Both the position numbers and the translations under genes were made by a program. Below, piece by piece: positions 1-64,000 of a DNA stretch of 64,000 bases. Location of the stretch: NCBI RefSeq assembly GCF_900457465.1, contig NZ_UAUU01000011.1:1426001-1490000 (forward strand). The letters are read 5' to 3'. Each line of letters begins with the position of its first letter. The stretch's first letter is position 1. This DNA comes from Sphingobacterium multivorum. GTDB lineage: Bacteria; Bacteroidota; Bacteroidia; Sphingobacteriales; Sphingobacteriaceae. Below the pieces are notes generated by a model. The model saw only the letters and a list, made by a program, of their open reading frames with translations, was not told the DNA's origin and did no database searches.

Positions 1-941
1 ATACGGGTGCAACATCCATAGCCATTTATGGTGGTGGTGATGGTATGGGGTATGAACAGCAAAAACGGGCCATACGAGAGGGGGTAAATATTATTGTTGC
101 TACGCCGGGAAGGTTGATAAGCCATCTTACCTCCATGAAGATTGATCTCTCTCATTTAAAGCACTTTGTTTTGGATGAAGCCGATAGTATGCTGGATATG
201 GGATTTCAAGACGATATTTTACGTATTGTAAGTTATCTACCGAAGAAAAAGCAGATGCTTTTGTTTTCGGCGACGATGCCGATGAAGATAAGGTCTTTTG
301 CCCGAAAAATTCTGCAAGAGCCTGTGGAAGTTAATATTGCCATTTCTAAACCTTCGGAAGGGATAGATCAACGTGTATATCTTGCGTATGATCAACAGAA
401 AATGGAGCTTCTGAAGAATATACTGAAGGATCCGAACTATGTATCTGTTATTATTTTTGCGTCCCAAAAAACTACGGTCAAACTTCTCGCTCAGGAATTA
501 CAGAAGCAGGGGATTGATGCGGAGGGTTTCCATTCGGATCTCGAGCAGTCGAAACGGGAAGATATCATGGCTAGATTCCGGTCTCGTCAGGTACGGGTAT
601 TGGTAGGGACAGATGTGATATCTCGCGGTATCGATGTGGTGGGGATCAGTTTGGTCGTTAATTACGATGTTCCACCGGATCCGGAAGACTACGTACACCG
701 TATTGGACGTACGGCACGGGCAGCAACTACAGGAACAGCCATTACCTTTGTCAATGAGAAAGACCAAAACCGTTTCGCTCAAATCGAGAATTTAATAGAT
801 TATCCGATTGAAAAACTTCCATTGCCAGAGGGGTTTGAAGCGGGACCTACTTACAATCCTGCCAAAAAGAATCCACAGCATAAGAAGAAGCGTTTCAATA
901 GGAATAAAAATAAAAACTATCAGAAAGCTAAAAGAGCCTGA
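1..941 (+). CDS. DEAD-box ATP-dependent RNA helicase (5' end outside window)
   Basis: ATP-dependent RNA unwinding enzyme, acting in cytoplasmic RNA remodelling such as ribosome assembly, mRNA decay or cold adaptation. The reading frame is open from the first base, so the gene starts upstream; the Q motif and Walker A (motif I) are missing from view. Seen in order: the GG motif region, TPGR (motif Ib), DEAD at about 174-185 (motif II), SAT (motif III), then the second RecA domain with GTDVISRGID (motif V) and HRIGRTAR (motif VI). The last 30 residues are very rich in Lys, Asn and Arg, typical of the RNA-binding tails of RhlE-like helicases in Bacteroidota. The subfamily cannot be fixed from this fragment. 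A strong hairpin terminator follows. Confidence 0.95.
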   Translation, partial: TGATSIAIYGGGDGMGYEQQKRAIREGVNIIVATPGRLISHLTSMKIDLSHLKHFVLDEADSMLDMGFQDDILRIVSYLPKKKQMLLFSATMPMKIRSFARKILQEPVEVNIAISKPSEGIDQRVYLAYDQQKMELLKNILKDPNYVSVIIFASQKTTVKLLAQELQKQGIDAEGFHSDLEQSKREDIMARFRSRQVRVLVGTDVISRGIDVVGISLVVNYDVPPDPEDYVHRIGRTARAATTGTAITFVNEKDQNRFAQIENLIDYPIEKLPLPEGFEAGPTYNPAKKNPQHKKKRFNRNKNKNYQKAKRA

Positions 942-947
942 TTTTAA

Positions 948-990
948 AATACAAAGCCCCCATATGAGAAAAATATGGGGGCTTTGTATT
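948..990. terminator. bidirectional terminator between helicase and VOC gene
   Basis: Perfect 18-bp inverted repeat (948-965 with 973-990), GC-rich centre GGGGGC/GCCCCC, 7-base loop, A-rich on the left and T-rich on the right. It lies between convergent genes and can end both. Confidence 0.9.
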
Positions 991-1013
991 TGAGTATATA
1001 TTGTATTTAACTT

Positions 1014-1379
1014 TTATTCAACAGTCCATACGGCCAATTCATATCCATCAGGATCCTGGAACTGAAATCTTTTTCCTCCGGGAAAGCTAAAAATATCTTT
1101 TAATATGGTCCCGCCAGCACGGATAACCTGATCACGAGTAGCCTGTAGATCGTCGGCATAGATAACGACGAGAATACTGCCATTTCTGGGGTCACCAAGT
1201 GTAAAACCACCATCAACATATTTTCCGCCAAAAGCCGTATATGCTGGTCCGTAATCCGTAAACTCCCAACCGAAACTCGTTGAGTAGAATGCTTTGGCAC
1301 GTTCAAGGTCGCTTGATACAAACTCAAGGTATTGGATCTGCTGGTTGACAAATTTGTTTTCTGTACTGCTATTGCTCAT
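1014..1379 (-). CDS. VOC-family (glyoxalase/bleomycin-resistance fold) protein
   Basis: Small 121-residue single-module member of the vicinal oxygen chelate superfamily. Seen: an N-terminal QIQYLEF strand, DLERAKAFYSTSFGWEF helix, GGFTLGDP, and a C-terminal QDPDGYELAVW segment with the Glu that usually serves as a metal ligand. The two halves follow the beta-alpha-beta-beta-beta pattern of the fold. Members of this class include metal-dependent lyases, dioxygenases and antibiotic-binding proteins; the substrate cannot be told from sequence. The start at 1379 fits the alignment and no longer frame is needed. It is convergent with the helicase gene and shares its terminator. Confidence 0.85.
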   Translation of the reverse strand: MSNSSTENKFVNQQIQYLEFVSSDLERAKAFYSTSFGWEFTDYGPAYTAFGGKYVDGGFTLGDPRNGSILVVIYADDLQATRDQVIRAGGTILKDIFSFPGGKRFQFQDPDGYELAVWTVE

Positions 1380-1516
1380 AACGGAACTATCTATTTAATG
1401 TATATATAATAAATTGCTTGACCGGTTGTGCCGGTTTTGGAATTAAAACCCGAATCGTTTCATAAATATAATGCTTTGTTGAAAATGACACACATTTTTC
1501 TTTTCAACATGTTTTT

Positions 1517-1546
1517 TCGGGGCTACCTGTTTATCGGGGCTACCTG
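1517..1546. repeat. two 13-bp direct repeats, period 17
   Basis: The 13-mer TCGGGGCTACCTG occurs at 1517-1529 and again at 1534-1546 in the non-coding stretch between the VOC and EamA genes. No function is evident; it may be a small local duplication. Confidence 0.6.
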
Positions 1547-1568
1547 CTTGACACAAGGAGGAAACAAT

Positions 1569-1605
1569 ATTCATTTCCCAATCTTCGTTGGACTGGGAAA
1601 TGAAT
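1569..1605. terminator. hairpin downstream of EamA gene
   Basis: 12-bp perfect inverted repeat (1569-1580 with 1594-1605), loop of 13. It lies just past the stop of the minus-strand EamA gene. The T-tract on that side is weak, so it is a possible rather than certain terminator. Confidence 0.45.
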
Positions 1606-1613
1606 GGAGGTTG

Positions 1614-2483
1614 TTAAGCGCTCTTTTTACTGCTGATCCAATACTGCAATAACACAGATGAAACAACCAAAAACAGTCCAACATAGAAGGATAGGTTTAA
1701 TTCTCTTGCTTCATTAAGAAGTAAAAATGCAATCAAAATAGCATATACTGGCTCAAGATTTAAGCTTAAGTTCAATGTAAATGCTGATATCTTCTTTAAG
1801 ATTTCTGTAAATGCGAGATAGACTCCCACAGTGCAACATAAAGATAGGATGATCAGATAGAAAATATCCAGGGCATTGGGAATGAAAGTGCTGATTGGAT
1901 AGTGCTGAATGTAAAAAGGAAGTAGACATGCCAGCCCTATTGTTCCACCGATCATTTGATAATAATTAATGCATATTGCATTGTACTTTTTGGTCAATTT
2001 TTCATTGTGAACCGCATAGAGTGAGGCAAAAGCCGGAGAAATTATCCCTAAGACTATGCCAAGCTGGTGTGAGGTATCGAAGTGAAATATCAGTGCTATC
2101 CCACACAACGTAAGTCCACTCAACAGAAGTTCAGACAATCTAAATTTCGTTTTATTGATCATCGGTGCAAAAATAGCGGTAAAAAAACTTGCCATACAGT
2201 AGAAGATTACGCCGATGGAAATGTTTGAATATTTGATGCTAGCATAGAATAATAGCCAGGATGCTGTCAAAAGTAGCCCATTTTTTGCAATATGCAGTTT
2301 CTCTTTGAAAGTAAAATCTGTAGGTATTTTATACCATTTTAGAATAAAAAATAGGATAGCGGCAGCTAAAAATACACGGTACCATGTGAGTATCCCCTCG
2401 TTGAGTGAAATCACTTTTCCAAATACGCCAGATAGTCCCAGGCACAGCACAGCAAGGTGCAGCATGAAATATGAATGTTTCAT
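1614..2483 (-). CDS. EamA/DMT-superfamily transporter
   Basis: Inner-membrane transporter of the drug/metabolite superfamily. The 289 residues form about ten hydrophobic helices in two halves; the second half carries the characteristic NLEPVYAILIAFLLLNE stretch of EamA domains. The start chosen is the ATG at 2483 (MKHSYF), which has a GGAAGA ribosome-binding site about 10 bases upstream; a TTG nine codons further up is less likely. These carriers usually export amino acids, purines or other metabolites, but no substrate can be assigned. It appears to be a single-gene unit. Confidence 0.85.
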   Translation of the reverse strand: MKHSYFMLHLAVLCLGLSGVFGKVISLNEGILTWYRVFLAAAILFFILKWYKIPTDFTFKEKLHIAKNGLLLTASWLLFYASIKYSNISIGVIFYCMASFFTAIFAPMINKTKFRLSELLLSGLTLCGIALIFHFDTSHQLGIVLGIISPAFASLYAVHNEKLTKKYNAICINYYQMIGGTIGLACLLPFYIQHYPISTFIPNALDIFYLIILSLCCTVGVYLAFTEILKKISAFTLNLSLNLEPVYAILIAFLLLNEARELNLSFYVGLFLVVSSVLLQYWISSKKSA

Positions 2484-2712
2484 AAGAAATTGTCTTCCAG
2501 TTCCGCCCAATAAGGACGAAAGATGTTAAATAATAAAATTGATAGAAAATAAGAAGCACAGCAAATCGGTCCATTTCTGGTATTGGGCTTCAGTAATATC
2601 GGGAAAAAATATTACGCTACTGGAGGAGGAAGACAACTCGTTCTATTCATCATATTTGTATTTACCCGAAGATAGGGAATTTTGGGCGCAGCTGCAAAAA
2701 AGTAATGAAAAA

Positions 2713-2741
2713 GCCCCTAGGAAGTTTTTGCTTCTAGGGGC
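2713..2741 (-). terminator. terminator of the efflux lipoprotein gene
   Basis: GCCCCTAG-type stem (2713-2724 with 2731-2741, one bulged base), followed on the minus strand by TTTTT. It sits about 50 bases past the stop of the NodT-like gene. Confidence 0.8.
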
Positions 2742-2788
2742 GTATATTTATTCAGTTGCCTTTATTTTGTGCTTTTTATTTTCTGCTT

Positions 2789-4225
2789 TTATGGCGTATT
2801 TGGCGGTAAAGTATCCGTTCCGCCCCCCAGTGCACGGTAAAGATCTATGGCCGCATTGAGCTTTTCCCGTTTTACTGTAATACGTTCCAAATCATTTTGA
2901 AGTGCATTGTTTTGGGCAGTTATCACTTCCAAATAGTTTGCCATCCCACTTTTGTAAAGTAAGGCCGCATCAGCGGTGGCTTTGGCGAGGGCATTTGATT
3001 TGGCGTGGATAAGTCGCAGGCGCTGTTCTGTATGTTTGATTTTTGCCAAGGTATCAGAAACTTCCGAAACTGCGACCATAACCGACTGTTTAAACTGCAA
3101 AGCTATCTTTTCGCGTTCGATGACCGATATCTCATAGTTTGTTTTCAAGGCCCCTTTCTGAAAAATCGGTTGAGCAATATTCCCTGCTATTGTTTTCACA
3201 ATAGAACCCGGTAGATCAAACCATTTGCTAAATTGAATGGAGTTTGTACCAATGGATGGAGTCAAGCTTATGGAGGGGTACATTGCTGCTTTAGCGAGTC
3301 CCATTCTGCTTGTCGCAGCCACAACAGCGTATTCAGCTGCTCTGACATCTGGTCTGCGGCTTAATAGTTCGGCCGGTACCCCTGCGGCAAGTCCGTCTCC
3401 AACAATCGTATCATCTAAACTTGCTGTACGTTGGATGCCCTCGGGGAAACCTCCGCAAAGAATGCTCAGTGCATTTTCTTCGACCGCCATATTTTGATGG
3501 GCTAGGGGAATTAATAATTCAGCAGTTTTCTTCTGAGCTTCGGCTTGCTCCACAGCAAGCGAACTGACCAGTGATGAGTTGTATTGCAAACGTATCATAT
3601 TCAGTGTGCTATCGCTCAATTGAACATTTCTTTGTGCAATCTTAAGCTGTTCATCCAAAGCAATCAGATTGTAATATGACTGGATGACCTGTACAATAAC
3701 CCGGGTTTTCAAAGCCGATAAATTTTCCTTTTGGCCAAAAAAATTAGCCAAGGATTCTTCTTTTTGCATTTTTACCTTTCCCCATATATCGGCTTCCCAA
3801 GACAATCTGAGCGTAGCACTATAATCGTCCATATGAGGCGTCCCGATAAATTGGTCACTTAGTGAGCCATTTAAAGAGTTGCTCGATAACCAGGTTCTAT
3901 TCGCTCCAATACTTAAATCAGCTGTTGGTAGTAATCCTTTCTTAGACTGCTTGTACGCGAGTTCCAATTGTTGCATGTTCAGGAGTGCTACATTGACGTC
4001 CGTATTATTGGACAAAGCCTTTTCAATGAGTGATGTCAACAGGGGATCCTGTACAAAGTTACGCCAGGATAGCTGTAGCGTATCAGACGTCACGACAACC
4101 TCGCTGTTTTTGAAATTTTCGGGCATTGCTATCTCCTGACGGGTGTATTTTTTGCCCACGCTGCATGCGGACAACAACAGGGTAGTGCTTGCGAAAATTG
4201 TTATATAGTGATGAAATTTTTTCAT
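2789..4225 (-). CDS. NodT-family outer-membrane efflux lipoprotein (TolC-like)
   Basis: Outer-membrane channel component of a tripartite RND efflux pump. The 478 residues start with a lipoprotein signal peptide ending in LLSAC (lipidated Cys about residue 21), then two outer-membrane-efflux repeats of long alpha-helices and short strands, typical of CusC/OprM/NodT proteins (usual length 450-490). The motif LSRRPDVRAAE, highly typical of the family, is present near residue 290. The frame is intact. It begins 1 base after the pump remnant's stop, so it was the last gene of a membrane-fusion protein / pump / channel operon. The pump is now only a C-terminal fragment, and no membrane-fusion protein is present, so this channel is probably orphaned or serves another pump. 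Confidence 0.93.
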   Translation of the reverse strand: MKKFHHYITIFASTTLLLSACSVGKKYTRQEIAMPENFKNSEVVVTSDTLQLSWRNFVQDPLLTSLIEKALSNNTDVNVALLNMQQLELAYKQSKKGLLPTADLSIGANRTWLSSNSLNGSLSDQFIGTPHMDDYSATLRLSWEADIWGKVKMQKEESLANFFGQKENLSALKTRVIVQVIQSYYNLIALDEQLKIAQRNVQLSDSTLNMIRLQYNSSLVSSLAVEQAEAQKKTAELLIPLAHQNMAVEENALSILCGGFPEGIQRTASLDDTIVGDGLAAGVPAELLSRRPDVRAAEYAVVAATSRMGLAKAAMYPSISLTPSIGTNSIQFSKWFDLPGSIVKTIAGNIAQPIFQKGALKTNYEISVIEREKIALQFKQSVMVAVSEVSDTLAKIKHTEQRLRLIHAKSNALAKATADAALLYKSGMANYLEVITAQNNALQNDLERITVKREKLNAAIDLYRALGGGTDTLPPNTP

Positions 4226-4226
4226 T

Positions 4227-5278
4227 TTAATCGTTTGTATTGTGTACTGTATTGTCCGTAAGTTTTTTACCCGAAACTTTTTCTTGCAAATATTGGAACA
4301 CCAGGTATAGTAATGGTATAATAATTACCCCAAGGATAACACCGCTTAACATACCCATTGCTGCTCCTGTACTGATGGAATGGTTACCTGTAGCCGTTCC
4401 GCCGGTCGCAAACATCAAGGGGACCATACCCGCAATGAAAGCCAATGAAGTCATCAAGATTGGGCGTAGACGAGCTCTTGCGCCTTCTAAAGCCGAATCA
4501 ATGAGTGAGGAGCCTGCTCTTCTCCGCTGTAAAGCAAATTCAACAATCAAAATGGCATTTTTTGCCAAAAGACCGATGAGCATGATCAAGCCGACCTGGA
4601 CGTAGATATTGTTGTCCAATCCAATAGCACGTGTTCCTAGGAAAGAGCCGATCATCCCTGTTGGGATTGATAACAGGACGGCAAGAGGCAATAAGTAACT
4701 TTCGTACTGTGCTGATAGTAAGAAATAGACAAATAGCAAGCTTAATGCTAGGATAAGTACGGTTTGATTGCCTGATGACTTCTCTTCCAAACTAAGTCCT
4801 GTCCATTCGTAGCTGTAGTCTCCCGGTAACTTGGTCAATACATTTTTCTCCAATGTTTCCATGATAGCACCATTACTGATACCAGGCGTACTAACAACGT
4901 TTATCGTGAGCGAATTGTATAAATTATAACGGGTTACCGACTCAGGACCATACACTTTACGAAGTGTGACCAAGGTATTTACAGGGACCATTTGGCCAAG
5001 ATTATTCTTGACAAATATTTCGTTGAATGCTTCTTTATCGGTTCTATAAATGCCATCAGCTTTAACTGCTATCCGATAGAATTTACCGAAACGATTGAAA
5101 TTCAATGATTGGTCACCCGCAAAGTAAGTTTGAACGGACGAAAGCATTTCACTGACATCAGCCAAGTTGGGCCGCTTTGTCTTCATCTACTTCTAACTCC
5201 ATCTGTGGATAATCTGCTCTGAACATGGTATAGGCAAATTGCACTCCCGGTTGTTTCATAATCTGCTAGGTCAATAGG
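4227..5278 (-). pseudogene. remnant of RND (HAE1/AcrB-type) efflux pump, C-terminal third
   Basis: An intact pump has about 1050 residues; here an open frame of 319 residues (4227-5186) covers the second porter half, the last membrane helices (SAQYESYLLPL, AKNAILIVEFA, GARARLRPILMTS) and the C-terminus. Upstream of its ATG, another frame continues the family sequence back to about 5278 (VQFAYTMFRADYPQ, then DEDKAAQLG), so there is a frameshift near 5160-5170, an in-frame TAG near 5262, and then family sequence ends. The remaining ~700 codons and the membrane-fusion gene are missing. The two frames meet at a CAACTTGGC repeat unit, so loss of one unit of a short duplication is a plausible cause (inference). 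The pump cannot function. Confidence 0.88.
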
Positions 5279-5483
5279 GTGTCGCCGTTTGCGTGTTAGA
5301 TGTAATACCATTCGAACCGAGAGCAATAAGTTTTATCAAAATAGCGGTTTTATACTAAAAAAGGAGCAGAAAGTTTTTGATTCTTTGCTTTAAAAGGTGA
5401 ACTTTAGCCCAAATAGATATCGAGACCATCAAACATTCTACCTGTATCGACTGTTGATTTCTCGAAGACCCGACTTAGATAAA

Positions 5484-8039
5484 ATGAGAAGAATCTTTAC
5501 ATTAATTGCCTGTTGCTGTGTTTTTAATTCGCATGCGCAGCGTATGGACAGTATTACCACGGTGATCGCACCTGAGTATGACCGAGTGGGATTATTGCAT
5601 CGATTTTGGCTTGGAGATAGTTACCGTAAATTATACAATACTCCTGTTAAGATGCGTGTGATGGATCTCGCTACAGAGCGAGGTGGACTTCAGATCGTCA
5701 AGTTGGGCGGCGGAATGCAGACCCAGTCGCTTCGACTGGTAGATTCTTCGGGTAGGGAGTGGGTTCTCAGGTCCATTCAGAAATATCCTGAACGCAGTCT
5801 CCCGGAAAGCCTCCGAAAGACATTTGCAAAAGATATTGTACAGGATCAGATTTCGATACATCATCCATTTGGAGCATTGACCGTTCCGCCATTTAACAAA
5901 GCCTTAGGAATTCCTTCAGCCTCGCCGGAACTGGTTTTTGTGGGAGATGATCCAAGGTTTGGCGAGTATCGTGAGGTATTTAAGAATAGGGCCTATATGT
6001 TTGAGGCGCGTACCCCTTTTGAGGATCAAAAAACGGATAATAGCGCAAAAGTCATGCGTAAAGTGTTGGAAGACAATGATACACAAATTGATCAGAAGCT
6101 CACACTACGTGCACGATTGTTAGATTTTACGTTGGGCGACTGGGATCGCCATCAAGACAACTGGCGTTGGGACCCCGAAAAAGAAAAAGGTAAAAAGATC
6201 TATACGCCTGTCCCTAGAGATAGGGATAAGGTGTATTATAAAACTTCGGGGGTATTTCCAACATTACTTTCCTATCAATGGTTGAAGGCCCATTTGCAAC
6301 CCTTTAGTCCACATATCCGAAATGTGCCCCATTGGAATTTTAATGCAAGTACTTTTGATCATTTTTTTCTCACGCATCTTACGGTGGACGAGTGGATTGA
6401 CGAAATACAATTTGTTCAGAAAACATTGACGGATTCGTTGATTCATCAGGCTATGTTAACGATGCCTGATACCATTGTGAAAATGAGCGCGAATGAACTG
6501 GAAACAAATATTCGTTCAAGAAGGGACGAACTGATGGAAAGTGGATTAACCTACTACCGATTTCTAGCCCGTGTCGTTGAACTACCATTGTCCGCCAAAT
6601 CTGAATTTGTAGATGTCGATTACAATAGTGATGGTTCGGTCACTGTCAATATCCATAACAAGAAAAAGGATGGCACCGAAGGGCGAAAATTGCTAAAACG
6701 TACTTTTGTACCTGATCAGACCAAAGAAGTTCGCATATATGGTATATCGGGCGCTGATGAATATAAGTTCCATGGATCGGGCAAATCGCCCATAAAGGTT
6801 CGGATTATTGGTGGTGATGGTCAGGATTTGTACCGTACAACAGACAAATTTGCCAATGGCAGCAAAGTTTATATCTATGATGGTAAAGAGCAGGTTCAGG
6901 GTACTATCCAGGTTGATGATGCTATTCATCTGAAATTGAGCAAAGACAGCGCTGTCCATACGTTTGACTATGACAATTTTGTCTATGATCGTAAAGGAGT
7001 TGTTTTTAATTTGGACTATGGCGTTGACCGCGGACTTATTTTTGGACTGGGGTATATGATCGAAAATCAAGGATTCAGAAAGAAACCTTATGCGTATAGG
7101 CATGAGTTTCTTGCCAGTTATTTGACCGGTCGCGAATCATTTATGTTTGATTACAAAGGTAATTATAAGGAACTCATTGCAGGGCATGATCTTTACATTC
7201 ATCTTTCATCCCTTGGGCCCAAAAACCTGAGCAACTTCTTTGGGTATGGAAATAATACCATTTTTGATAAATCGGATTCAAAGCGCATTTCCTATTACCG
7301 AAATCGATTTGATCTTGTGAATGGTGATATTTTTCTAGAAAGATACCTAGCCCCCAAATTCAAGGTTTTCTATGGATCCTCCTCCGAATATTATAATAGT
7401 AAAGAATTAAATAATGTTGGACGATACTTTGAAGAGTTTCATGAAAAATATCCTTCGGAGCCTATCTACGGTAGTAATTTTTTCACTGGGGTCACCACTG
7501 GTATAGATTACGATACCCGCGATAATATCAGTAATCCAAAATCGGGAGTACATTTTCACACTAGATTGGGGTGGAATGCTGAAATCGGAGGGGAGGGCCG
7601 CAACTATACAAAATTACAGCATTCCATGAGTTTTTATAAAACGGTTGCCGACAACTATATTACTTTTGCTAATCGTGTGGGATTTGATGCGGTATGGGGA
7701 GATCCCTATTTTTATCAGCACGCACAAATTGGAGGAGAAATGAGCTTAAGAGGGTATAATTCTCGGCGATTTACTGGGAAAACAGCGCTTTATAATAATT
7801 TTGACATGCGATTGAAATTATTTAGCTACTCTTCTTATATCGTTCCTGGAACAGTCGGGGCAATTGGTTTCTATGATATAGGAAGAGTCTGGATGAGTCA
7901 TGAAAATTCCAATGACTGGCATATGGGATATGGTGGCGGAATTTATTTTATGCCAGGAGATCTATTAACTATTCAAGGAGTAATAGGGTTCAGTAAAGAA
8001 GCAACCTTGCCTTATCTCCGAATTGGACTTTCTTTTTAA
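5484..8039 (+). CDS. secreted kinase-like domain fused to BamA/Omp85-type barrel
   Basis: 851 residues starting at ATG 5484 with a clear signal peptide ending SHAQ; a GTG 29 codons upstream gives a poor N-terminus. The C-terminal ~330 residues look like a surface-antigen (D15/Omp85, BamA/TamA) beta-barrel: TGIDYDTRDNISNPKSG, the GGEMSLRGY loop equivalent to the RGF/Y signature, and a final Phe. The middle (about residues 60-270) carries VLRSIQK, GDWDRHQDNW and PVPRDRD, spaced like the ATP-binding Lys, catalytic DRHxxN loop and metal-binding acid of PI3K/HipA/FAM20-like kinases. In related Bacteroidota proteins this part follows a calcineurin-like phosphoesterase domain, which is absent here. 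Kinase activity is an inference from motif order only. A LuxR regulator follows 29 bases later. Confidence 0.8.
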   Translation: MRRIFTLIACCCVFNSHAQRMDSITTVIAPEYDRVGLLHRFWLGDSYRKLYNTPVKMRVMDLATERGGLQIVKLGGGMQTQSLRLVDSSGREWVLRSIQKYPERSLPESLRKTFAKDIVQDQISIHHPFGALTVPPFNKALGIPSASPELVFVGDDPRFGEYREVFKNRAYMFEARTPFEDQKTDNSAKVMRKVLEDNDTQIDQKLTLRARLLDFTLGDWDRHQDNWRWDPEKEKGKKIYTPVPRDRDKVYYKTSGVFPTLLSYQWLKAHLQPFSPHIRNVPHWNFNASTFDHFFLTHLTVDEWIDEIQFVQKTLTDSLIHQAMLTMPDTIVKMSANELETNIRSRRDELMESGLTYYRFLARVVELPLSAKSEFVDVDYNSDGSVTVNIHNKKKDGTEGRKLLKRTFVPDQTKEVRIYGISGADEYKFHGSGKSPIKVRIIGGDGQDLYRTTDKFANGSKVYIYDGKEQVQGTIQVDDAIHLKLSKDSAVHTFDYDNFVYDRKGVVFNLDYGVDRGLIFGLGYMIENQGFRKKPYAYRHEFLASYLTGRESFMFDYKGNYKELIAGHDLYIHLSSLGPKNLSNFFGYGNNTIFDKSDSKRISYYRNRFDLVNGDIFLERYLAPKFKVFYGSSSEYYNSKELNNVGRYFEEFHEKYPSEPIYGSNFFTGVTTGIDYDTRDNISNPKSGVHFHTRLGWNAEIGGEGRNYTKLQHSMSFYKTVADNYITFANRVGFDAVWGDPYFYQHAQIGGEMSLRGYNSRRFTGKTALYNNFDMRLKLFSYSSYIVPGTVGAIGFYDIGRVWMSHENSNDWHMGYGGGIYFMPGDLLTIQGVIGFSKEATLPYLRIGLSF

Positions 8040-8068
8040 AGACCTAAAACGAAGCTTTTAAGTATAAA

Positions 8069-8848
8069 ATGAAATCGGAGATCAAAAAAAAATTAGATAG
8101 AAATTTTGCTGAGCGTAGATTACGAAATAGCAACATCGATTTATCTGTGTTAAAACACTATAAGAGTTACGCAAAAACTTTTGCCGACATTCATAACGGT
8201 ATAGTCGTACTGAGTGACCTGACGGCAAAATGGAGTTATACCTATATGGGGACAATTGCAGAACGACTTTACCTTCCTTCATATGACAAGAAGCTGGAAA
8301 TAAACGGTATTTGGGAAGATTTTCTTCTCGAACGTGTTTACCCCGATGATTTGGCCATTAAGCATGCTTTGGAGCTTCAATTTCTCAACTTGGTCAAAAA
8401 AAAGGATCTGGCGGAGCGATTCAATTATCAAGCAAACAGTATACTTCGGGTCGAAGGGAGAGAGGGGCAAATCATCCAGCTGTCCCATCAGATTTTTTAC
8501 TTGGACACCCCAGGACCGGAATTCCCCCAGCTGGCTTTATGCTGTTATACCTTACTACCAGAAACTGAAACTTCAATCAATCTTCGAAATTATATCCTCA
8601 ATCAGGTAACAGGCGTAGTCCATCACTTAGATGGCTATGGTGCGAAAACTTCGATTAGTACACGAGAGAAAGAAATTTTAAGCTGCATCAAGGAGGGGAT
8701 GATTAGTAAACGAATTGCCGAAAAACTAGGGTTGAGCATTAATACCGTTAACAGGCATCGGCAAAATATACTCCAAAAGCTTCGTGTACGAAATTCATAT
8801 GAAGCAGTGAGTGTGTTTAACAAGATGCAGCAGGACATACTGACTTAA
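8069..8848 (+). CDS. LuxR-type (GerE) transcription regulator with PAS-like N-terminus
   Basis: 259 residues. The C-terminal 65 residues are a LuxR/GerE helix-turn-helix: ISTREKEILSCIKEG, SKRIAEKLGLSINTVNRHRQNILQKL. The N-terminal ~180 residues resemble the PAS-like sensor part common in Bacteroidota regulators that answer to small molecules or act without a phosphorylated receiver; no receiver Asp motif is seen. It lies 29 bases after the Omp85-type gene on the same strand, probably cotranscribed, and ends in a strong terminator. Its targets are unknown. Confidence 0.85.
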   Translation: MKSEIKKKLDRNFAERRLRNSNIDLSVLKHYKSYAKTFADIHNGIVVLSDLTAKWSYTYMGTIAERLYLPSYDKKLEINGIWEDFLLERVYPDDLAIKHALELQFLNLVKKKDLAERFNYQANSILRVEGREGQIIQLSHQIFYLDTPGPEFPQLALCCYTLLPETETSINLRNYILNQVTGVVHHLDGYGAKTSISTREKEILSCIKEGMISKRIAEKLGLSINTVNRHRQNILQKLRVRNSYEAVSVFNKMQQDILT

Positions 8849-8851
8849 GAT

Positions 8852-8886
8852 GACGCCCGTCTATGGGGCTGTCTTAGACGGGCGTC
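8852..8886. terminator. bidirectional terminator
   Basis: Perfect 12-bp GC-rich stem (8852-8863 with 8875-8886), 11-base loop, then a T-tract at 8890-8896, between convergent genes. Confidence 0.9.
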
Positions 8887-8894
8887 GATATTTT

Positions 8895-9557
8895 TTAGTT
8901 TGAATTATTCTCTTTCAGCCATTTGCTTCGACGTTGATCTGCAAGGTGTTTGATCGTAAAATAGTCAAATTTCGCCTGAAAGCCATTGCCGTCTGGTGAA
9001 GCTGCCATTAAACCAACCATAACAGGGTGATTATCCTGCAGCCAGGCATTCCTCATCATGATATACTCCTTGTCATCAAAAGAATAGAAAAATTCGACAG
9101 CATCTAATCGACGTATCGCTTTGATCCAAATAAAAGGGATTTCCTTATCTATTGGAATAATGCTCCAATCACTCGTTTTATGCGTAACGACCGTACTCAA
9201 ATTGTATTTTCCATCCACAAATTCTATCCCTGCTTTTATATAGTTTTCATGATCAATGCGCAGCATGAGACCTGCTTGGTCAAAGCGGGTTTGGTAGTTC
9301 GCCGAGATCTTTGCCTTGACTTCAAACTCTCCCCCGCGTAGCGTATAGAAAAAGGGGGCGTCGTCTACTGTAAATCCATAATGAGAGATACGCCAATAAT
9401 CGCTTTTAGGCGTAACGAACATCGAAAGTGAATTGTCTTTGATGTTCCATTCTGTTGGTTCGTTAAACCAAAGCATCTTATCCAATTTTTGTGCGCTGGC
9501 CTGCATCGTAAGCAATGGAAATAATGAAGCTGCTAAAAATGTCTTTATAGTTTTCAT
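8895..9557 (-). CDS. secreted DUF1349 (concanavalin-like) protein
   Basis: 220 residues with an N-terminal signal peptide ending QASAQ. The rest matches the DUF1349 family, a concanavalin-type beta-sandwich (yeast YNR034W-A/regulation-of-enolase relatives): LWFNEPTEWN start, GGEFEVKAKISANYQTRFDQAGLMLRID core, and a closing MAASPDGNGFQAKFDYFTI. Length fits the family. Such proteins bind or process carbohydrates in some hosts, but no catalytic residues are established. Divergent from the methyltransferase gene, with a 266-base shared upstream region. Function remains open. Confidence 0.85.
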   Translation of the reverse strand: MKTIKTFLAASLFPLLTMQASAQKLDKMLWFNEPTEWNIKDNSLSMFVTPKSDYWRISHYGFTVDDAPFFYTLRGGEFEVKAKISANYQTRFDQAGLMLRIDHENYIKAGIEFVDGKYNLSTVVTHKTSDWSIIPIDKEIPFIWIKAIRRLDAVEFFYSFDDKEYIMMRNAWLQDNHPVMVGLMAASPDGNGFQAKFDYFTIKHLADQRRSKWLKENNSN

Positions 9558-9823
9558 GTTTTTGTTTTTGTGATGATATTCATTTTCATCAGCAAAGATA
9601 TTTAAGCATAGCCCAGGTTTTCAATACTGATAAATAACCATGATTTCAATAATTCATCCTATTGTAATTTATTTGCAATTTAATTGCATTTAATGTTTTT
9701 GCTACATAGTTGCAATAGTGAAAAATACTATCTTCGCTGAGTTGACTTTTAATCCACTGTAGTACCGAATCGGTATAGCAAACAAGATCGATTTCAATTT
9801 TAAACAATATAAGCAACAGCAGT

Positions 9824-10432
9824 ATGGAATTTTGGGAACGTAATTTTATAGAGAAGCAAGAAATGTGGGGGGATGAAGCCGCAAAGTCTACAACGTTTGC
9901 AGTAGGCTTTTTTTTGGAACACAACATCAAAAATATACTGATTCCTGGGTTCGGCTACGGTCGCAACGGTCGCCCTTTTTTGGAAAATGGAATAAAAATT
10001 ACAGGCATTGAGATCTCGAAAACGGCAATAGAACTCGCCCGGAAATCCTTTGGGACAAATACGATAATCCATCATGGTTCGGTTAATGAAATGCCTTTTG
10101 ATCAGGATATATATGACGGTATATTTTGTTACGGGCTTATTCATCTATTGGATGCTGAAGAACGTAATGCGTTAATCCAGCATTGCTTTGACCAATTAGC
10201 TGAAGGAGGTTATATGATTTTTACGACCGTATCAAAGCTAGCGAGTATCTATGGAAAGGGGGAGGCCATAGGCACTGATCGATTTGCAATGTTTGATGGA
10301 GTACATATGTTTTTTTACGATATTGATTCCATTCATGCCGAATTCGATCCCTATGGATTAATGGAAATTAGGGAGGTAGAGGAAAATTTTCCATTCTACT
10401 TCATCATTTGTCAGAAGAGGATTAATATTTAA
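9824..10432 (+). CDS. class I SAM-dependent methyltransferase
   Basis: 202 residues. Motif I reads ILIPGFGYGRNGRPF, an SAM-binding glycine-rich loop at about residues 43-57, followed by the acidic ITGIEIS (end of strand 2), MPFDQDIYDGIFC (motif II/III) and an AEGGYMIFTTVS strand. The substrate is unknown; tellurite/thiopurine methyltransferase-like proteins have similar size and layout. It is followed after 12 bases by a thioredoxin-reductase-like flavoprotein, so both probably form one unit, possibly in detoxification (inference). Confidence 0.85.
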   Translation: MEFWERNFIEKQEMWGDEAAKSTTFAVGFFLEHNIKNILIPGFGYGRNGRPFLENGIKITGIEISKTAIELARKSFGTNTIIHHGSVNEMPFDQDIYDGIFCYGLIHLLDAEERNALIQHCFDQLAEGGYMIFTTVSKLASIYGKGEAIGTDRFAMFDGVHMFFYDIDSIHAEFDPYGLMEIREVEENFPFYFIICQKRINI

Positions 10433-10444
10433 ATATATATATTT

Positions 10445-11353
10445 ATGAAAGATGATAGAAGCTATGAGGTAATTATCGTTGGGGGAAGTTATGCGGGGCT
10501 TTCTGCAGCGATGGCATTGGGACGTTCCTTGCGGAATGTGTTGATTATCGATAGTGGGCTACCTTGTAATCGACAGACGCCGCACTCTCATAATTTCATT
10601 ACGCATGATGGTGAAAAGCCGCTTAGTATAGCGAAAAAAGCGAGGGAGGAAGTTCTGAACTACCCGAGTGTCAAGTTCCAGAAAGGGCTTGCTGTGAGCG
10701 GCATGATGACAGCTACAGGGTATGAAATAACCACCGAAAATGGGGACGTCTTTCAGGCTAAAAAGCTCATTTTTGCGACTGGTGTGGAAGATATTATGCC
10801 TAGTATACAAGGATTTTCAGCCTGTTGGGGAATTTCGGTTATCCATTGCCCATATTGTCACGGTTATGAATTCCGAAAAGGAAAAACTGCTATTATGGCC
10901 AATGGAGAGCGTGCACTTCACGTAGCGGGATTGGTCAATAATCTCTCGAACGACTTAACGCTATTGACTTCGGGTAAGGCTAGTTTTGATGTTAAGCAGA
11001 AAGCAAAACTGAAGTTACATGGTATTTCGATTATTGAAGAAGAAATAACTAAAATCCAGCATAAGAATGGATGGGTCCAACAGGTACAATTAAAAGACGG
11101 TCGTGAACTTGCCTTTGATGCTGTTTATGCTGCCATACCTTTCAGGCAACATTCGCTTATTCCTGCTATGTTAGGTTGCGAATTGACCGATCAGGGACAT
11201 ATAAAAACAGACAATTTCCAGAAAACAACAGTCGCGGGTGTTTTTGCCTGTAGAGATAATTCCAGTATGATGCGTTCTGTAGCGAATGCGGTTGCTGCAG
11301 GAAACCTAGCTGGAGCAATGGTTAATAAAGAACTTGTTGATGAGGTTTTTTAG
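10445..11353 (+). CDS. thioredoxin-reductase-like NAD(P)/FAD oxidoreductase
   Basis: 302 residues, the usual length for low-molecular-weight thioredoxin reductases. Seen: N-terminal FAD site VIIVGGSYAGLSAAMALGR, a redox motif CPYCHGYE around residue 136-143 (CxxC as in TrxR-like AhpF/TrxB relatives), and a C-terminal VFACRD segment that takes the place of the usual FAxGD FAD motif. The typical second GxGxxA NAD(P)H motif between is weak (MANGERALHVAGL), so cofactor preference is uncertain. The CPYCHGYE variant is typical of stand-alone NAD(P)/FAD oxidoreductases of unknown partner. Cotranscribed with the methyltransferase upstream. Confidence 0.87.
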   Translation: MKDDRSYEVIIVGGSYAGLSAAMALGRSLRNVLIIDSGLPCNRQTPHSHNFITHDGEKPLSIAKKAREEVLNYPSVKFQKGLAVSGMMTATGYEITTENGDVFQAKKLIFATGVEDIMPSIQGFSACWGISVIHCPYCHGYEFRKGKTAIMANGERALHVAGLVNNLSNDLTLLTSGKASFDVKQKAKLKLHGISIIEEEITKIQHKNGWVQQVQLKDGRELAFDAVYAAIPFRQHSLIPAMLGCELTDQGHIKTDNFQKTTVAGVFACRDNSSMMRSVANAVAAGNLAGAMVNKELVDEVF

Positions 11354-11400
11354 TGGCCATATTGATCTGTTTTCCGGCAGTGGTGACACATTGTTAATTC

Positions 11401-11431
11401 ATCAGGAAGTTTTTACAAAAAACTTCCTGAT
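11401..11431. terminator. 14-bp hairpin after the oxidoreductase
   Basis: Perfect inverted repeat 11401-11414 with 11418-11431 and a 3-base loop; the arms hold TTTTT/AAAAA at the loop side, and no T-tract follows. Likely an mRNA 3' end or stabilising hairpin. Confidence 0.6.
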
Positions 11432-11562
11432 GCGTAAATGCTGTCTTTATTAAATTTTTTTGTCCAAATTTTACTGAAATAATAGCTGCCGATAAGATAA
11501 ACCGACACCAGGAAGTGATCCTTTATGATGGATAATCGTTTTAAAAGTCGACGGTTCCTACT

Positions 11563-11907
11563 CTACATTTGTTGAATACGTTCGGTCCGACTAGCCGTTT
11601 CCCGTCCCCATTCTGCAATAGATTCTAATAGCGGAATAAGCGTCTTGCCGAATGGTGTAAGTTCGTAATCTACTTTCAAAGGAGCTTTTTCGGTATGTAC
11701 TGTACGCTTTACTAAACCATCAGCCTCAAGTTCCTTTAATTGTAAGCTTAATGTACGCTCGGTAATTAATGCACATTCTTTTCTTAATTCATTATAACGT
11801 TTTTTTTCAATTAGATGAATCAAAATTACTGCTTTCCATTTTCCGCCTATGTATTTCATAGTTAGGCTGGTACTGCATGGGTATTGTTTGTTGTCTATCA
11901 AATACAT
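11563..11907 (-). CDS. HxlR-family winged-helix regulator
   Basis: 114 residues, standard size. The N-terminal Cys at residue 11 (PCSTSLTMKYIGGKWK) is the conserved redox or electrophile-sensing Cys of HxlR/YodB-type repressors; then RYNELRK, ITERTLSLQLKELEADGLVKR (recognition helix and wing), YELTPFGKTL. HxlR proteins typically repress a divergent oxidoreductase gene and are relieved by quinones, aldehydes or disulfide stress. Here the divergent neighbour is a nitroreductase, with a palindrome between the two that fits an operator. The regulatory link is inferred. Confidence 0.92.
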   Translation of the reverse strand: MYLIDNKQYPCSTSLTMKYIGGKWKAVILIHLIEKKRYNELRKECALITERTLSLQLKELEADGLVKRTVHTEKAPLKVDYELTPFGKTLIPLLESIAEWGRETASRTERIQQM

Positions 11908-11955
11908 CTGTTACTATCAAGTTTGACCGTTATTGCAAATATATAATACCATATT

Positions 11956-11983
11956 TAAGTTTGCAACTATAAAATATATAGTT
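11956..11983 (+). promoter_or_regulatory. nitroreductase promoter element and HxlR operator candidate
   Basis: TAAGTTTG at 11956-11963 matches the Bacteroidota -7 element TAnnTTTG; the -33 box would be the weak ATTG near 11931-11934, 21 bases upstream. Directly downstream lies a perfect inverted repeat, AACTATA (11965-11971), 5-base spacer, TATAGTT (11977-11983), covering the expected transcription start. A repressor bound there would block initiation. Both roles are inferred from position and symmetry. Confidence 0.6.
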
Positions 11984-12001
11984 AATTTAATCTTGTATGT
12001 T

Positions 12002-12601
12002 ATGGCTTTTTTAGAAACTGCAAAGCAACGTTACACAACGAAAAAGTATAATTCAGAAGCGCTAATTCCGGAGGAGAAAATCGCTGAATTAAAGGAAATA
12101 ATCCGATTGAGTCCATCTTCCATCAATAGCCAGCCATGGAAATTCTTCTTTGTCTCTTCTGGGGAGATGAAACAAAAACTCGCTGCCGCATCCTATTGGA
12201 ACGCACAGAAGATAAATGAGGCAAGCCATCTGGTTGTCTTTAGCGCACTTACCGATGTAGATCGCTTTGAAGAGCAGATCGCAAACACGCTTCCAGAGGG
12301 ATCGATTAATTACTATAAGCAATTTTTGCAGTCGAAAGGGGAGGTCCATGTTCAATCCTGGATGAAGCAACAGGTGTATCTTTCTTTGGGATTTTTCCTT
12401 GCAGCCTGTGCTGCAAATCATATTGACGCAACCCCAATGGAAGGAATTGAAAATTCCGTCTACGATGAAATACTGGAACTCGATGGCTATCAGACGCTGT
12501 TTGCAGTTGCTATTGGCTATCGACATGTGGAGGATGCAAATCAGCCTGCAATTACCGCAAAATCACGTTTGACAATTGCAGATATAATTGAAGAGTTCTA
12601 G
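12002..12601 (+). CDS. NAD(P)H-dependent nitroreductase-family flavoprotein
   Basis: 199 residues from ATG 12002; the longer frame from 11933 runs through the promoter and palindrome and is unlikely. FMN-binding features: RYTTKKYN near the N-terminus, LSPSSINSQPWKF (FMN phosphate region), then a C-terminal ATPMEGIE and AIGYRH segment, as in NfsB/oxygen-insensitive nitroreductases. The reaction is two-electron reduction of nitroaromatics, quinones or related compounds. Divergent from the HxlR regulator, which probably controls it. A paralogue lies at 56300. Confidence 0.9.
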   Translation: MAFLETAKQRYTTKKYNSEALIPEEKIAELKEIIRLSPSSINSQPWKFFFVSSGEMKQKLAAASYWNAQKINEASHLVVFSALTDVDRFEEQIANTLPEGSINYYKQFLQSKGEVHVQSWMKQQVYLSLGFFLAACAANHIDATPMEGIENSVYDEILELDGYQTLFAVAIGYRHVEDANQPAITAKSRLTIADIIEEF

Positions 12602-12604
12602 GTA

Positions 12605-12638
12605 AAAAAGATGAAACCAATAGTGGTTTCATCTTTTT
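12605..12638. terminator. bidirectional terminator
   Basis: A-tract, stem GATGAAACCA (12610-12619), 4-base loop, TGGTTTCATC (12624-12633), T-tract; between convergent nitroreductase and phosphodiesterase genes. Confidence 0.92.
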
Positions 12639-12642
12639 TACA

Positions 12643-13587
12643 TTAGTTTAAACTTATCTTTTTGCCCTGTTCGGGGAAAACATAATTTATTTTAAGTGGA
12701 TTATTGTTGAGCAATTCGTTTTTAATGATTTCAGGGTTGTTACCAGTTGGTTTTCGGTGTGTGACCACTATGCTTAGCCCTTCCAAGTTTTTTAGTCCCG
12801 TTTTTTCTTTGAGCTTTACGAGTTCTTCTAGCAGCAAATTGGGGGTTAGGTGACCGAAGAGTAAATTTTCTGGCTGATTATTTGGGAAGGAGACTTCAAT
12901 CAATATGCTGTTTAATTGTTTATTTTTGATCAGTGGGGTAATCTTATTCCAGAGCTTATCTAGCTGATCGGATTTTTCCACCCGGTCCGCGCCAGTATCG
13001 CCGAGGTAAAGGAGGTAGTGATTATCATGGCGGACAAGTGCTGCACTACTTTTATATGGATTTACATGGCTCAGCTCATATGCCGTCAAAGATAATGCTG
13101 TATTTGGTACTTGCATTTCCAGCCCCTCCTGTAAACTGTTGTAATGATACTTTCCTAGTATGGGTTTTTGGCCCTGGTCCCCAAAATTGATCCAGGTATC
13201 CGTGATGAAATAGTGATTTTGTAGAATTTGAAGGACCTGATCAATAGCGAAAATGTTCTTTTTGCTATCGGCAGGAGAATTAATAATAAGACCCGATAGA
13301 TGATCGAGATGTCCATGGGAAATGAAATATCCCTTTATTTGGTTATGCAAAATTGTTTCGACCGATCCATTTAGACTTTTCAATACAATAGCTTTTCTAA
13401 TCCCGGTATTTATGGTTCCGGCGTCGAGGCAAAGGAAGGCCGTATCTCTTGGAGTGCCTACTAAATAAGCAGAAAGATTGTCTTCTTGTTCGCCACCATA
13501 TATTCCCAGCGGGACAAGGTCAAAATGCTGTGCCTGACAGGTCATGGTCACAAGAAATGTAAAAATGGAAAGCGCTAGTTTTTTCAT
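12643..13587 (-). CDS. class II 3',5'-cyclic-nucleotide phosphodiesterase
   Basis: 314 residues from ATG 13587, giving a signal peptide ending CQAQ; the longer frame to 13632 crosses a terminator hairpin. It is a metallo-beta-lactamase-fold enzyme of the PDE class II family (yeast PDE1, Vibrio CpdP): FISHGHLDHLSGL is the HxHxDH metal motif, followed by YLGDTGAD, ILIEVSFPN, LFGHLTP and IVVTHRKP, all diagnostic. The enzyme hydrolyses cAMP or cGMP to the 5'-nucleotide; the signal peptide places it in the periplasm. It is downstream of the TonB receptor but separated from it by a terminator. Confidence 0.9.
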   Translation of the reverse strand: MKKLALSIFTFLVTMTCQAQHFDLVPLGIYGGEQEDNLSAYLVGTPRDTAFLCLDAGTINTGIRKAIVLKSLNGSVETILHNQIKGYFISHGHLDHLSGLIINSPADSKKNIFAIDQVLQILQNHYFITDTWINFGDQGQKPILGKYHYNSLQEGLEMQVPNTALSLTAYELSHVNPYKSSAALVRHDNHYLLYLGDTGADRVEKSDQLDKLWNKITPLIKNKQLNSILIEVSFPNNQPENLLFGHLTPNLLLEELVKLKEKTGLKNLEGLSIVVTHRKPTGNNPEIIKNELLNNNPLKINYVFPEQGKKISLN

Positions 13588-13602
13588 GATTATTAAACTA
13601 AA

Positions 13603-13629
13603 AACCCATCCGTTGTTATAGGATGGGTT
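13603..13629 (-). terminator. terminator of TonB receptor gene
   Basis: Stem of 9 bp (13603-13611 with 13621-13629), 9-base loop, followed on the minus strand by TTTTAG. It lies 22 bases past the TonB receptor stop. Confidence 0.8.
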
Positions 13630-13650
13630 CAAATTTACGTTATTTTTTGT

Positions 13651-16600
13651 TTATTGGTTGAATCGGTAACGTACACCCAGCTGAATTCTCCAGCGTGAAG
13701 TTTCATCCACACTGTTCGAGAAAGTGTTGGTTAAAGGAATCTGATTTGTTGCATCTAAATACGGGAATGAGAATGTTGGTTGTCCCTGCGCATTCAATCC
13801 TTTGTAATTTAAGATACCGTTCGCTTTGTTGGCAAATTGGGCAACTCCCCAGCTTTTGTTGATCATATTACCGAAATTAAATACATCAAAAGTAATCTGC
13901 AATTGATGTTTCTTACCGCTGGTATTTAAAAATACATCTTGCGCGATGCGGATATCCAGTGTTCCGATCATTTTTCCTACCAATGCGTTACGTTTCGCGT
14001 ATTGGCCTCTGTGCGCGTTCAGGTAATTGTCCTGATTAATGTATCCGTTCAATTGAGACCATAATTGATCAGCTGTCCGAGTGTCTTGCACATTGTCGCC
14101 AACAAGTGCAATTTCAGCTTTACTATTTGGAATGTAGATCAAGTCATTACCAGACAAACCATCATTGTTCAGGTCACCGCCATAAGTATAAGAGTAGCGA
14201 GGCCCGTCCTGCAGTTGATAAAATAAGGAGAATGTCGTTCCTAAATGATCCAGGTATTCTTTACGGTAAGAGAAGTTGGCAATAAATCTATTTTTAACCA
14301 AATAAGTTGAATAAGATAGGTCAGCGCTATTTGGATTACCCGACAAATAGCGATCACGCCACATGGATTGAGCAATAGATCCTCCATCGTTCACAGATCT
14401 TGAATCTGTATAGGTATAACCGATATTTGCAAAAAATCCACCTTTGAACTCTTTCGACAATGTTCCTGTCAAGGTATAACTATAACCTTTTGATGTATTG
14501 GACATCACAATGGCGTCGGAAATATTCGGATTTTCGGGAGTAGGTTGAGCAGCACCATAAATACGTGGAGTATTGTAACGCATACGGTTATCGACACCAA
14601 CTAAAGCTTTACCGTCCGTCGTATTTAGATTGACGTTACTGAAATAGACCGAATTGATATCTTTTGAATACATGGCTTCAAAAGTACCAATAACACCGCC
14701 TGGTAATTTTTGGTCAATGGCAAGGTTCGTTCTCCAAAGCTGCATAAATTTGAAGTTATTATCCGTTACCGCCAAGTTATAACTCGAGTTGTTGGCTGCA
14801 GTTTGGTGGTTCACATTGCGATAAGCATCTACATCAGGTGTAAATGGGCGGTTTGTAGGATTATTAATAGATTCAGAACCAAACATAACACCATTATTGC
14901 CGGCCTGATTAGAAATCCATACTAATGGCGGACGACCCGTAAAGATTCCCGATCCACCACGTACCTGCGTTTGATTTGTTCCATTGACATTCCAATTAAA
15001 TCCAATTCGTGGCGACCAAAGAATTGCACTCTTTGGATATTTTGATACATCGATCTTTTCACCTTGATCAAAATTCAACTTGGTTACATTATCATTTTTC
15101 AGTTCATTGGGGGATGATATGTTAGTCAAATCGGCTCTCAATCCAGCAGTCAATTTAAAATGATCATTTACAGCATAGGCATCCTGTGCATATAGACCAA
15201 ACATACGTACTGAAATTTCTGCATAAGGAAATGACCCATCAGGTAAAACAGAATATTGGATTTGGTATTTGGTTGCGTTGGAAACATTATTTTTTGCAGA
15301 GTTGTAGAAGTCATCTAAACTGGCAAATGTATAGGCCCCATAATAGTTCGGTGCAAATCCATTGGTGGTTTTGTAATTTTTCAAAATTGGCTCCCAAGGT
15401 AATCTCATGCTTTCCGGCATAAATATTAAAGTTGTTGGTTGCTTGAAATACCTTCGTCTTTAAGCTATTAAATGCTGTAAATGGTTCGTAACCAAATGCT
15501 GTCATGCTACTACCGTCGGGGTTCATGATGTCTACCAAAGGAAATGGTTGGCCACCTTTCGACTCTCTATAGTCGTTCATGACATTGTATCCTACGGTCA
15601 ATGAATTAGAATATTTGCTACTGATACGCGTACGTAATTCTAAATTCACATTGTCCATGTTGTTGTTTATACCGTAGCCTGCTGAGCTGAAAGGTAGGCC
15701 AAGGTTGGACGGTTGCCGATTATTTTTGGGCGCACCACTATTGGACGGTAAGATGTCGCGATAGGAACGAAAGTAGAAATATTTAGCGCTTAAGGTATTT
15801 TTTTGATCGATATTGTAATCTAATTTAACGGAAAATTTGTCACTGCGTGTATCCAAAGGATAATCTTGATAAGATCCAGGATTATACCCGATCGATTTAA
15901 GGTAGTTGGCTAGCTCATCAAGTTTTCTCCGCAGATACGGTTGAAACATTCGGCCCCGTATTTCCTCCGCGTGAAGCTATAAAATTTGTTCCTGGGTCTG
16001 TTCTTCGCTCAAGCTCGCCGCTTGCAAAAAAGAATAGCTTGTTTTTGATAATTGGTCCCCCCACGGTAAAACCATAGCCTTTTAAGCTGAAGTTGTTGAC
16101 TGGTGCTCTTAGTCCGGCCGAATTGTATTTGTTGACTAAATTCTGATTTCTGAAATAATAATTTAACGAACCTTGTACTTCGTTGGTACCACTTCTTGTT
16201 ACGGCATTGATTGCAGCACCGGTAAAACCATTTTGTCTTACGTCATAAGGAGCAATGTTTACTGAAATCTCCTCAAAGGCATCCATATTGATAGGTTGCG
16301 AGTTTTGTTTGGCTTCCGATGGTTCCTTGTAGTCCAAACGCGTTGTTAAATAGCGCGCCATCGATGGTAAAGTTATTGGCAAGGTTGCTTCTTCCTGCAA
16401 AAGAAGGATTACCGTACTGCATCGAAAATTGAGGGGTCAGTTTGACAAAGTCTGTAAAGCTTCGATTGAGTGTGGGTAGATTTTGAATCGCTGTGCGGGA
16501 AATGTTTTGTGCCGCACCTGTTCGGCCGGAGTTGAAGACTTTGCCCTGTCTCGTACCTACAACGACAGCTTCATCCAATACTTGCGATGCGGACTGCATC

Positions 16601-16921
16601 TGAATATCTAATGTTGAGCTTTGTCCCAAAGCCAGTTTCTCGATCTGCTTGATATTGGGTGAATGCCCCAAGATAAGTTACAGTGATTTGATAAGGGCCA
16701 CCAATTCTCATATTGGGGAGATTATAGCGTCCGTCACTTCGCGATGAAGTAACGTACTTTGTCCCAGAAGGTAAATGTATGGCTTCAATTGTCGCCCCAT
16801 TGATTGGCGAATTTCCCTCTCTGACAGTTCCATTCAGAGCAGAGGTGGTTTCATTTTGCGCATAGGTAAGTGAGGTACCGATTGTGCTTAGCAAAATACT
16901 GGTAATCAAATGTTTTCTCAT
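13651..16921 (-). pseudogene. TonB-dependent receptor (Oar-like), interrupted by four +1 frameshifts
   Basis: Begins at 16921 with a signal peptide ending LTYAQ, then a carboxypeptidase-regulatory domain (GTVREGNSPINGATIEA), plug (DEAVVVGTRQGKVF, FTIDGALFNNAFG), and a long barrel ending in RWRIQLGVRYRFNQ. Full length would be about 1085 residues, typical of Oar/SusC-like transporters for large substrates. Five overlapping frames give one continuous protein if one base is removed at each of four runs: CCCC 16666-16669, TTTT 16303-16306, TTTT 15923-15926, TTTTT 15377-15381. Because each repair needs exactly one base and the protein between is well conserved, the lesions are recent or sequence errors. 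Substrate unknown. Confidence 0.9.
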
Positions 16922-16931
16922 TTGTTTTGTA

Positions 16932-17045
16932 GCGGTTTAAATGACTAGGTGATTTTTAAACCGCGATAAAGGTAGGAGAGTAGTATTGATTTTGTGTTAA
17001 GTAAATATTATTTAACGGTTTCCACTGTCGTAGGTATAAACCGTT
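16932..17045. promoter_or_regulatory. cluster of CGGTTTA-type inverted repeats upstream of TonB receptor
   Basis: Two inverted repeats share the same core: GCGGTTTAAA (16932-16941) with TTTAAACCGC (16955-16964), 13 apart, and AACGGTTT (17014-17021) with AAACCGTT (17038-17045), 16 apart. The first lies in the likely 5' leader of the receptor gene. The repeated core suggests a regulator binding site or leader hairpins; the second is also followed by TTTTT on the plus strand and could end a transcript. Confidence 0.4.
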
Positions 17046-17173
17046 TTTTATTATTGATAATTCAGTCCAATCTTGCTTGCGGCTATTTTTTAATTTTGAT
17101 TATGTTTACGTTTTTTCTTTTGTTGTTTAGTATATTCAAACCTATTTAACCGGATTGGATTTTATCGTTACTT

Positions 17174-17702
17174 ATGACCATAAATTTTAAAAACATAGAT
17201 TATTTGAAGTCTGGAAACGACGTGCAGAAAAAAGCCTATCGGTTATTGACTGACTATCAAATTACTACTCTTCTTGATGCTTATGATCCGATTGTAGTTG
17301 GTACGATACCGATTCAGCTAGATGTGGGTGGGAGTGATATAGACATTATTCTGTGTGTCAACGATTTTGATGCTCTTGAAGAAATGCTGTCTCTTAATTT
17401 TCGGTTACAGCGGCCGGCCGATCGTGTAATCGTCCTGCCGTTTCACGATTGAAGAGCAGCTTTTTGAAATTTTATGCAACGGATAAAGCAACTGGAAATT
17501 CAGAATGGATACTTACATATGCTTAAAGAGCATGAAATTATTCAATTGAGGGGTGGAGAATTCCGCTGAACAGGTCAGACAGCTCAAGAGGAGTGGGATA
17601 AAAACTGAGCCTGCATTTTGTCAGCTATTGGGAATTGAAGGCGATGCATATACCGAACTTCTAAAGTATAATCCAGCAGATAACACGATGAACTATGAAT
17701 GA
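17174..17702 (+). pseudogene. DUF4269 nucleotidyltransferase-like gene with several frameshifts
   Basis: The first 92 codons read cleanly: NFKNIDYLKSGNDVQKKAYRLL, GTIPIQLDVGGSDIDII, the last carrying the DxD-like acid pair of the nucleotidyltransferase fold found in DUF4269. The remainder of the family sequence continues in other frames (RFTIEEQLFEIYATD; QNGYLHMLKEHEIIQ; SGIKTEPAFCQLLGIEGDAY) to a stop at 17700-17702, restoring the family's usual ~175 residues. At least four single-base insertions are needed: near 17434, 17470-17473, 17494 and 17563-17567. As read, no full protein can be made. Enzymatic role of the family is not established. Confidence 0.8.
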
Positions 17703-17719
17703 TTTTAATCTATAATAGA

Positions 17720-18276
17720 ATGAATCCTAGTTGAACAGTTCAAAAAATATGGCTATCTCAATGAAGCAATTGAGAAAGCGGTAGAAAATAGAACGCGTTA
17801 TTTCTTTAAGAAAAAGGGCGAGCATTTTTTGAGAGAAGGGGCAGCATTTATCCAGCTATTTTGTTTTAAGTACAGGATTACTACGAGCTTATTTTTTTAA
17901 AAACGGACGTGAAATGAACAGCTGGTTTGGTGAGGAAAACCAGATTTTTGGATCGATTTTACCCGTTTATACTGAAAAACCCTCTTTTGAAAATATTCAG
18001 CTTCTTGAAGATTCCGAGATCTATGCTATTTCTGTAGACGATTTAAATGAATTGTATAGAATTTATCCTGAACTAAATCTTATCGGTCGGAAGATTGCCG
18101 AGGAGGTTTGTATTATTCTTGAAGAACGGATTATGTCGCTGCATACCAAATCTGCAGTAGAACGATATCAATCGCTCATACGCTTACAGCCCAATTTGTT
18201 AAATAGAATTAATCTCGGTCATATTGCATCATATTTGGGGATTACACAAGAAACACTTAGTCGGATCCGGCGATAA
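17720..18276 (+). pseudogene. Crp/Fnr-family regulator with two frameshifts
   Basis: From ATG 17720: MNPVEQFKKYGYLNEAIEKAV, then the cyclic-nucleotide-binding-fold segment, FVLSTGLLRAYFFKNGRE, IPELNLIG..., and a C-terminal helix-turn-helix GHIASYLGITQETLSRIRR that is typical of Bacteroidota Crp-like regulators (about 185-190 residues). Two extra bases break it, one near 17729 (after codon 3) and one near 17856. Only the last 120 residues (from 17914) are in one frame. It lies 77 bases upstream of an SMR transporter gene, a pairing consistent with local control of that efflux gene (inference). Confidence 0.82.
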
Positions 18277-18353
18277 GGTACGATTTTGATATAAGTCAAA
18301 AAATGCCCCTCATTTAGCGATTATCTTTGCTGTAGAAATTTAAACTATTGAAA

Positions 18354-18671
18354 ATGAATTGGATTGCATTGATCATCGCTGGCATTTTTGAAATTGGCTG
18401 GCCGCTCGGATTAAAAATGGCTCAACAGCCAGATTCAAATAAATTGGGTTGGATCATATTGGCTATTGTTTCTATGAGCATTAGTGGAGGATTATTGTTT
18501 TACGCTCAAAAGGCAATTCCTATCGGTACAGCTTATGCCGTATGGACAGGTTTGGGAGCTGTGGGAACATTGATTGTTGGAATCTTTTTTTTCGGAGATT
18601 CTGCCAATATATTTAGGCTCCTTTCAGCAACATTGATCGTCGCTGGAATTATCGATTTAAAAATATTCTAA
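18354..18671 (+). CDS. small multidrug resistance (SMR) transporter, SugE/Gdx-like
   Basis: 105 residues, four hydrophobic helices. The start MNWIALIIAGIFEIGWPLGLK contains the essential membrane Glu of SMR proteins (residue 13) and the GxFE(I/V)xW pattern of the SugE/Gdx subgroup (guanidinium or quaternary-ammonium exporters) rather than EmrE. Also seen: AYAVWTGLGAVGTL, a hallmark loop, and a C-terminal LIVAGIIDLKIF helix. Acts as a proton-coupled antiporter in the inner membrane. ATG 18354 is preferred over the TTG at 18348. Confidence 0.93.
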   Translation: MNWIALIIAGIFEIGWPLGLKMAQQPDSNKLGWIILAIVSMSISGGLLFYAQKAIPIGTAYAVWTGLGAVGTLIVGIFFFGDSANIFRLLSATLIVAGIIDLKIF

Positions 18672-18836
18672 AAAGCCACAGGAAATGCTATTTATGTTAG
18701 GGAAGATTTAAATAAATTATATAGGTGAGCTCAATTTGCTTGACTAGAATGTTCAAAGTCGTTTGAAACGCACTTTTTTAATCAAAACTCCTTATAAAAG
18801 AGTAGGTTGGGATGATTTTTGCTTGATAATCAAATT

Positions 18837-19307
18837 ATGAGGCAAGAACTAGCAGAAAAAATAGAATTGTATAGTAAAAGGTACGGCCTATTTATGCGGC
18901 CGGAGTATATTAGCTTTGCTCGGGACACGACAAGACTTTTGCTTCGCAATGAATGTCTCCGTGAAGGTGATATAAAAGCGTACCAAGACTATATTGCTTC
19001 GCATTATCCGGAAGATCTTCCCTGGGAAATGAAACAATATCAGGAAACGACCAAAGCATTGGAACGAATGAGTAAGGAAATGGCAATTGCTTGGGTGAAT
19101 ACGCATCAAATCAATATTTTCGAATCCGATATTTTTATCGATGATGAAGATTCAATTTTGCGCCCTATTCAGTCAAAGGATGAAGATATGTTTCGCTATA
19201 ATTTTAATGCGTTGGAAGAACTCATCTACAATCACCAAAGACCAGAAGATCTATTTCGGCGGAATAGGGATTGTTTTTGGATAGATACAAGAATTGAATG
19301 GCGGTAG
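18837..19307 (+). CDS. hypothetical protein, 156 aa
   Basis: Not recognised. A soluble, charged, mostly helical protein (MRQELAEKIELYSKRYG start, then an acidic FESDIFIDDEDS stretch, C-terminal DCFWIDTRIEWR). No signal peptide, membrane helix or known motif. ATG 18837 is taken instead of the TTG six codons upstream. Followed by a double terminator; no cotranscribed partner. Confidence 0.65.
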   Translation: MRQELAEKIELYSKRYGLFMRPEYISFARDTTRLLLRNECLREGDIKAYQDYIASHYPEDLPWEMKQYQETTKALERMSKEMAIAWVNTHQINIFESDIFIDDEDSILRPIQSKDEDMFRYNFNALEELIYNHQRPEDLFRRNRDCFWIDTRIEWR

Positions 19308-19338
19308 TAATACTTCTTGCGATATTTTTTATAATCGA

Positions 19339-19400
19339 GACGCTAAAACAATTTTTTGTTTTAGCGTCCAAGTCCTTCGCATATGTGAAGGACTTTTTTT
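19339..19400. terminator. two consecutive terminator hairpins
   Basis: First: perfect 13-bp stem 19339-19351 with 19356-19368, T-rich loop. Second: 9-bp stem 19370-19378 with 19387-19395, then TTTTTTT. Between convergent genes; the second reads mainly for the plus strand. Confidence 0.88.
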
Positions 19401-20130
19401 ATAAAAGCTTTATTTTTAGATTTCTAAACGATACGCCTCTCGACCAATCCTGCAGTGCTAATTTCCCATTGATATGCTTACCAAACTCCGGATAATCTTT
19501 GAAATTACTATGCTTTACTAAATCTTTCCATTTAGCTGAATTAAAATCCATTTCAGCAGTGATTTTTCCATTTAGGAAGAATGTAATTTTTCCATCTTTC
19601 TGAACGATACTGGCTTCATTCCAATCATCTTGCGTTTTAATGTTGACAAAGTTTTGTTGCGGTAGAAATGTATAAAGACAGCCCGAACGCTTTAGCGGTT
19701 TATCAAAATCAGGATGGGAATCTGCCAACAGTTGGTACTCCGGTCCAGAATGGTAGGTCGCATTAATATCGGGTCTTTCCTGTACGTTGACAAAAACGCC
19801 ACTATTTCCCTCTTTTTCCAGCTTCCATTCAAACTTAAACTCATAATTTTTATACTCTTTGTCCGATACCAAGTCGTATTTTTGGCTTTCACTGTTTGGG
19901 TCACAGTAAATTGTTCCATTTTTTACAATCCAGGCCGTAGGCGCATTTTTGCTATTATTGTACGTATGCCAATTGTTGAGCGTGCTACCATCAAATAAAA
20001 GTTGCCAGCCATTACGTTGCTCTTCTTCTGTCAATGTATTGGGACTGCTTTTTTCATTTTGACAGGAGAGTAAAATACAGCCTAGAAAGACCCATAAGGT
20101 GATTTTTTTGAAAAGGTTTAAGTTTATCAT
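19399..20130 (-). CDS. DUF1080 (3-keto-disaccharide hydrolase-type) lipoprotein
   Basis: 243 residues from ATG 20130, with a lipoprotein signal ending ILLSC (lipidated Cys near residue 23); a longer start to 20172 would spoil it. The rest is one DUF1080 domain: GWQLLFDGSTLNNWH at the start, YELKFEWK-type strand, GNSGVFVNV, GPEYQLLAD and a final SRGVSFRNLKIK, a concanavalin-like sandwich. The family includes periplasmic 3-keto-glycoside hydrolases and carbohydrate-binding proteins. Surface or periplasmic location is inferred from the lipobox. Monocistronic. Confidence 0.9.
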   Translation of the reverse strand: MINLNLFKKITLWVFLGCILLSCQNEKSSPNTLTEEEQRNGWQLLFDGSTLNNWHTYNNSKNAPTAWIVKNGTIYCDPNSESQKYDLVSDKEYKNYEFKFEWKLEKEGNSGVFVNVQERPDINATYHSGPEYQLLADSHPDFDKPLKRSGCLYTFLPQQNFVNIKTQDDWNEASIVQKDGKITFFLNGKITAEMDFNSAKWKDLVKHSNFKDYPEFGKHINGKLALQDWSRGVSFRNLKIKLL

Positions 20131-20307
20131 TGTTTTTATTTTTATAAGTGTCTCTTTAATACGTTTTCCCAACCAATATGTATTCCCTAAAATAATTTTT
20201 AATGTGAACTTTTGGAGACAATTTCATATTCCTTTGCAAATTTGTTACATAGTGCTTCTGCTAATACTTATCCCGAGGTTCACATATTCTCCCATTCATT
20301 CATGAAT

Positions 20308-20471
20308 TTTTAAAATGTGCTGGCCCATCATTTTAAAAGATAAATCGGCTCAAGCCGTCTATACTTCTTTGGTCACCTTTCAAGCATAGATGACAAGGTA
20401 CACATTATAATGATTTGATCACATTTTCAGCATAGTCATTCTCATTTTGATAAAATAACCTTATCAAAATG
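20308..20471. promoter_or_regulatory. two inverted repeats ahead of the kdp locus
   Basis: In the non-coding stretch 20131-20592 two perfect inverted repeats stand out: TTTTAAAATG 20308-20317 with CATTTTAAAA 20329-20338 (11 apart), and CATTTTGATAA 20443-20453 with TTATCAAAATG 20461-20471 (7 apart). Neither has a T-tract. They may be operators or leader hairpins of the potassium operon; nothing else was recognised there. Confidence 0.4.
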
Positions 20472-20592
20472 ATAGGATTCTCCAATTCTATTTTGTGGCT
20501 TATTTTTTTATATCATCTGATTAATAGTGTTTTATGATGTTTTTCGGTACAGTGGAACAGGATTTGGCTTATGGGGACAAATGAATGTAAAT

Positions 20593-20688
20593 ATGAAAAC
20601 AGGACGGAAAAGAAAAGTATGTGGTAAGAGTCCGCCGAGGGGGACGATCGGCAAAGCTACTAGCATTAAATTCAAGTTTAAAAAATGA
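20593..20688 (+). CDS. 31-aa very basic peptide, possibly THX-like ribosomal protein
   Basis: ATG 20593 to TGA 20688. Of 31 residues, 12 are Lys or Arg. The pattern GKSPPRGTIGK resembles the GKIxxGTYGK core of small-subunit ribosomal protein THX (bTHX), but the N-terminal GxGDxK of that family is missing, so this is a tentative link. It is too short for automatic calling and has no strong Shine-Dalgarno, as is usual in Bacteroidota. Could also be chance. Confidence 0.35.
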   Translation: MKTGRKRKVCGKSPPRGTIGKATSIKFKFKK

Positions 20689-20716
20689 AATCGCAAGTCA
20701 CTAATAAAGTTTAACA

Positions 20717-20803
20717 ATGGTAATAACAATTGTACTCATCATAACTGGACTATTTTTCTTCTGGTTATTCTATAAAATGGTCGACTTTTTCGGCAAAATA
20801 TAA
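20717..20803 (+). CDS. 28-aa single-helix membrane peptide upstream of kdp
   Basis: ATG 20717 to TAA 20801-20803. It is a hydrophobic helix (VITIVLIITGLFFFWLFY) followed by KMVDFFGKI, with the size and shape of small membrane subunits. Similar tiny peptides are found next to kdpA in related bacteria, from general knowledge of these loci. The following 40-aa gene starts 10 bases later, so the two look like an operon head. Probable role: Kdp assembly or regulation (inference). Confidence 0.55.
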   Translation: MVITIVLIITGLFFFWLFYKMVDFFGKI

Positions 20804-20813
20804 AATAAATAAT

Positions 20814-20936
20814 ATGAAAGAGAAGCAAGAAAATAAAGGCAGAGGTTCCGCTCATAATGTGTCGGGCGACCGTATAGCGAAGGTCATTGTAGTGGTATTG
20901 ATTATTGCAATGATTTTTCAACTCTATATCGGGTAG
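20814..20936 (+). CDS. 40-aa single-helix membrane peptide upstream of kdp
   Basis: ATG 20814 to TAG 20934-20936. Basic, polar N-terminus (MKEKQENKGRG) then one membrane helix (IVVVLIIAMIFQLYIG) ending right at the C-terminus; the positive N-terminus predicts N-in, C-out. Lies 10 bases after the 28-aa peptide and 27 bases before the next gene. Not recognised as a named family; context suggests the potassium locus. Confidence 0.5.
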   Translation: MKEKQENKGRGSAHNVSGDRIAKVIVVVLIIAMIFQLYIG

Positions 20937-20963
20937 ATTTTGATACATAGTTTTACGAACAAC

Positions 20964-21341
20964 ATGAAAAAATTAAATCAATACGGTGCAGGTCTGTATA
21001 TGGCGCTCCATTACAAAGAAATCCGATCAGAGATTAGTTTCCTATTACGGAAGCACAATTTTGCAGGAGCTTTACAGGCTGTTATTAATCATCTTCGGAG
21101 CTTAATAGTACTGCAAAGCACGGACAAAATTTGCCAGCATATTCATTTCCTCGGAATGATTTATGGACGAGGAAACAATTATGTAAAATACATTTTGGAA
21201 AATCTTTTTGTTAGATCTTTAGGAGGTCTTCGACGTATAAGTTCGGTCCACGCATGGGCAGAAATCGAAGCCCAGCTACCAACACCATTTTTAGAGGTCC
21301 TCAAAGGACAACAAATCCATAACCTTCTAATATCAAAGTAA
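20964..21341 (+). CDS. hypothetical soluble protein in kdp locus, 125 aa
   Basis: ATG 20964 chosen over a TTG at 20940. Mostly helical, basic protein with no membrane segment: MKKLNQYGAGLYMALHYKEIRSE, FAGALQAVINHLRSL, GRGNNYVKYILENLFV. Its TAA is immediately followed by the kdpF ATG (TAAATG at 21339-21344), which implies translational coupling and supports both genes. I do not recognise its family. Position between small membrane peptides and kdpF suggests a regulatory or assembly role for the K+ pump (inference). Confidence 0.65.
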   Translation: MKKLNQYGAGLYMALHYKEIRSEISFLLRKHNFAGALQAVINHLRSLIVLQSTDKICQHIHFLGMIYGRGNNYVKYILENLFVRSLGGLRRISSVHAWAEIEAQLPTPFLEVLKGQQIHNLLISK

Positions 21342-21419
21342 ATGACAGCTTTATTTATTGTAGCACTACTGGTTTTTACATACATCTGTTATGTACTCTT
21401 AAGGCCAGAAAAATTTTAA
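21342..21419 (+). CDS. kdpF: KdpF, small stabilising subunit of K+-transporting ATPase
   Basis: 25 residues: one membrane helix then LLRPEKF, the hallmark KdpF C-terminus. KdpF stabilises the KdpABC complex. It starts at the base after the preceding stop. Not found by ordinary length cut-offs. The gap to kdpA is 141 bases, in which no convincing gene is seen. Confidence 0.9.
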   Translation: MTALFIVALLVFTYICYVLLRPEKF

Positions 21420-21560
21420 TAACAAGATTACTCATTCGTCATTGTCAGCGATGAAACTGCGCATCCAGTCGGTCCTTTTGGCATTACGAAGTCAAAAGAA
21501 GGGCTTAAAGTTAGCTGACGATTGATCATGATACACTTTTTATACAAATCAATTAAAGAA

Positions 21561-23246
21561 ATGAATACAGAGATTCTTGGAATCATAGTGATGTTCATCG
21601 TAACACTACTACTCGGACTTCCCCTCGGGAAATATATAGCTAAGGTATATGGTAACGAAAAGACCTGGTTAGATCCATTGTTTCAACCATTGGAACGTTT
21701 TTTTTATCGAGTGACAGGAATTAATCCCAATGTTCAGATGACTTGGCAACAGCACCTCGTTGCTCTTCTGACAATTAATCTAGTGTGGTTCCTGTTGAGT
21801 ATGGCTATCCTGATGAATATGGGAAGTTTGCCTTTAAATCCAGATGGAAATCCTGGAATGACTGCTGATTTGGCTTTTAATACCAGTATATCCTTTTTGG
21901 TTAACTGTAATCTCCAACACTATTCTGGGGAGTCGGGCGTGAGTTATCTAGGACAAATTTGGCTCATGTTTCTCCAATTCGTGACTGCAGGCGTGGGAAT
22001 GGCTGCTGCAGTGGTTATTTTTAAAGCTTTTAGGGATAAAACAACAACGCAATTGGGCAATTTTTACGATTTCTTTGTGAAATCTTGCACCCGCATTTTA
22101 CTCCCTATCTCGGTCCTGGTTGCTGCCATTTTCGTGTTCCAAGGCATGCCGATGACATTCGAAGGTAAGGACAGTATGATTACAGTTACTGGAGATACCG
22201 TACAGGTAAGTCGAGGACCAGTAGCTGCCTTTGTTCCAATTAAACATCTGGGAACAAATGGAGGTGGTTTTTTTGGTGCGAACAGTGCGCATCCATTCGA
22301 AAATCCCAATTATTTGACCAACATGGTGGAAATGATTGCCCAGTTTATTATCCCGATGGCGATGATATTTGCATTCGGCTTTTTTATTCGCAAGCGTAAA
22401 TTTTCATGGATGATGTTTGGCGTGATGACCATTGGGTTTATCATCCTGACGATTCCAAATATAAAAATGGAAATGGCTGGAAATCCAGCGATCGCACAGA
22501 TGGGTATTGATACGTCTATGGGGGCTATGGAGGGAAAGGAAATACGTATTGGTGCCGCAGCATCCGGCTTTTGGAGTATTGTCACAACGATGATTTCGAC
22601 GGGATCAGTCAATTCCATGCATGATAGTTACATGCCCTTATCTGGTATGAACGAACTGATAGCCATGATGGTGAATGCCTTTTATGGCGGTGTGGGCGCG
22701 GGAATACTCAATTTCTTCATTTTTATTATACTCGCCGTTTTCATTAGTGGCTTGATGGTGGGGCGCACACCAGAGTTTATGGGTAAGAAAGTTGAAGCGC
22801 GCGAAATGAAAATCGCCATGATTGTTGCTCTTGCCCATCCTTTTCTAATCCTTGTCGGTACAGCACTTGCGACAGCGTTTCCAGCCCAAGGTGCTTCTAC
22901 ATTGAATAACCCTGGATTCCATGGTTTTAGTGAAATATTGTACGAATATACTTCATCCGCAGCCAACAATGGTAGTGGTTTTGAAGGTCTTGGAGATAAT
23001 ACCATTTGGTGGAACATTTCGACGGGTATCGTATTGTTACTCGGCCGATTTATACCGATTATAGGCCCAATTGCTATTGCTGGGTTATTGGCTGAGAAGA
23101 AATTTATACCTGAAGGCGAGGGAACGCTAAAAACTGATACAAGTACATTCGGTTTAATGGTATTCGCTGTGATCGCGATTATTGCAGCACTCTCTTTCTT
23201 CCCTGCGTTGGCACTGGGTCCAATTGCGGAATATTTTTCCATGTAA
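21561..23246 (+). CDS. kdpA: KdpA, K+-binding/channel subunit
   Basis: 561 residues from ATG 21561 (MNTEILGIIV), preceded by an AAAGAA; an upstream frame from 21522 is less likely. KdpA is a superfamily-of-K+-transporters protein with four M1-P-M2 repeats forming the selectivity filter. Seen: FNTSISFLVNCNLQHYSGE (first filter loop region), KHLGTNGGGFFGANSAHPFENP (second), and the C-terminal GPIAIAGLLAEKK. Length matches (about 560). Forms the inner-membrane high-affinity K+ pump with KdpB, KdpC and KdpF. Confidence 0.98.
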   Translation: MNTEILGIIVMFIVTLLLGLPLGKYIAKVYGNEKTWLDPLFQPLERFFYRVTGINPNVQMTWQQHLVALLTINLVWFLLSMAILMNMGSLPLNPDGNPGMTADLAFNTSISFLVNCNLQHYSGESGVSYLGQIWLMFLQFVTAGVGMAAAVVIFKAFRDKTTTQLGNFYDFFVKSCTRILLPISVLVAAIFVFQGMPMTFEGKDSMITVTGDTVQVSRGPVAAFVPIKHLGTNGGGFFGANSAHPFENPNYLTNMVEMIAQFIIPMAMIFAFGFFIRKRKFSWMMFGVMTIGFIILTIPNIKMEMAGNPAIAQMGIDTSMGAMEGKEIRIGAAASGFWSIVTTMISTGSVNSMHDSYMPLSGMNELIAMMVNAFYGGVGAGILNFFIFIILAVFISGLMVGRTPEFMGKKVEAREMKIAMIVALAHPFLILVGTALATAFPAQGASTLNNPGFHGFSEILYEYTSSAANNGSGFEGLGDNTIWWNISTGIVLLLGRFIPIIGPIAIAGLLAEKKFIPEGEGTLKTDTSTFGLMVFAVIAIIAALSFFPALALGPIAEYFSM

Positions 23247-23272
23247 TACGTAAAAATTAAAGAATTCTAAAA

Positions 23273-25282
23273 ATGAGCAGTCAAAAAACATTGTTTCAGA
23301 AAGAGCTTGTACAACAAGCGTTAAAGCAATCTTTCGTGAAGCTAAATCCTAAAATAATGTTCCGTAATCCAGTGATGTTTACCGTGGAAATCGGGACGTT
23401 GATTATGGCCGTGGTTTGTCTTTGGATAATGACCGGAGAAAAATCACAAGGTACACTTGGTTATAATTTTACAGTATTTCTTATCCTATTTTTAACTTTG
23501 CTGTTTGGCAATTTTGCGGAGGCAATTGCCGAAGCCCGCGGAAAGGCGCAAGCAGATAGTCTTCGGAAAACTCGGGAGGAAACTCCTGCAACCCTGCGCG
23601 ATGGTGGGGTCGTTTCATCCGCTCAATTGAAAAAAAATGATGTTTTTGTTTGTCAGGCTGGTGATGTAATTCCATTGGATGGGGAAATTATCGAGGGGTT
23701 GGCGACAATAGATGAAAGTGCAATTACCGGTGAATCAGCACCGGTGATCCGCGAGGCTGGGGGCGATAAAAGTTCAGTTACAGGTGGCACCAAGGTTTTA
23801 TCCGATCGAATTGTCGTGCAGGTAACGACAGAACCGGGTGAAAGCTTTCTGGATAAGATGATCGCACTGGTCGAAGGGGCAAGCCGCCAAAAAACACCTA
23901 ACGAGATTGCCTTAACCATCCTTTTGGCAGGTTTTACACTTGTTTTTATTATCGTAACGGTGACCTTAAAACCATTTGCGGATTATGCCAATGTCGGTAT
24001 CACCATTGCTTCGTTTATTTCACTTTTTGTCTGTCTGATTCCAACGACAATAGGTGGTCTTTTATCGGCGATTGGTATCGCGGGAATGGATCGCGCACTT
24101 CGTGCAAATGTTATTACAAAAAGTGGCAAGGCAGTTGAAACGGCGGGTGACATTGATGTCTTGTTGCTTGATAAAACTGGAACCATTACGATCGGAAATC
24201 GTAAGGCGACAAATTTTTACCCCGCCGATGGTATCATGAAAGAAGCGCTGGTACGTGCAGCAACATTGAGCTCCATGGCGGATGAAACACCAGAAGGAAA
24301 ATCAATTGTTGAATTGGCTGGTGTCAACCCATCGAGCTATAAGGTCGAAAACCCGGCATTCATTAAGTTTACCGCCGAAACCCGTAGCTCGGGAATAGAC
24401 TTTGAACAGACACGTATTCGTAAAGGTGCAACAGACGCTATTCGAAATATCATTGTAAAGGCTGGAAATCTATTTCCTCAGGAAATAGATGAGCGCGTAA
24501 AGCTTATCTCTCAAAATGGGGGGACCCCATTGGTCGTAGCCGAGAATGAACAAGTACTCGGTGTCATAGAATTGCAGGATGTGATAAAACCCGGGATTCA
24601 TGAACGCTTTGAAAGGTTGCGAAAAATGGGTATTAAGACTGTTATGGTGACAGGAGACAATCCGTTAACGGCCAAATATATTGCCGAAAAAGCAGGGGTG
24701 GATGATTTCATCGCCGAAGCGAAACCCGAAGACAAGATGAACTATATCAAAAAAGAACAGCTTGACGGGCGATTGGTCGCCATGATGGGGGATGGTACAA
24801 ACGATGCTCCGGCACTTGCACAAGCGGATGTTGGTGTAGCAATGAATAGCGGTACGCAAGCTGCAAAAGAGGCTGGAAATATGGTCGATCTCGACAATGA
24901 TCCGACCAAATTGATCGAGGTTGTGGAGATAGGTAAGCAATTGTTGATGACCCGGGGTACGCTGACAACATTCAGTATTGCAAACGATGTTGCCAAATAT
25001 TTTGCGATTATTCCGGCCCTGTTTATTGCGGCAATACCGGCACTTCAAGGTTTAAATATTATGCAGCTCAGTAGTCCACAAAGCGCCATACTATCGGCTG
25101 TCATCTTCAACGCAATTATTATCCCATTACTGATTCCTTTGGCATTAAAGGGAGTTGCATACAAACCTATAGGCGCAAGCGCATTGTTACGGAGAAACCT
25201 CCTCGTTTTTGGACTTGGTGGAGTGCTCGTTCCATTTATTGGTATCAAGGTCATAGACCTGCTGGTTTCGCTATTTATCTAA
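23273..25282 (+). CDS. kdpB: KdpB, P-type ATPase subunit
   Basis: 669 residues. Classic P-type ATPase markers: AITGESAPV (actuator TGES), [10 protein letters not shown] with the phosphorylated Asp at about residue 300, KGATDAIR nucleotide-binding site, [10 protein letters not shown] and [18 protein letters not shown] hinge. The membrane helix carries [20 protein letters not shown]. It hydrolyses ATP to drive K+ uptake through KdpA. Starts 26 bases after kdpA. Confidence 0.98.
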
Positions 25283-25307
25283 TACATTTTTAATAATTAA
25301 AGCAAAG

Positions 25308-25874
25308 ATGAAAACACATATATATCCAGCAATAAAGATTACAATAGTTTTATTGCTCCTGCTGTCAGTTGTATATCCGGCCCTTGTTTGGGCAATAGCT
25401 CAGATAGCACCTAATCATGGAAAAGGGGAAATGCTAGCGTACAACGGGCAAAAGTATTACAGAAATATTGGACAGGCCTTTACGCGTGATGATTACTTCT
25501 GGTCGCGTCCTTCCGCTGTTGGTTATAATGCAGCAGGATCGGGAGGAAGTAACAAAGGACCCTCTAATGGGGAATATCTTTCGGAAGTTAAGGCCCGTAT
25601 TGATACGTTCTTAGTCCACAATCCCACCGTAAAACGCGAACAGGTACCGGTAGACATTGTTACAGCCAGTGGCAGTGGTTTGGATCCAGATATCTCGGTA
25701 GAGGCCGCAAAAATACAAATCGATCGTGTTGCGAAAGCAAGAGGTATATCGGTAAATAGCTTACAGTCTCTCGTTGATGCTCACGTTCAGACCCCTCTAT
25801 GGAATATGTTTGGACCTCGCAAAATCAATGTCCTTGAACTAAATATTGCTTTGGACAAGATGGTTGAAAAATAA
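25308..25874 (+). CDS. kdpC: KdpC, accessory subunit
   Basis: 188 residues: one N-terminal membrane helix (ITIVLLLLLSVVYPALVWAI) and a periplasmic domain with FWSRPSAVGYNAAGSGGSN, SGSGLDPDISVEAA and LNIALDK, all diagnostic of KdpC. Assists the ATPase cycle. Starts 25 bases after kdpB. Confidence 0.98.
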   Translation: MKTHIYPAIKITIVLLLLLSVVYPALVWAIAQIAPNHGKGEMLAYNGQKYYRNIGQAFTRDDYFWSRPSAVGYNAAGSGGSNKGPSNGEYLSEVKARIDTFLVHNPTVKREQVPVDIVTASGSGLDPDISVEAAKIQIDRVAKARGISVNSLQSLVDAHVQTPLWNMFGPRKINVLELNIALDKMVEK

Positions 25875-25921
25875 AATTGACCTGATGGGTCATTGATTTA
25901 CACTTTACAAGAACGATATAC

Positions 25922-27006
25922 ATGAAAAAACTAGCGATGTTGGCCTGTTTACTCGCAGGAGCAACACAATTATTTGCACAGCAAGATACAACTCAAAATA
26001 CCCAATTGTCTATCAGTGGTTACCTTGAAGCATATTACCTTCGGGACTTTAACAACCCAATTGGAAATACACGCCCAGGCTTTGTATATAGTCACAACAG
26101 AACAAATGAAGTAAACATAAACTTGGCACTTTTAAAAGCTGCGTACGAAACAACCAATACACGTGCAAATCTTGCTTTTGGTGTCGGTACATATATGAAT
26201 GCGAACTACAGTGCGGAACCCGGTGTCTTAAAAAATATTTACGAAGCGAATGCCGGTGTTCGTATCTCGAAAAACATAATCTATGGATCGATGCTGGAAT
26301 ATTTTCATCCCACTTGGGCTTTGAAAGCGCTATAGGAAAGGATAATTGGACTGTAACAAGGAGTATTTTTGCTGATAATTCCCCTTATTTTGAAACCGGC
26401 GCAAAAATATCCTATACATCCGCATCAGGAAAACTATTTTTAAGCGGGCTTATTTTAAACGGATGGCAGCGGATTCAACGGGTGGATGGTAGCAGTTTAC
26501 CTGCATTTGGACATCAATTAGTCTATAAACCGACAGCTAAATGGACTATCAATAGTGGTTCTTTTATTGGCAGTGATAAAGCGGATAGCGTCAGACAGAT
26601 GCGCTATTTTCATAATCTATATGCCATTTATCAAATGAATGAAAAGCTGGGAATTACATTCGGATTTGATATTGGAGCGGAACAAAAAGCAAAAGGTAGC
26701 TCAACGTACAATGTATGGTACACGCCTGTGTTAATTGCACGATATGCGACGACCGAAAAATTTAGCTTAACAGCAAGAGGAGAATATTACAACGATAAGC
26801 ATGGTGTAATCGTTTCGACTACGACAGATCAAGGTTTTCAAACGTTTGGCTATTCTTTAAATGCAGATTATGCAATTCTTCCCAATGTCGTTTGGCGCAC
26901 GGAACTACGTAATCTCACCAATAAAGATGCTATTTTCCTTGATCGGACAAATAAGTTGGTGAAAAATAGTTTGACGGCTGTCACAGCACTTACAGTTAGT
27001 TTTTAA
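25922..27006 (+). pseudogene. OmpL-like beta-barrel porin of the kdp operon (one -1 frameshift)
   Basis: About 360 residues once repaired. Signal peptide ending LFAQ, then a putative porin-2/OmpL-like (bbp2) barrel: ISGYLEAYYLRDFNNP, VNLALLKAAYE, ...GFESAIGKDNWTVTRSIFADN, ending in ALTVSF with terminal Phe. Two frames overlap at 26314-26335; adding one A to the AAAAA at 26270-26274 yields a continuous NLWIDAGIFSSHLGFESA. Porins of this type follow kdpC in many Bacteroidota, probably supplying K+ across the outer membrane. As read it is broken; sequencing error is possible. Confidence 0.82.
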
Positions 27007-27067
27007 AACAATCGTTCCTGTCGTGTGTTGGATCGGCAGGAACTTTCTGAAATGAAAGGCAATAAAA

Positions 27068-28189
27068 ATGGAAGAAAGGAAAAGCGCTGAACACTTTTTG
27101 GACCTTATCCGAAAATCGAGAAGAGGTCGCTTCAAACTTTATATCGGCATGAGTGCAGGCGTCGGAAAAACTTACCGCATGTTACAGGATGCCCATACAC
27201 TTTTACAGGGAGGAATCGATGTGCGTATTGGCTATATTGAGACACATAATCGGAAGGAAACCCATCAATTGCTGGATGGTCTACCCGTTATAGCCCGACG
27301 CCATCTTTTTTATAAAGGCAAACAGTTAGAGGAACTGGATCTTTATGCTGTTTTGAATTCACATCCTGAGGTAGTCATTATCGATGAGCTGGCACATACC
27401 AATATTGAAGGTAGCAAAAATACCAAAAGGTGGCAGGATGTTATGGAGATTCTGGAAGCCGGGATTAATGTGATCAGCGCTGTAAATATCCAGCATATTG
27501 AGAGTTTAAACGAGGAGGTTAAAGCGATTACAGGGGTTGAAGTGCAAGAACGTGTCCCTGACAGTGTTATTGATTCCGCCGATGAAGTCGTTAACATTGA
27601 CCTTACTGCAGAAGAACTTATCATCCGCCTAAAAGAGGGCAAGATCTATGACGCTTCAAAAATTCAGGCAGCACTTCAAAACTTCTTTAAAAGCGAACAT
27701 ATCTTGCAATTGCGGGAAATGGCGTTGAAAGAAGTGGCTTCCCAGGTTCAACGTAAAGTGGAGATCGAAGTTCAACCTCAACGATGGGTACGAAAGGAGC
27801 GTTTCCTGGCTTGTATAAGTTCCAATGAAATAAAAGCAAAAAACGTGATCAGAAAAACAGCGCGCTTAGCAGGATATTACAATAGCAGTTGGTTTCTGCT
27901 GTATGTACAGTTGCCAAAAGAGCGTGGCGATCGGATAGCCTTAAATAAACAGCGGCACCTGATCAATAACTTTAAGCTGGCGACAGAACTTGGTGGTGAA
28001 ATTATCAAAGTGGAAAGTCATAGTGTGGCAAAAGAGATTATCGCTTTGTGCGAGCTCCGCAAGATCACCACAGTTTGTATTGGTAAACCACGATTATCTC
28101 TTTTAAGGATGTTACTTGCTAAGGATACATTTAGCAAATTGCTGACGCAACTGTCGACCGAAGACATCGACCTGATTATATTGTCATAA
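27068..28189 (+). CDS. kdpD: KdpD N-terminal sensor domain, stand-alone
   Basis: 373 residues. Begins with the KdpD domain: RFKLYIGMSAGVGKTYRMLQDA, a Walker A ATP site near residue 30, then VVIIDELAHTN (Walker B-like) and SAVNIQHIESLNE; the C-terminal ~130 residues are a universal-stress-protein-like fold. E. coli KdpD has these followed by membrane helices and kinase domains, which are absent here; the kinase is the next gene, 15 bases away. It probably senses K+ or ATP state and acts on that kinase (inference). Confidence 0.93.
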   Translation: MEERKSAEHFLDLIRKSRRGRFKLYIGMSAGVGKTYRMLQDAHTLLQGGIDVRIGYIETHNRKETHQLLDGLPVIARRHLFYKGKQLEELDLYAVLNSHPEVVIIDELAHTNIEGSKNTKRWQDVMEILEAGINVISAVNIQHIESLNEEVKAITGVEVQERVPDSVIDSADEVVNIDLTAEELIIRLKEGKIYDASKIQAALQNFFKSEHILQLREMALKEVASQVQRKVEIEVQPQRWVRKERFLACISSNEIKAKNVIRKTARLAGYYNSSWFLLYVQLPKERGDRIALNKQRHLINNFKLATELGGEIIKVESHSVAKEIIALCELRKITTVCIGKPRLSLLRMLLAKDTFSKLLTQLSTEDIDLIILS

Positions 28190-28204
28190 TGATAAAGGTA
28201 AATT

Positions 28205-29950
28205 GTGAATAAGATGAAAATAAAAACGAAACTTACCTTTGGTGTAGGATCACTTTTTCTCATGATCTTTCTACTCGCCACTTTAAGCGGCTGGTATGTA
28301 AACCGGTTAAAAAAGGATACCGCAAATATATTGACAGCAAATTACAACACGCTGCTGTATGCCAAGAATATGTTATTGGCTTTGGAGGAAATTCCTGTTG
28401 AAAAAACTGCTTTTAAGAACTTCGAGGTCAACCTTGACAAACAACGGAGAAATGTTACTGAAGTCGGAGAGCAACAAACAACGAACGCGATTGCTGAACA
28501 TTTTTTAAAACTGAAATATAAGCCCTTAGACATCACTATTATCTCGTCCATCAGAAAGGATATTGCTTTGTTAATGGAGCAAAATATGACGGCAATTTCT
28601 AGGAAGAGTATTGTTGCGGATCGCACCGCAGAACATGCAATTTTGGTCATTTCATTTGCTGGGGCACTCTGTTTTATTATTGCTTTTATATTGCTGGTCA
28701 ATTTGCCGTCCAATATAGCTGATCCCATAGCAAAATTGACAGCGAGTATTCGACAGATTGCAGGACAGAACTACAAAGAACGAATTCAGGTACAGAGCGG
28801 AGGTGAGTTTGCTGAACTCGTCGCTTCATTCAATTCCATGGCAGAGAAACTTGAAGAATACGCTGAAAGTAAACTTGAAAAAATTTTAAAGGAAAAAAGT
28901 CGAATCGAGTCTCTTGTGGATCATATGCATGATCCGGTGATAGGCTTCGACGAAGAGCGACGTGTTATTTTTGTCAACGAGGAAGCGCTTCGCATCACCA
29001 ATCTACATAAAGATCAACTTCTCGGAAGATCTGCTTTGGCAGTTTCAGATGAAAATGATCTTGCTAAAGATATTTTTAAAGACCTGTTCCTTCCCGTGGA
29101 GCAACGTGAAAAGAATGCTGTTAAAATTTATGCGGACGATAGAGAAAGCTATTTTGAGAAAGATGTTATCGATATCAATGTTTTGCCGACTGGTGAACTG
29201 GAATCAAAGTTTATTGGGCAGGTGGTTATCCTAAAGAATATTACGCCATTTAAGGAACTTGATCTTGCAAAAACAAACTTTATCGGCACCGTTTCTCACG
29301 AGTTCAAAACACCTATTGCTGCGATTCAGATGGGGGTTCAATTGCTGGAAAATGAACAAATAGGCCATCTGAATACCGAACAGCTCACCTTGTTAAACGG
29401 AATAAAAGAGGATTCTAACCGACTGCTTCAAATAACCGGTGAACTGTTAAATATGACCCAGGTTGAAAGTGGTTCCATCCAAATTAACTTACATACGACA
29501 GAAATACAGCCTATTATTGAATATGCTATTATGGCGAATCAATTTGCTGCGAATCAAAAAAATATACACTTTGTTATCGAGATAGATCCCAAAGTGAAAG
29601 CTATATTTGCTGACAATGAGAAAACTGCCTGGGTTCTTACCAATTTTCTTTCCAATGCGATACGTTACTCGCATGAAGATTCGGTCATTCGTATAGGGGT
29701 GGAAAATAACGAACTTAAAACAAAATTTATCGTTACCGACAGCGGGCAAGGGATCGAGCCTAAATATCTGGATAAAATATTTGCACGCTACTTCCGTGTA
29801 CCAGGGTCCAAAAAAGGTGGAACAGGACTTGGTTTAAGTATTAGTAAAGAGTTTATAGAAGCGCAAGGAGGCGAGATTGGTGTTGAAAGTGATTATGGCG
29901 CAGGAAGTTCTTTCTATTTTTCATTACGTACTGCTATTCCCGATAATTAA
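28205..29950 (+). CDS. membrane histidine kinase (kdp sensor kinase)
   Basis: 581 residues (GTG 28205; ATG 28214 also possible). Two membrane helices (about residues 10-30 and 155-175) enclose a periplasmic sensor part; then HAMP, a PAS segment (RIESLVDHMHDPVIGFDE), HisKA with GTVSHEFKTPIAAI, phospho-His near residue 364, and HATPase_c with NFLSNAIRYSHED, DSGQGI and GGTGLGLSISKEF. Fifteen bases after the KdpD-domain gene, so the two together replace one-protein KdpD. No response regulator follows; a strong terminator does, so the partner is elsewhere. Confidence 0.93.
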   Translation: MNKMKIKTKLTFGVGSLFLMIFLLATLSGWYVNRLKKDTANILTANYNTLLYAKNMLLALEEIPVEKTAFKNFEVNLDKQRRNVTEVGEQQTTNAIAEHFLKLKYKPLDITIISSIRKDIALLMEQNMTAISRKSIVADRTAEHAILVISFAGALCFIIAFILLVNLPSNIADPIAKLTASIRQIAGQNYKERIQVQSGGEFAELVASFNSMAEKLEEYAESKLEKILKEKSRIESLVDHMHDPVIGFDEERRVIFVNEEALRITNLHKDQLLGRSALAVSDENDLAKDIFKDLFLPVEQREKNAVKIYADDRESYFEKDVIDINVLPTGELESKFIGQVVILKNITPFKELDLAKTNFIGTVSHEFKTPIAAIQMGVQLLENEQIGHLNTEQLTLLNGIKEDSNRLLQITGELLNMTQVESGSIQINLHTTEIQPIIEYAIMANQFAANQKNIHFVIEIDPKVKAIFADNEKTAWVLTNFLSNAIRYSHEDSVIRIGVENNELKTKFIVTDSGQGIEPKYLDKIFARYFRVPGSKKGGTGLGLSISKEFIEAQGGEIGVESDYGAGSSFYFSLRTAIPDN

Positions 29951-30025
29951 TACATACTAATCGGATGGTGTCTGTTCCTATAGTGTATTATGACAACACG
30001 ACAAAGTTGGATCAGATGAGAACAG

Positions 30026-30073
30026 TTTTTGAGATTATAAGTGGTGCCGGCGAGCCACTCATAATCTCAAAAA
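30026..30073. terminator. bidirectional terminator at end of kdp operon
   Basis: 19-bp stem with one mismatch (30026-30044 with 30055-30073), TTTTT and AAAAA at the ends, 10-base loop; between the convergent histidine kinase and aldo/keto reductase genes. Confidence 0.9.
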
Positions 30074-30077
30074 TGGA

Positions 30078-31079
30078 TTAATGGTTAACTAAAGCCATAG
30101 CACCTTCGCTGTATCGAGCTCCGATATTAGGGTATTTATGGAGTATTTCATCAATTGTTTTTAAATCATCATTCGATAATTGTATGTCAAGGGCGCCCAC
30201 ATTTTCTTCCAGGTATTTTCTTTTTTTAGTTCCTGGAATAGGAATGATGTCATTTCCCTGTGCCAGTACCCACGCTAAAGCGAGCTGTATAGGACTACAG
30301 TTTTTATCTTTTGCCAGTAGAGAGAAGTCGGCGACCAATTGTGCATTGTTCAAAGCATGTTCGCCTTGATTACGCGGTAAGGTTCTTCTAAAGTCGTCCG
30401 AAGCGAGATTTTCTAGATTTAAAGAATTTGAAAATAATCCACGCGCTAGCGGTGCATAAGGAATTAAACTTATCCCCAATTGACGTACAGTCTTTAGGAT
30501 TTCTTTTTCTACATCGCGTGTAAGGAGCGAATATTCGCTCTGTAAAGCAGCTATAGGGTGTACGGCATTTGCTTTGATGATTGAGGCGGGGGATGCTTCG
30601 CTTAAGCCAAGATACCTCACTTTTCCTTCTTTAACCAATTCCGCCATAGCGCCTACGGTCTCTTCGATGGGAATATTGGGATCTACGCGATGTGCATAAT
30701 AAAGATCTATGGTATCTATTCCAAGGCGTTTTAAACTTTTTTCCACCGCTAATTTTATCCATTCGGGCGAGCCATCGAAGTAGGTGTTTGCCGTACCACT
30801 TGGACCCGCTACTTCATCTTTAAAGCGAAACCCAAATTTTGTTGCAATAAAAACTTTGTCACGGTTGGGAACAAGTACTTTTGAAATAAGCTCCTCATTG
30901 GCACCGTTGCCGTACATATCTGCGGTATCCCAAAAATTAATGCCTAGGTCCAATGCTCTTTCCAATGTAGCAATGCTTTCTTTCTCGTCCGTAGGTCCGT
31001 ATGCAAAGCTCATTCCCATACAACCTAATCCAATCGCAGAGAGTTTTTCATTTGTTGTTCCAAGATTTCTATATTTCAT
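30078..31079 (-). CDS. aldo/keto reductase
   Basis: 333 residues from ATG 31079 ([24 protein letters not shown]); a frame to 31244 is not needed. AKR family of NAD(P)H-dependent carbonyl reductases: [16 protein letters not shown] contains the catalytic Asp and Tyr, FIATKFGF the Lys, and YYAHRVDP the His; [18 protein letters not shown] is the cofactor clamp. Length is standard. Substrates in this YajO/YghZ/AKR13-like group are small aldehydes and ketones. An AraC regulator is encoded upstream on the same strand, 82 bases away. Confidence 0.95.
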
Positions 31080-31161
31080 AATAATGACATTTTGTTTAAT
31101 ACAAAAGTACACATGGAATAAACGAAGGGAGTTAAGACAATTAAACAGATTGTTATACAAT

Positions 31162-32070
31162 TCAAACAGTACCGCGTCGGACTTGGTTTGGGGACATCCC
31201 CGTTTGCTTTTTGAAGAAATTGGTGAAATAGGAAGGATATTCAAATCCTAGGCTGTAGGCAATATCCGATATATTCCAATTGGTATGCAACAACAAAGCT
31301 TTGGCTTCTTGGGCCACACGGTTTGCAATGTGTGTACTGGTGGTTTTGCCTGTGGCTTCTTTTACCGACCTGTTGAGGTGATTGATATGAACCGAAAGCG
31401 CATGAGCATAATCTGCAGGGCTTTTCAACTGTAGGCTAAGCTGAAGGGTATTGATTGGAAATTGTCTTTCTAACAGCTCAAGAAATAGTCCCGATACCCT
31501 GGTTGAAGCGTTGGTATAAGATCCAAAACTCGCTGCGGGACTCGATTTCATGGTTTCATGAATTAGAAGATGTAGATAACTTCGCAACATATCATCTTTA
31601 TGAACGTAGCTTGAGTTCATTTCAACTATCATCTTCTGGAAGATTGCAGAAATTTCTGCTAATTGTGTTTCATCCGGAAAATAGATCGGATTGCCGCCTA
31701 TCTTGAACAGCGGGGAGTCTTTTAGACTTTCTATCCGTTCACTATGCTGTATAAATTCCTCTGTAAATATACAATACCATCCTGATTGTTCTGAGGATTC
31801 CGGTTCCCAAGCATAGGGGACAACCGGATTCGCAAATAACATTGCCGGTTTATCGATTTGTATCCACTTATCTGCGTAATATAGTTTTCCACGCCCTATA
31901 ATAAGGGAGGTTTTATAAAAATCACGGCGATTGTACGGAGATACGACAGTACAGGATTTTCTACTGAAAACATTGAAATGCCCAATTCCGGTATTATTTA
32001 GCGGCAAATCCAAATTAGTTAAACCTGGTTGCCTTTTGTAAAAATCTGTTACACTTTCGGCTGATTTCAT
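31162..32070 (-). CDS. AraC-family transcription regulator
   Basis: 302 residues. N-terminal cupin-like sensing half ([18 protein letters not shown], then [16 protein letters not shown]) and a C-terminal double helix-turn-helix: [58 protein letters not shown] in pieces as read, a standard AraC signature. It lies on the same strand upstream of the aldo/keto reductase and may control it. Effector unknown. Confidence 0.93.
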
Positions 32071-32248
32071 ATCACTAAATTAAAAAAAGTGAAACAATCC
32101 TAGGTCATAAATGGATCAGTTTCTCAAAAATGAATTCCAATTTTTGGTTAGCTAATGGTATTTTATTTAAACTGTTTGTGATCTTGTTCGTATTTTTGCG
32201 TTATCCAATAATTGTTTTTCTTTATCACAAAGATACCCTTTACATGTT

Positions 32249-32608
32249 ATGGCCATGATTAAAATTTATCATAATAAAAATTGTAGCAAGAGTTGTAATG
32301 CATTGGAAGTGCTACAGCATCAAGCTGTGGATATAGAAGTGCAGGAGTACTTAAATGATGTTCCAACCAGAGACCAGTTGATTGAATTATTGGGACAACT
32401 CAATTTAAAACCTTTGGAACTTATCAGAAAAGGAGAATCTGTTTTTCAGGAAAAATTCCAAAATCTTCATTTGACCGATGAGCAATGGATCGATGCGATG
32501 TTAGCGTATCCGATCTTAATTGAGCGACCTATCGTTGTAAAGGATGGTGTAGCCGTAATTGGTCGACCTATTGAAAAAGTTGTAAAGCTCATTCTGGCTA
32601 AACAATAA
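32249..32608 (+). CDS. ArsC/Spx-family (arsenate reductase-like) protein
   Basis: 119 residues. Thioredoxin-fold start MIKIYHNKNCSKSCNAL with the catalytic CxxxxC-type position (Cys near residue 12), then NDVPTRDQLIELL, LIRKGE, and AYPILIERPIVVKDG with the Arg pair that positions oxyanion in ArsC; GRPIEKVVKL ends it. Glutaredoxin-linked arsenate reductases look like this, but many stand-alone copies (YffB, ArsC-like) have other roles. No ars genes nearby. Start is either ATG 32249 or 32255. Confidence 0.85.
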   Translation: MAMIKIYHNKNCSKSCNALEVLQHQAVDIEVQEYLNDVPTRDQLIELLGQLNLKPLELIRKGESVFQEKFQNLHLTDEQWIDAMLAYPILIERPIVVKDGVAVIGRPIEKVVKLILAKQ

Positions 32609-33308
32609 GTTGGCTTGATCTTTGTAACTTCTTTTTTATGAAGCATTTTATGAATATATTGACAGCCTTGTTCGATATTTTTAAACTATTTGTCTGATCT
32701 AACTCATACTTATCTTCAGTGATCTGAACAGACTATTATTTGAGCAAATTAAGTTTATTGATGTCAAATAGGCTATCTATGGTTATGTTTACTTAATCAA
32801 GGGCTTGCTGACGTGTTCGGATGCAATATGCTGGTCATTTTTTTCTTATCATTTTCAAGGGCAACAAAGGGAAGATCAGACAGTACTCGGATTCTAACTT
32901 TCGACAGTGCTTGTTCAGTGATTACTCAGTGCTTGTTCAGTGATCATTCAGTGTAGACTGAATAAACAATGATTGACTACTGTCTAAAAATTGATTTAAA
33001 ACTGTTATTAGATACAATTTGGTATCAATGTATTTCAGTTTTATCCTTGATGTCTATGACCTACTCTAGTAAATACGGAAATCATACAGTCTACTTGTAT
33101 TTAATTGGTTAAAATATTTGAAATTAACTATTGTCATGTTGTTTTCAAATATTGATTATTAAGCTACAAATATCGCTAAGTTTTGACCTAATATGGGTTG
33201 CAGATTTAATGGATGAATAATTATGTGCAGATTTACGGTGATCAATGAAAACATGGGATATGTTTTCACGATTTTACAGATTTAAATACTTCATTAAATA
33301 TTTTTAGT
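32609..33308. other. 700-base intergenic stretch, AT-rich
   Basis: No convincing gene in any frame. It holds a 22-bp tandem repeat (reported separately) and, just after it, an ATTCAGT/ACTGAAT inverted repeat at about 32948-32962. Low GC. Promoters for the following gene are presumably near 33250-33300 but none was clear. Confidence 0.5.
32905..32953. repeat. 22-bp tandem repeat, 2.2 copies
   Basis: Units at 32905-32926 and 32927-32948 share the first 18 bases CAGTGCTTGTTCAGTGAT and differ in the last four; a third CAGTG starts at 32949. Too few copies and no dyad/spacer structure for CRISPR. Confidence 0.8.
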
Positions 33309-33956
33309 TTGAAAAGAGTCCTCATTATCCTGTTCATATTGCTGGTTTCATTTTTAATTGCAGCGTTTTTTATAAAAGTCAACAAGAGGGAAACCTTACT
33401 CTATAAGATACAGCAGTGGGTTAGCTACGACGCAGCAGATTGGGAAAATTACGAAAAAAATAAGCAGCTATTGGCTTCCGGAGCCACCGAAGTAACGACG
33501 ACAGAAGTGACGGCTGCCGAAGATGATCTATATCCGGTCGATACGAATCGCATATCGCCGGAATTTAGGGCTTTAGAAATCGAAAAAATTAAAAAAGCAG
33601 ATTTTGGGCGATTAGTAATAGCAAAGTTACGACCCGATCATGAGGATGCACAAATTGCATTAATTCATCTCACAGATCGTAAATTGACCGATGTGATAAT
33701 CAATCAGAAGATTAATATTAAAGTTGGAACTTGTTTTGAAAACCCAAAAACAGCAGGTAATTATCGCTGTGTAAGTTGTATGATTTTACTCTACAATCGA
33801 GAGAAGAAAGATTGGGTTGAAGCTCCAAACGGCGAGAATTTCTTGAAAAATGCCTATGATTTCTACCAGGCGTCCGAAGGGGATATTTGGCAAGCACGCG
33901 AGCTGTCCATGAGAATCCCGTACGATTATGCGCTGGTAGCAAAATATAGTAAGTAA
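33309..33956 (+). CDS. hypothetical membrane-anchored protein, 215 aa
   Basis: Not recognised. N-terminal signal anchor (LIILFILLVSFLIAAFFI) followed by a soluble, probably periplasmic, domain. In it are a Thr/Glu-rich linker near residues 60-75 and two Cys pairs (GTCFENP, YRCVSC). Starts with TTG 33309, since no ATG fits; a stop codon is immediately upstream. First of a run of five plus-strand unknowns. Confidence 0.6.
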   Translation: MKRVLIILFILLVSFLIAAFFIKVNKRETLLYKIQQWVSYDAADWENYEKNKQLLASGATEVTTTEVTAAEDDLYPVDTNRISPEFRALEIEKIKKADFGRLVIAKLRPDHEDAQIALIHLTDRKLTDVIINQKINIKVGTCFENPKTAGNYRCVSCMILLYNREKKDWVEAPNGENFLKNAYDFYQASEGDIWQARELSMRIPYDYALVAKYSK

Positions 33957-33989
33957 GATTTCTTTTAAGTAGTTAATATCAATACCGTT

Positions 33990-34727
33990 ATGTTTAAATT
34001 TTTGAAAGAATTATTGAATGCGGCAAAGGAAGGTGTAAATGAAGCCAAAGATGAACTTACTTTGAAAGCCGAAGAGGAAAAAAGGGCGGGAAGTTTAGTA
34101 CCTGATAACACTATACTTCTGAATATTCCTTATGAAGAACAGTTTGGTAATGCGCTAGGAGCCGCATTTAGAGTGATTGTTTTTGGGGATTGGTTTACGG
34201 TATTCGGAAGTGCCGGAGATGATGGTAGTTATCCGATTCACTTATATCAATTTGGTAATTATCCAAGAATTGATCAATATAGAAGTGATTTTATCAAATT
34301 GCTAAAGAGAGATTTTGGTATAACGGATAGAGAAACTTGTCTTCAAATGTTGAGTTCATACTTTACGTTACTTGGGATAGAAAAGAGAGGGACCGCTTTG
34401 GAGGGAAAAAACGGCAAAATTGATACATCCATTTGGGATATCTCTAAATCAGGGGTAAATGCCTTTGTTGTTGCTGTAGTAAGTCATATTACGACATCCG
34501 CAACGGACGTTGGATACTTACCAAAACCTGTGGCATTAAATGTTCTCAAGAGTTTGTCACTATATGCGAGAAAGCATTTTATTGATTGGTTGCAATTTTC
34601 CGATTATTTCCTGGAAGGAGAAGATCAAGTTGGTGTAAACAGTAAAATTGGGAAATCTTACTTGAAAAGGTATATTGGGTATCTTAAAGAAAAGAAAGGA
34701 AGTCCTTGGAATAATATCGCATGGTAG
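33990..34727 (+). CDS. DUF1266-domain protein
   Basis: 245 residues. N-terminal amphipathic part (MFKFLKELLNAAKEGVNEAK) similar to small membrane-interacting helices; C-terminal part fits DUF1266, whose signature end is a SPWN-IxW motif (here SPWNNIAW at the last residues) and a FxDxFLEGxxQ-like stretch before it. DUF1266 function is unknown; E. coli YbeR/YbeU are members. Followed 2 bases later by a small gene, so these are likely cotranslated. Confidence 0.65.
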   Translation: MFKFLKELLNAAKEGVNEAKDELTLKAEEEKRAGSLVPDNTILLNIPYEEQFGNALGAAFRVIVFGDWFTVFGSAGDDGSYPIHLYQFGNYPRIDQYRSDFIKLLKRDFGITDRETCLQMLSSYFTLLGIEKRGTALEGKNGKIDTSIWDISKSGVNAFVVAVVSHITTSATDVGYLPKPVALNVLKSLSLYARKHFIDWLQFSDYFLEGEDQVGVNSKIGKSYLKRYIGYLKEKKGSPWNNIAW

Positions 34728-34728
34728 A

Positions 34729-34926
34729 ATGGTGATCATTCCGTCTGAGTGTTGTCTAACGTGGCCTTCACATCCACTACATTTTACAGCTTTGGATTTG
34801 CTTTATCAATTTGAACAACAAATCGCTCAGAAACAACTCGGTGACCATAGCTATTTCGAAGGATTAGATGCTATCGAGAAAGATGAAGGGGGAATTCCGA
34901 TGTTCTATCTGACTTGTGGAAGTTAA
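34729..34926 (+). CDS. small hypothetical protein, 65 aa
   Basis: ATG 34729 two bases after the DUF1266 stop; a longer TTG start at 34675 overlapping that gene is less likely. The sequence (MVIIPSECCLTWPSHPLHF..., DEGGIPMFYLTCGS) has three Cys and no membrane helix. No family recognised. The tight spacing suggests it belongs with the DUF1266 gene. Confidence 0.45.
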   Translation: MVIIPSECCLTWPSHPLHFTALDLLYQFEQQIAQKQLGDHSYFEGLDAIEKDEGGIPMFYLTCGS

Positions 34927-34944
34927 TTTCTTTTTGTGGAATAA

Positions 34945-35439
34945 ATGAATTCTAAAGGCATCATTTTGGTTATCAGTTGTGTGTTGATCGTTGTCATGTT
35001 GATAGAAGCCTATAGGAAAAATGTAGCTAAGAATTATTTATACGGTGTTAAAAAAAGCTATGAAATGAATGATCATTTTGAGAAAGGTAAATTAAGAAAA
35101 CTGTCATCACGTCCCTTTTTATTTGGTATAGAAGATAATCTGCTAACTGACGAAGATTATTTTTTTGATGAAAATTATTTCTACGCTGTCGGTCGAAGAG
35201 GCGGGGCAGGTAGATCCTTTAGGTTAGTGGATATCATTGAGCTTCGTAGGACATCGACTCAAATTAATAATCACTATATCTGGCAAGTCGTCGTTCAATT
35301 GGATAGTAAGGGACAGTCCATTTTCAGTTTTACGCATAACTATTCCCTCTGGAATAGGAATTTCTATGCTTTTTATCAAAAAATACGGGAACTAAATCCA
35401 CATGCAATCAAATCAAAATGGAGTTTGTGGAGGATGTAA
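34945..35439 (+). CDS. hypothetical single-helix membrane protein, 164 aa
   Basis: Not recognised. N-terminal membrane helix (GIILVISCVLIVVMLI) and a basic cytoplasmic domain with a possible PH-like run of strands (SFRLVDIIELRR, QVVVQLDSKGQSIFSF). 18 bases after the previous gene, probably same transcript. Confidence 0.6.
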   Translation: MNSKGIILVISCVLIVVMLIEAYRKNVAKNYLYGVKKSYEMNDHFEKGKLRKLSSRPFLFGIEDNLLTDEDYFFDENYFYAVGRRGGAGRSFRLVDIIELRRTSTQINNHYIWQVVVQLDSKGQSIFSFTHNYSLWNRNFYAFYQKIRELNPHAIKSKWSLWRM

Positions 35440-35530
35440 CAAATTCAATTTCAGCGTTTGTTTTGTACTGAAAAAGTTGTCGTAACTAAAACCGTAATCT
35501 AATAACTTTTGTTATTTTAAGTAAAACGTT

Positions 35531-35977
35531 ATGGGCAAATTACGATTATTGATCATGAGTGTGTTGGCAATTTTTATTTATGGAGCTTGTCAATTTCCTC
35601 AGCGCCCACCACAATCCAGTACAAATGAATCTAATCACAAGGCACAGGAATTACCTTCTAACGTAACCTTTTTTGGTGGTGGAAGATCTAAGGAAATGAA
35701 TATGGTATCAGGGAAAACAGATACTATTTTCATTTCAGTCCATCAGGCAGATTCGGTTCTTATCAAAATAAAAACTCCCATAGATACAGCCAATGTACGA
35801 ATTAGTCAGCTTTTTCTGCCCGATGGTTCTTCTGATGGTCCTTTTGGCAAGGAGTTTACCTATAGATTTAAAGATATTGGCCAATATCATATTACTGTGA
35901 ATGAGAATAAAATGATAGGGAATCATTATTCAGGGCCATATATAGTGCAAATTGTGCCAATAGTTCAATCTTTCTAG
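35531..35977 (+). CDS. hypothetical lipoprotein, 148 aa
   Basis: Signal peptide with lipobox IYGAC (Cys near residue 20), then a Pro/Ser/Asn-rich linker and a small beta-domain (TDTIFISVHQADSVLIKIKTP, YHITVNENKM). Typical of small Bacteroidota outer-membrane lipoproteins; no family recognised. Its stop is 1 base from that of the convergent lipoprotein gene, so there is no terminator between. Confidence 0.65.
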   Translation: MGKLRLLIMSVLAIFIYGACQFPQRPPQSSTNESNHKAQELPSNVTFFGGGRSKEMNMVSGKTDTIFISVHQADSVLIKIKTPIDTANVRISQLFLPDGSSDGPFGKEFTYRFKDIGQYHITVNENKMIGNHYSGPYIVQIVPIVQSF

Positions 35978-35978
35978 G

Positions 35979-36428
35979 CTATTCGACATCACCTTTGTAT
36001 TTAATCGTATTATTTACATAAAGCGCTGATTTTTTAGCATCGTATCTATAGTTATCCTTCTGATAAATGTCATTCTCAACTTTATCCAAGATAACGGTTT
36101 TTTTACTGTCATCAGGTAAGAATAATTCTAGCTTTGATTTGTCCTCGCTAAGGACAACAAAGGCACTAATGATAGCTTTTCCTTCTTCTTTCTCCGTTGG
36201 ATTTAGGCGTAAGCCAACATTAAAGACCTGGATACATCCTTGTTTGATCTCACTCCAAGTTTGTCCTGCCGCGACCAAACAACCGTGCTCATCCTTGTTG
36301 CCGCCGATCGACGAGGTTGCTTCTTCCTTGCTTTGATCAACTGCTTCTTTGGATTCATTGTTCTTGGGAGTATTATTACAGGCCGTGAAAGTAACAAGAC
36401 TCATTGCTATAAATGCTAATTTTCTCAT
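35979..36428 (-). CDS. hypothetical lipoprotein, 149 aa
   Basis: Signal peptide with lipobox VTFTAC (Cys at residue 17), then an Asn/Lys/Glu-rich linker and a domain with GCLVAAGQTWSEIKQGCIQVF, a C-x(15)-C pair seen in small Bacteroidota lipoproteins. The C-terminal part (FLPDDSKKTVILDKVENDIYQ) is beta-rich. No function assigned. Convergent with the preceding lipoprotein. Confidence 0.7.
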   Translation of the reverse strand: MRKLAFIAMSLVTFTACNNTPKNNESKEAVDQSKEEATSSIGGNKDEHGCLVAAGQTWSEIKQGCIQVFNVGLRLNPTEKEEGKAIISAFVVLSEDKSKLELFLPDDSKKTVILDKVENDIYQKDNYRYDAKKSALYVNNTIKYKGDVE

Positions 36429-36638
36429 TTGAATCGGTTTTTATATGTTCCATGAGGTTCGTACAATAAATATACCACAGTCATCAGTTTATTCTTTAAT
36501 CGACCCACTACGTTAGATTTTCCTCCTTTAATTAGCTATAAAGTGTATCTCTACAGTATCGCAGAAAAATGTGTAGCGTAGGTCAATATTGTCATAGGAC
36601 AAGTCGAATTTCTGTATAGTTTATTAATATTGTGATGT

Positions 36639-36674
36639 CGTTCAATGTAGCCTTTTATCTCAGTACATTGAACG
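36639..36674. promoter_or_regulatory. 11-bp inverted repeat upstream of SRPBCC gene
   Basis: CGTTCAATGTA (36639-36649) and TACATTGAACG (36664-36674), 14 apart, about 60 bases ahead of the SRPBCC start. Could be an operator or a hairpin; no T-tract. The 300-base gap 36429-36731 holds nothing else I recognise. Confidence 0.4.
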
Positions 36675-36731
36675 GAATGATTTTAAACTGGTGTAGATAG
36701 ATAAAAGGATTCTTATCATTTAAAACATCCT

Positions 36732-37166
36732 ATGAAACATAAAGATCAACCTGTAAAAAAATTGGTTTCGGTTATTTTAGTTGAAAAGCAGCTAGCCGAT
36801 GTTTGGAAATACTGGAATGATGCTAATGCCATTATGCAATGGAATATTCCATTTGACGATTGGCACTGTCCGGCTGCTGGTATCGATTTTAGGGAAGGAG
36901 GGATGTTTAATTTTAGAATGGAACAAAAAAATAGTCGCGAAGGATTTGATTATGTGGGTGTGTACGATGAGATTATTTGGATGGAGTCTATTGAAAGTAA
37001 CAGTGGGGGAAGAAAGTGTATTGTGGAATTTCAGGCGATTGACAACAATACAATTATTCGCGAAACTTTCGACCCTGATCCGTTTACAAGTTTGGACCTG
37101 CAACAGTCTTTTACCGATGGGGTCTTGTTAAGTTTTAAAAAATTTATAGAAAACAAATCGCTGTAG
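36732..37166 (+). CDS. SRPBCC/AHSA1-domain protein
   Basis: 144 residues. START-like fold of the Aha1-type (activator of Hsp90 ATPase) family: VSVILVEKQLADVWKYWND, PAAGIDFREGGMF, FVGVYDEIIW-type strand and the C-terminal LQQSFTDGVLLSFKKF helix. Such bacterial proteins bind small hydrophobic ligands or are of unknown role. Followed 45 bases later by an alpha/beta hydrolase gene on the same strand. Confidence 0.87.
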   Translation: MKHKDQPVKKLVSVILVEKQLADVWKYWNDANAIMQWNIPFDDWHCPAAGIDFREGGMFNFRMEQKNSREGFDYVGVYDEIIWMESIESNSGGRKCIVEFQAIDNNTIIRETFDPDPFTSLDLQQSFTDGVLLSFKKFIENKSL

Positions 37167-37211
37167 AAGCGTATTGCTAATGATAAAAATATAGACCATT
37201 TAGTATAAATT

Positions 37212-37997
37212 ATGCGTGAAATAGAATCGAAAAGCGGTTATGCACCTGCTAACGGGATAAAACTTTACTACGAAATATTTGGCACAGGAAAACCTCTCGT
37301 TCTTATTCATGGTGGTGGCTCCTCCGGTTTTTCGGATTTTGAGGAGACTGTAAAAAGGTTGCATGATCAGTATCAGTTGATTTTGATAGATCTCCAAAAT
37401 CATGGAAGATCCGATCATCGATCCTCAGCTGAAACATTCGAGCAGGATGCCAAAGATATTTTGGCTGTTCTAGATTTTCTTTCCATCGGAAAAGCTTCGT
37501 TTTTTGGCTTTAGTAATGGAGCGACAACCCTTTTGAAATTTGCGACGATGTATCCAGACAAGGTCGAAAAGCTGATAGCAGCATCTGGAAATACCAAAAG
37601 AGAGGGGCTTCTGGATGGTTTTTTTGAAAGTATGGAAGCGTCAACTATTAACGATATGCCGCCATTTCTGAAGGAGAATTTTATGAAGCTGAACCCAGAT
37701 CCAGAGAAGTTTAGAAATATGTATGAAAAAGACAGCCAGCGCATGATACACTTTCAGGATTTTGACGCCGAATTCTTAACGCGTTTGACCTGTCCCGTAT
37801 TTTTGCTAGGCGGAGACCAAGATGTTGTGAAAACGACACATTTAGCTGCTATGCAACAGCAGATTCCTGCTGCACGATTACTTATTCTACCGGCAAATCA
37901 TGGCAACTATATGATGGCTGATTTTAATGGCGATGTCAACGTTGAACTGATTGATTTTACATTAAAACAAGTACAACAATTTTTGGAATCTAAATGA
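37212..37997 (+). CDS. alpha/beta hydrolase
   Basis: 261 residues. Oxyanion HGGG (LIHGGGSSGFSDFE, residues about 34-46), nucleophile elbow GFSNGA (Ser at about residue 101), acid in LLGGDQDVV and His in LPANHGNYM: a complete catalytic triad. Esterase, lipase or C-C hydrolase; substrate unclear. Confidence 0.9.
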   Translation: MREIESKSGYAPANGIKLYYEIFGTGKPLVLIHGGGSSGFSDFEETVKRLHDQYQLILIDLQNHGRSDHRSSAETFEQDAKDILAVLDFLSIGKASFFGFSNGATTLLKFATMYPDKVEKLIAASGNTKREGLLDGFFESMEASTINDMPPFLKENFMKLNPDPEKFRNMYEKDSQRMIHFQDFDAEFLTRLTCPVFLLGGDQDVVKTTHLAAMQQQIPAARLLILPANHGNYMMADFNGDVNVELIDFTLKQVQQFLESK

Positions 37998-38031
37998 TGT
38001 TCGGGTTATCGAATAACGGAGCCCTAATGAT

Positions 38032-38253
38032 TTATCGGTAATTGCGCATATTGCGTTCCAATTTACGCATGCGCTGTTCATTTTTCCCGTCAACACGCGA
38101 TGCAACCGCCCATATGGCTGCGGGTATCCAACCAAGTATAGTTATCTGAAGGATCAAACAGAGAATGCCACTTAGAATTTTACCACGTAAAAAAAACGAT
38201 AACCAAGGAAGTAAAACTGCTATTAGTATCATAAGTAAAAGGTTTATAAACAT
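38032..38253 (-). CDS. YqaE/Pmp3-family membrane protein
   Basis: 73 residues with two membrane helices: LLLMILIAVLLPWLSFFLRG and ILCLILQITILGWIPAAIWAV. The GWIPAAIWA segment is the signature of the Pmp3/UPF0057 family, involved in membrane-potential and salt homeostasis in yeast and plants. A short charged C-terminal tail follows. Single gene. Confidence 0.85.
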   Translation of the reverse strand: MFINLLLMILIAVLLPWLSFFLRGKILSGILCLILQITILGWIPAAIWAVASRVDGKNEQRMRKLERNMRNYR

Positions 38254-38505
38254 TAAAATACAAAATTACGGTATTCACTACTAAAAATTGCAAATAATAT
38301 CAACTTAAGCAAAATAAGTAGTTTTTTTTAGAATTGTAATGTATTGATATATAACGCTTAGTGGTTTTGTCCTGTTAGCTTATGTAAATGTTAAGAAAAC
38401 TTAAAACATGCTATTGGATAGCCAAATTTAAAAATTTTAAGGAGGAGTGGCACCAAAGTTGATGTTTCCCTGTCGAATATTTTAGATGCAGATTACATAT
38501 AATAA

Positions 38506-38721
38506 ATGACGGAAAACATGGGAAACGATAATAATATTATTGAGAATTTAAACAGCAAATATCATGGATATCTAGAAGATGAGGGGAAATGGCTCAATGA
38601 AGGATTTAAGAATATTTTCATCGATGGGGAACCAAGTAAAGCAAATCTGAAAACCTCGGTTTATCTGATGTTACCCCAAGAGATCAGGGAATATGTCGAT
38701 CAGTTGTTACCCAACGATTGA
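38506..38721 (+). CDS. hypothetical protein, 71 aa
   Basis: Short acidic soluble protein (MTENMGNDNNIIENLN; DEGKWLNEGFKNIFIDGEP; LPQEIREYVDQLLPND). Not recognised; ATG 38506 (or 38518) start. Ends in a good hairpin terminator. Confidence 0.5.
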   Translation: MTENMGNDNNIIENLNSKYHGYLEDEGKWLNEGFKNIFIDGEPSKANLKTSVYLMLPQEIREYVDQLLPND

Positions 38722-38754
38722 TTATAAAATTATACGAACAAGTAAATCAAATTA

Positions 38755-38796
38755 AAAGTTTACTAGGATCAGTTTGTCCTGATTTTAGTAAACTTT
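38755..38796 (+). terminator. terminator hairpin
   Basis: AAAGTTTACTA (38755-38765) with TAGTAAACTTT (38786-38796); the inner GATCAG/CTGATT also pairs. Followed by a T/C-rich tract. Lies between convergent genes. Confidence 0.75.
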
Positions 38797-38828
38797 CTTC
38801 TTTTAAAAAAAAGGACCAGTAAATCTTA

Positions 38829-39374
38829 TTAAATGCCGAATTCTTTCACGGTTTGGCAAATTTGCTCTTTTTGTTTTCGGCTTAATACGTTCAACATGGT
38901 CAGGATTTCTTTACCTTGAAAAGTCTCAAGCTCAAGTCTCGGACCCAACCAATTGCTTTCAATAATGCGGATATTAACGATTTGAATGTAGGGCACGAAT
39001 ACCAGCGCATCCAAATCTGCCAAAGCCCAGACACTCCCGGTCTTTTTTTCGATCCGTTTAAAATACAATCCTTTTTTATCTGTCCGGGCTCGGATAACTT
39101 TCCTGCTGTTTTTTAGAAGAAGGAAGCCGCCGATAATAAAAGATAAGTGGAGTAACAGCATAAATAATGAGACTAAAAAGCGAAATACGTCTTTAAAGTC
39201 AAGTACAATGGCGCTGAAATTCTCTTTAAGTGAATTATGAGGATGATAACCGATAAAACAAGTCGCTATCCCCATTAAAATCAAAATACTGCCAATGATA
39301 ATGGATCGCCAATTTGGTAGGTAATAATTGATAAAGGTTTCACTGTCTGTAGCTGCTAATTTTCTCCTTTTCAT
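38829..39374 (-). CDS. hypothetical two-helix membrane protein, 181 aa
   Basis: From ATG 39374 (MKRRKLAATDSETFINYYL); the upstream extension to 39551 lacks coding character. Two membrane helices (SIIIGSILILMGIATCFIG and LFMLLLHLSFIIGGFLLL), then a cytoplasmic beta-rich domain resembling a bacterial PH-like (DUF304-type) layout: KKGLYFKRIEKKTGSVWALADLDALVFV. No function assigned. Confidence 0.65.
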   Translation of the reverse strand: MKRRKLAATDSETFINYYLPNWRSIIIGSILILMGIATCFIGYHPHNSLKENFSAIVLDFKDVFRFLVSLFMLLLHLSFIIGGFLLLKNSRKVIRARTDKKGLYFKRIEKKTGSVWALADLDALVFVPYIQIVNIRIIESNWLGPRLELETFQGKEILTMLNVLSRKQKEQICQTVKEFGI

Positions 39375-39622
39375 ATCTAAATATAGGGACCTTATAAATT
39401 GACTGCATCGAAGAATTACAATTCGTTCAGAATCATTTATAATTCGACAACTATTAGTTATAAGGGCATGAAGTCTGTTTTTGAAATTATTATGAACTTG
39501 TTTATTGGTCGCATCGAAATCTATGCTACCGAAGATTGGACCACTGTACATCTGCTATCTGGATGAGGTTGATACGAAAGAGTTAGGATACATTTGCACT
39601 ATAAATCAAACTATTTAATGAA

Positions 39623-40069
39623 ATGAATTATAACATTAGAAAGGCAAGTCTTGAGGATCTTGATCAAGCAGCAGCGTTATTCAATCTTTATCGAATTTTC
39701 TACAGACAGGAATCGGATTTGGAAAAAGCCAAAGAATTTTTGAGGGAGCGATTTTTGAACGGAGAGTCAGAAATCTTTTTGACAATTCAGGGCGAACATG
39801 CGGTTGGTTTTGTTCAGCTTTATAAATTGTTTCATTATACTAAATTGCAGCGGCAGTGGTTGTTGAGTGATCTATTTGTGCATCCTGATCATCGGAGTAA
39901 AGGTCTTTCGGTTCGGCTTATAGATCGAAGTAAAGCTTGGTGTGAAGAGACTGGAGCTTGTGGTCTGATGCTTGAGACCGAGAAAACAAATGTTATCGGT
40001 AATAGTCTTTATCCGAGGTGTGGATTTGAATACGACGGCATGCATAACTATTATCATTGGTGGCGATAA
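39623..40069 (+). CDS. GNAT-family N-acetyltransferase
   Basis: 148 residues. Typical GNAT order: IRKASLEDLDQAAALF start, FVQLYKLF strand, LSDLFVHPDHRSKGLSVRLID (acetyl-CoA pyrophosphate loop R-x-x-G-L), then LMLETEKTN and YPRCGFEYDG C-terminal. Substrate unknown. Ends in a hairpin. Confidence 0.9.
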   Translation: MNYNIRKASLEDLDQAAALFNLYRIFYRQESDLEKAKEFLRERFLNGESEIFLTIQGEHAVGFVQLYKLFHYTKLQRQWLLSDLFVHPDHRSKGLSVRLIDRSKAWCEETGACGLMLETEKTNVIGNSLYPRCGFEYDGMHNYYHWWR

Positions 40070-40073
40070 CTTT

Positions 40074-40114
40074 AATTGGATCGTCAGTGCACTCCCGCGC
40101 CTGGCGATCCAATT
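40074..40114. terminator. hairpin after GNAT gene
   Basis: AATTGGATCG (40074-40083) with CGATCCAATT (40105-40114), 21-base GC-rich loop, immediately past the GNAT stop. No strong T-tract. Confidence 0.55.
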
Positions 40115-40129
40115 GGCAACTGAGATTAA

Positions 40130-40240
40130 TTAGACGCCATCGACAGTCATTTTACCCCATTGGGCACTGCTGCCTGGATTAAGATTTTGAATCTGTGCTA
40201 TCACTTCATCACCCACTGTTTTGTCAAAAATATTTTTCAT
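40130..40240 (-). pseudogene. N-terminal fragment of a DUF1569 protein
   Basis: A 36-codon open frame, from ATG 40240 to TAA 40130-40132. The sequence MKNIFDKTVGDEVIAQIQNL and then QWGKMTVDGV matches the start of DUF1569 (DinB-like) proteins up to the WGKM motif, after which the family continues with a QMLAHC stretch that is not found here. Full members have about 150 residues. So this is a remnant cut off soon after the N-terminus. Confidence 0.6.
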
Positions 40241-40269
40241 AATTTCAATTTACGAAATAATAATCTACA

Positions 40270-41471
40270 TTAATTGAAGTATAATATCACATTTAAAGGC
40301 TCATCGTTTACAGTTACTTTCTTTTCGGTAGGCCCACTTTTATTGCTGTACCTCAAAGTATAAGACTGATTTTTTTTCACGATAAATGTTAAATGATCAT
40401 TCGCATCCTGCAGTTTAGTAGCAGTCGAGCCTCCGCCAATTTGATCATTTCCTTGGAAGATATCTACATTGCATTTTGTTCTTCCTTCCGGTTGACATTG
40501 ATCCTTACTGAGATACATGGTTACGTTTAGACGGGTGTAAGATTTGTCCTTCAATTGTTGGCTATATTGCTGATTGAATAGATCAATATAGCGCTGAGAA
40601 ACATTATCGGCATACACTTCTGTTTCACTCCACGCCGGGAATGAGGTAGCTGCCGGTTTGTAGGAAGCCGCATAAATAGAATGTTCCTTGCTATTCGGAT
40701 CGGCTTTACCCGCGTCTGCTAAAAACCAGCTGTAATTCAGGTCTTTGTCCGGATAATATTCAGTAAAATACCATTTACCATTAATCCACACCTCGACCCA
40801 ACTGTGGTTACCACGGTTGTCATGCCAGTTTGGCGTTCCCGCAATCCGAGCCGGTATACCTACTGATCGCAATGCGTCGATCAATAAAATGGATAATCCG
40901 GTACAAGAAGCCATTCCTTGGCTTATCGATTCAGATGGATTTTGATCTGCTTTTTTTCGTTGCGTATTGTAATCGACTTTCACTTCATCTCTGATATTCT
41001 TATTTATGGCTACAATGGCATCTTTTATCGTTTTGCTATTTGCCACATATTTTGAGAAACGATCGTAGAAGTCACCACGCCAATCGTCGAGATCTTCAGA
41101 AAATACCCGATAGGGCAATACCTCATTTAGAAAAATTGAATCTGGAATTTCCTTTGCCCACGAAAACGTTGATCTTGCCTGGTAAGCCTTTTCAATATTA
41201 TGGATAAGATGATCACTCTTAATAGTCGTTAAATCATTCTTGGGCATATAAGCTATGAGAAAAGCCGCCCCTTCACGCATTTCTTTGGATAGTTTCGCTA
41301 GTACTTTCTCTAATTCAGTGCGATTCATGCCGGCAGCTTTTAGTGCATTTTTGACCGGTTTTTGATACTGACTTGGCAACGAGGAAAGCTTGAAATCTTG
41401 TGCAGATACGTTGAAAAAATGGCTGTAGACAAACAGCAGAAAACGAAAGAAAATACCTTTTTGAACATCAT
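40270..41471 (-). CDS. secreted transglutaminase-like protein (signal-peptide frameshift)
   Basis: Open frame of 369 residues (40270-41379), with a transglutaminase core: SCTGLSILLIDALRSVGIPARIAGTPNWHDNRGNHSWVEVWINGKWYFTEYYPDK in segments, giving catalytic Cys, His (NHSWVEV) and Asp in the usual order. The frame as read lacks an export signal. In another frame just upstream, MFKKVFSFVFCCLSTAIF then NVSAQDFKLSSLP appears; adding one T to the run at 41414-41419 joins them into a normal signal peptide, starting at 41471. So the gene is probably intact in life, with a one-base error or a recent lesion. Substrate unknown. Confidence 0.8.
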
Positions 41472-41794
41472 ATGAGCTTGCTTGTTCTTGATCTATTTAA
41501 ATTAACACAATTTGTATATTTCAAACATAGATAAATTGATTTTTATATGCAAGGATACGTTTTATAGTCTGACTAGTAGCTTGGAAGCCCAATTTACTTA
41601 GTGATGTTTCTGAATTTGAGCAGAAGGACTCCCAAATAGCAAGCGACCACGAATGATGTACTTTGGATTGCGCTGCACTTCTAAAAGTCAAAAGGTGTTA
41701 ATCCCGCACAATTTCATTTGCAAATGAATACAAATTTATTTTAGTTTGAAGATCTTTACGGCAAAGTAAAGATCATAACCCAAAAATAATTTAA
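41472..41794. other. 322-base intergenic region, no gene seen
   Basis: Divergent promoter region for the transglutaminase-like and the hypothetical lipoprotein genes. No repeat or RNA feature recognised. Confidence 0.4.
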
Positions 41795-42592
41795 ATGACA
41801 ATTCCGATGAAGCCGTTTCATTTTCTATATTATAGTGTATGCTGTCTGATCCTTTTATCGGGTATGCTGTATTCCTGTCAATCGCAAGATCCAGACAGGG
41901 TGATACTTGAAAAATTGGATAGAACCTTTAATGCATCCAAATTTTATGGCCCCAAGATAAAAAGGAGCGAAGAGTTGCTGCATGCAGACGTTAGAAGTAT
42001 GGATAAGAAAGAGTTGAAAGAAGTCTTTGAAACCGCCATATTTAAAAAGGATACGCTTGCTGTTTTTAATTCAGAAGGGAGTTTGCCAACACCATTTTAT
42101 ATCGAGTCTACTGCAGTCTGGGGAACACGAAAATTAAAGCCGGTCAGAGATTTCGGTTATCGTTACACCACGGTTTCTTACAATGAAGATAAGGACACCA
42201 TAGCCATATTAAACGGAGTTCCTTTTCCAGCGTTGACAGTGGCAGAGGATAAAAATGGTGAATTTGCTTATCTATATGCACTGAAGACTTCAAAAAATAA
42301 AGATGATTTTCAAAATATTTACAACTATCTACAGAAGACGTTTACAAAATTGAAGGTTCAAGATGATGCTGGAAGTGATATAAAAGGTTGGGAAAATAAA
42401 GACTTTTACTATTTTTTGCATAAAAAAAATAGAAGGGAAGAACAGATTTTTTCATTTGGAGAAGATGAAGACGACAAGCCGACGACTACAGACATCACCG
42501 ATATCCGTTTGGAAATTTATTCTAAAATTTACATCCAAAATATGCAAAAAGAGCAGGTTTACTTACCGGATTATATTCCCAGTGTTAATTAA
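41795..42592 (+). CDS. hypothetical lipoprotein, 265 aa
   Basis: Signal peptide with lipobox LSGMLYSC (Cys near residue 28). Mixed alpha/beta domain behind it (KELKEVFETAIFKKDTLAVF, ILNGVPFPALTVAED, DIRLEIYSKIYIQNM). Not recognised. Either of two starts (41795 or 41807, MKPFHF) works. Single gene; may be an outer- or inner-membrane lipoprotein. Confidence 0.65.
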   Translation: MTIPMKPFHFLYYSVCCLILLSGMLYSCQSQDPDRVILEKLDRTFNASKFYGPKIKRSEELLHADVRSMDKKELKEVFETAIFKKDTLAVFNSEGSLPTPFYIESTAVWGTRKLKPVRDFGYRYTTVSYNEDKDTIAILNGVPFPALTVAEDKNGEFAYLYALKTSKNKDDFQNIYNYLQKTFTKLKVQDDAGSDIKGWENKDFYYFLHKKNRREEQIFSFGEDEDDKPTTTDITDIRLEIYSKIYIQNMQKEQVYLPDYIPSVN

Positions 42593-42697
42593 CAGCCTTT
42601 AAAAATGGAGCACCGGTAAACTTGTTACAAATCTGCATGGACGATTTTGTTTATATTTACGTCCTTGTAAAAAAATCAATCAAATCGTTTTGTTTTT

Positions 42698-43837
42698 ATG
42701 TCCGATACTCAAATACCGACTTCCGTTTATGCAGATACCAAACCACATTATGCAGTACTTGACGGGTTACGCGGTGTAGCAGCTATAACTGTTGTTTGCT
42801 TTCATATTTTTGAAGCCTTTGCGACGAGCCATTTAGACCAGCGTATTAATCACGGTTATTTGGCCGTTGACTTTTTCTTTATGCTTTCAGGTTTTGTCGT
42901 GGGCTATGCTTATGACGATCGTTGGAAGACAATGACAATAAAAGAATTTATCAAGCGTCGGATAATACGTTTACATCCGATGGTTGTAATGGGTGCGATC
43001 ATTGGAGCAGTCATGTTTTATTTTCAGGGATGTTCTGTTTGGGATGTGACTAAGGTGACATTTTCTTCGCTGGCAATCGCGACCCTTTTGAATGCCTTGT
43101 TGATTCCTGCCATTCCAGGACAAGAAGTGAGAGGGCTTGGGGAGATGTTTCCATTAAATGGGCCGAGCTGGTCGTTGTTTTTCGAATACATCGGTAATAT
43201 TCTGTATGCATTGATTATTCGTAGATTTTCAACCAAAGTATTGGCTGGGCTCGTTGTTTTATTCGGGATAGGGTTGGCGGCCTTTGCGATATTAGGACCT
43301 TTGGGAGATATCTGTGCTGGTTTTTCACTCACAGAAACGGAATTTACGGCGGGTTCACTTCGTCTTTTGTTTTCATTTACAGCAGGCTTATTCTTATCTA
43401 GAGTATTTAAGTCTTTACAGATCAAGGGCGCATTTTGGATTTGTAGTTTGATCCTAGTGCCACTTTTGGCTATGCCGCGCATTGGTGGTGCCGAGCAACT
43501 ATGGATGAATGGTTTATACGACACGTTATGTTGTGTCGTGGTTTTCCCTTTACTCGTTGTGTTAGGCGCTTCTGGCAAGGGCGGTAATGGTATTACAAGT
43601 TGGCTTTGCAAGTTTTTAGGCGATATATCCTATCCTTTGTATATGGTACATTATCCCTTTATCTATCTATACTATGCTTGGGTTAAGAATGAAAATCTGA
43701 GTTTTGAAGAGTCCTTGCCCGGAGCAGCGGCTGTTGTGATCGGAAGTATTGTGCTTGCATATGGCTGTTTGAAGTTATACGATATACCCGTACGGCAATA
43801 TTTGTCAAAGCGATTTCTAAGATCAAAAGGGAAATAG
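42698..43837 (+). CDS. acyltransferase family 3 (OafA/YrhL-like) membrane protein
   Basis: 379 residues, about ten membrane helices. LDGLRGVAAITVVCFHIFEAF contains the family's N-terminal signature (LxGxRGxAAxxVxxFH, with catalytic-type His), followed by FKR-RRIIRLHPMV and NGPSWSLFFEYIGN, then the SYPLYMVHYPF near the C-terminus. Such enzymes acylate sugars of LPS, peptidoglycan or exopolysaccharide; substrate unknown. Confidence 0.92.
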   Translation: MSDTQIPTSVYADTKPHYAVLDGLRGVAAITVVCFHIFEAFATSHLDQRINHGYLAVDFFFMLSGFVVGYAYDDRWKTMTIKEFIKRRIIRLHPMVVMGAIIGAVMFYFQGCSVWDVTKVTFSSLAIATLLNALLIPAIPGQEVRGLGEMFPLNGPSWSLFFEYIGNILYALIIRRFSTKVLAGLVVLFGIGLAAFAILGPLGDICAGFSLTETEFTAGSLRLLFSFTAGLFLSRVFKSLQIKGAFWICSLILVPLLAMPRIGGAEQLWMNGLYDTLCCVVVFPLLVVLGASGKGGNGITSWLCKFLGDISYPLYMVHYPFIYLYYAWVKNENLSFEESLPGAAAVVIGSIVLAYGCLKLYDIPVRQYLSKRFLRSKGK

Positions 43838-43876
43838 ATGCTAGCAAACTAATCCTATTATTTATTATAAAATAAG

Positions 43877-43903
43877 AAAACACCATTTTTTGGTGTTTTT
43901 TTA
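43877..43903 (+). terminator. terminator
   Basis: AAAACACCA (43877-43885), TTTTT loop, TGGTGTTTT (43891-43899) and T-tract. Confidence 0.88.
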
Positions 43904-43972
43904 TGCATGTTACCTAGGACAGTGATCTGTACATAGAGAAAATATCTTGTCATGTTAAATAACGCTTCAATG

Positions 43973-44473
43973 TCAGTCTTTTTCAAAAAAAACGTTGTTA
44001 TATTTCGACGAATAAAGTACCAAATAGAAGCCTAAAGGGCTTCGGTATACCGTTGGATCTGAAGCAAGAATATGATGAGCGGGGAAGTCCATCCACAGTT
44101 TTAAGCGTGCGGATTGGTAGGGACAGACTGTTTCGATCTTGCCTTTGTAAACTTTGGATACTTTACCCGCACTTACGACGTTGAAATAAATCGAATCGTT
44201 ATCCTTTATGACAAAATTGTAACTATTATATTGCCAGTCAGCTTGTTTTCCTGGGAACAGGTCACGCTTTATGTGGTAGGTACCATAATAATCTTCTTTT
44301 TTTAGGATTTTTGGGCTCGTGATCCATTGAAAAAATTGAGACAAAGAAAAAAGTATAATTGCGCCACCGATCAGAGATAAAATTGCATACCCGAAGAATC
44401 GTCTTTTTGTGATAACCCCGCATAACAGCAGAATTATCAGCAACGGTATAAAGATAAATACTCCAAATCCCAT
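43973..44473 (-). CDS. hypothetical membrane protein, 166 aa
   Basis: Two N-terminal membrane helices (IFIPLLIILLLCGVI, ILSLIGGAIILFSLSQFF) and a C-terminal soluble domain: EDYYGTYHIKRDLFPGKQADW, then strands SIYFNVV, VYKGKIETVC. A YGTY/HI motif is typical of small stress or osmotic lipocalin-like domains, but the family is not identified. Confidence 0.6.
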   Translation of the reverse strand: MGFGVFIFIPLLIILLLCGVITKRRFFGYAILSLIGGAIILFSLSQFFQWITSPKILKKEDYYGTYHIKRDLFPGKQADWQYNSYNFVIKDNDSIYFNVVSAGKVSKVYKGKIETVCPYQSARLKLWMDFPAHHILASDPTVYRSPLGFYLVLYSSKYNNVFFEKD

Positions 44474-44520
44474 ATTTTTAGACGTTGTGTAGAAAGCTCC
44501 TTTCTAAATTGAAAGTTTAA

Positions 44521-45204
44521 CTAAAGTAGCCCCATAGCTACCAAATCCAACACAGTATGCCTTCTATTGGCTAATTTATTGTTGACACATGCTTCAAGGA
44601 TTTTTTTGACACCATTGGAATAAGAATCATGTCCGAGGACCTTGGTCTCAATTTTAATTTCATCATTTTTATCTTTGATCACAATCTGATGGTAGGCATG
44701 CTTTTCTAAGTAGGCAACGGGAATATGGATTTTATAAGCTTGCGTTTTTGCATCGCGAATAGAGATAACGCGTTCATGAGCGACATGTAAAGAATTGGCT
44801 ATATGATAAGCTGTACCTGGTTCAGTAAGCTTGGAGGACTGATGAGACTCCATAATAGATATTTCGTAGTCTTTGAAATTATGACCAAATTGTTGAAGCA
44901 TATGGAGTGTTTTTAGCAAAAGTATGGAGGTATTTGGGCAAATGACAAGTGGAAACGCTGTCTCGAGCTTTTCGGTCTCTAGTCCTGTAGACAGTTCAAT
45001 GAATAACGAATCTGTACGTGCACAAAAATCAAGACAATCTTGCAACTCCCGACCCGATCCGGCATGTATAATGATCGATGGCGACGACGTTGTAATGGAT
45101 GGCTGCCAAGGTAGAATTTCTACATTGGGGATGGAATAATCAGCTTCCAGTATCGCGTTTGCCAGTTTTCCTGATCCAACTACAAAGGCTTTTTTTGTAT
45201 TCAT
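44521..45204 (-). CDS. dihydrodipicolinate reductase-like protein, catalytic site changed
   Basis: 227 residues with a Rossmann start (KKAFVVGSGKLANAI) and the C-terminal DapB-like region (ESHQSSKLTEPGTAYHIAN). In true DapB the motif is E-x-H-H-x-x-K-x-D-x-P-S-G-T-A with a catalytic second His; here it reads ESHQSSK, so that His is Gln and the following D/P pattern is different. The cofactor half is also short. It therefore may be a divergent oxidoreductase rather than a lysine-pathway enzyme. Single gene. Confidence 0.7.
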   Translation of the reverse strand: MNTKKAFVVGSGKLANAILEADYSIPNVEILPWQPSITTSSPSIIIHAGSGRELQDCLDFCARTDSLFIELSTGLETEKLETAFPLVICPNTSILLLKTLHMLQQFGHNFKDYEISIMESHQSSKLTEPGTAYHIANSLHVAHERVISIRDAKTQAYKIHIPVAYLEKHAYHQIVIKDKNDEIKIETKVLGHDSYSNGVKKILEACVNNKLANRRHTVLDLVAMGLL

Positions 45205-45344
45205 ATTGTTTGTTTTATCAAAACATCTGCTATCCTTTTGACTATGAAACGATAAAATGATATCGGATGAAATTGCAATGAAGTAAAGGTTATGCTTGAG
45301 CCGGGTAAGTTACAAAAATAGACGGTAAAATTTAATCTTTGCTA

Positions 45345-46400
45345 TTATGGAATTATTCTTTTTTTACGCATTTCGTCAAAGAGCTGATAAAACATTTGTT
45401 CGGTGTCCATAAATTCATGAAAGCCGAGACGCCTTGCCTTTGTGCCATCGGCAAAAAAATCATTATCCCAAGAAAATACAAAATCGCCAAAAGGCCAAGC
45501 TGAAACTTGATCATAGCTATAGCTTAATAAATGCTTTTCTTTTAATTTTTGCCATATAGGCTCCTTGTCTGCCATCATTGTGTTGAGTGATAGCGGAATA
45601 GGATCAGCGCTTTCCATATCAAAATAGGCCGCTAATTTGGGCCATAGTTCCTTCCAGCGGAAGAGATCGCCGTTGTTAATGTTGAAGGCTTGATTGGCCG
45701 CTTGTGGATTGGTCGAGGCCCATACCGTTGCTTTGGCTAATAGTGTTGCATCGGTCATTTCCATCAATGTCTGAAAAGCGCCAATTTTTCCTGGAAATCG
45801 AAGTGGAATACCGAGTTCTTTTGAGATAGATGCATATACAGCAATGAGCATCGCTAGATTCATGGGATTATTGGGGGCCGTTCCACCAACAACTGACGGA
45901 CGCATCGCTGACCAAGTCCATTTCTTACCCTTTTGCAATTGTTCGAGGTATTGCTGTTGGCTGGTATTGAATTCCGGCGGCATATGTCCGGCATCTGATT
46001 CTTTGGCTGGTGTCTTGAAAGGGCCCAGATGAGCACCATATACTTTATACCCTTGCATTAAGCTGATGTGCTGAAGATCACTTGCTACCGGTTCCACCGC
46101 GGTCAAAACATTGCTTAGCATTTTCATATTGGGCTCCACTAGCTCAGCCCAGGTCGGTCTATCCTGATAAGCAACGTAGTAAATATGGGTTACGGTATCC
46201 AAGTTGCCTAGCTTTTTGAGACAATCGGCTATATCCAATAAATCTACAGCGATAAAACGAACGTTAGCCCGATCGGCATTTGCTCGTCGTGATAAACCTA
46301 TAATTTCCCATTCCTCCATCTTTTCAAGATAGTCTATGAGATTGTTGCCAACAACGCCATTGGCGCCAACAACTAAAGCGGTGTTTTTTCTAGTCTTCAT
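45345..46400 (-). CDS. SDR/PRISE-type NAD(P)-dependent reductase
   Basis: 351 residues. Rossmann motif VVGANGVVGNNLIDYL at the N-terminus, then VTHIYYVAY, LQHISLMQGYKVYG with the Tyr and Lys of the PRISE family (progesterone 5-beta-reductase/iridoid synthase-like, YxxxK spaced differently from classical SDR), and RPSVVGG. Bacterial homologues reduce enone substrates. Divergent from an AraC gene 89 bases away, which probably regulates it. Confidence 0.88.
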   Translation of the reverse strand: MKTRKNTALVVGANGVVGNNLIDYLEKMEEWEIIGLSRRANADRANVRFIAVDLLDIADCLKKLGNLDTVTHIYYVAYQDRPTWAELVEPNMKMLSNVLTAVEPVASDLQHISLMQGYKVYGAHLGPFKTPAKESDAGHMPPEFNTSQQQYLEQLQKGKKWTWSAMRPSVVGGTAPNNPMNLAMLIAVYASISKELGIPLRFPGKIGAFQTLMEMTDATLLAKATVWASTNPQAANQAFNINNGDLFRWKELWPKLAAYFDMESADPIPLSLNTMMADKEPIWQKLKEKHLLSYSYDQVSAWPFGDFVFSWDNDFFADGTKARRLGFHEFMDTEQMFYQLFDEMRKKRIIP

Positions 46401-46489
46401 CTTTCTATATTACTTATAGGGCCAAAGTTAGTTGGAAGCTTAGTGGGTTTTAATGTAAAAATCCAATATAATTAGGTATATTTCTGAAA

Positions 46490-47309
46490 TGAAACGTTAT
46501 CGTCAGTTTGAACCGGTGCTTATTTCAGGGTTTAAGATACTTGAATGGACTCATCCGGAACACAATCACAATCATTACGAGTTCATTTTTATTCGTGAGG
46601 GACAGGGCGACATATTGTTAATGGGCATTCATTTCCTTACAAAGCAGGGTCGATCTTTCTACTAGGGCCAGATGACCAACATTATTTTGAAATCGAACAA
46701 CTCACCCATTTTGTATATCTTAAGTTCACCGACGCCTACCTTTGTCGTAACAGTTCGGGTTCTACGTCCGCTATACAACAGCTGGAATATCTTATAAAAA
46801 GTAGAGAAACTCATCAGATGGGGTTTCAGTTAGTTGGAGAAGATAATGCGATAATAACACTGATCTTTGATACCCTTCTCTTATTAAGAAAAGATCAAAT
46901 TGTAAATCAGGAGCTTATTTGGTTCCAATTATTCAGTGTTGTACATGTTTTGCAGCGGAATATGCCCGAATTGCGTAGCAATAGTTTTAAAAGCCGTGAC
47001 CTGCAGGCCATGTTTTGTTATATCCATAAAAATATTTACGATCCCAATCGTTTACGGATACAAATAATGGCGGAGCATTTTAATATTGCCAACGATTATC
47101 TCGGTATTTACTTTAAACGTCAGGCAGGAATTACCTTACGCGAATATATTCAAAACTACCGCAATACATTAATACGTCAAAGAATAGCAACAGGAAGAGT
47201 TACCTTAAAGGAATTGTCGCTGAATTTGGGCTGACTGATGTAAGTCACCTGAATAAGATTATACATAAAACGTAGTGTATTTCCGTCGATGTATTCAAAT
47301 CAAATGTAA
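46490..47309 (+). pseudogene. AraC-family regulator with three frameshifts
   Basis: ATG 46490: a cupin-type N-terminus FEPVLISGFKILEWTHPEHNHNHYEFIFIREG, continuing in a second frame as FPYKAGSIFLLGPDDQHYFE. The C-terminal DNA-binding part (MAEHFNIANDYLGIYFKRQAGITLREYIQ) is in the middle frame, then FGLTDVSHLNKII and a short SMYSNQM tail in others. Repair needs one A added at 46620-46621, one G at 47222, and one A removed at 47267-47270. It is divergent from the SDR gene and likely its regulator. Stop at 47307-47309. Confidence 0.75.
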
Positions 47310-47406
47310 TCTAGCAATAGTTGAGCAAGATAGCTTATGAATGTAATAGGTTACCGGCCGAGGCGGAAAGGATTTAGAGAAGTAAAATACGTATTAAAAA
47401 TTTTAG

Positions 47407-47976
47407 AAAATTGAGCTGTTATATAGAAATATTGCGGAAGAGATTATCCGATTAGCGCAGGACGACGAATCAATGCGGGAAAAGTTATTGCAGAGGGGAG
47501 AGCTTCATGGTGGATATCATGTGGAGATGGAAACAATTCACCGACGGAATGCAAAAAGATTACGTGAAATCATTGCCGAAATAGGTTATCCAACTATTTC
47601 AAAAGTCGGCGAAGCAGCTAGCAATTCAGCTTGGCTGATTGTTCAGCATGCGATAGGAGAACCTCAATTTATGCAAGATTGTTATCAGTTGCTTCTTGAT
47701 AATATCATGGACATCAATCTCGCAAATCTGGCTTATTTGCACGATCGAATTCAGGTTTTCAAAAGTAAGCCGCAACGTTATGGGACACAGTTAAGCAGCT
47801 GTGGCAGTATTTATCCCATGGAAGATAAAAATGCAATAAACAGCTTAAGGAGCACAATGAACCTTTTACCCCTTAATCCTAAAGAAATGAATAAAATTGA
47901 AGATGTGAAGCGAATTCCATTTCTGGATCAGGAGAACGACACCTATAATGAGTGGCGAAAAAAGTTGGCTGGGTGA
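47407..47976 (+). CDS. DUF6624-like protein, start codon uncertain
   Basis: The open frame begins after a TAG at 47404 and runs to 47976 with KIELLYRNIAEEIIRLAQDD, then GGYHVEMETIHRRNAKRLREIIAEIGYP, VQHAIGEPQFM, and NLAYLHDRIQV; this fits a DUF6624-type domain. No ATG precedes the conserved start; the first, at 47473, would cut part of the domain. A lost T in TA(T)G at 47404-47406 would restore an ATG just before KIEL. Function of the family unknown. Confidence 0.6.
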   Translation, partial: KIELLYRNIAEEIIRLAQDDESMREKLLQRGELHGGYHVEMETIHRRNAKRLREIIAEIGYPTISKVGEAASNSAWLIVQHAIGEPQFMQDCYQLLLDNIMDINLANLAYLHDRIQVFKSKPQRYGTQLSSCGSIYPMEDKNAINSLRSTMNLLPLNPKEMNKIEDVKRIPFLDQENDTYNEWRKKLAG

Positions 47977-48013
47977 ATTGATTTTTCGACATTTTTTGTA
48001 GATTTGTCGATTA

Positions 48014-48601
48014 ATGACAGGTCAACAAGAAAATATTAAAGAGGAAATTATCTTATCATCCATGAAAGTGTTTGAAACCTATGGATTTGCAAGGGTTTCC
48101 ATGCAGGATATTTCAAAAGCTTGTGGAAAGGGGCGGAGCACGTTATATTACTACTTTACCAGTAAGATGGATGTCTTTGATGCGATTGCGGAGTACTTAT
48201 GTCAGCAAGTGTTTGAGGTCGCGAGTAAAACTTATAACAGGGACGCTTCACTGGAAGATAATTTAGTTGGTTTTTTACAAGCAAAACTACGTCAGATTAA
48301 TTTAATTACGAAACGTTTTCATCTCGCATTCGAAGATATGAAATCCGATCCGGCCCTGATGGTTTCAAAAACACGTTACATGCTGGACGACGAGATTAAG
48401 CTGATTCGTGAAATGATTGAATTAGCCGTTAGGAAAGAAGAAATTCAGGCCTTGGAGGAAAAGGATATCCTGTTTTTATCGGAAATGTTAGTGACAACAT
48501 CACGTTGTTTTGAGCAGGAAGTTTTACTTTTTGATCGTTTTCCGGATTTTGAAGCTAGGCTTTCCTGGTTGACAAGTATATGTGTTAAGGGGCTGCGCTA
48601 G
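48014..48601 (+). CDS. TetR/AcrR-family transcription regulator
   Basis: 195 residues. N-terminal HTH typical of TetR: IILSSMKVFETYGFARVSMQDISKACGKGRSTLYYYFTSKMDVFDAIAEYL. The C-terminal ligand half is helical and divergent. ATG 48014. Targets unknown; the downstream two small genes 140 bases away are candidates. Confidence 0.93.
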   Translation: MTGQQENIKEEIILSSMKVFETYGFARVSMQDISKACGKGRSTLYYYFTSKMDVFDAIAEYLCQQVFEVASKTYNRDASLEDNLVGFLQAKLRQINLITKRFHLAFEDMKSDPALMVSKTRYMLDDEIKLIREMIELAVRKEEIQALEEKDILFLSEMLVTTSRCFEQEVLLFDRFPDFEARLSWLTSICVKGLR

Positions 48602-48741
48602 CCATTCGACAGGATAACGAGAAAAAGTTATTGTAAATAATAGGGACGTATATGGTTCTTTTTTTAGAAGGTGGTTTCGACAAAAATACAAAATATGTCT
48701 ATTTTGATTGATCGATTCTTTTTATACAGACAATAAACAGG

Positions 48742-49044
48742 ATGACAACTATGGTGTTAAATGCGAAAGTAGGCAAGTCGGTGGATAGCTTTGCATCAGA
48801 AAGATGCGTTTTGGTCATGGTGGAGACAGAGGAAACGATCCGTCCTGAAATGATGGGGGTACTGGATCCCGATATTGATTGTTATTTATTGATACACAAT
48901 GATGTGGAGAGCTTGGATAGCCTCGCTCTTGCGCTGGAAAATGAAAATAAAAAGGTTCGACTAGCCCGAGATTTTGAGGAACTGAAACAGATGCCTTTTT
49001 TGAACCACCAATTACAACAAATTGCCGTTAAAATTTTGAAATAA
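48742..49044 (+). CDS. hypothetical protein, 100 aa
   Basis: Small soluble protein (CVLVMVETEETIRPEMM, DPDIDCYLLIHNDVESLDSLALALE, FLNHQLQQIAVKIL), alternating strand/helix. Not recognised. An AGGA precedes ATG 48742. Followed 7 bases later by another small gene on the same strand, so they probably form one unit. Confidence 0.5.
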   Translation: MTTMVLNAKVGKSVDSFASERCVLVMVETEETIRPEMMGVLDPDIDCYLLIHNDVESLDSLALALENENKKVRLARDFEELKQMPFLNHQLQQIAVKILK

Positions 49045-49051
49045 TCTAAAT

Positions 49052-49282
49052 ATGTATAAAGTTGTTTATTCTTTATCTCGTAAGCTGAAGTGGAAAGCCA
49101 GCGAGATTTATCATTTTCTCTATCAGAGTTTCCCGGAGATAAAAAATATTGATTTATTGTTGGATGATCAGCAATTTTTGCTTGTCCTGCGGATTAGTAC
49201 CCGATTGGAATTTTCTATTCTGAACATCTGCCAGAAACAGGGGTTGGCAATGCAATTTGTACAGGTAGAAGATACTGATTAA
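49052..49282 (+). CDS. hypothetical protein, 76 aa
   Basis: Small protein (MYKVVYSLSRKLKWKASEIYHFLYQSFPEIK, LLLDDQQFLLVLRISTRLEF) 7 bases after the 100-aa gene; probably same operon. No recognised family. Its 3' end overlaps a 31-bp tandem repeat. Confidence 0.5.
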   Translation: MYKVVYSLSRKLKWKASEIYHFLYQSFPEIKNIDLLLDDQQFLLVLRISTRLEFSILNICQKQGLAMQFVQVEDTD

Positions 49283-49319
49283 TCCGTCTGTACAGGTAGA
49301 AAATCCTGACGAACCCGTG
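49258..49319. repeat. 31-bp imperfect tandem repeat, 2 copies
   Basis: Units at 49258-49288 and 49289-49319, starting TGTACAGGTAGAA, are identical at 25 of 31 positions. The first overlaps the end of the 76-aa gene, so its stop lies within the repeat. Confidence 0.7.
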
Positions 49320-49555
49320 CGGTTTACAAAGCTTAGCTTATCGCAGATGTTCAAGCATGATGCGGTGAGCCGTAAAGAAACAGCAACTTGAGCTTTATGG
49401 CAACATAATTCTGAAAGTTGCTTTTTACTTTTGTTATCGTTCCTTCAAAACATTTTTTCCATCCATTGGTTAATTTTATCGTGCGGATGGAATCTGTGTT
49501 GTACATAGGAATTTTATGCAGTCATTTAAAACAGAAAACAACAATTTTATCAAGT

Positions 49556-50611
49556 ATGAGTACATTTTCAATTAGAGCTTTTGGAACAAGTGCACCAACG
49601 GCCGATCTAAAACAGATGGATATTGAACGTCGCGAAGTGACGGAGAAAGATGTCGAGATTGATATCTTATTTTGTGGAGTTTGCCATTCGGATTTACATA
49701 CAGCGCGAAACGAATGGGGTGGGACCGTTTATCCGAATGTACCCGGCCATGAAATTGTAGGGCGAATTACTCAAGTTGGCTCAGCGGTAACCAAGTTTAA
49801 AGTCGGCGATTTGGCTGGTGTAGGCTGTATGGTAGATAGTTGTCGCGAATGTGAAAGTTGTAAGGAAGGACTGGAACAATATTGTGAAAATGGAAATATT
49901 CAAACCTACAATGGACACGATAAGCACCTTAATAAACAGACATTCGGCGGTTATTCCGAACGCGTTGTAGTAGACCAGGATTTTGTGCTCCACATTCCTG
50001 AAAATTTGGATCTTGCAGCAACAGCGCCTTTATTATGTGCTGGAATTACCACTTATTCGCCTTTGAGGCATTGGAATGTGGGACCAGGAAAAAAAGTAGG
50101 TATCGTAGGTATCGGCGGCTTGGGACACATGGGGGTAAAAATAGCGAAAGCAATGGGAGCACAAGTTGTTGTCATTACAACGTCTGCGTCTAAAGTGGAT
50201 GACGCCAAACGTTTAGGTGCCGATGAAGTGATCTTGTCAACTGATGCAGAACAAATGAAAGCGCATGCGGGAACTTTACATTTCATTTTAGATTGCGTTT
50301 CGGCACAGCATGACATCAATGCCTATTTAAGTTTATTGAAACGAGATGGTTCCCTTACTCTTGTTGGTGCTCCGGAGCATCCACTTCCTGTGGCTCCTTT
50401 TAGCCTGATTCCAACACGAAAGAGTTTTTCAGGTTCGATGATCGGGGGGATAGCCGAAACACAGGAGATGCTTGATTTTTGTGGTAAACACAATATTATA
50501 TCCGACATAGAGCTGATTAAAATGCAGGATATCAATCATGCTTATGATAGACTATTGAAAAGTGATGTTAAATACCGGTTTGTTATTGACATGGCAAGTT
50601 TGAAAAACTAG
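49556..50611 (+). CDS. zinc-dependent alcohol dehydrogenase (YahK/CAD-like)
   Basis: 351 residues from ATG 49556 (MSTFSIRAFGTSAP); the frame to 49418 is not needed. MDR family: CGVCHSDLHTA and NVPGHEIVG give the catalytic zinc ligands, DSCRECESCKEGLEQYC the structural zinc, and VGIVGIGGLGHMGVKIAKAM the NADP(H) Rossmann motif. Similar E. coli YahK and cinnamyl alcohol dehydrogenases reduce aldehydes with NADPH. Ends in a terminator. Confidence 0.95.
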   Translation: MSTFSIRAFGTSAPTADLKQMDIERREVTEKDVEIDILFCGVCHSDLHTARNEWGGTVYPNVPGHEIVGRITQVGSAVTKFKVGDLAGVGCMVDSCRECESCKEGLEQYCENGNIQTYNGHDKHLNKQTFGGYSERVVVDQDFVLHIPENLDLAATAPLLCAGITTYSPLRHWNVGPGKKVGIVGIGGLGHMGVKIAKAMGAQVVVITTSASKVDDAKRLGADEVILSTDAEQMKAHAGTLHFILDCVSAQHDINAYLSLLKRDGSLTLVGAPEHPLPVAPFSLIPTRKSFSGSMIGGIAETQEMLDFCGKHNIISDIELIKMQDINHAYDRLLKSDVKYRFVIDMASLKN

Positions 50612-50631
50612 CACAATAAAATTATTCAATG

Positions 50632-50673
50632 CTGAACCATCAAGGGGAATTTCAAGTACCTTTGATGGTTCAG
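50632..50673 (+). terminator. terminator of alcohol dehydrogenase
   Basis: CTGAACCATCAA (50632-50643) with TTGATGGTTCAG (50662-50673), then TCTGTTT. Confidence 0.78.
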
Positions 50674-50769
50674 TCTGTTTATAGAGGTATTTTTACCTAA
50701 TTATTGAGTTAACCTTTTACCCTTTAAAATTGTTAACATGGGTAATGATGGTAAATATTGGTCGTTTTT

Positions 50770-52062
50770 ATGGAAAAAAATAAAATTATTGTGTTTTGGT
50801 TTCGTCGTGATTTACGGCTGGATGATAATGCCGGGCTTGCTCGCGCGCTGGCTTTGGGTTATCCCGTATTACCTATTTTCATATTTGACGAGGAAATTTT
50901 GAAGCAATTGGAGGATAAAAGGGATCGACGTCTTCATTACATCCATCAGGCTTTAACCCGTATCAATACTATACTAGGGGAAAGTGGTGCAACGTTGAAT
51001 ACGTTCTATGGTAAACCTATCGCTATCTACAGGGACTTGGTTGAAAAATTTGATGTGCAGGGCGTCTATTGTAATCGGGACTATGAGCCAATGGCAATTG
51101 CGCGGGACAAAGAAATTTTTGAGTTCTGTCAAGCTAAGGGAATTCCCTTCAAAGCTGTGAAAGATCAGGTTATTTTTGATAAAGTAGATATCTTAAAGAA
51201 TGATGGGACACCATATACGGTTTATACGCCTTATGCAAAAAAATGGCGTGAGAAATTACGTCCTGATGACCATCGTTCCTATACCTACGCAATGGAATCC
51301 TTCGTTCAGCAAAAGCATCAGCAGATCATTTCTTTGGAGAACTTAGGTTTTTTAGAGACCGATCTTAGCTTTAAAGAACCACACCTGGATGCTACTATCA
51401 TTGATCACTATGATAAAACCCGCGATTATCCAGCGTTAATGGGCACTACTCATTTGGGGATAGCACTTCGTTTTGGAACAATCAGTGTACGTCGGTGTGT
51501 TACCTTTGCTTTCAAACACAATGCGACCTGGTTGTCTGAATTGATCTGGCGTGAATTTTTTATGCAGATTCTCTATCACTATCCGCATGTTGTTACCGAA
51601 TCCTTTAGAAAGCAATACGACGCCATACAATGGCGGAACGATGAGGTAGAATTCCAGCAATGGTGTGAAGGACAGACCGGATATCCTTTAGTAGATGCGG
51701 GTATGCGCCAATTGAATACTTCCGGTTATATGCACAATCGCGTACGAATGGTCGTAGCCAGTTTTCTTTGTAAACACCTTTTGATTGACTGGAGATGGGG
51801 GGAGGCCTACTTTGCGCAAAAATTAAATGATTATGATCTGTCGGCCAATAATGGTAACTGGCAATGGGCCTCAGGCAGTGGCTGTGACGCAGCCCCGTAT
51901 TTCAGGGTTTTTAATCCGACGCTTCAGGCTGAGAAGTTCGATAAAAATCAGGAATATATAAAGCAATGGGTTCCTGAATTAGGTACTCCAGCCTATTGTG
52001 AGCCTATGGTTGACCATCAGATTGCCCGTGATCGTGCGATAAGACCTACGCAAAGGCGTTGA
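50770..52062 (+). CDS. class I photolyase/cryptochrome (phrB-like); C-terminus likely frameshifted
   Basis: About 430 residues from ATG 50770 (MEKNKIIVFWFRRDLRLDDNAGL). DNA photolyase domain, then FAD-binding: LIWREFFMQILYHYP, RMVVASFLCKHLLIDWRWGE, and GNWQWASGSGCDAAPYFRVFNP. Repairs cyclobutane pyrimidine dimers using light. The final residues read RAIRPTQRR, but with one extra A at 52041-52042 the frame gives RAIKTYAKALK with stop at 52065-52067, which looks like a true photolyase C-terminus. The protein is only affected at its last residues. Confidence 0.94.
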   Translation: MEKNKIIVFWFRRDLRLDDNAGLARALALGYPVLPIFIFDEEILKQLEDKRDRRLHYIHQALTRINTILGESGATLNTFYGKPIAIYRDLVEKFDVQGVYCNRDYEPMAIARDKEIFEFCQAKGIPFKAVKDQVIFDKVDILKNDGTPYTVYTPYAKKWREKLRPDDHRSYTYAMESFVQQKHQQIISLENLGFLETDLSFKEPHLDATIIDHYDKTRDYPALMGTTHLGIALRFGTISVRRCVTFAFKHNATWLSELIWREFFMQILYHYPHVVTESFRKQYDAIQWRNDEVEFQQWCEGQTGYPLVDAGMRQLNTSGYMHNRVRMVVASFLCKHLLIDWRWGEAYFAQKLNDYDLSANNGNWQWASGSGCDAAPYFRVFNPTLQAEKFDKNQEYIKQWVPELGTPAYCEPMVDHQIARDRAIRPTQRR

Positions 52063-52071
52063 AATAATAGA

Positions 52072-52132
52072 ATTGAATGTCTACATCTTACGAGAGGTTT
52101 TAAGGACCAACAAGTCGGAGTAGACATTCAAT
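52072..52132. terminator. long inverted repeat between convergent genes
   Basis: Perfect 13-bp arms, ATTGAATGTCTAC (52072-52084) and GTAGACATTCAAT (52120-52132), with a 35-base loop. A T-tract (TTTTT) follows at 52141-52145. Can terminate the photolyase transcript. Confidence 0.7.
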
Positions 52133-52146
52133 GTATCTTATTTTTA

Positions 52147-52928
52147 TCAATCTAAAAACTCGGCAACGAATGCGTCGAATACCTGTGGATTTCAGCTTGA
52201 ACCCAGTGACCAGCATTAGGAATTGTTTTAAATACGGCATTTGGAAATTGTTCCCTGATCTTAATCTTATCTTCAGGTAATATGTATCTTGATTTTTCTC
52301 CTGGTAGAAATAATGTGGGGCCGTTGAATATTCCTGATTTTACCCCGACAGTAATAAACTCCGTATATTTATTTTTTAAAACATCCAGATTAAAGCGCCA
52401 ATCTAATTTTCGATCTTCTCTGATATATACATTTTTCAATAAAAATTGGATAACACCCGGATCGCTCAAGTAGTGTTCAATCTTTACTTGTACATCTTTC
52501 CTGTTTTCTAGTGTTGTAATATCTACAGCAGATAGCGCGTCGAATATGTCCTCATGATGTGGAGGATAAGCTTTCGGAGCTATATCAGCGATGATCAGTT
52601 TTTCAATCTTTTCAGGATGGTCAATAGCAAATTGCATCGCTACTTTTCCGCCTAGAGAATGGCCCAATAGCAATACTTTATCTGCTCCAATGGATGCAAT
52701 ATAGGACAGCAGATCGTCTACCATAACTTCCACCGACATATCTTCACTATGGAAACTTCGTCCGTGATTACGAAGATCGAGTAGATGTACCTGTCTTTTC
52801 TCGCCAAAACTACGACCAAAGGATCCCCAGTTGTCTGCCATGCCAAAAAGCCCATGTAGGACAATTAATGGAGTGCCACCGTTATCTGCGCCATATATTT
52901 TGCTGTGTTGTAATTCTTTCAATGCCAT
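52147..52928 (-). CDS. alpha/beta hydrolase, YbfF-like esterase (C-terminal frameshift)
   Basis: About 258-259 residues. Oxyanion region VLHGLFGMADNWGSFGR, nucleophile LGHSLGGKVAM (Ser near residue 94), and a C-terminal His in NAGHWVQAE. The frame as read ends IHRYSTHSLPSF; adding one A at the TTT 52190-52192 (plus strand) gives NPQVFDAFVAEFLD with stop at 52147-52149, the expected family end. Carboxylesterase of broad acyl-ester type (YbfF). Confidence 0.85.
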
Positions 52929-53148
52929 GATATCTATTATTACGATTTATCACTGTATGTGACGTGTATATGCAGCGAAGTTAGCTTTTGTTGGTGATTT
53001 TTTGATCGAAATATTAGTAAAACATTACATAACTTTCTATCCATCCGTCTTATCGCTCTTATCAAAATGGTAGTATTTGGTGATTTATTGGTAGGTCATC
53101 GCCGCTAAATCCAGCTTAATTTTGTATTAAACTTAATTCATAAAATAG

Positions 53149-53703
53149 ATGAGAAATAGCGCATTAATAGTCATTGATATTCAAAACGAGTATTTTGAAG
53201 ATGGCGGAATGGAACTTGTGGATCCCTTAAAGGCAGGGATGAACGCCAGAAGAGTGATCGACCAATTTAGGCGAGAAAAGTTACCTGTGGTTCATATCCA
53301 ACATATTTCCTCAGATCCAAAAGCAATGCCATTCTTTATTGATGGCACAAGAGCTGCCGAAATTCATGAAAGCGTGAGTCCAATGCCAAACGAGCTAGTA
53401 ATACGTAAACATTTTCCCAACAGCTTTAGAGAGACAGAATTATTGGATTACCTTCGCAGCAATAAGGTCGAGAAACTTGTTGTCGTAGGCATGATGACCC
53501 ATATGTGTATCGACGCTACGGTACGCGCCGCTGTCGATTTAGGTTTTTCATGTACTGTAATTGCTGATGCCTGTGCAACGCGAGATCTTGAGATTAATGG
53601 TTCCGTAGTTGCTGCACTGGATGTTCAGCATGCCTTTCTTGCTGCTTTGGCGTTCTTTTATGCGCAGGTTCAGGATACCGAGACGTACTTGGCACGCTAT
53701 TGA
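53149..53703 (+). CDS. isochorismatase-family cysteine hydrolase
   Basis: 184 residues. Start ALIVIDIQNEYFEDGG gives the catalytic Asp, VIRKHFPNSF the Lys, and VVGMMTHMCIDATVRAAVDLGF the Cys within a cis-peptide. This is the complete triad of the family, which includes nicotinamidase, ureidoacrylate and N-carbamoylsarcosine hydrolases. Substrate not determinable. Ends in a perfect hairpin. Confidence 0.93.
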   Translation: MRNSALIVIDIQNEYFEDGGMELVDPLKAGMNARRVIDQFRREKLPVVHIQHISSDPKAMPFFIDGTRAAEIHESVSPMPNELVIRKHFPNSFRETELLDYLRSNKVEKLVVVGMMTHMCIDATVRAAVDLGFSCTVIADACATRDLEINGSVVAALDVQHAFLAALAFFYAQVQDTETYLARY

Positions 53704-53710
53704 TTTATAG

Positions 53711-53754
53711 GGAAATCGGGCCATGGGGAGGCCGATCTGCATGGCCCGATTTCC
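53711..53754. terminator. 15-bp hairpin between convergent genes
   Basis: GGAAATCGGGCCATG (53711-53725) and CATGGCCCGATTTCC (53740-53754), 14-base loop; no T-tract on the plus side but strong stem. Confidence 0.72.
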
Positions 53755-53788
53755 ATAGCGACAATTTGTATAATAGATAATTCAACAT

Positions 53789-54640
53789 TTACTTGAATTC
53801 CTGAATAAATGCACTTATGGTTTTTCCAGTTTGAGTTTTAAAAAAACGCATTAAATGATTGGGTTCTGAAAAGTTAAGAGCAAAAGCAATTTGATTAACG
53901 GAATGGTCAGAGTGGATCAGCAGATCCTGAATCTCAAATAGTAACCGTTGTCGAAGTAAGTGGGCAGCTGTGGTATTAAACTGTGCCTTAACGGCCTGAT
54001 TTAGTGTAATCCTACTTATTCCCATAAGTGTCGCATATTCGTTTACCCGTTGTTTCTCCCGAATGAACTGTTCCATAAGCTCTTTGAATTGATAGGCGAA
54101 GTTATTTTCCGCTTTTTGGTTCGGAAGCATATTTAAGCGTGCATATTTTCGGTTTAAAGTTTGCAATAGGTAATAAAGTAAAGAACGAATAATATGGACG
54201 CTATCTGCTTGGGTTTCCATGAGTTCAAGTTTAATTTCGGCGAGAAGACCTAAGAATTTTGACATATGTGTGTCATCTGCTATAATCTGTGGTACATAAC
54301 TAAGCTGGTAGAAATATAATAGTTTGTATGTGAATAATTTATCCGAAAAGAAATCATTTAAAAAGTCTTCCTGAAAAATCAATGTTGTAAACTCAAGGTG
54401 TTCAGGATCCAGTTCCCAGGTATGTTTCTGAAAAGCTGAAATAAAGATAATTGAATTGTCGGACAAGGAGAGGATCTCTTGCCCCAATATCAATCTGCCT
54501 TTCGCTTTTTTGAAAAATAGAATTTCAAAAAAGTCTTTATGGTAAGTTTCTTGATGTGTATAATCCGTTTCTATTTCGTTGAGGACATTCAACAAGAAGT
54601 CAACACCGCATTCTCCCTTATGGAATTTTATTGTTCTCAA
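53789..54640 (-). CDS. AraC-family transcription regulator
   Basis: 283 residues. N-terminal cupin-like half with FFKKAKGRLILGQEIL and AFQKHTWELDPE; C-terminal double HTH (NEYATLMGISRITLNQAVKAQFNTTAAHLLRQRLLFE, SVNQIAFALNFSEPNHLMRFFKTQTGKT). Standard AraC size. Effector unknown. The upstream 560 bases contain no gene but several hairpins. Confidence 0.93.
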   Translation of the reverse strand: MRTIKFHKGECGVDFLLNVLNEIETDYTHQETYHKDFFEILFFKKAKGRLILGQEILSLSDNSIIFISAFQKHTWELDPEHLEFTTLIFQEDFLNDFFSDKLFTYKLLYFYQLSYVPQIIADDTHMSKFLGLLAEIKLELMETQADSVHIIRSLLYYLLQTLNRKYARLNMLPNQKAENNFAYQFKELMEQFIREKQRVNEYATLMGISRITLNQAVKAQFNTTAAHLLRQRLLFEIQDLLIHSDHSVNQIAFALNFSEPNHLMRFFKTQTGKTISAFIQEFK

Positions 54641-55134
54641 TCTAGATTACTTTAATCGATCAAAAATACTAAACTTTATAAGTTACACCAGCCGAAATAC
54701 AAATATTATCGTAGCGTTTTATTCTGCATGTTTATTCAGGCAGCTGAGCAAGGAGTAAGGGTTGGAAGCGAAGAGTTTGGAACAAAGGTTTTCTAATGTT
54801 TGGTGTTTTTCAAAATAGTTTTCAAAACAGTTAAAAGACAATAGTTGAGGGAAATGTGAAGACGAGTGAAGCTGAATTTTGAACAGGAGAATAAAAATTT
54901 TATGAAAAGTGATTTTCATCACTTTTTTGCTGAGAAGAATAAGCTATTTTTACTGCTGTAGTCAGTTATCCAGTGGGATTAATCTTTGGGTTTGACAAAA
55001 ATTATTTAGCCATAAAAATATATTATTTGGGGGTTTTCTCATTATGAGAGGCCCCTTAATTTTTTTAACAACCTCTATCCTGATGTAAAGGGTTGATGCA
55101 CTATACCACAAGTTTGGAGTCTTATTTAAAGAAA
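54641..55134. other. 494-base intergenic stretch with hairpins; possible small RNA
   Basis: No convincing ORF. AAAAGTGAT/ATCACTTTT (54905-54913 with 54918-54926) forms a terminator-like hairpin. At 55029-55063 a GGGG...TCTCAT/ATGAGA...CCCC hairpin is followed by TTTTTTT, a clean plus-strand terminator without a gene ahead of it. Between these lies about 100 bases that could be a small RNA. Confidence 0.4.
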
Positions 55135-55180
55135 ATAGGTCTTTTCGATAGCTTTCAATAACTTGTTCGAAAAGACCTAT
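55135..55180 (-). terminator. terminator of methionine aminopeptidase
   Basis: Perfect 14-bp inverted repeat ATAGGTCTTTTCGA (55135-55148) and TCGAAAAGACCTAT (55167-55180), with T-rich sequence following on the minus strand. Confidence 0.82.
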
Positions 55181-55200
55181 AAGGATTTTCTTATTACGGG

Positions 55201-55962
55201 CTAGTAAATTGCATTCTGTACAGTTAATATAACGGGATAGCCATCGGTAACGAGAATCGTATGTTCGTGTTGTGCCATGAATCCACCTTTGTCACCAACC
55301 ATTGTCCAGCCATCGTTGAGTTCGGTTGCGTAGGTGGAGGTCGTTGAAATAAAGGTTTCAATAGCAACAACGGTATTTTTTCGAAATCTTCGTTGGTCGA
55401 AGCGGTTTTTATAGTTAAGCAGTTCGTCGGGCTCCTCGTGCAGACTTTTTCCTACACCATGTCCGCCAAGGTTCTTGATGACTTTATACCCTCTTTTTTT
55501 AGCCTCAGTTTCGATTAGATGCCCAATATCGGCTATTTTCACACCACCACGAATATTATTGATTGCCTTTTGAAGAATTTCTTTCGATGCATTGACCAAT
55601 TTTTCGTGTTCAAAGATGTCCTTTCCTATAACAAAGGAACAACCATTATCAGCCCAATATCCATCTAATTCGGCAGATACATCGATATTGATCAAATCGC
55701 CCTCTTGCAATATCCTTTCCGCCGTAGGTATTCCGTGGCAAAATTCGTTGTTTATACTGATACAGGTGTAACCTGGGAAACCATAAGTGAGAGCGGGAGC
55801 AGATTTTGCACCCATACTTTTTAATATTTCGGCTCCATATTCGTCAAGCTCCTTCGTGGACATGCCCTCTTGAGCATATTCTATCATAGCCTTTAAGGTG
55901 ATGGCAACGGCATCGCTCGCTTTTTGTATGCCTGTTAGCTCAGTTTCATTCGTTATAGACAT
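55201..55962 (-). CDS. map: methionine aminopeptidase, type I
   Basis: 253 residues. Pita-bread fold enzyme removing N-terminal Met from nascent proteins. Metal ligands in order: NIDVSAELDGYWADNG (two Asp), GHGVGKSLHEEP (His), VAIETFIS (Glu) and AQHEHTILVT (Glu). Length fits type I. Here it stands alone, not in the secY-map-infA-rpmJ cluster, so it may be a second copy. Confidence 0.92.
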   Translation of the reverse strand: MSITNETELTGIQKASDAVAITLKAMIEYAQEGMSTKELDEYGAEILKSMGAKSAPALTYGFPGYTCISINNEFCHGIPTAERILQEGDLINIDVSAELDGYWADNGCSFVIGKDIFEHEKLVNASKEILQKAINNIRGGVKIADIGHLIETEAKKRGYKVIKNLGGHGVGKSLHEEPDELLNYKNRFDQRRFRKNTVVAIETFISTTSTYATELNDGWTMVGDKGGFMAQHEHTILVTDGYPVILTVQNAIY

Positions 55963-56299
55963 TGCTGATGTTTTTATTGTGGAGCACGTAAGCCCTGTTT
56001 TCTATTTTGTTAAGGTATTACCATCGAGAACAAATGATTCAAGGTCATTTTGTTATAACCGGATATAAACCAATACAAAGGTCTTAATAAAATTGAATAA
56101 AATAGGCATTTGTTTGCGATTAGAAGTAAATATGCTGTGTTTTGGCTTTAAAAGTTTAGTAATAAATGCTGACTGCCAGTCTGTTTTTGTCCTAGTTTTT
56201 ATCGTTTTAGTTCTTGATTTTGATGTTTAGACATTTATTTTTTTATGTATCTTTATATAACTTTATGAAATTGCTATTGATCATTTAAATTAAAACAAA
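55963..56299. other. 337-base divergent promoter region
   Basis: Between methionine aminopeptidase (minus) and nitroreductase (plus). AT-rich; no repeat or RNA recognised. Confidence 0.4.
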
Positions 56300-56935
56300 A
56301 TGGCTTTATTGGATACTCTAGAATGGCGTTATGCCACAAAAAAATACGACCCTACAAAAAAGGTCGCTCAGGAAGATTTAGATAAGATTTTGGAGGCAGC
56401 ACGGATGGCACCTAGCTCTTCTGGACTTCAACAGTTCCGTGTAATTGTGATTACGAATCAGGAATTAAAAGAAAAAATTGTGCCTGTGGCTTGGGGGCAA
56501 CAAATAGTGGCTGATAGTTCACATCTATTGGTGTTCGCAGGATGGGATAGATACACCGACGAACGCATTGATAAAACCTTCGACAAGATGAATACCTTGA
56601 GAGGTTTACCTTTAGACAGCACTGACGAGTATAAAAATAGGTTGAAAGGCCAATTAGCAAGTTTTACAGAAGAACAACAAGCGGCACATGCGGCGAAGCA
56701 AGCTTATATTGCTTTTGGTTTGGCAATTGCGCAGGCAGCAGAACTAGGCGTTGATGCGACGCCTATGGAGGGTTTTTCAAATGCCGAATTGGATGAATTA
56801 CTTGGTTTAGACAAGCTGGGATTGAAGAGTGCGGTTATGCTTCCGTTGGGTTATCGGATGGAAGAACAAGATTGGTTGTTGAAGCTGAAAAAATTTAGAC
56901 TTCCAAAAGAGGAATTTTTGATTGAGCTCGCATAA
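56300..56935 (+). CDS. NAD(P)H-dependent nitroreductase-family flavoprotein (second copy)
   Basis: 211 residues. FMN features: WRYATKKYDPTKKV, MAPSSSGLQQFRV, TPMEGFSNAELDELLGL and VMLPLGYRMEEQD, as in NfsB-like enzymes. It shares the RYxTKKY and ATPMEG motifs with the gene at 12002 but is longer and has no HxlR neighbour. Reduces nitroaromatics, quinones or similar. Confidence 0.92.
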   Translation: MALLDTLEWRYATKKYDPTKKVAQEDLDKILEAARMAPSSSGLQQFRVIVITNQELKEKIVPVAWGQQIVADSSHLLVFAGWDRYTDERIDKTFDKMNTLRGLPLDSTDEYKNRLKGQLASFTEEQQAAHAAKQAYIAFGLAIAQAAELGVDATPMEGFSNAELDELLGLDKLGLKSAVMLPLGYRMEEQDWLLKLKKFRLPKEEFLIELA

Positions 56936-56952
56936 ATTGTAGTTCACGTTAG

Positions 56953-56986
56953 AAAAAGCGTTTCCACCATTGTCGAAACGCTTTTT
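56953..56986. terminator. bidirectional terminator
   Basis: AAAAAGCGTTTC (56953-56964) with GAAACGCTTTTT (56975-56986), 10-base loop, T-tract; between convergent genes. Confidence 0.92.
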
Positions 56987-57002
56987 TTATAGAAAAATAT
57001 TT

Positions 57003-59414
57003 TTAAAATTGATAGGCAACACTTCCAAGTATATTTCTAGGCATTTGCGGGTTTACCGTTGTCCATCCTTTGAAATAAGTTTGATTTCCTAAATTGTTTG
57101 CTTTGAAGGCGAATTCAAAATGTTTAAATCCATAAGATAGACTCGCGTTCAGGAGTGTGTAAGACGGAAGGGTAAATGTGCCAGTTGCAACACTATTGGT
57201 AATTACATTTTCACTTGCATAATTCATGCCGATACCAAATCCTAGTCCTTTTAGTTTTCCTTGCTGTAAGCTATAGTTTGCCCAGATGTTGGAAAGATGT
57301 TTAGGCCCAGCTTCTGTCGGACGTAGGTTGTTGACATTCTTGTCTGCTTTAGTCATCTTACTATTGTTATAACTATAGCTCATAATGAGGTTTAGACCTT
57401 GAATAGGGGCCAATGTAACATCAAAGTCAACTCCCCGGCTCAAGCGCGTGCCGTCCTGTACACTAATATTATAGGTTTGTCCGTCAATGGTGACTATGTC
57501 AGGACGAAGCATATTATCTACTGAAATGTCATAGTAACTTGCTGTCAGGCCTAATTTGTTGTTTAAAAGGTCTAATTTGACTCCGGCTTCCCATTGTTTG
57601 GCTTGTTGGGGCTTGAAGTCTCCCGAGATGCTGGGATGTGGTTGTACAACTGGAGATACATTTTTAAACCCATTTTGATAATTGGCGAATAGTGATACCT
57701 GACCTTTTACAGCTTCATAAACCAAACCGAAACGGGGTGAGAAAGCAGTTTGATGGTAAGTCCCAGTCGTTGTGTCTTTATCGAAGTTGTAGGTTCCTTT
57801 ATTATCAAAATAATCCATACGCAACGCTAGGTTTAGATGTAGCTGCGACGTGAGATCCAATACATTTGAAACATAGGCTCCCAATACTTGATTTCGACCT
57901 CTATTGTTCGTTTTGGCTGCCGTTGAAGCGCTTATGGCTGCGTCAATGGTTCCTGCATTAAATTTATAGTAATCTGGATCATCTATTGCTGTGTTGATCT
58001 GGTCTACAAGGATATAGGGCGAATTATGTGTTTCTGTTTGCTGGTATAAATAATCCAGACCGACAAGTAGTCTATTGCGAAGCTCGCCGATATGAAAATC
58101 ACCAATAAAGTTCTGTTGAGCATTGATATTTTTTGCAGCATAATTTTGTTTACCAGCATATCTGTTAATAAGTGTGTCATTGCTGTTTTGTAGGTACATC
58201 ACATATTGAAAGTAGCCATCTGCCTTCCGGTTGTTCCAGTTTACAGTGGTGTTGGACGTCCACCGCTCATTAAACCGGTACACTACATTTCCGCGGAGGT
58301 TGGTGGTTGGGTTTTTGAATGTGACGTCGTTAGCAGTATAGGACTTATCAAAATCGAATTGGAGTGCCTCGGGGATTCTGGCAAATAATTGACGTGAACG
58401 ATTGAGAAAAACCATCAGTGGATTAGTAGCCTTGTTTTGGTAAAGTTCAACATCGAGTTGGATATCCAGTTTCTCGTTTGGTTTATAGGTTAGTGAAGGT
58501 GTAATAAACACCGACTTATTAAATCCTGCGTCTTGATAGGTACCTGTATGGGATAATGCTGTATTGATTCGTCCGAGCAATTTTTTATCTGCTGTTAATG
58601 GGCCATATATATCTGCCGTAAGGCGATGTTGTGCGAAACTTCCAAAAATATAATTTACCCGACCGCCCACGGTATCTAAAGGTTTTTTCGTAATATTATT
58701 GATTAATCCACCGAAACCAACAGCCGCGCCGCCATATAATGAACCAGAGGGCCCTTTAATCACTTCAATTGTTTCGAGATTCGCAGGGTCTGGACTTGTA
58801 CTGGAAATACCGACTACACCATTAATCATGGCTGCCTGCGTACTAAAACCGCGCAACGTGTAGTAACTAACACCGTCTCCGGGCCGTCCAGTCGCCGACC
58901 AAAGCTTATCAATTCCTGAAACGTTGGCTAATGCATCATCATAATTTGTATTCACCTGACTTTTTAGCAACTCTTTGGTAACGACAGCATACGACTGTGC
59001 GTTCTCCATATTTTTCAGTGACATTTTGGAAACATATAAACTCTGTTTCCGAGTAAATTTGTTATTTCCTTTACCATTAATAACGATCTCTTGCAGTGTC
59101 GATTGATTTTCAATTAAGTAAATATCAGGAACCCTATTTTTACCATCCGTAATTTCGACTTCCTGCTCATGTGGTTGAATACCTATGGCTGATATGGCTA
59201 ATTTTGCCTGACCCGGCTTAAGTGATTTAAATTGATATGAACCATTAGATCGTGTAGAAGTTGTTATGTTTTGCGGTTGTAGTCTGACGGTTATCCCTTC
59301 AATGGGCTTTCCGTCAGACGAAAGGATTTTACCCAGTATTTCTGCTTTGTGCTGTGCTTGCGCAAGTAGAGCTCCTGGGACAAGCAACATAAGGTAGATG
59401 ATGATGCGATTCAT
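57003..59414 (-). CDS. TonB-dependent siderophore-type receptor
   Basis: 803 residues, intact. Signal peptide ending LLAQAQ, a carboxypeptidase-regulatory domain (GKILSSDGKPIEGITVRL), then a plug with TLRGFSTQAAMINGVVG and IEVIKGPSGSLYGGAAVGFGGLINN, typical of FhuE/FoxA-type ferric siderophore receptors. The barrel ends in SVAYQF with a terminal aromatic. Imports ferric siderophores through TonB/ExbBD; the chelate is unknown. A long hairpin lies 110 bases upstream of its start. Confidence 0.93.
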   Translation of the reverse strand: MNRIIIYLMLLVPGALLAQAQHKAEILGKILSSDGKPIEGITVRLQPQNITTSTRSNGSYQFKSLKPGQAKLAISAIGIQPHEQEVEITDGKNRVPDIYLIENQSTLQEIVINGKGNNKFTRKQSLYVSKMSLKNMENAQSYAVVTKELLKSQVNTNYDDALANVSGIDKLWSATGRPGDGVSYYTLRGFSTQAAMINGVVGISSTSPDPANLETIEVIKGPSGSLYGGAAVGFGGLINNITKKPLDTVGGRVNYIFGSFAQHRLTADIYGPLTADKKLLGRINTALSHTGTYQDAGFNKSVFITPSLTYKPNEKLDIQLDVELYQNKATNPLMVFLNRSRQLFARIPEALQFDFDKSYTANDVTFKNPTTNLRGNVVYRFNERWTSNTTVNWNNRKADGYFQYVMYLQNSNDTLINRYAGKQNYAAKNINAQQNFIGDFHIGELRNRLLVGLDYLYQQTETHNSPYILVDQINTAIDDPDYYKFNAGTIDAAISASTAAKTNNRGRNQVLGAYVSNVLDLTSQLHLNLALRMDYFDNKGTYNFDKDTTTGTYHQTAFSPRFGLVYEAVKGQVSLFANYQNGFKNVSPVVQPHPSISGDFKPQQAKQWEAGVKLDLLNNKLGLTASYYDISVDNMLRPDIVTIDGQTYNISVQDGTRLSRGVDFDVTLAPIQGLNLIMSYSYNNSKMTKADKNVNNLRPTEAGPKHLSNIWANYSLQQGKLKGLGFGIGMNYASENVITNSVATGTFTLPSYTLLNASLSYGFKHFEFAFKANNLGNQTYFKGWTTVNPQMPRNILGSVAYQF

Positions 59415-59524
59415 TGAATATTTTATTTAGATTAATTATAAACAGAGGTAAAGTTATTGGTCCTATTGCATTTTTCAAAGGATTATCTATTATTTTTTAT
59501 AATCATTCTAAATAATGTAATGTA

Positions 59525-59578
59525 ACAATGCAAAGAACCCAAATTATCGCTTCGGATGATTTGGGTTCTTTGCATTGT
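59525..59578. terminator. 20-bp perfect hairpin
   Basis: Left arm 59525-59544, right arm 59559-59578, perfect; inner ATC/GAT also pairs, leaving a GCTTCG tetraloop-like tip. It lies after the glycosidase gene and before the TonB receptor, in a region with no strong T-tract, so it may end the glycosidase transcript or protect a 5' end. Confidence 0.6.
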
Positions 59579-59662
59579 TTGCACGCTATCAGCTGACTTA
59601 AATTGACTGTATCGGTACTGTGTAAGGTGTTTTTTTAATTTTGTAAGGCAAATCCATTGTTT

Positions 59663-61899
59663 TTATAGGCTACATAGGTTGACTGTTTGTCCCTTTTTTA
59701 ATTTCACATATTGTATGGTGTTATCTCTCTGTATGAGCTTCTTAGTGCTGATGTGCATGAGTGCCTTGGGTTCAAAAATTCGAAAGGTACCATCTTCGGT
59801 AGCAGTTATTTTCAGCAGAACAATTTTATTTTCTTTTTTTTCAGCGCTTACGATAAATCCACCCATCGTTCTCAAATTTTTGAAAGACGCTGTTGCCCAT
59901 TCAGCAGGTAAAGCCGGAAAAACTTCTACATAGTTATTTTTGCTCTGAATGAGCAATTCGTGTATTCCTTGTGCAAATGCAAAGTTACCTTCTAAGGTAA
60001 ATGGTCGATACGTAAAGTCTGAATATTGCCCGCCTTTTTGGTCGCCATTCAAATGAAAGGAATTCGAGGAACAAAAGTTCTGCGCAAATTTTCGAAGATT
60101 GGTTACGGCTTCCTTTCCTTGTTTAGCGCGCGCGTGTAAACAAGCCATCCATGCAAAGGAATAACCAACCCACGCACGTGTACCCAGTTTTTTAATGTGA
60201 TCTAGGGAGCTCTCAATGAGCTCTTTTTCCTGCGGATTATTGATGTCTAATAAATCCAATGGATAAATTGCCATATAGGGAGACATGTGACGGTGGGAAT
60301 GTTTCATTGGAAGATTTACAGCAACCTGTAGCCCAGTTTCATCGGTCGCATAGTGAGGTAGTTGCGCCTTGCATTTTAACCAATTCTCTGCTTCTTGCGG
60401 TTTGCCCATTGCTGTACTCACCTCTGTAGCAGCCTGGAAAAGAAAATGCGCTAAACTAAGATCGAAATTAGTCCAATTGTCAAACCATGCTGATACACTA
60501 TTGTCGTTGTATTCGGGACTGCTGCTCAAGGGCAGGTAACGGCGTTCATTTTTTAGTGTGGTTATATTTTTAAGGTAAGTTGCAGATTCCATGATATAGG
60601 GATAGGCTTGTTCTTTTAGAAAGGTTTTATCCATGCTATATTTCCATTGCCAATAAAAATGCTGGGCCGCCCATGCACCAATAGTAGGAGAAAGAGAATA
60701 CTGAATCCATCCACCCATAGGGTCTCCATTTAACGTGAGGACACCGGGTACATTCAGCCCATCGACACCAAAATATTGCTTTGTAAAGTCCTTGTTTTTT
60801 TGCGGATCTTCCAGAGCCAATCCGTATAGCTTTTGGCTTCGGCCAATCTATTTCCCGAATAGGCTGGCCAGTAGCTTAATTGTGTATTAAGGTCATTGTG
60901 AAAGTCGCCTTTCCAAGGAGGAAGACCACCATTATCCGCCGTCCACACGGCCTGAAGCGTAATTGCTGGAGCACCTTCTCTTGCGACAGCACCGAGTTTA
61001 TACATATCAAGATAATATTGTTTTTCAAGATTTTTATCAGGAATGGTTATACTTGATTTGGACCAATAGTTTGACCACCAATGCAAATGGCTTGCTTTTT
61101 CTTCGGTGTATTTTTTGAGGGAAAGTGCAGATGGGGTTGCCTTTTGATCATTGACGATTGTCCAATAACCAATCAGCTTTTTAGCTGATATTTTTTCCCA
61201 CCTCAATACAACTTCAAAAAAATGATCATCATACGTATTTTGGTGCAGCACTTCATAGTTGCTGGTGCGGATTATATTTCCTTGCTTATACCCTAATCTT
61301 GCTAAATCTTGACCTTCGACAACGCTTTTGTTTTCGTCTTTGTTTGCGTTATTTTCATATTGATGTGGAATTAATTGAGGTAAAAGGTCACTAACATTGT
61401 TTCCTGTGATTTCAAAATAGCCAAATGGTTTATAGGCATGTATGAAGGTTTTTAATATCCTACCATCTTTAAATCTAAGAATATTGGTGGCCTGTTCCAG
61501 ATCAAGTACGTTTGAAACGACAGTGCCAAATTTCGCCAAGTCAAAGAACAGCGACGCTGCTGGAAGCTTAGTAGGATAGGGGGATCTGTCATAAGGAGCG
61601 TCTCCCCACTGTTGTACAATGCCGTAGCTGTTGTTTTTTATTTGTTGTTGGACCCAATTGAAATTGTGGTTTTCTATTGCAAAGGCCTTTCTTTCGTCCC
61701 ATAGATCTGCGCGATCAAGTGAAAATCGAATCGTATTGTCTTTTTTCCAAATCAGTGCACCCAATTGACCATTTCCCAAGGGAATGGCTTCATCCCATCG
61801 CGAAGCCAACTGATCGAAATGGAGGTTGTTGTCAGATGTTGGTTGCCCGAAAGAGAACAGGGTAAACGAACAGCATAGTATTAAATAAAGATATTTCAT
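59663..61899 (-). pseudogene. GH95-like glycosidase (alpha-L-fucosidase type), one -1 frameshift
   Basis: About 745 residues when repaired. Signal peptide ending FSFGQ, N-terminal domain RWDEAIPLGNGQLGALIW and SLDRADLWDER, then an (alpha/alpha)6 catalytic region with TLQAVWTADNGGLPPWKGDFHNDLNTQLSYWPA, the GH95 Asn/Asp-rich site. The frame breaks after AKSYTDWLWKIRKK; adding one A to the T7 run at 60795-60801 gives KKNKDFTKQYFGVDGLNVPG and continuity. As read it would be truncated at the middle. Likely a cell-surface or periplasmic glycosidase. Confidence 0.75.
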
Positions 61900-62414
61900 A
61901 ATTGAAAGGGTTAGCTTGTAAATTTAAAACTCTGGATGGGGAGGTACTGACACTATTGTTACTTTTTTGCATACTATTTTAGCAAAGCGATGGCCCTGAT
62001 ACTGGAATCACGTTTAAGCAAATTTAACTGAGATGTATGCAGTGTATGAAATCAAAAAAGTGAGTTCGTATCGAAATTGTTATACTTTTTGAGACGAAAG
62101 AATATGGTATAAAAGTACCGTTTTTAGGGACTGCAGTTTAACCGAAAAGAGTACATCATGCTGTTTTAAATCAATCTTTTGAGCAAGTGGGAATATAGTA
62201 TCCAGAAAATCTTGCAAGAGCAAAGGGTAATATTGTTTATGTTTCTGTTAATCCAGTTTTAGTATAATCCAGTGTTGTTATCTAATTTTATCCTACTCGA
62301 AACTAGCACATTTATCGGATAGTTTCGGCTCCACTTAACGAAAAAAACAATCATTATTTATTTCGTTGTAGTGCGTAAACCTAAAATGTTATAGAGTAGA
62401 TATATCCCAATGCT
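61900..62414. other. 515-base divergent intergenic region
   Basis: Between the glycosidase (minus) and the cytochrome/DUF1549 gene (plus). No gene or repeat recognised; presumably holds both promoters. Confidence 0.4.
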
Positions 62415-64000
62415 ATGAGAAAAAAGATTGTGGTGCTAACATTATTGGCGCTTGTGCTTATTGGTACGAGCATTTTGACCTTTGGAAAGAAAGAGCCAAT
62501 TGATTTTAGCGCTGATGTTAAACCGATATTGAATAAACATTGTATCACATGCCATGGTGGGGTTAAAAAAAATGGCGGACTAAGTTTTCTTTTTGAAAAT
62601 GAGGCTTTCGCCAAAGCCGAGTCTGGCAAACCAGCAATTATTCGTGGCGATGGCGAACATAGTGAATTGGTAAAGAGACTGATTTCCGATGACCCTGAAT
62701 TGCGTATGCCTTACAATGCCCCTAAACTGAACGATGATGAAATTGATATACTCAAAAGATGGATCGATGAAGGTGCCAAATGGGGAGAGCATTGGGCATA
62801 TACAACGCCCAAGGAGACTGAGGTACCTAAACCTTTTCATTGCTCAGTATATTTGGTGTTAAGCCTAAAGGGGTGAACAATACGATTGATTTTTTTGTTT
62901 TGGATAAGATGAAGGAGAAGAAATTATCCTTTGCTGATGAGGCCGATAAAGCACTGTTGCTACGGAGAGTGTATTTAGATCTGATTGGTATTCCACCAAC
63001 GTTGGCAGAAATTCAAGTCTTTGAAGCAGATCAGCGTGATGATGCTTATACCTTGCGTGTAGATAGTTTGCTGGCGTCGCAGAAATATGGCGAAAAGTGG
63101 GCGAGTTGGTGGTTGGATATGGCGCGATATGCAGATACGAAGGGTTACGAGAAGGATGGTTCGCGCACGATATGGTCCTATCGGGATTGGGTCATTAAGG
63201 CCTTGAACAAGGATATGCCTTATGATGAATTTACGATTGAACAGCTCGCTGGGGATTTGCTCCCGGAGCCAACCAAGGATCAACTTATCGCAACCGCCTT
63301 CCATCGCAATACCATGAATAATGATGAAGGGGGGACCGATAGTGAGGAATTTCGGATGGCTGCGGTTTTGGATCGCTTAAATACAACCTATCAAGTATGG
63401 TTGAGTACAACCTTCGAATGCGTGCAATGCCATAGTCATACTTATGATCCCTTTAAATTTGAAGAGTATTATAAATCGTTAGCTTTTTTTAACAACACCA
63501 GAGATGAAGACACCCAAGGTGATCATCCTAAACTTCGTTTTTATACGGCACAAGATGAAAAGCGAATTGACAGTATAAAAAGGTGGTTGTCGACGACAGG
63601 AAATACAAGCTTGGTAAAATCAACAGATCTATTCCTTCACACTCTTGAACCCAAAATACATGCGCATTACAGCGATCAAATAGTAGATGGTGCGCTTTAT
63701 GATACGAAATGGTTGGGGGTTAGAACTGGAGGATCGGCTCGGTTAAGGGCAATAAACTTGGATAATAAACAGCAATTTTTTATGAATTTCTGGACAGGCG
63801 CGGTAGATGGAAAATTAGAAATTCACGTGGATAAACCTACAGGACCAATTCTCGCCGTTATTGATTTGCCGAGTACAAATGGAAGACAGGTTATTCAGTC
63901 TCCCATACTCCCGACTCGCGGTGTACATGACTTATATCTGGTTTTCAAAAATCCATCTGTGGCGCATGGGCAGCCGATCTGCATGATTGAATGGTTTGCA
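62415..64000 (+). pseudogene. planctomycete-type cytochrome c / DUF1549 / DUF1553 protein (one frameshift, 3' end outside window)
   Basis: Begins with a signal peptide, then a PSCyt1 domain: PILNKHCITCHGGVKKNGGL (heme motif CITCH) and LRMPYNAPKLNDDEIDILKRWIDEGAKWG. The frame then ends early as FHCSVYLVLSLKG. Adding one T to TTTT 62834-62837 restores PFSLLSIFGVKPKGVNNTIDFFVLDKM and the long DUF1549 domain (LLRRVYLDLIGIPPT, DMARYADTKGYEKDG, VQCHSHTYDPFKFEEY), which is open to the end of the window where DUF1553 would follow. Such proteins are periplasmic multi-domain enzymes or electron carriers of unknown substrate. Confidence 0.8.

Follow-up and report, generated by a model that had tools for sequence, protein, structure and literature searches.

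Does the N-terminal half of a predicted outer-membrane protein of Sphingobacterium multivorum have the fold of a protein kinase, and what might such a domain do in a compartment thought to be free of ATP? The gene that raises this question is situated in a stretch of 64,000 nucleotides, here called the window. A sequence-only reading had placed kinase-like motifs between a signal peptide and an Omp85-type barrel. The features of the gene and of its product are as follows.

5484 to 8039, plus strand: complete gene, stop codon included, for a protein of 851 amino acids with a kinase-fold domain and an Omp85 barrel
5484 to 5540, plus strand: signal peptide, residues 1-19, judged by eye, with the putative cleavage before Q20
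5646 to 6569, plus strand: predicted kinase-fold domain, about residues 55-362, from AlphaFold2, Foldseek and VIA-align, and from the hhalign match to CotH in its second half
5706 to 5723, plus strand: Gly-rich loop GGGMQT, residues 75-80, between model strands 70-75 and 82-86
5763 to 5783, plus strand: beta-3 strand motif VLRSIQK, residues 94-100, with R96 and K100 conserved
6135 to 6164, plus strand: catalytic-loop motif GDWDRHQDNW, residues 218-227, in register with GNWD of CotH and with CtkA
6207 to 6227, plus strand: acidic motif of metal-binding type, PVPRDRD, residues 242-248, in register with IPYDYD of CotH
6573 to 6983, plus strand: beta-rich linker, residues about 364-500, from the secondary structure of the full-length model, with no family over cut-off
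6990 to 8030, plus strand: Omp85 barrel of 16 strands, residues about 503-849, from PF01103, Foldseek matches to BamA and the model strands
7731 to 7757, plus strand: barrel loop motif GGEMSLRGY, residues 750-758, from the sequence

The open reading frame extends back to a GTG at position 5397; translation from the ATG at 5484 yields 851 residues that begin with a clean signal peptide, MRRIFTLIACCCVFNSHA-Q as judged by eye. The relatives share hydrophobic N termini, often ending in A-Q. The motifs VLRSIQK, GDWDRHQDNW, PVPRDRD and GGEMSLRGY and the C-terminal residue, Phe 851, are all present in the order given by the sequence-only reading. The Omp85 barrel is the sole Pfam family over cut-off in the window protein, and residues 1-635 have no Pfam or NCBIfam family over cut-off. 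NCBIfam gave a single Omp85_fam row below cut-off and nothing else, PADLOC gave no match to this protein, and weak Pfam rows (DM10, IcmF_helical and DUF5625) were judged to be due to chance. Proteins bearing the domain are probably annotated by their barrel or phosphoesterase alone, there being no Pfam model over cut-off for the domain itself.

The Omp85 family PF01103 matches the window protein with 48.1 bits against a cut-off of 24, the best stretch being residues 636-820. The full-length model (pLDDT 85.6, pTM 0.77) has 16 long strands between residues 503 and 849, and BamA barrels are its top Foldseek matches (E 1.4e-11). In the motif GGEMSLRGY, which we take to be the LRGY-type loop motif of Omp85 barrels, residues G750, G751, L755, R756 and G757 are invariant in 13 sequences. 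The domain and the barrel are joined by a beta-rich linker of about 135 residues, for which Pfam gives just a sub-threshold DM10 row (E 0.044); Pfam has no POTRA row in the window protein. Because the N termini of Omp85 proteins face the periplasm, and by the precedent of PlpD, the kinase-fold domain would be situated on the periplasmic side of the outer membrane. The patatin domain of PlpD is periplasmic and its deletion alters the membrane lipids, and the periplasm is also said there to lack ATP (available part of PMC11116518). An Omp85 class having no N-terminal extension has been described as well (PMC4104836, in the portion consulted).

The domain model, covering residues 17-385, was predicted with AlphaFold2 from an alignment (A3) of 61 sequences picked from the window and the 80 best loci, and has a pLDDT of 89.7 and a pTM of 0.88. 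A Foldseek search of the PDB with this model placed CtkA first (E 9.7e-5) and also found CotH (E 2.7e-3) and a Fam20C1/Fam20A complex (E 2.1e-2, probability 0.97), as well as Rio2 and the bacterial kinase complex 7vkb. Upon superimposing the chains ranked top by Foldseek with VIA-align 2, the highest Z was 15.0 for PI4KII beta (259 residues, 4.2 Å; PI4KII rows 13.5 to 15.0), with 14.0 for CotH (239 residues, 3.8 Å), 13.6 for CtkA (233 residues, 4.4 Å; rows 12.6 to 13.6) and 11.6 for both VPS34 and HipA. Fam20C was absent among the top 50 VIA-align rows listed. Going by their titles, the structural matches listed are kinases or kinase-like proteins, and since the leading VIA-align rows overlap in Z, the modelled structure identifies a fold group and not one family. 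Models that lack a clear match typically reach a best Z of 7 to 8, or 14 if they are mostly helical, and for this reason the kinase reading draws also on sequence evidence and on the fact that several kinase families agree. The sequence-only reading had made its proposal depend on whether structure prediction would show a kinase fold with two lobes. The AlphaFold2 model, which matches kinases by both Foldseek and VIA-align, supports a two-lobed protein-kinase-like fold for the N-terminal domain; the domain may be an active kinase.

The relationship to individual kinase families was examined with a phylum-wide profile of 51 domain sequences (A5). This was compared with an alignment of 14 Bacteroidota CotH domains from 20 loci (A7) and with a HipA alignment from 16 of 24 loci (A6), near-duplicates, fragments and wrong-frame sequences having been dropped from both; the CotH sequence L210 begins 17 codons ahead of its match, in frame. 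The hhalign comparison with CotH gave a probability of 78 and an E value, for a single comparison, of 1.8e-5 over 171 columns, and is confined to the second half of the domain. The score was 46.7; reversing the profile lowered it to 13.6, and none of 30 block shuffles exceeded 25.6. The alignment places LGDWDRH on the GNWD loop of CotH and PVPRDRDK on IPYDYDN, in agreement with the earlier reading of these two stretches as catalytic-loop and acidic kinase motifs. HipA (PF07804) was rejected as the closest family by sequence, its score of 21.9 being beaten by one of 30 shuffles; the DxH loop is nonetheless in register. When PDB sequences were searched with the 61-sequence profile, CtkA came out best (E 0.038), in an alignment that starts at the DRH loop, and PI4K type II and VPS34 were absent from this search of PDB chains. 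Among the families compared, CotH, and not HipA, is the nearest relative as judged by sequence. Of the likeness to PI3K, HipA and FAM20C suggested earlier, the kinase fold is retained. The Pfam CotH model (PF08757) gave no row up to an E value of 10 for the window protein or for any of the 61 domain members, although 14 other Pfam families gave rows for at least one of the members; the domain is therefore called CotH-like and not a member of CotH.

The glycines, the loop aspartate and the acidic motif occur in the domain in the order found in kinases. D221, H223, D248, an arginine or lysine at position 96, and K100 (205, 207, 232, 80 and 84 in the numbering of the domain model) are jointly kept in 46 of the 51 sequences, more than chance would explain. 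Taken singly, the first two glycines of GGGMQT are kept in 48, K100 in 50, D221 in 48, H223 in 46, D246 in 47 and D248 in 48, while residue 96 is arginine in 48. Two further features of strong conservation, the GGGMQT loop and the acidic residue D121 in a helix, were not named in the sequence-only reading. That reading had taken VLRSIQK to supply the ATP-binding lysine. The motif is placed on strand beta-3, where, going by the order of the strands, the lysine position is probably occupied by R96, with K100 four residues further. An asparagine stands five residues past the catalytic aspartate in PI3K-like and HipA-like enzymes; it is present in the window copy, and glutamine takes its place in 44 of 51 sequences.

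The five exceptions to the joint set are L155 and L169-L172. H223 is lost in five sequences and D221 also in three of those, and the five include all three that lack the first two glycines. In L169, L170 and L171 the first two loop glycines and some catalytic residues are gone; L172 lacks R96, D121, H223, both acids and the third glycine; L155 is without the third glycine, D221 and H223 and retains both acids. Such a joint decay of the motifs would be expected of a working site abandoned by some lineages.

A search with a single query, residues 21-405 of the window protein, matched 18 of 40 relatives, all in the window's genus, and gave no match in 16 genomes of other families. Besides 22 other copies, it brought up a second one in the genome of the window itself, with 35% identity. 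An alignment scan of genome contigs found at least 586 relatives, the best 80 of which form the locus set; these are presumably Bacteroidota, either by genus or by the labels Bacteroidota, Bacteroidetes or Chitinophagaceae. Of 198 genomes sampled from across Bacteroidota, to which this survey was confined, 73 carry the domain according to the 61-sequence profile; three of these (G051, G072 and G168) match it weakly and in part (E 2.9e-7 to 3.2e-4), in frames of about 698 amino acids. The 91 places listed comprise 51 in frames of at least 1190 residues, 27 in frames of 850-970, three of about 698 and ten of less than 600. One of the relatives, L126, is 1200 amino acids long and has PF00149 ahead of the kinase-fold domain and the Omp85 barrel. 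A calcineurin-like domain was likewise recognized by eye at the front of the long frame at L025. Three of the ten short frames (L121-L123) encode proteins of about 422 residues that have an N-terminal membrane segment, judged by eye, and no Pfam row. The lack of a calcineurin-like domain in the window protein, which had been taken to mark a minimal architecture, is borne out by the Pfam result. It confers no special status, the minimal kinase-plus-barrel protein being one ordinary form in a large Bacteroidota family, beside the calcineurin-fused form.

The neighbourhoods of the best 80 loci were surveyed within flanks of 5 kb, some of them shortened by contig ends. Most frequent among the neighbours, at 44 loci, is a protein some 780 residues long, called GAF-like because of sub-threshold Pfam rows in four of 12 members and PDB rows of GAF type (best E 5.6e-4). 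SdiA-regulated-type proteins occur at 29 loci, the polyphosphate kinase PPK1 at 19 and HD-PycTM proteins at 11; Pfam confirmed these three over cut-off on examples. A separate phosphoesterase is found at eight loci, PF00149 being confirmed in two of the eight (L037 and L048), and a neighbouring fusion of phosphoesterase and kinase fold at two. At 34 of the 80 loci none of the conserved neighbours is within the flanks. A closely spaced run at L037 comprises HD-PycTM, SdiA, phosphoesterase, GAF-like and kinase-barrel genes, and one at L050 PPK1, SdiA, GAF-like and kinase-barrel genes. The GAF-like gene lies between two kinase-barrel genes at L064, L070, L084, L090 and L099. The second copy in the window's own genome (L112) is part of a run of HD-PycTM, PPK1, a protein that narrowly misses the SdiA-regulated cut-off, kinase-barrel and GAF-like genes. 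The window copy has none of the conserved neighbours beside it, being flanked upstream by a truncated efflux gene on the opposite strand and downstream by a gene for a LuxR-type regulator. No separate phosphoesterase was found elsewhere in the window's own genome by one query, run with no positive control. The occurrence of a phosphoesterase fused or adjacent to the kinase-fold domain suggests that the two share their work.

PADLOC was also run on seven proteins; its matches were limited to the PycTM/2TM part of the HD-PycTM neighbour and a stretch of PPK1 (a DrmC row). The HD-PycTM neighbour had suggested a role in anti-phage defence.

The GAF-like protein was sought in the same 198 genomes. 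Sixty matched, and after 25 with a best E of 2.7e-19 or weaker had been dropped, a full-length protein was counted in 35, all of which carry the kinase-fold domain (hypergeometric probability 8.6e-19, shared ancestry being ignored in this figure). The two genes are within 10 kb of each other in 25 of the 35. Among the 73 domain-bearing genomes, 38 lack the full-length protein: it is present in all 28 of those in the window's genus, family and class and in seven of the 45 in other classes. PPK1 was rejected as a universal partner, as nearly every sampled genome has it (180 of 198; 69 of the 73 with the domain) and it is within 10 kb of the kinase-fold gene in just eight of the 69, from five families. 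It lies at 12 to 16 kb in a further 15 genomes, all of family f37; because genes intervene in L131, one f37 region listed, this arrangement is treated as ordinary synteny.

The reading that we prefer, with a probability of about 0.6, is that of a CotH-like phosphotransferase attached to the outer membrane on its periplasmic side, with a phosphoesterase working against it and with the GAF-like protein and PPK1 linking it to the state of the cell. The protein would be exported by Sec; its C-terminal half would form an Omp85 barrel within the outer membrane, and the CotH-like kinase-fold N-terminal half would be held at the periplasmic side. There a phosphate donor would be bound by the Gly loop, R96 and K100, and the acids of PRDRD, and D221 would act as the catalytic base in passing phosphate to an envelope substrate, which may be a protein, lipid or glycan. 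The calcineurin-type phosphoesterase, fused or next door in relatives, would dephosphorylate this substrate or a neighbouring one. In the window's class, the GAF-like partner, which has no signal peptide, would tie the system to the state of the cell, as the polyphosphate kinase would in part of the family. Polyphosphate becomes a possible donor through the PPK1 neighbours only. A fuller scheme is speculative and is given low odds: a reversible envelope phosphorylation cycle of Bacteroidota, in a compartment devoid of ATP, made up of the CotH-like kinase, the phosphoesterase, polyphosphate or another exported high-energy phosphate donor supplied via a neighbouring dedicated polyphosphate kinase, and a cytosolic GAF-like regulator.

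Counting against a CotH-like phosphotransferase are the lack of ATP in the periplasm, the arginine at the apparent beta-3 lysine position, the post-loop glutamine in 44 of 51 sequences and the relatives that have lost the motifs, and also the 38 of 73 genomes without the GAF-like protein, the window gene without conserved neighbours, the restriction of the CotH match to the second half of the domain and the non-significant HipA comparison. The domain might instead be a pseudoenzyme, a sensor or scaffold that binds a nucleotide, lipid or peptide and, while transferring no phosphate, regulates the barrel or the phosphoesterase. Replacement of the canonical lysine by arginine in 48 of 51 sequences and of the asparagine by glutamine in 44 would fit such a role, as would the decayed copies and the absence of an evident ATP supply. 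However, the joint conservation across the phylum of the Gly loop, D221, H223, D246, D248, R96 and K100 (the tested set being kept in 46 of 51) exceeds the needs of a scaffold, and we consider a pseudoenzyme unlikely. A different chemistry on the same fold, for example AMP transfer or ligation, has parallels in SelO and SidJ, which are kinase-fold enzymes with other activities, but nothing found in the analysis favours either reaction and the idea appears highly improbable.

A kinase of outer-membrane lipids or glycans, acting in the manner of PI4K type II on inner-leaflet lipid head groups, as PlpD does on phospholipids, would account for the top structural Z of 15.0 with PI4K II. PlpD itself, a periplasmic patatin on an Omp85 barrel, changes membrane lipids (PMC11116518, in the part available). 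Nevertheless, the Z ranges overlap (PI4KII 13.5 to 15.0, CotH 14.0, CtkA 12.6 to 13.6), and the sequence profile favours CotH, a Ser/Thr kinase (PMC7821199, in the portion consulted); a lipid or glycan kinase seems quite improbable.

An active domain would mean that Bacteroidota perform kinase-type chemistry at the inner side of the outer membrane, a place not expected to contain ATP; this would raise the question of the donor and offer a concrete enzyme with which to probe it. The GAF-like protein, seen solely in domain-bearing genomes among the 198 sampled, provides a second entry point. A widespread, unnamed bacterial family that combines a kinase-like domain with an outer-membrane barrel suggests that phosphate transfer may occur in a compartment thought to be free of ATP.

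Among known systems, CtkA and HipA have a kinase fold like that of the window domain (Z 13.6 and 11.6), CtkA being also the best PDB sequence match; neither is a barrel protein. PI4K type II and VPS34 (Z 15.0 and 11.6) share the fold, and their DRHxxN motif occurs also in the window copy, whereas the sequence search found neither of them and 44 of the 51 domain sequences have glutamine for the asparagine. A 2021 paper on a Riemerella metallophosphoesterase, reported in its title to have phosphatase activity, may concern a relative. The relative L126 shares PF00149 ahead of the domain and the barrel with the 'Metallo' subfamily of Omp85 proteins (PF00149 and barrel), which probably includes the fused form; in contrast, the window protein has no PF00149. 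This calcineurin-Omp85 class was described by Heinz and Lithgow in 2014, who called the PF00149 domain a metalloprotease, and the word 'kinase' is absent from the main text (PMC4104836, in the portion consulted). In the literature searched, with most subscription papers outside its scope, no kinase-like domain on an Omp85 protein was described. PlpD has a catalytic domain N-terminal to an Omp85 barrel, as has the window protein; however, PlpD combines a phospholipase with POTRA (PMC11116518, in the part available), and the window protein a kinase fold with a beta-rich linker and no Pfam POTRA row. CotH (PF08757; 5jd9 and 5jda from Bacillus cereus) shares the kinase fold, at a Z of 14.0, and the P-x-D-x-D motif. 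It acts in the outer coat of spores as a Ser/Thr kinase (available part of PMC7821199), whereas the window protein has a signal peptide, an Omp85 barrel, a different Gly-loop sequence and no Pfam CotH row. What appears to be new is a kinase fold related to CotH on an already known type of barrel.

The RND efflux permease gene beside the kinase-barrel gene is truncated and frame-broken. The remnant retains only the C-terminal part of the protein, covering positions 732-1020 of the 1021 in the Pfam family PF00873, and is adjoined by an outer-membrane efflux gene. Another permease piece lies immediately upstream of the remnant in a different frame.

window 4227-5262, minus strand: RND efflux permease remnant, 319 aa, PF00873 match
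window 2789-4225: outer-membrane efflux gene, PF02321

Several copies of the kinase-fold domain are encoded by shorter genes.

L121:3339-4607, L122:3382-4650 and L123:3442-4710: stand-alone kinase-fold domains, each about 422 aa
L125:4129-9148: three adjoining kinase-fold genes in a single genome, frames of 518-560 aa

The length of the three stand-alone proteins is insufficient for a barrel, and each has a membrane segment at its N terminus, as judged by eye. The frames of the triplet likewise seem too short to accommodate the kinase-fold domain and a barrel together; a Pfam scan of triplet members, in which one gene was scanned per run in two runs, returned no row.

Four further copies (L169-L172), spread over four families that all lie outside the taxonomic class of the window's genome, are decayed, each lacking catalytic residues as well as Gly-loop residues in the 51-sequence alignment. 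In one sampled genome a kinase-fold-domain match is separated by about 1.4 kb from a CotH-family match on the opposite strand.

G057 contig C15, 16534-19948: CotH-family and kinase-fold-domain matches

In the window's own genome the second kinase-barrel copy belongs to a gene run that also encodes HD-PycTM, a GAF-like protein, an SdiA-regulated-type protein and a PPK1, which is the genome's second and is divergent.

L112:4162-13549: run holding the second kinase-barrel copy
L112:11186-13549 and G000:C9:1748832-1751090: GAF-like protein, about 780 aa

The GAF-like protein is without a signal peptide, as judged by eye, and its C terminus is strongly conserved. There are two copies in the window's genome and, within the 198-genome sample, the protein is confined to genomes carrying the kinase-fold domain.
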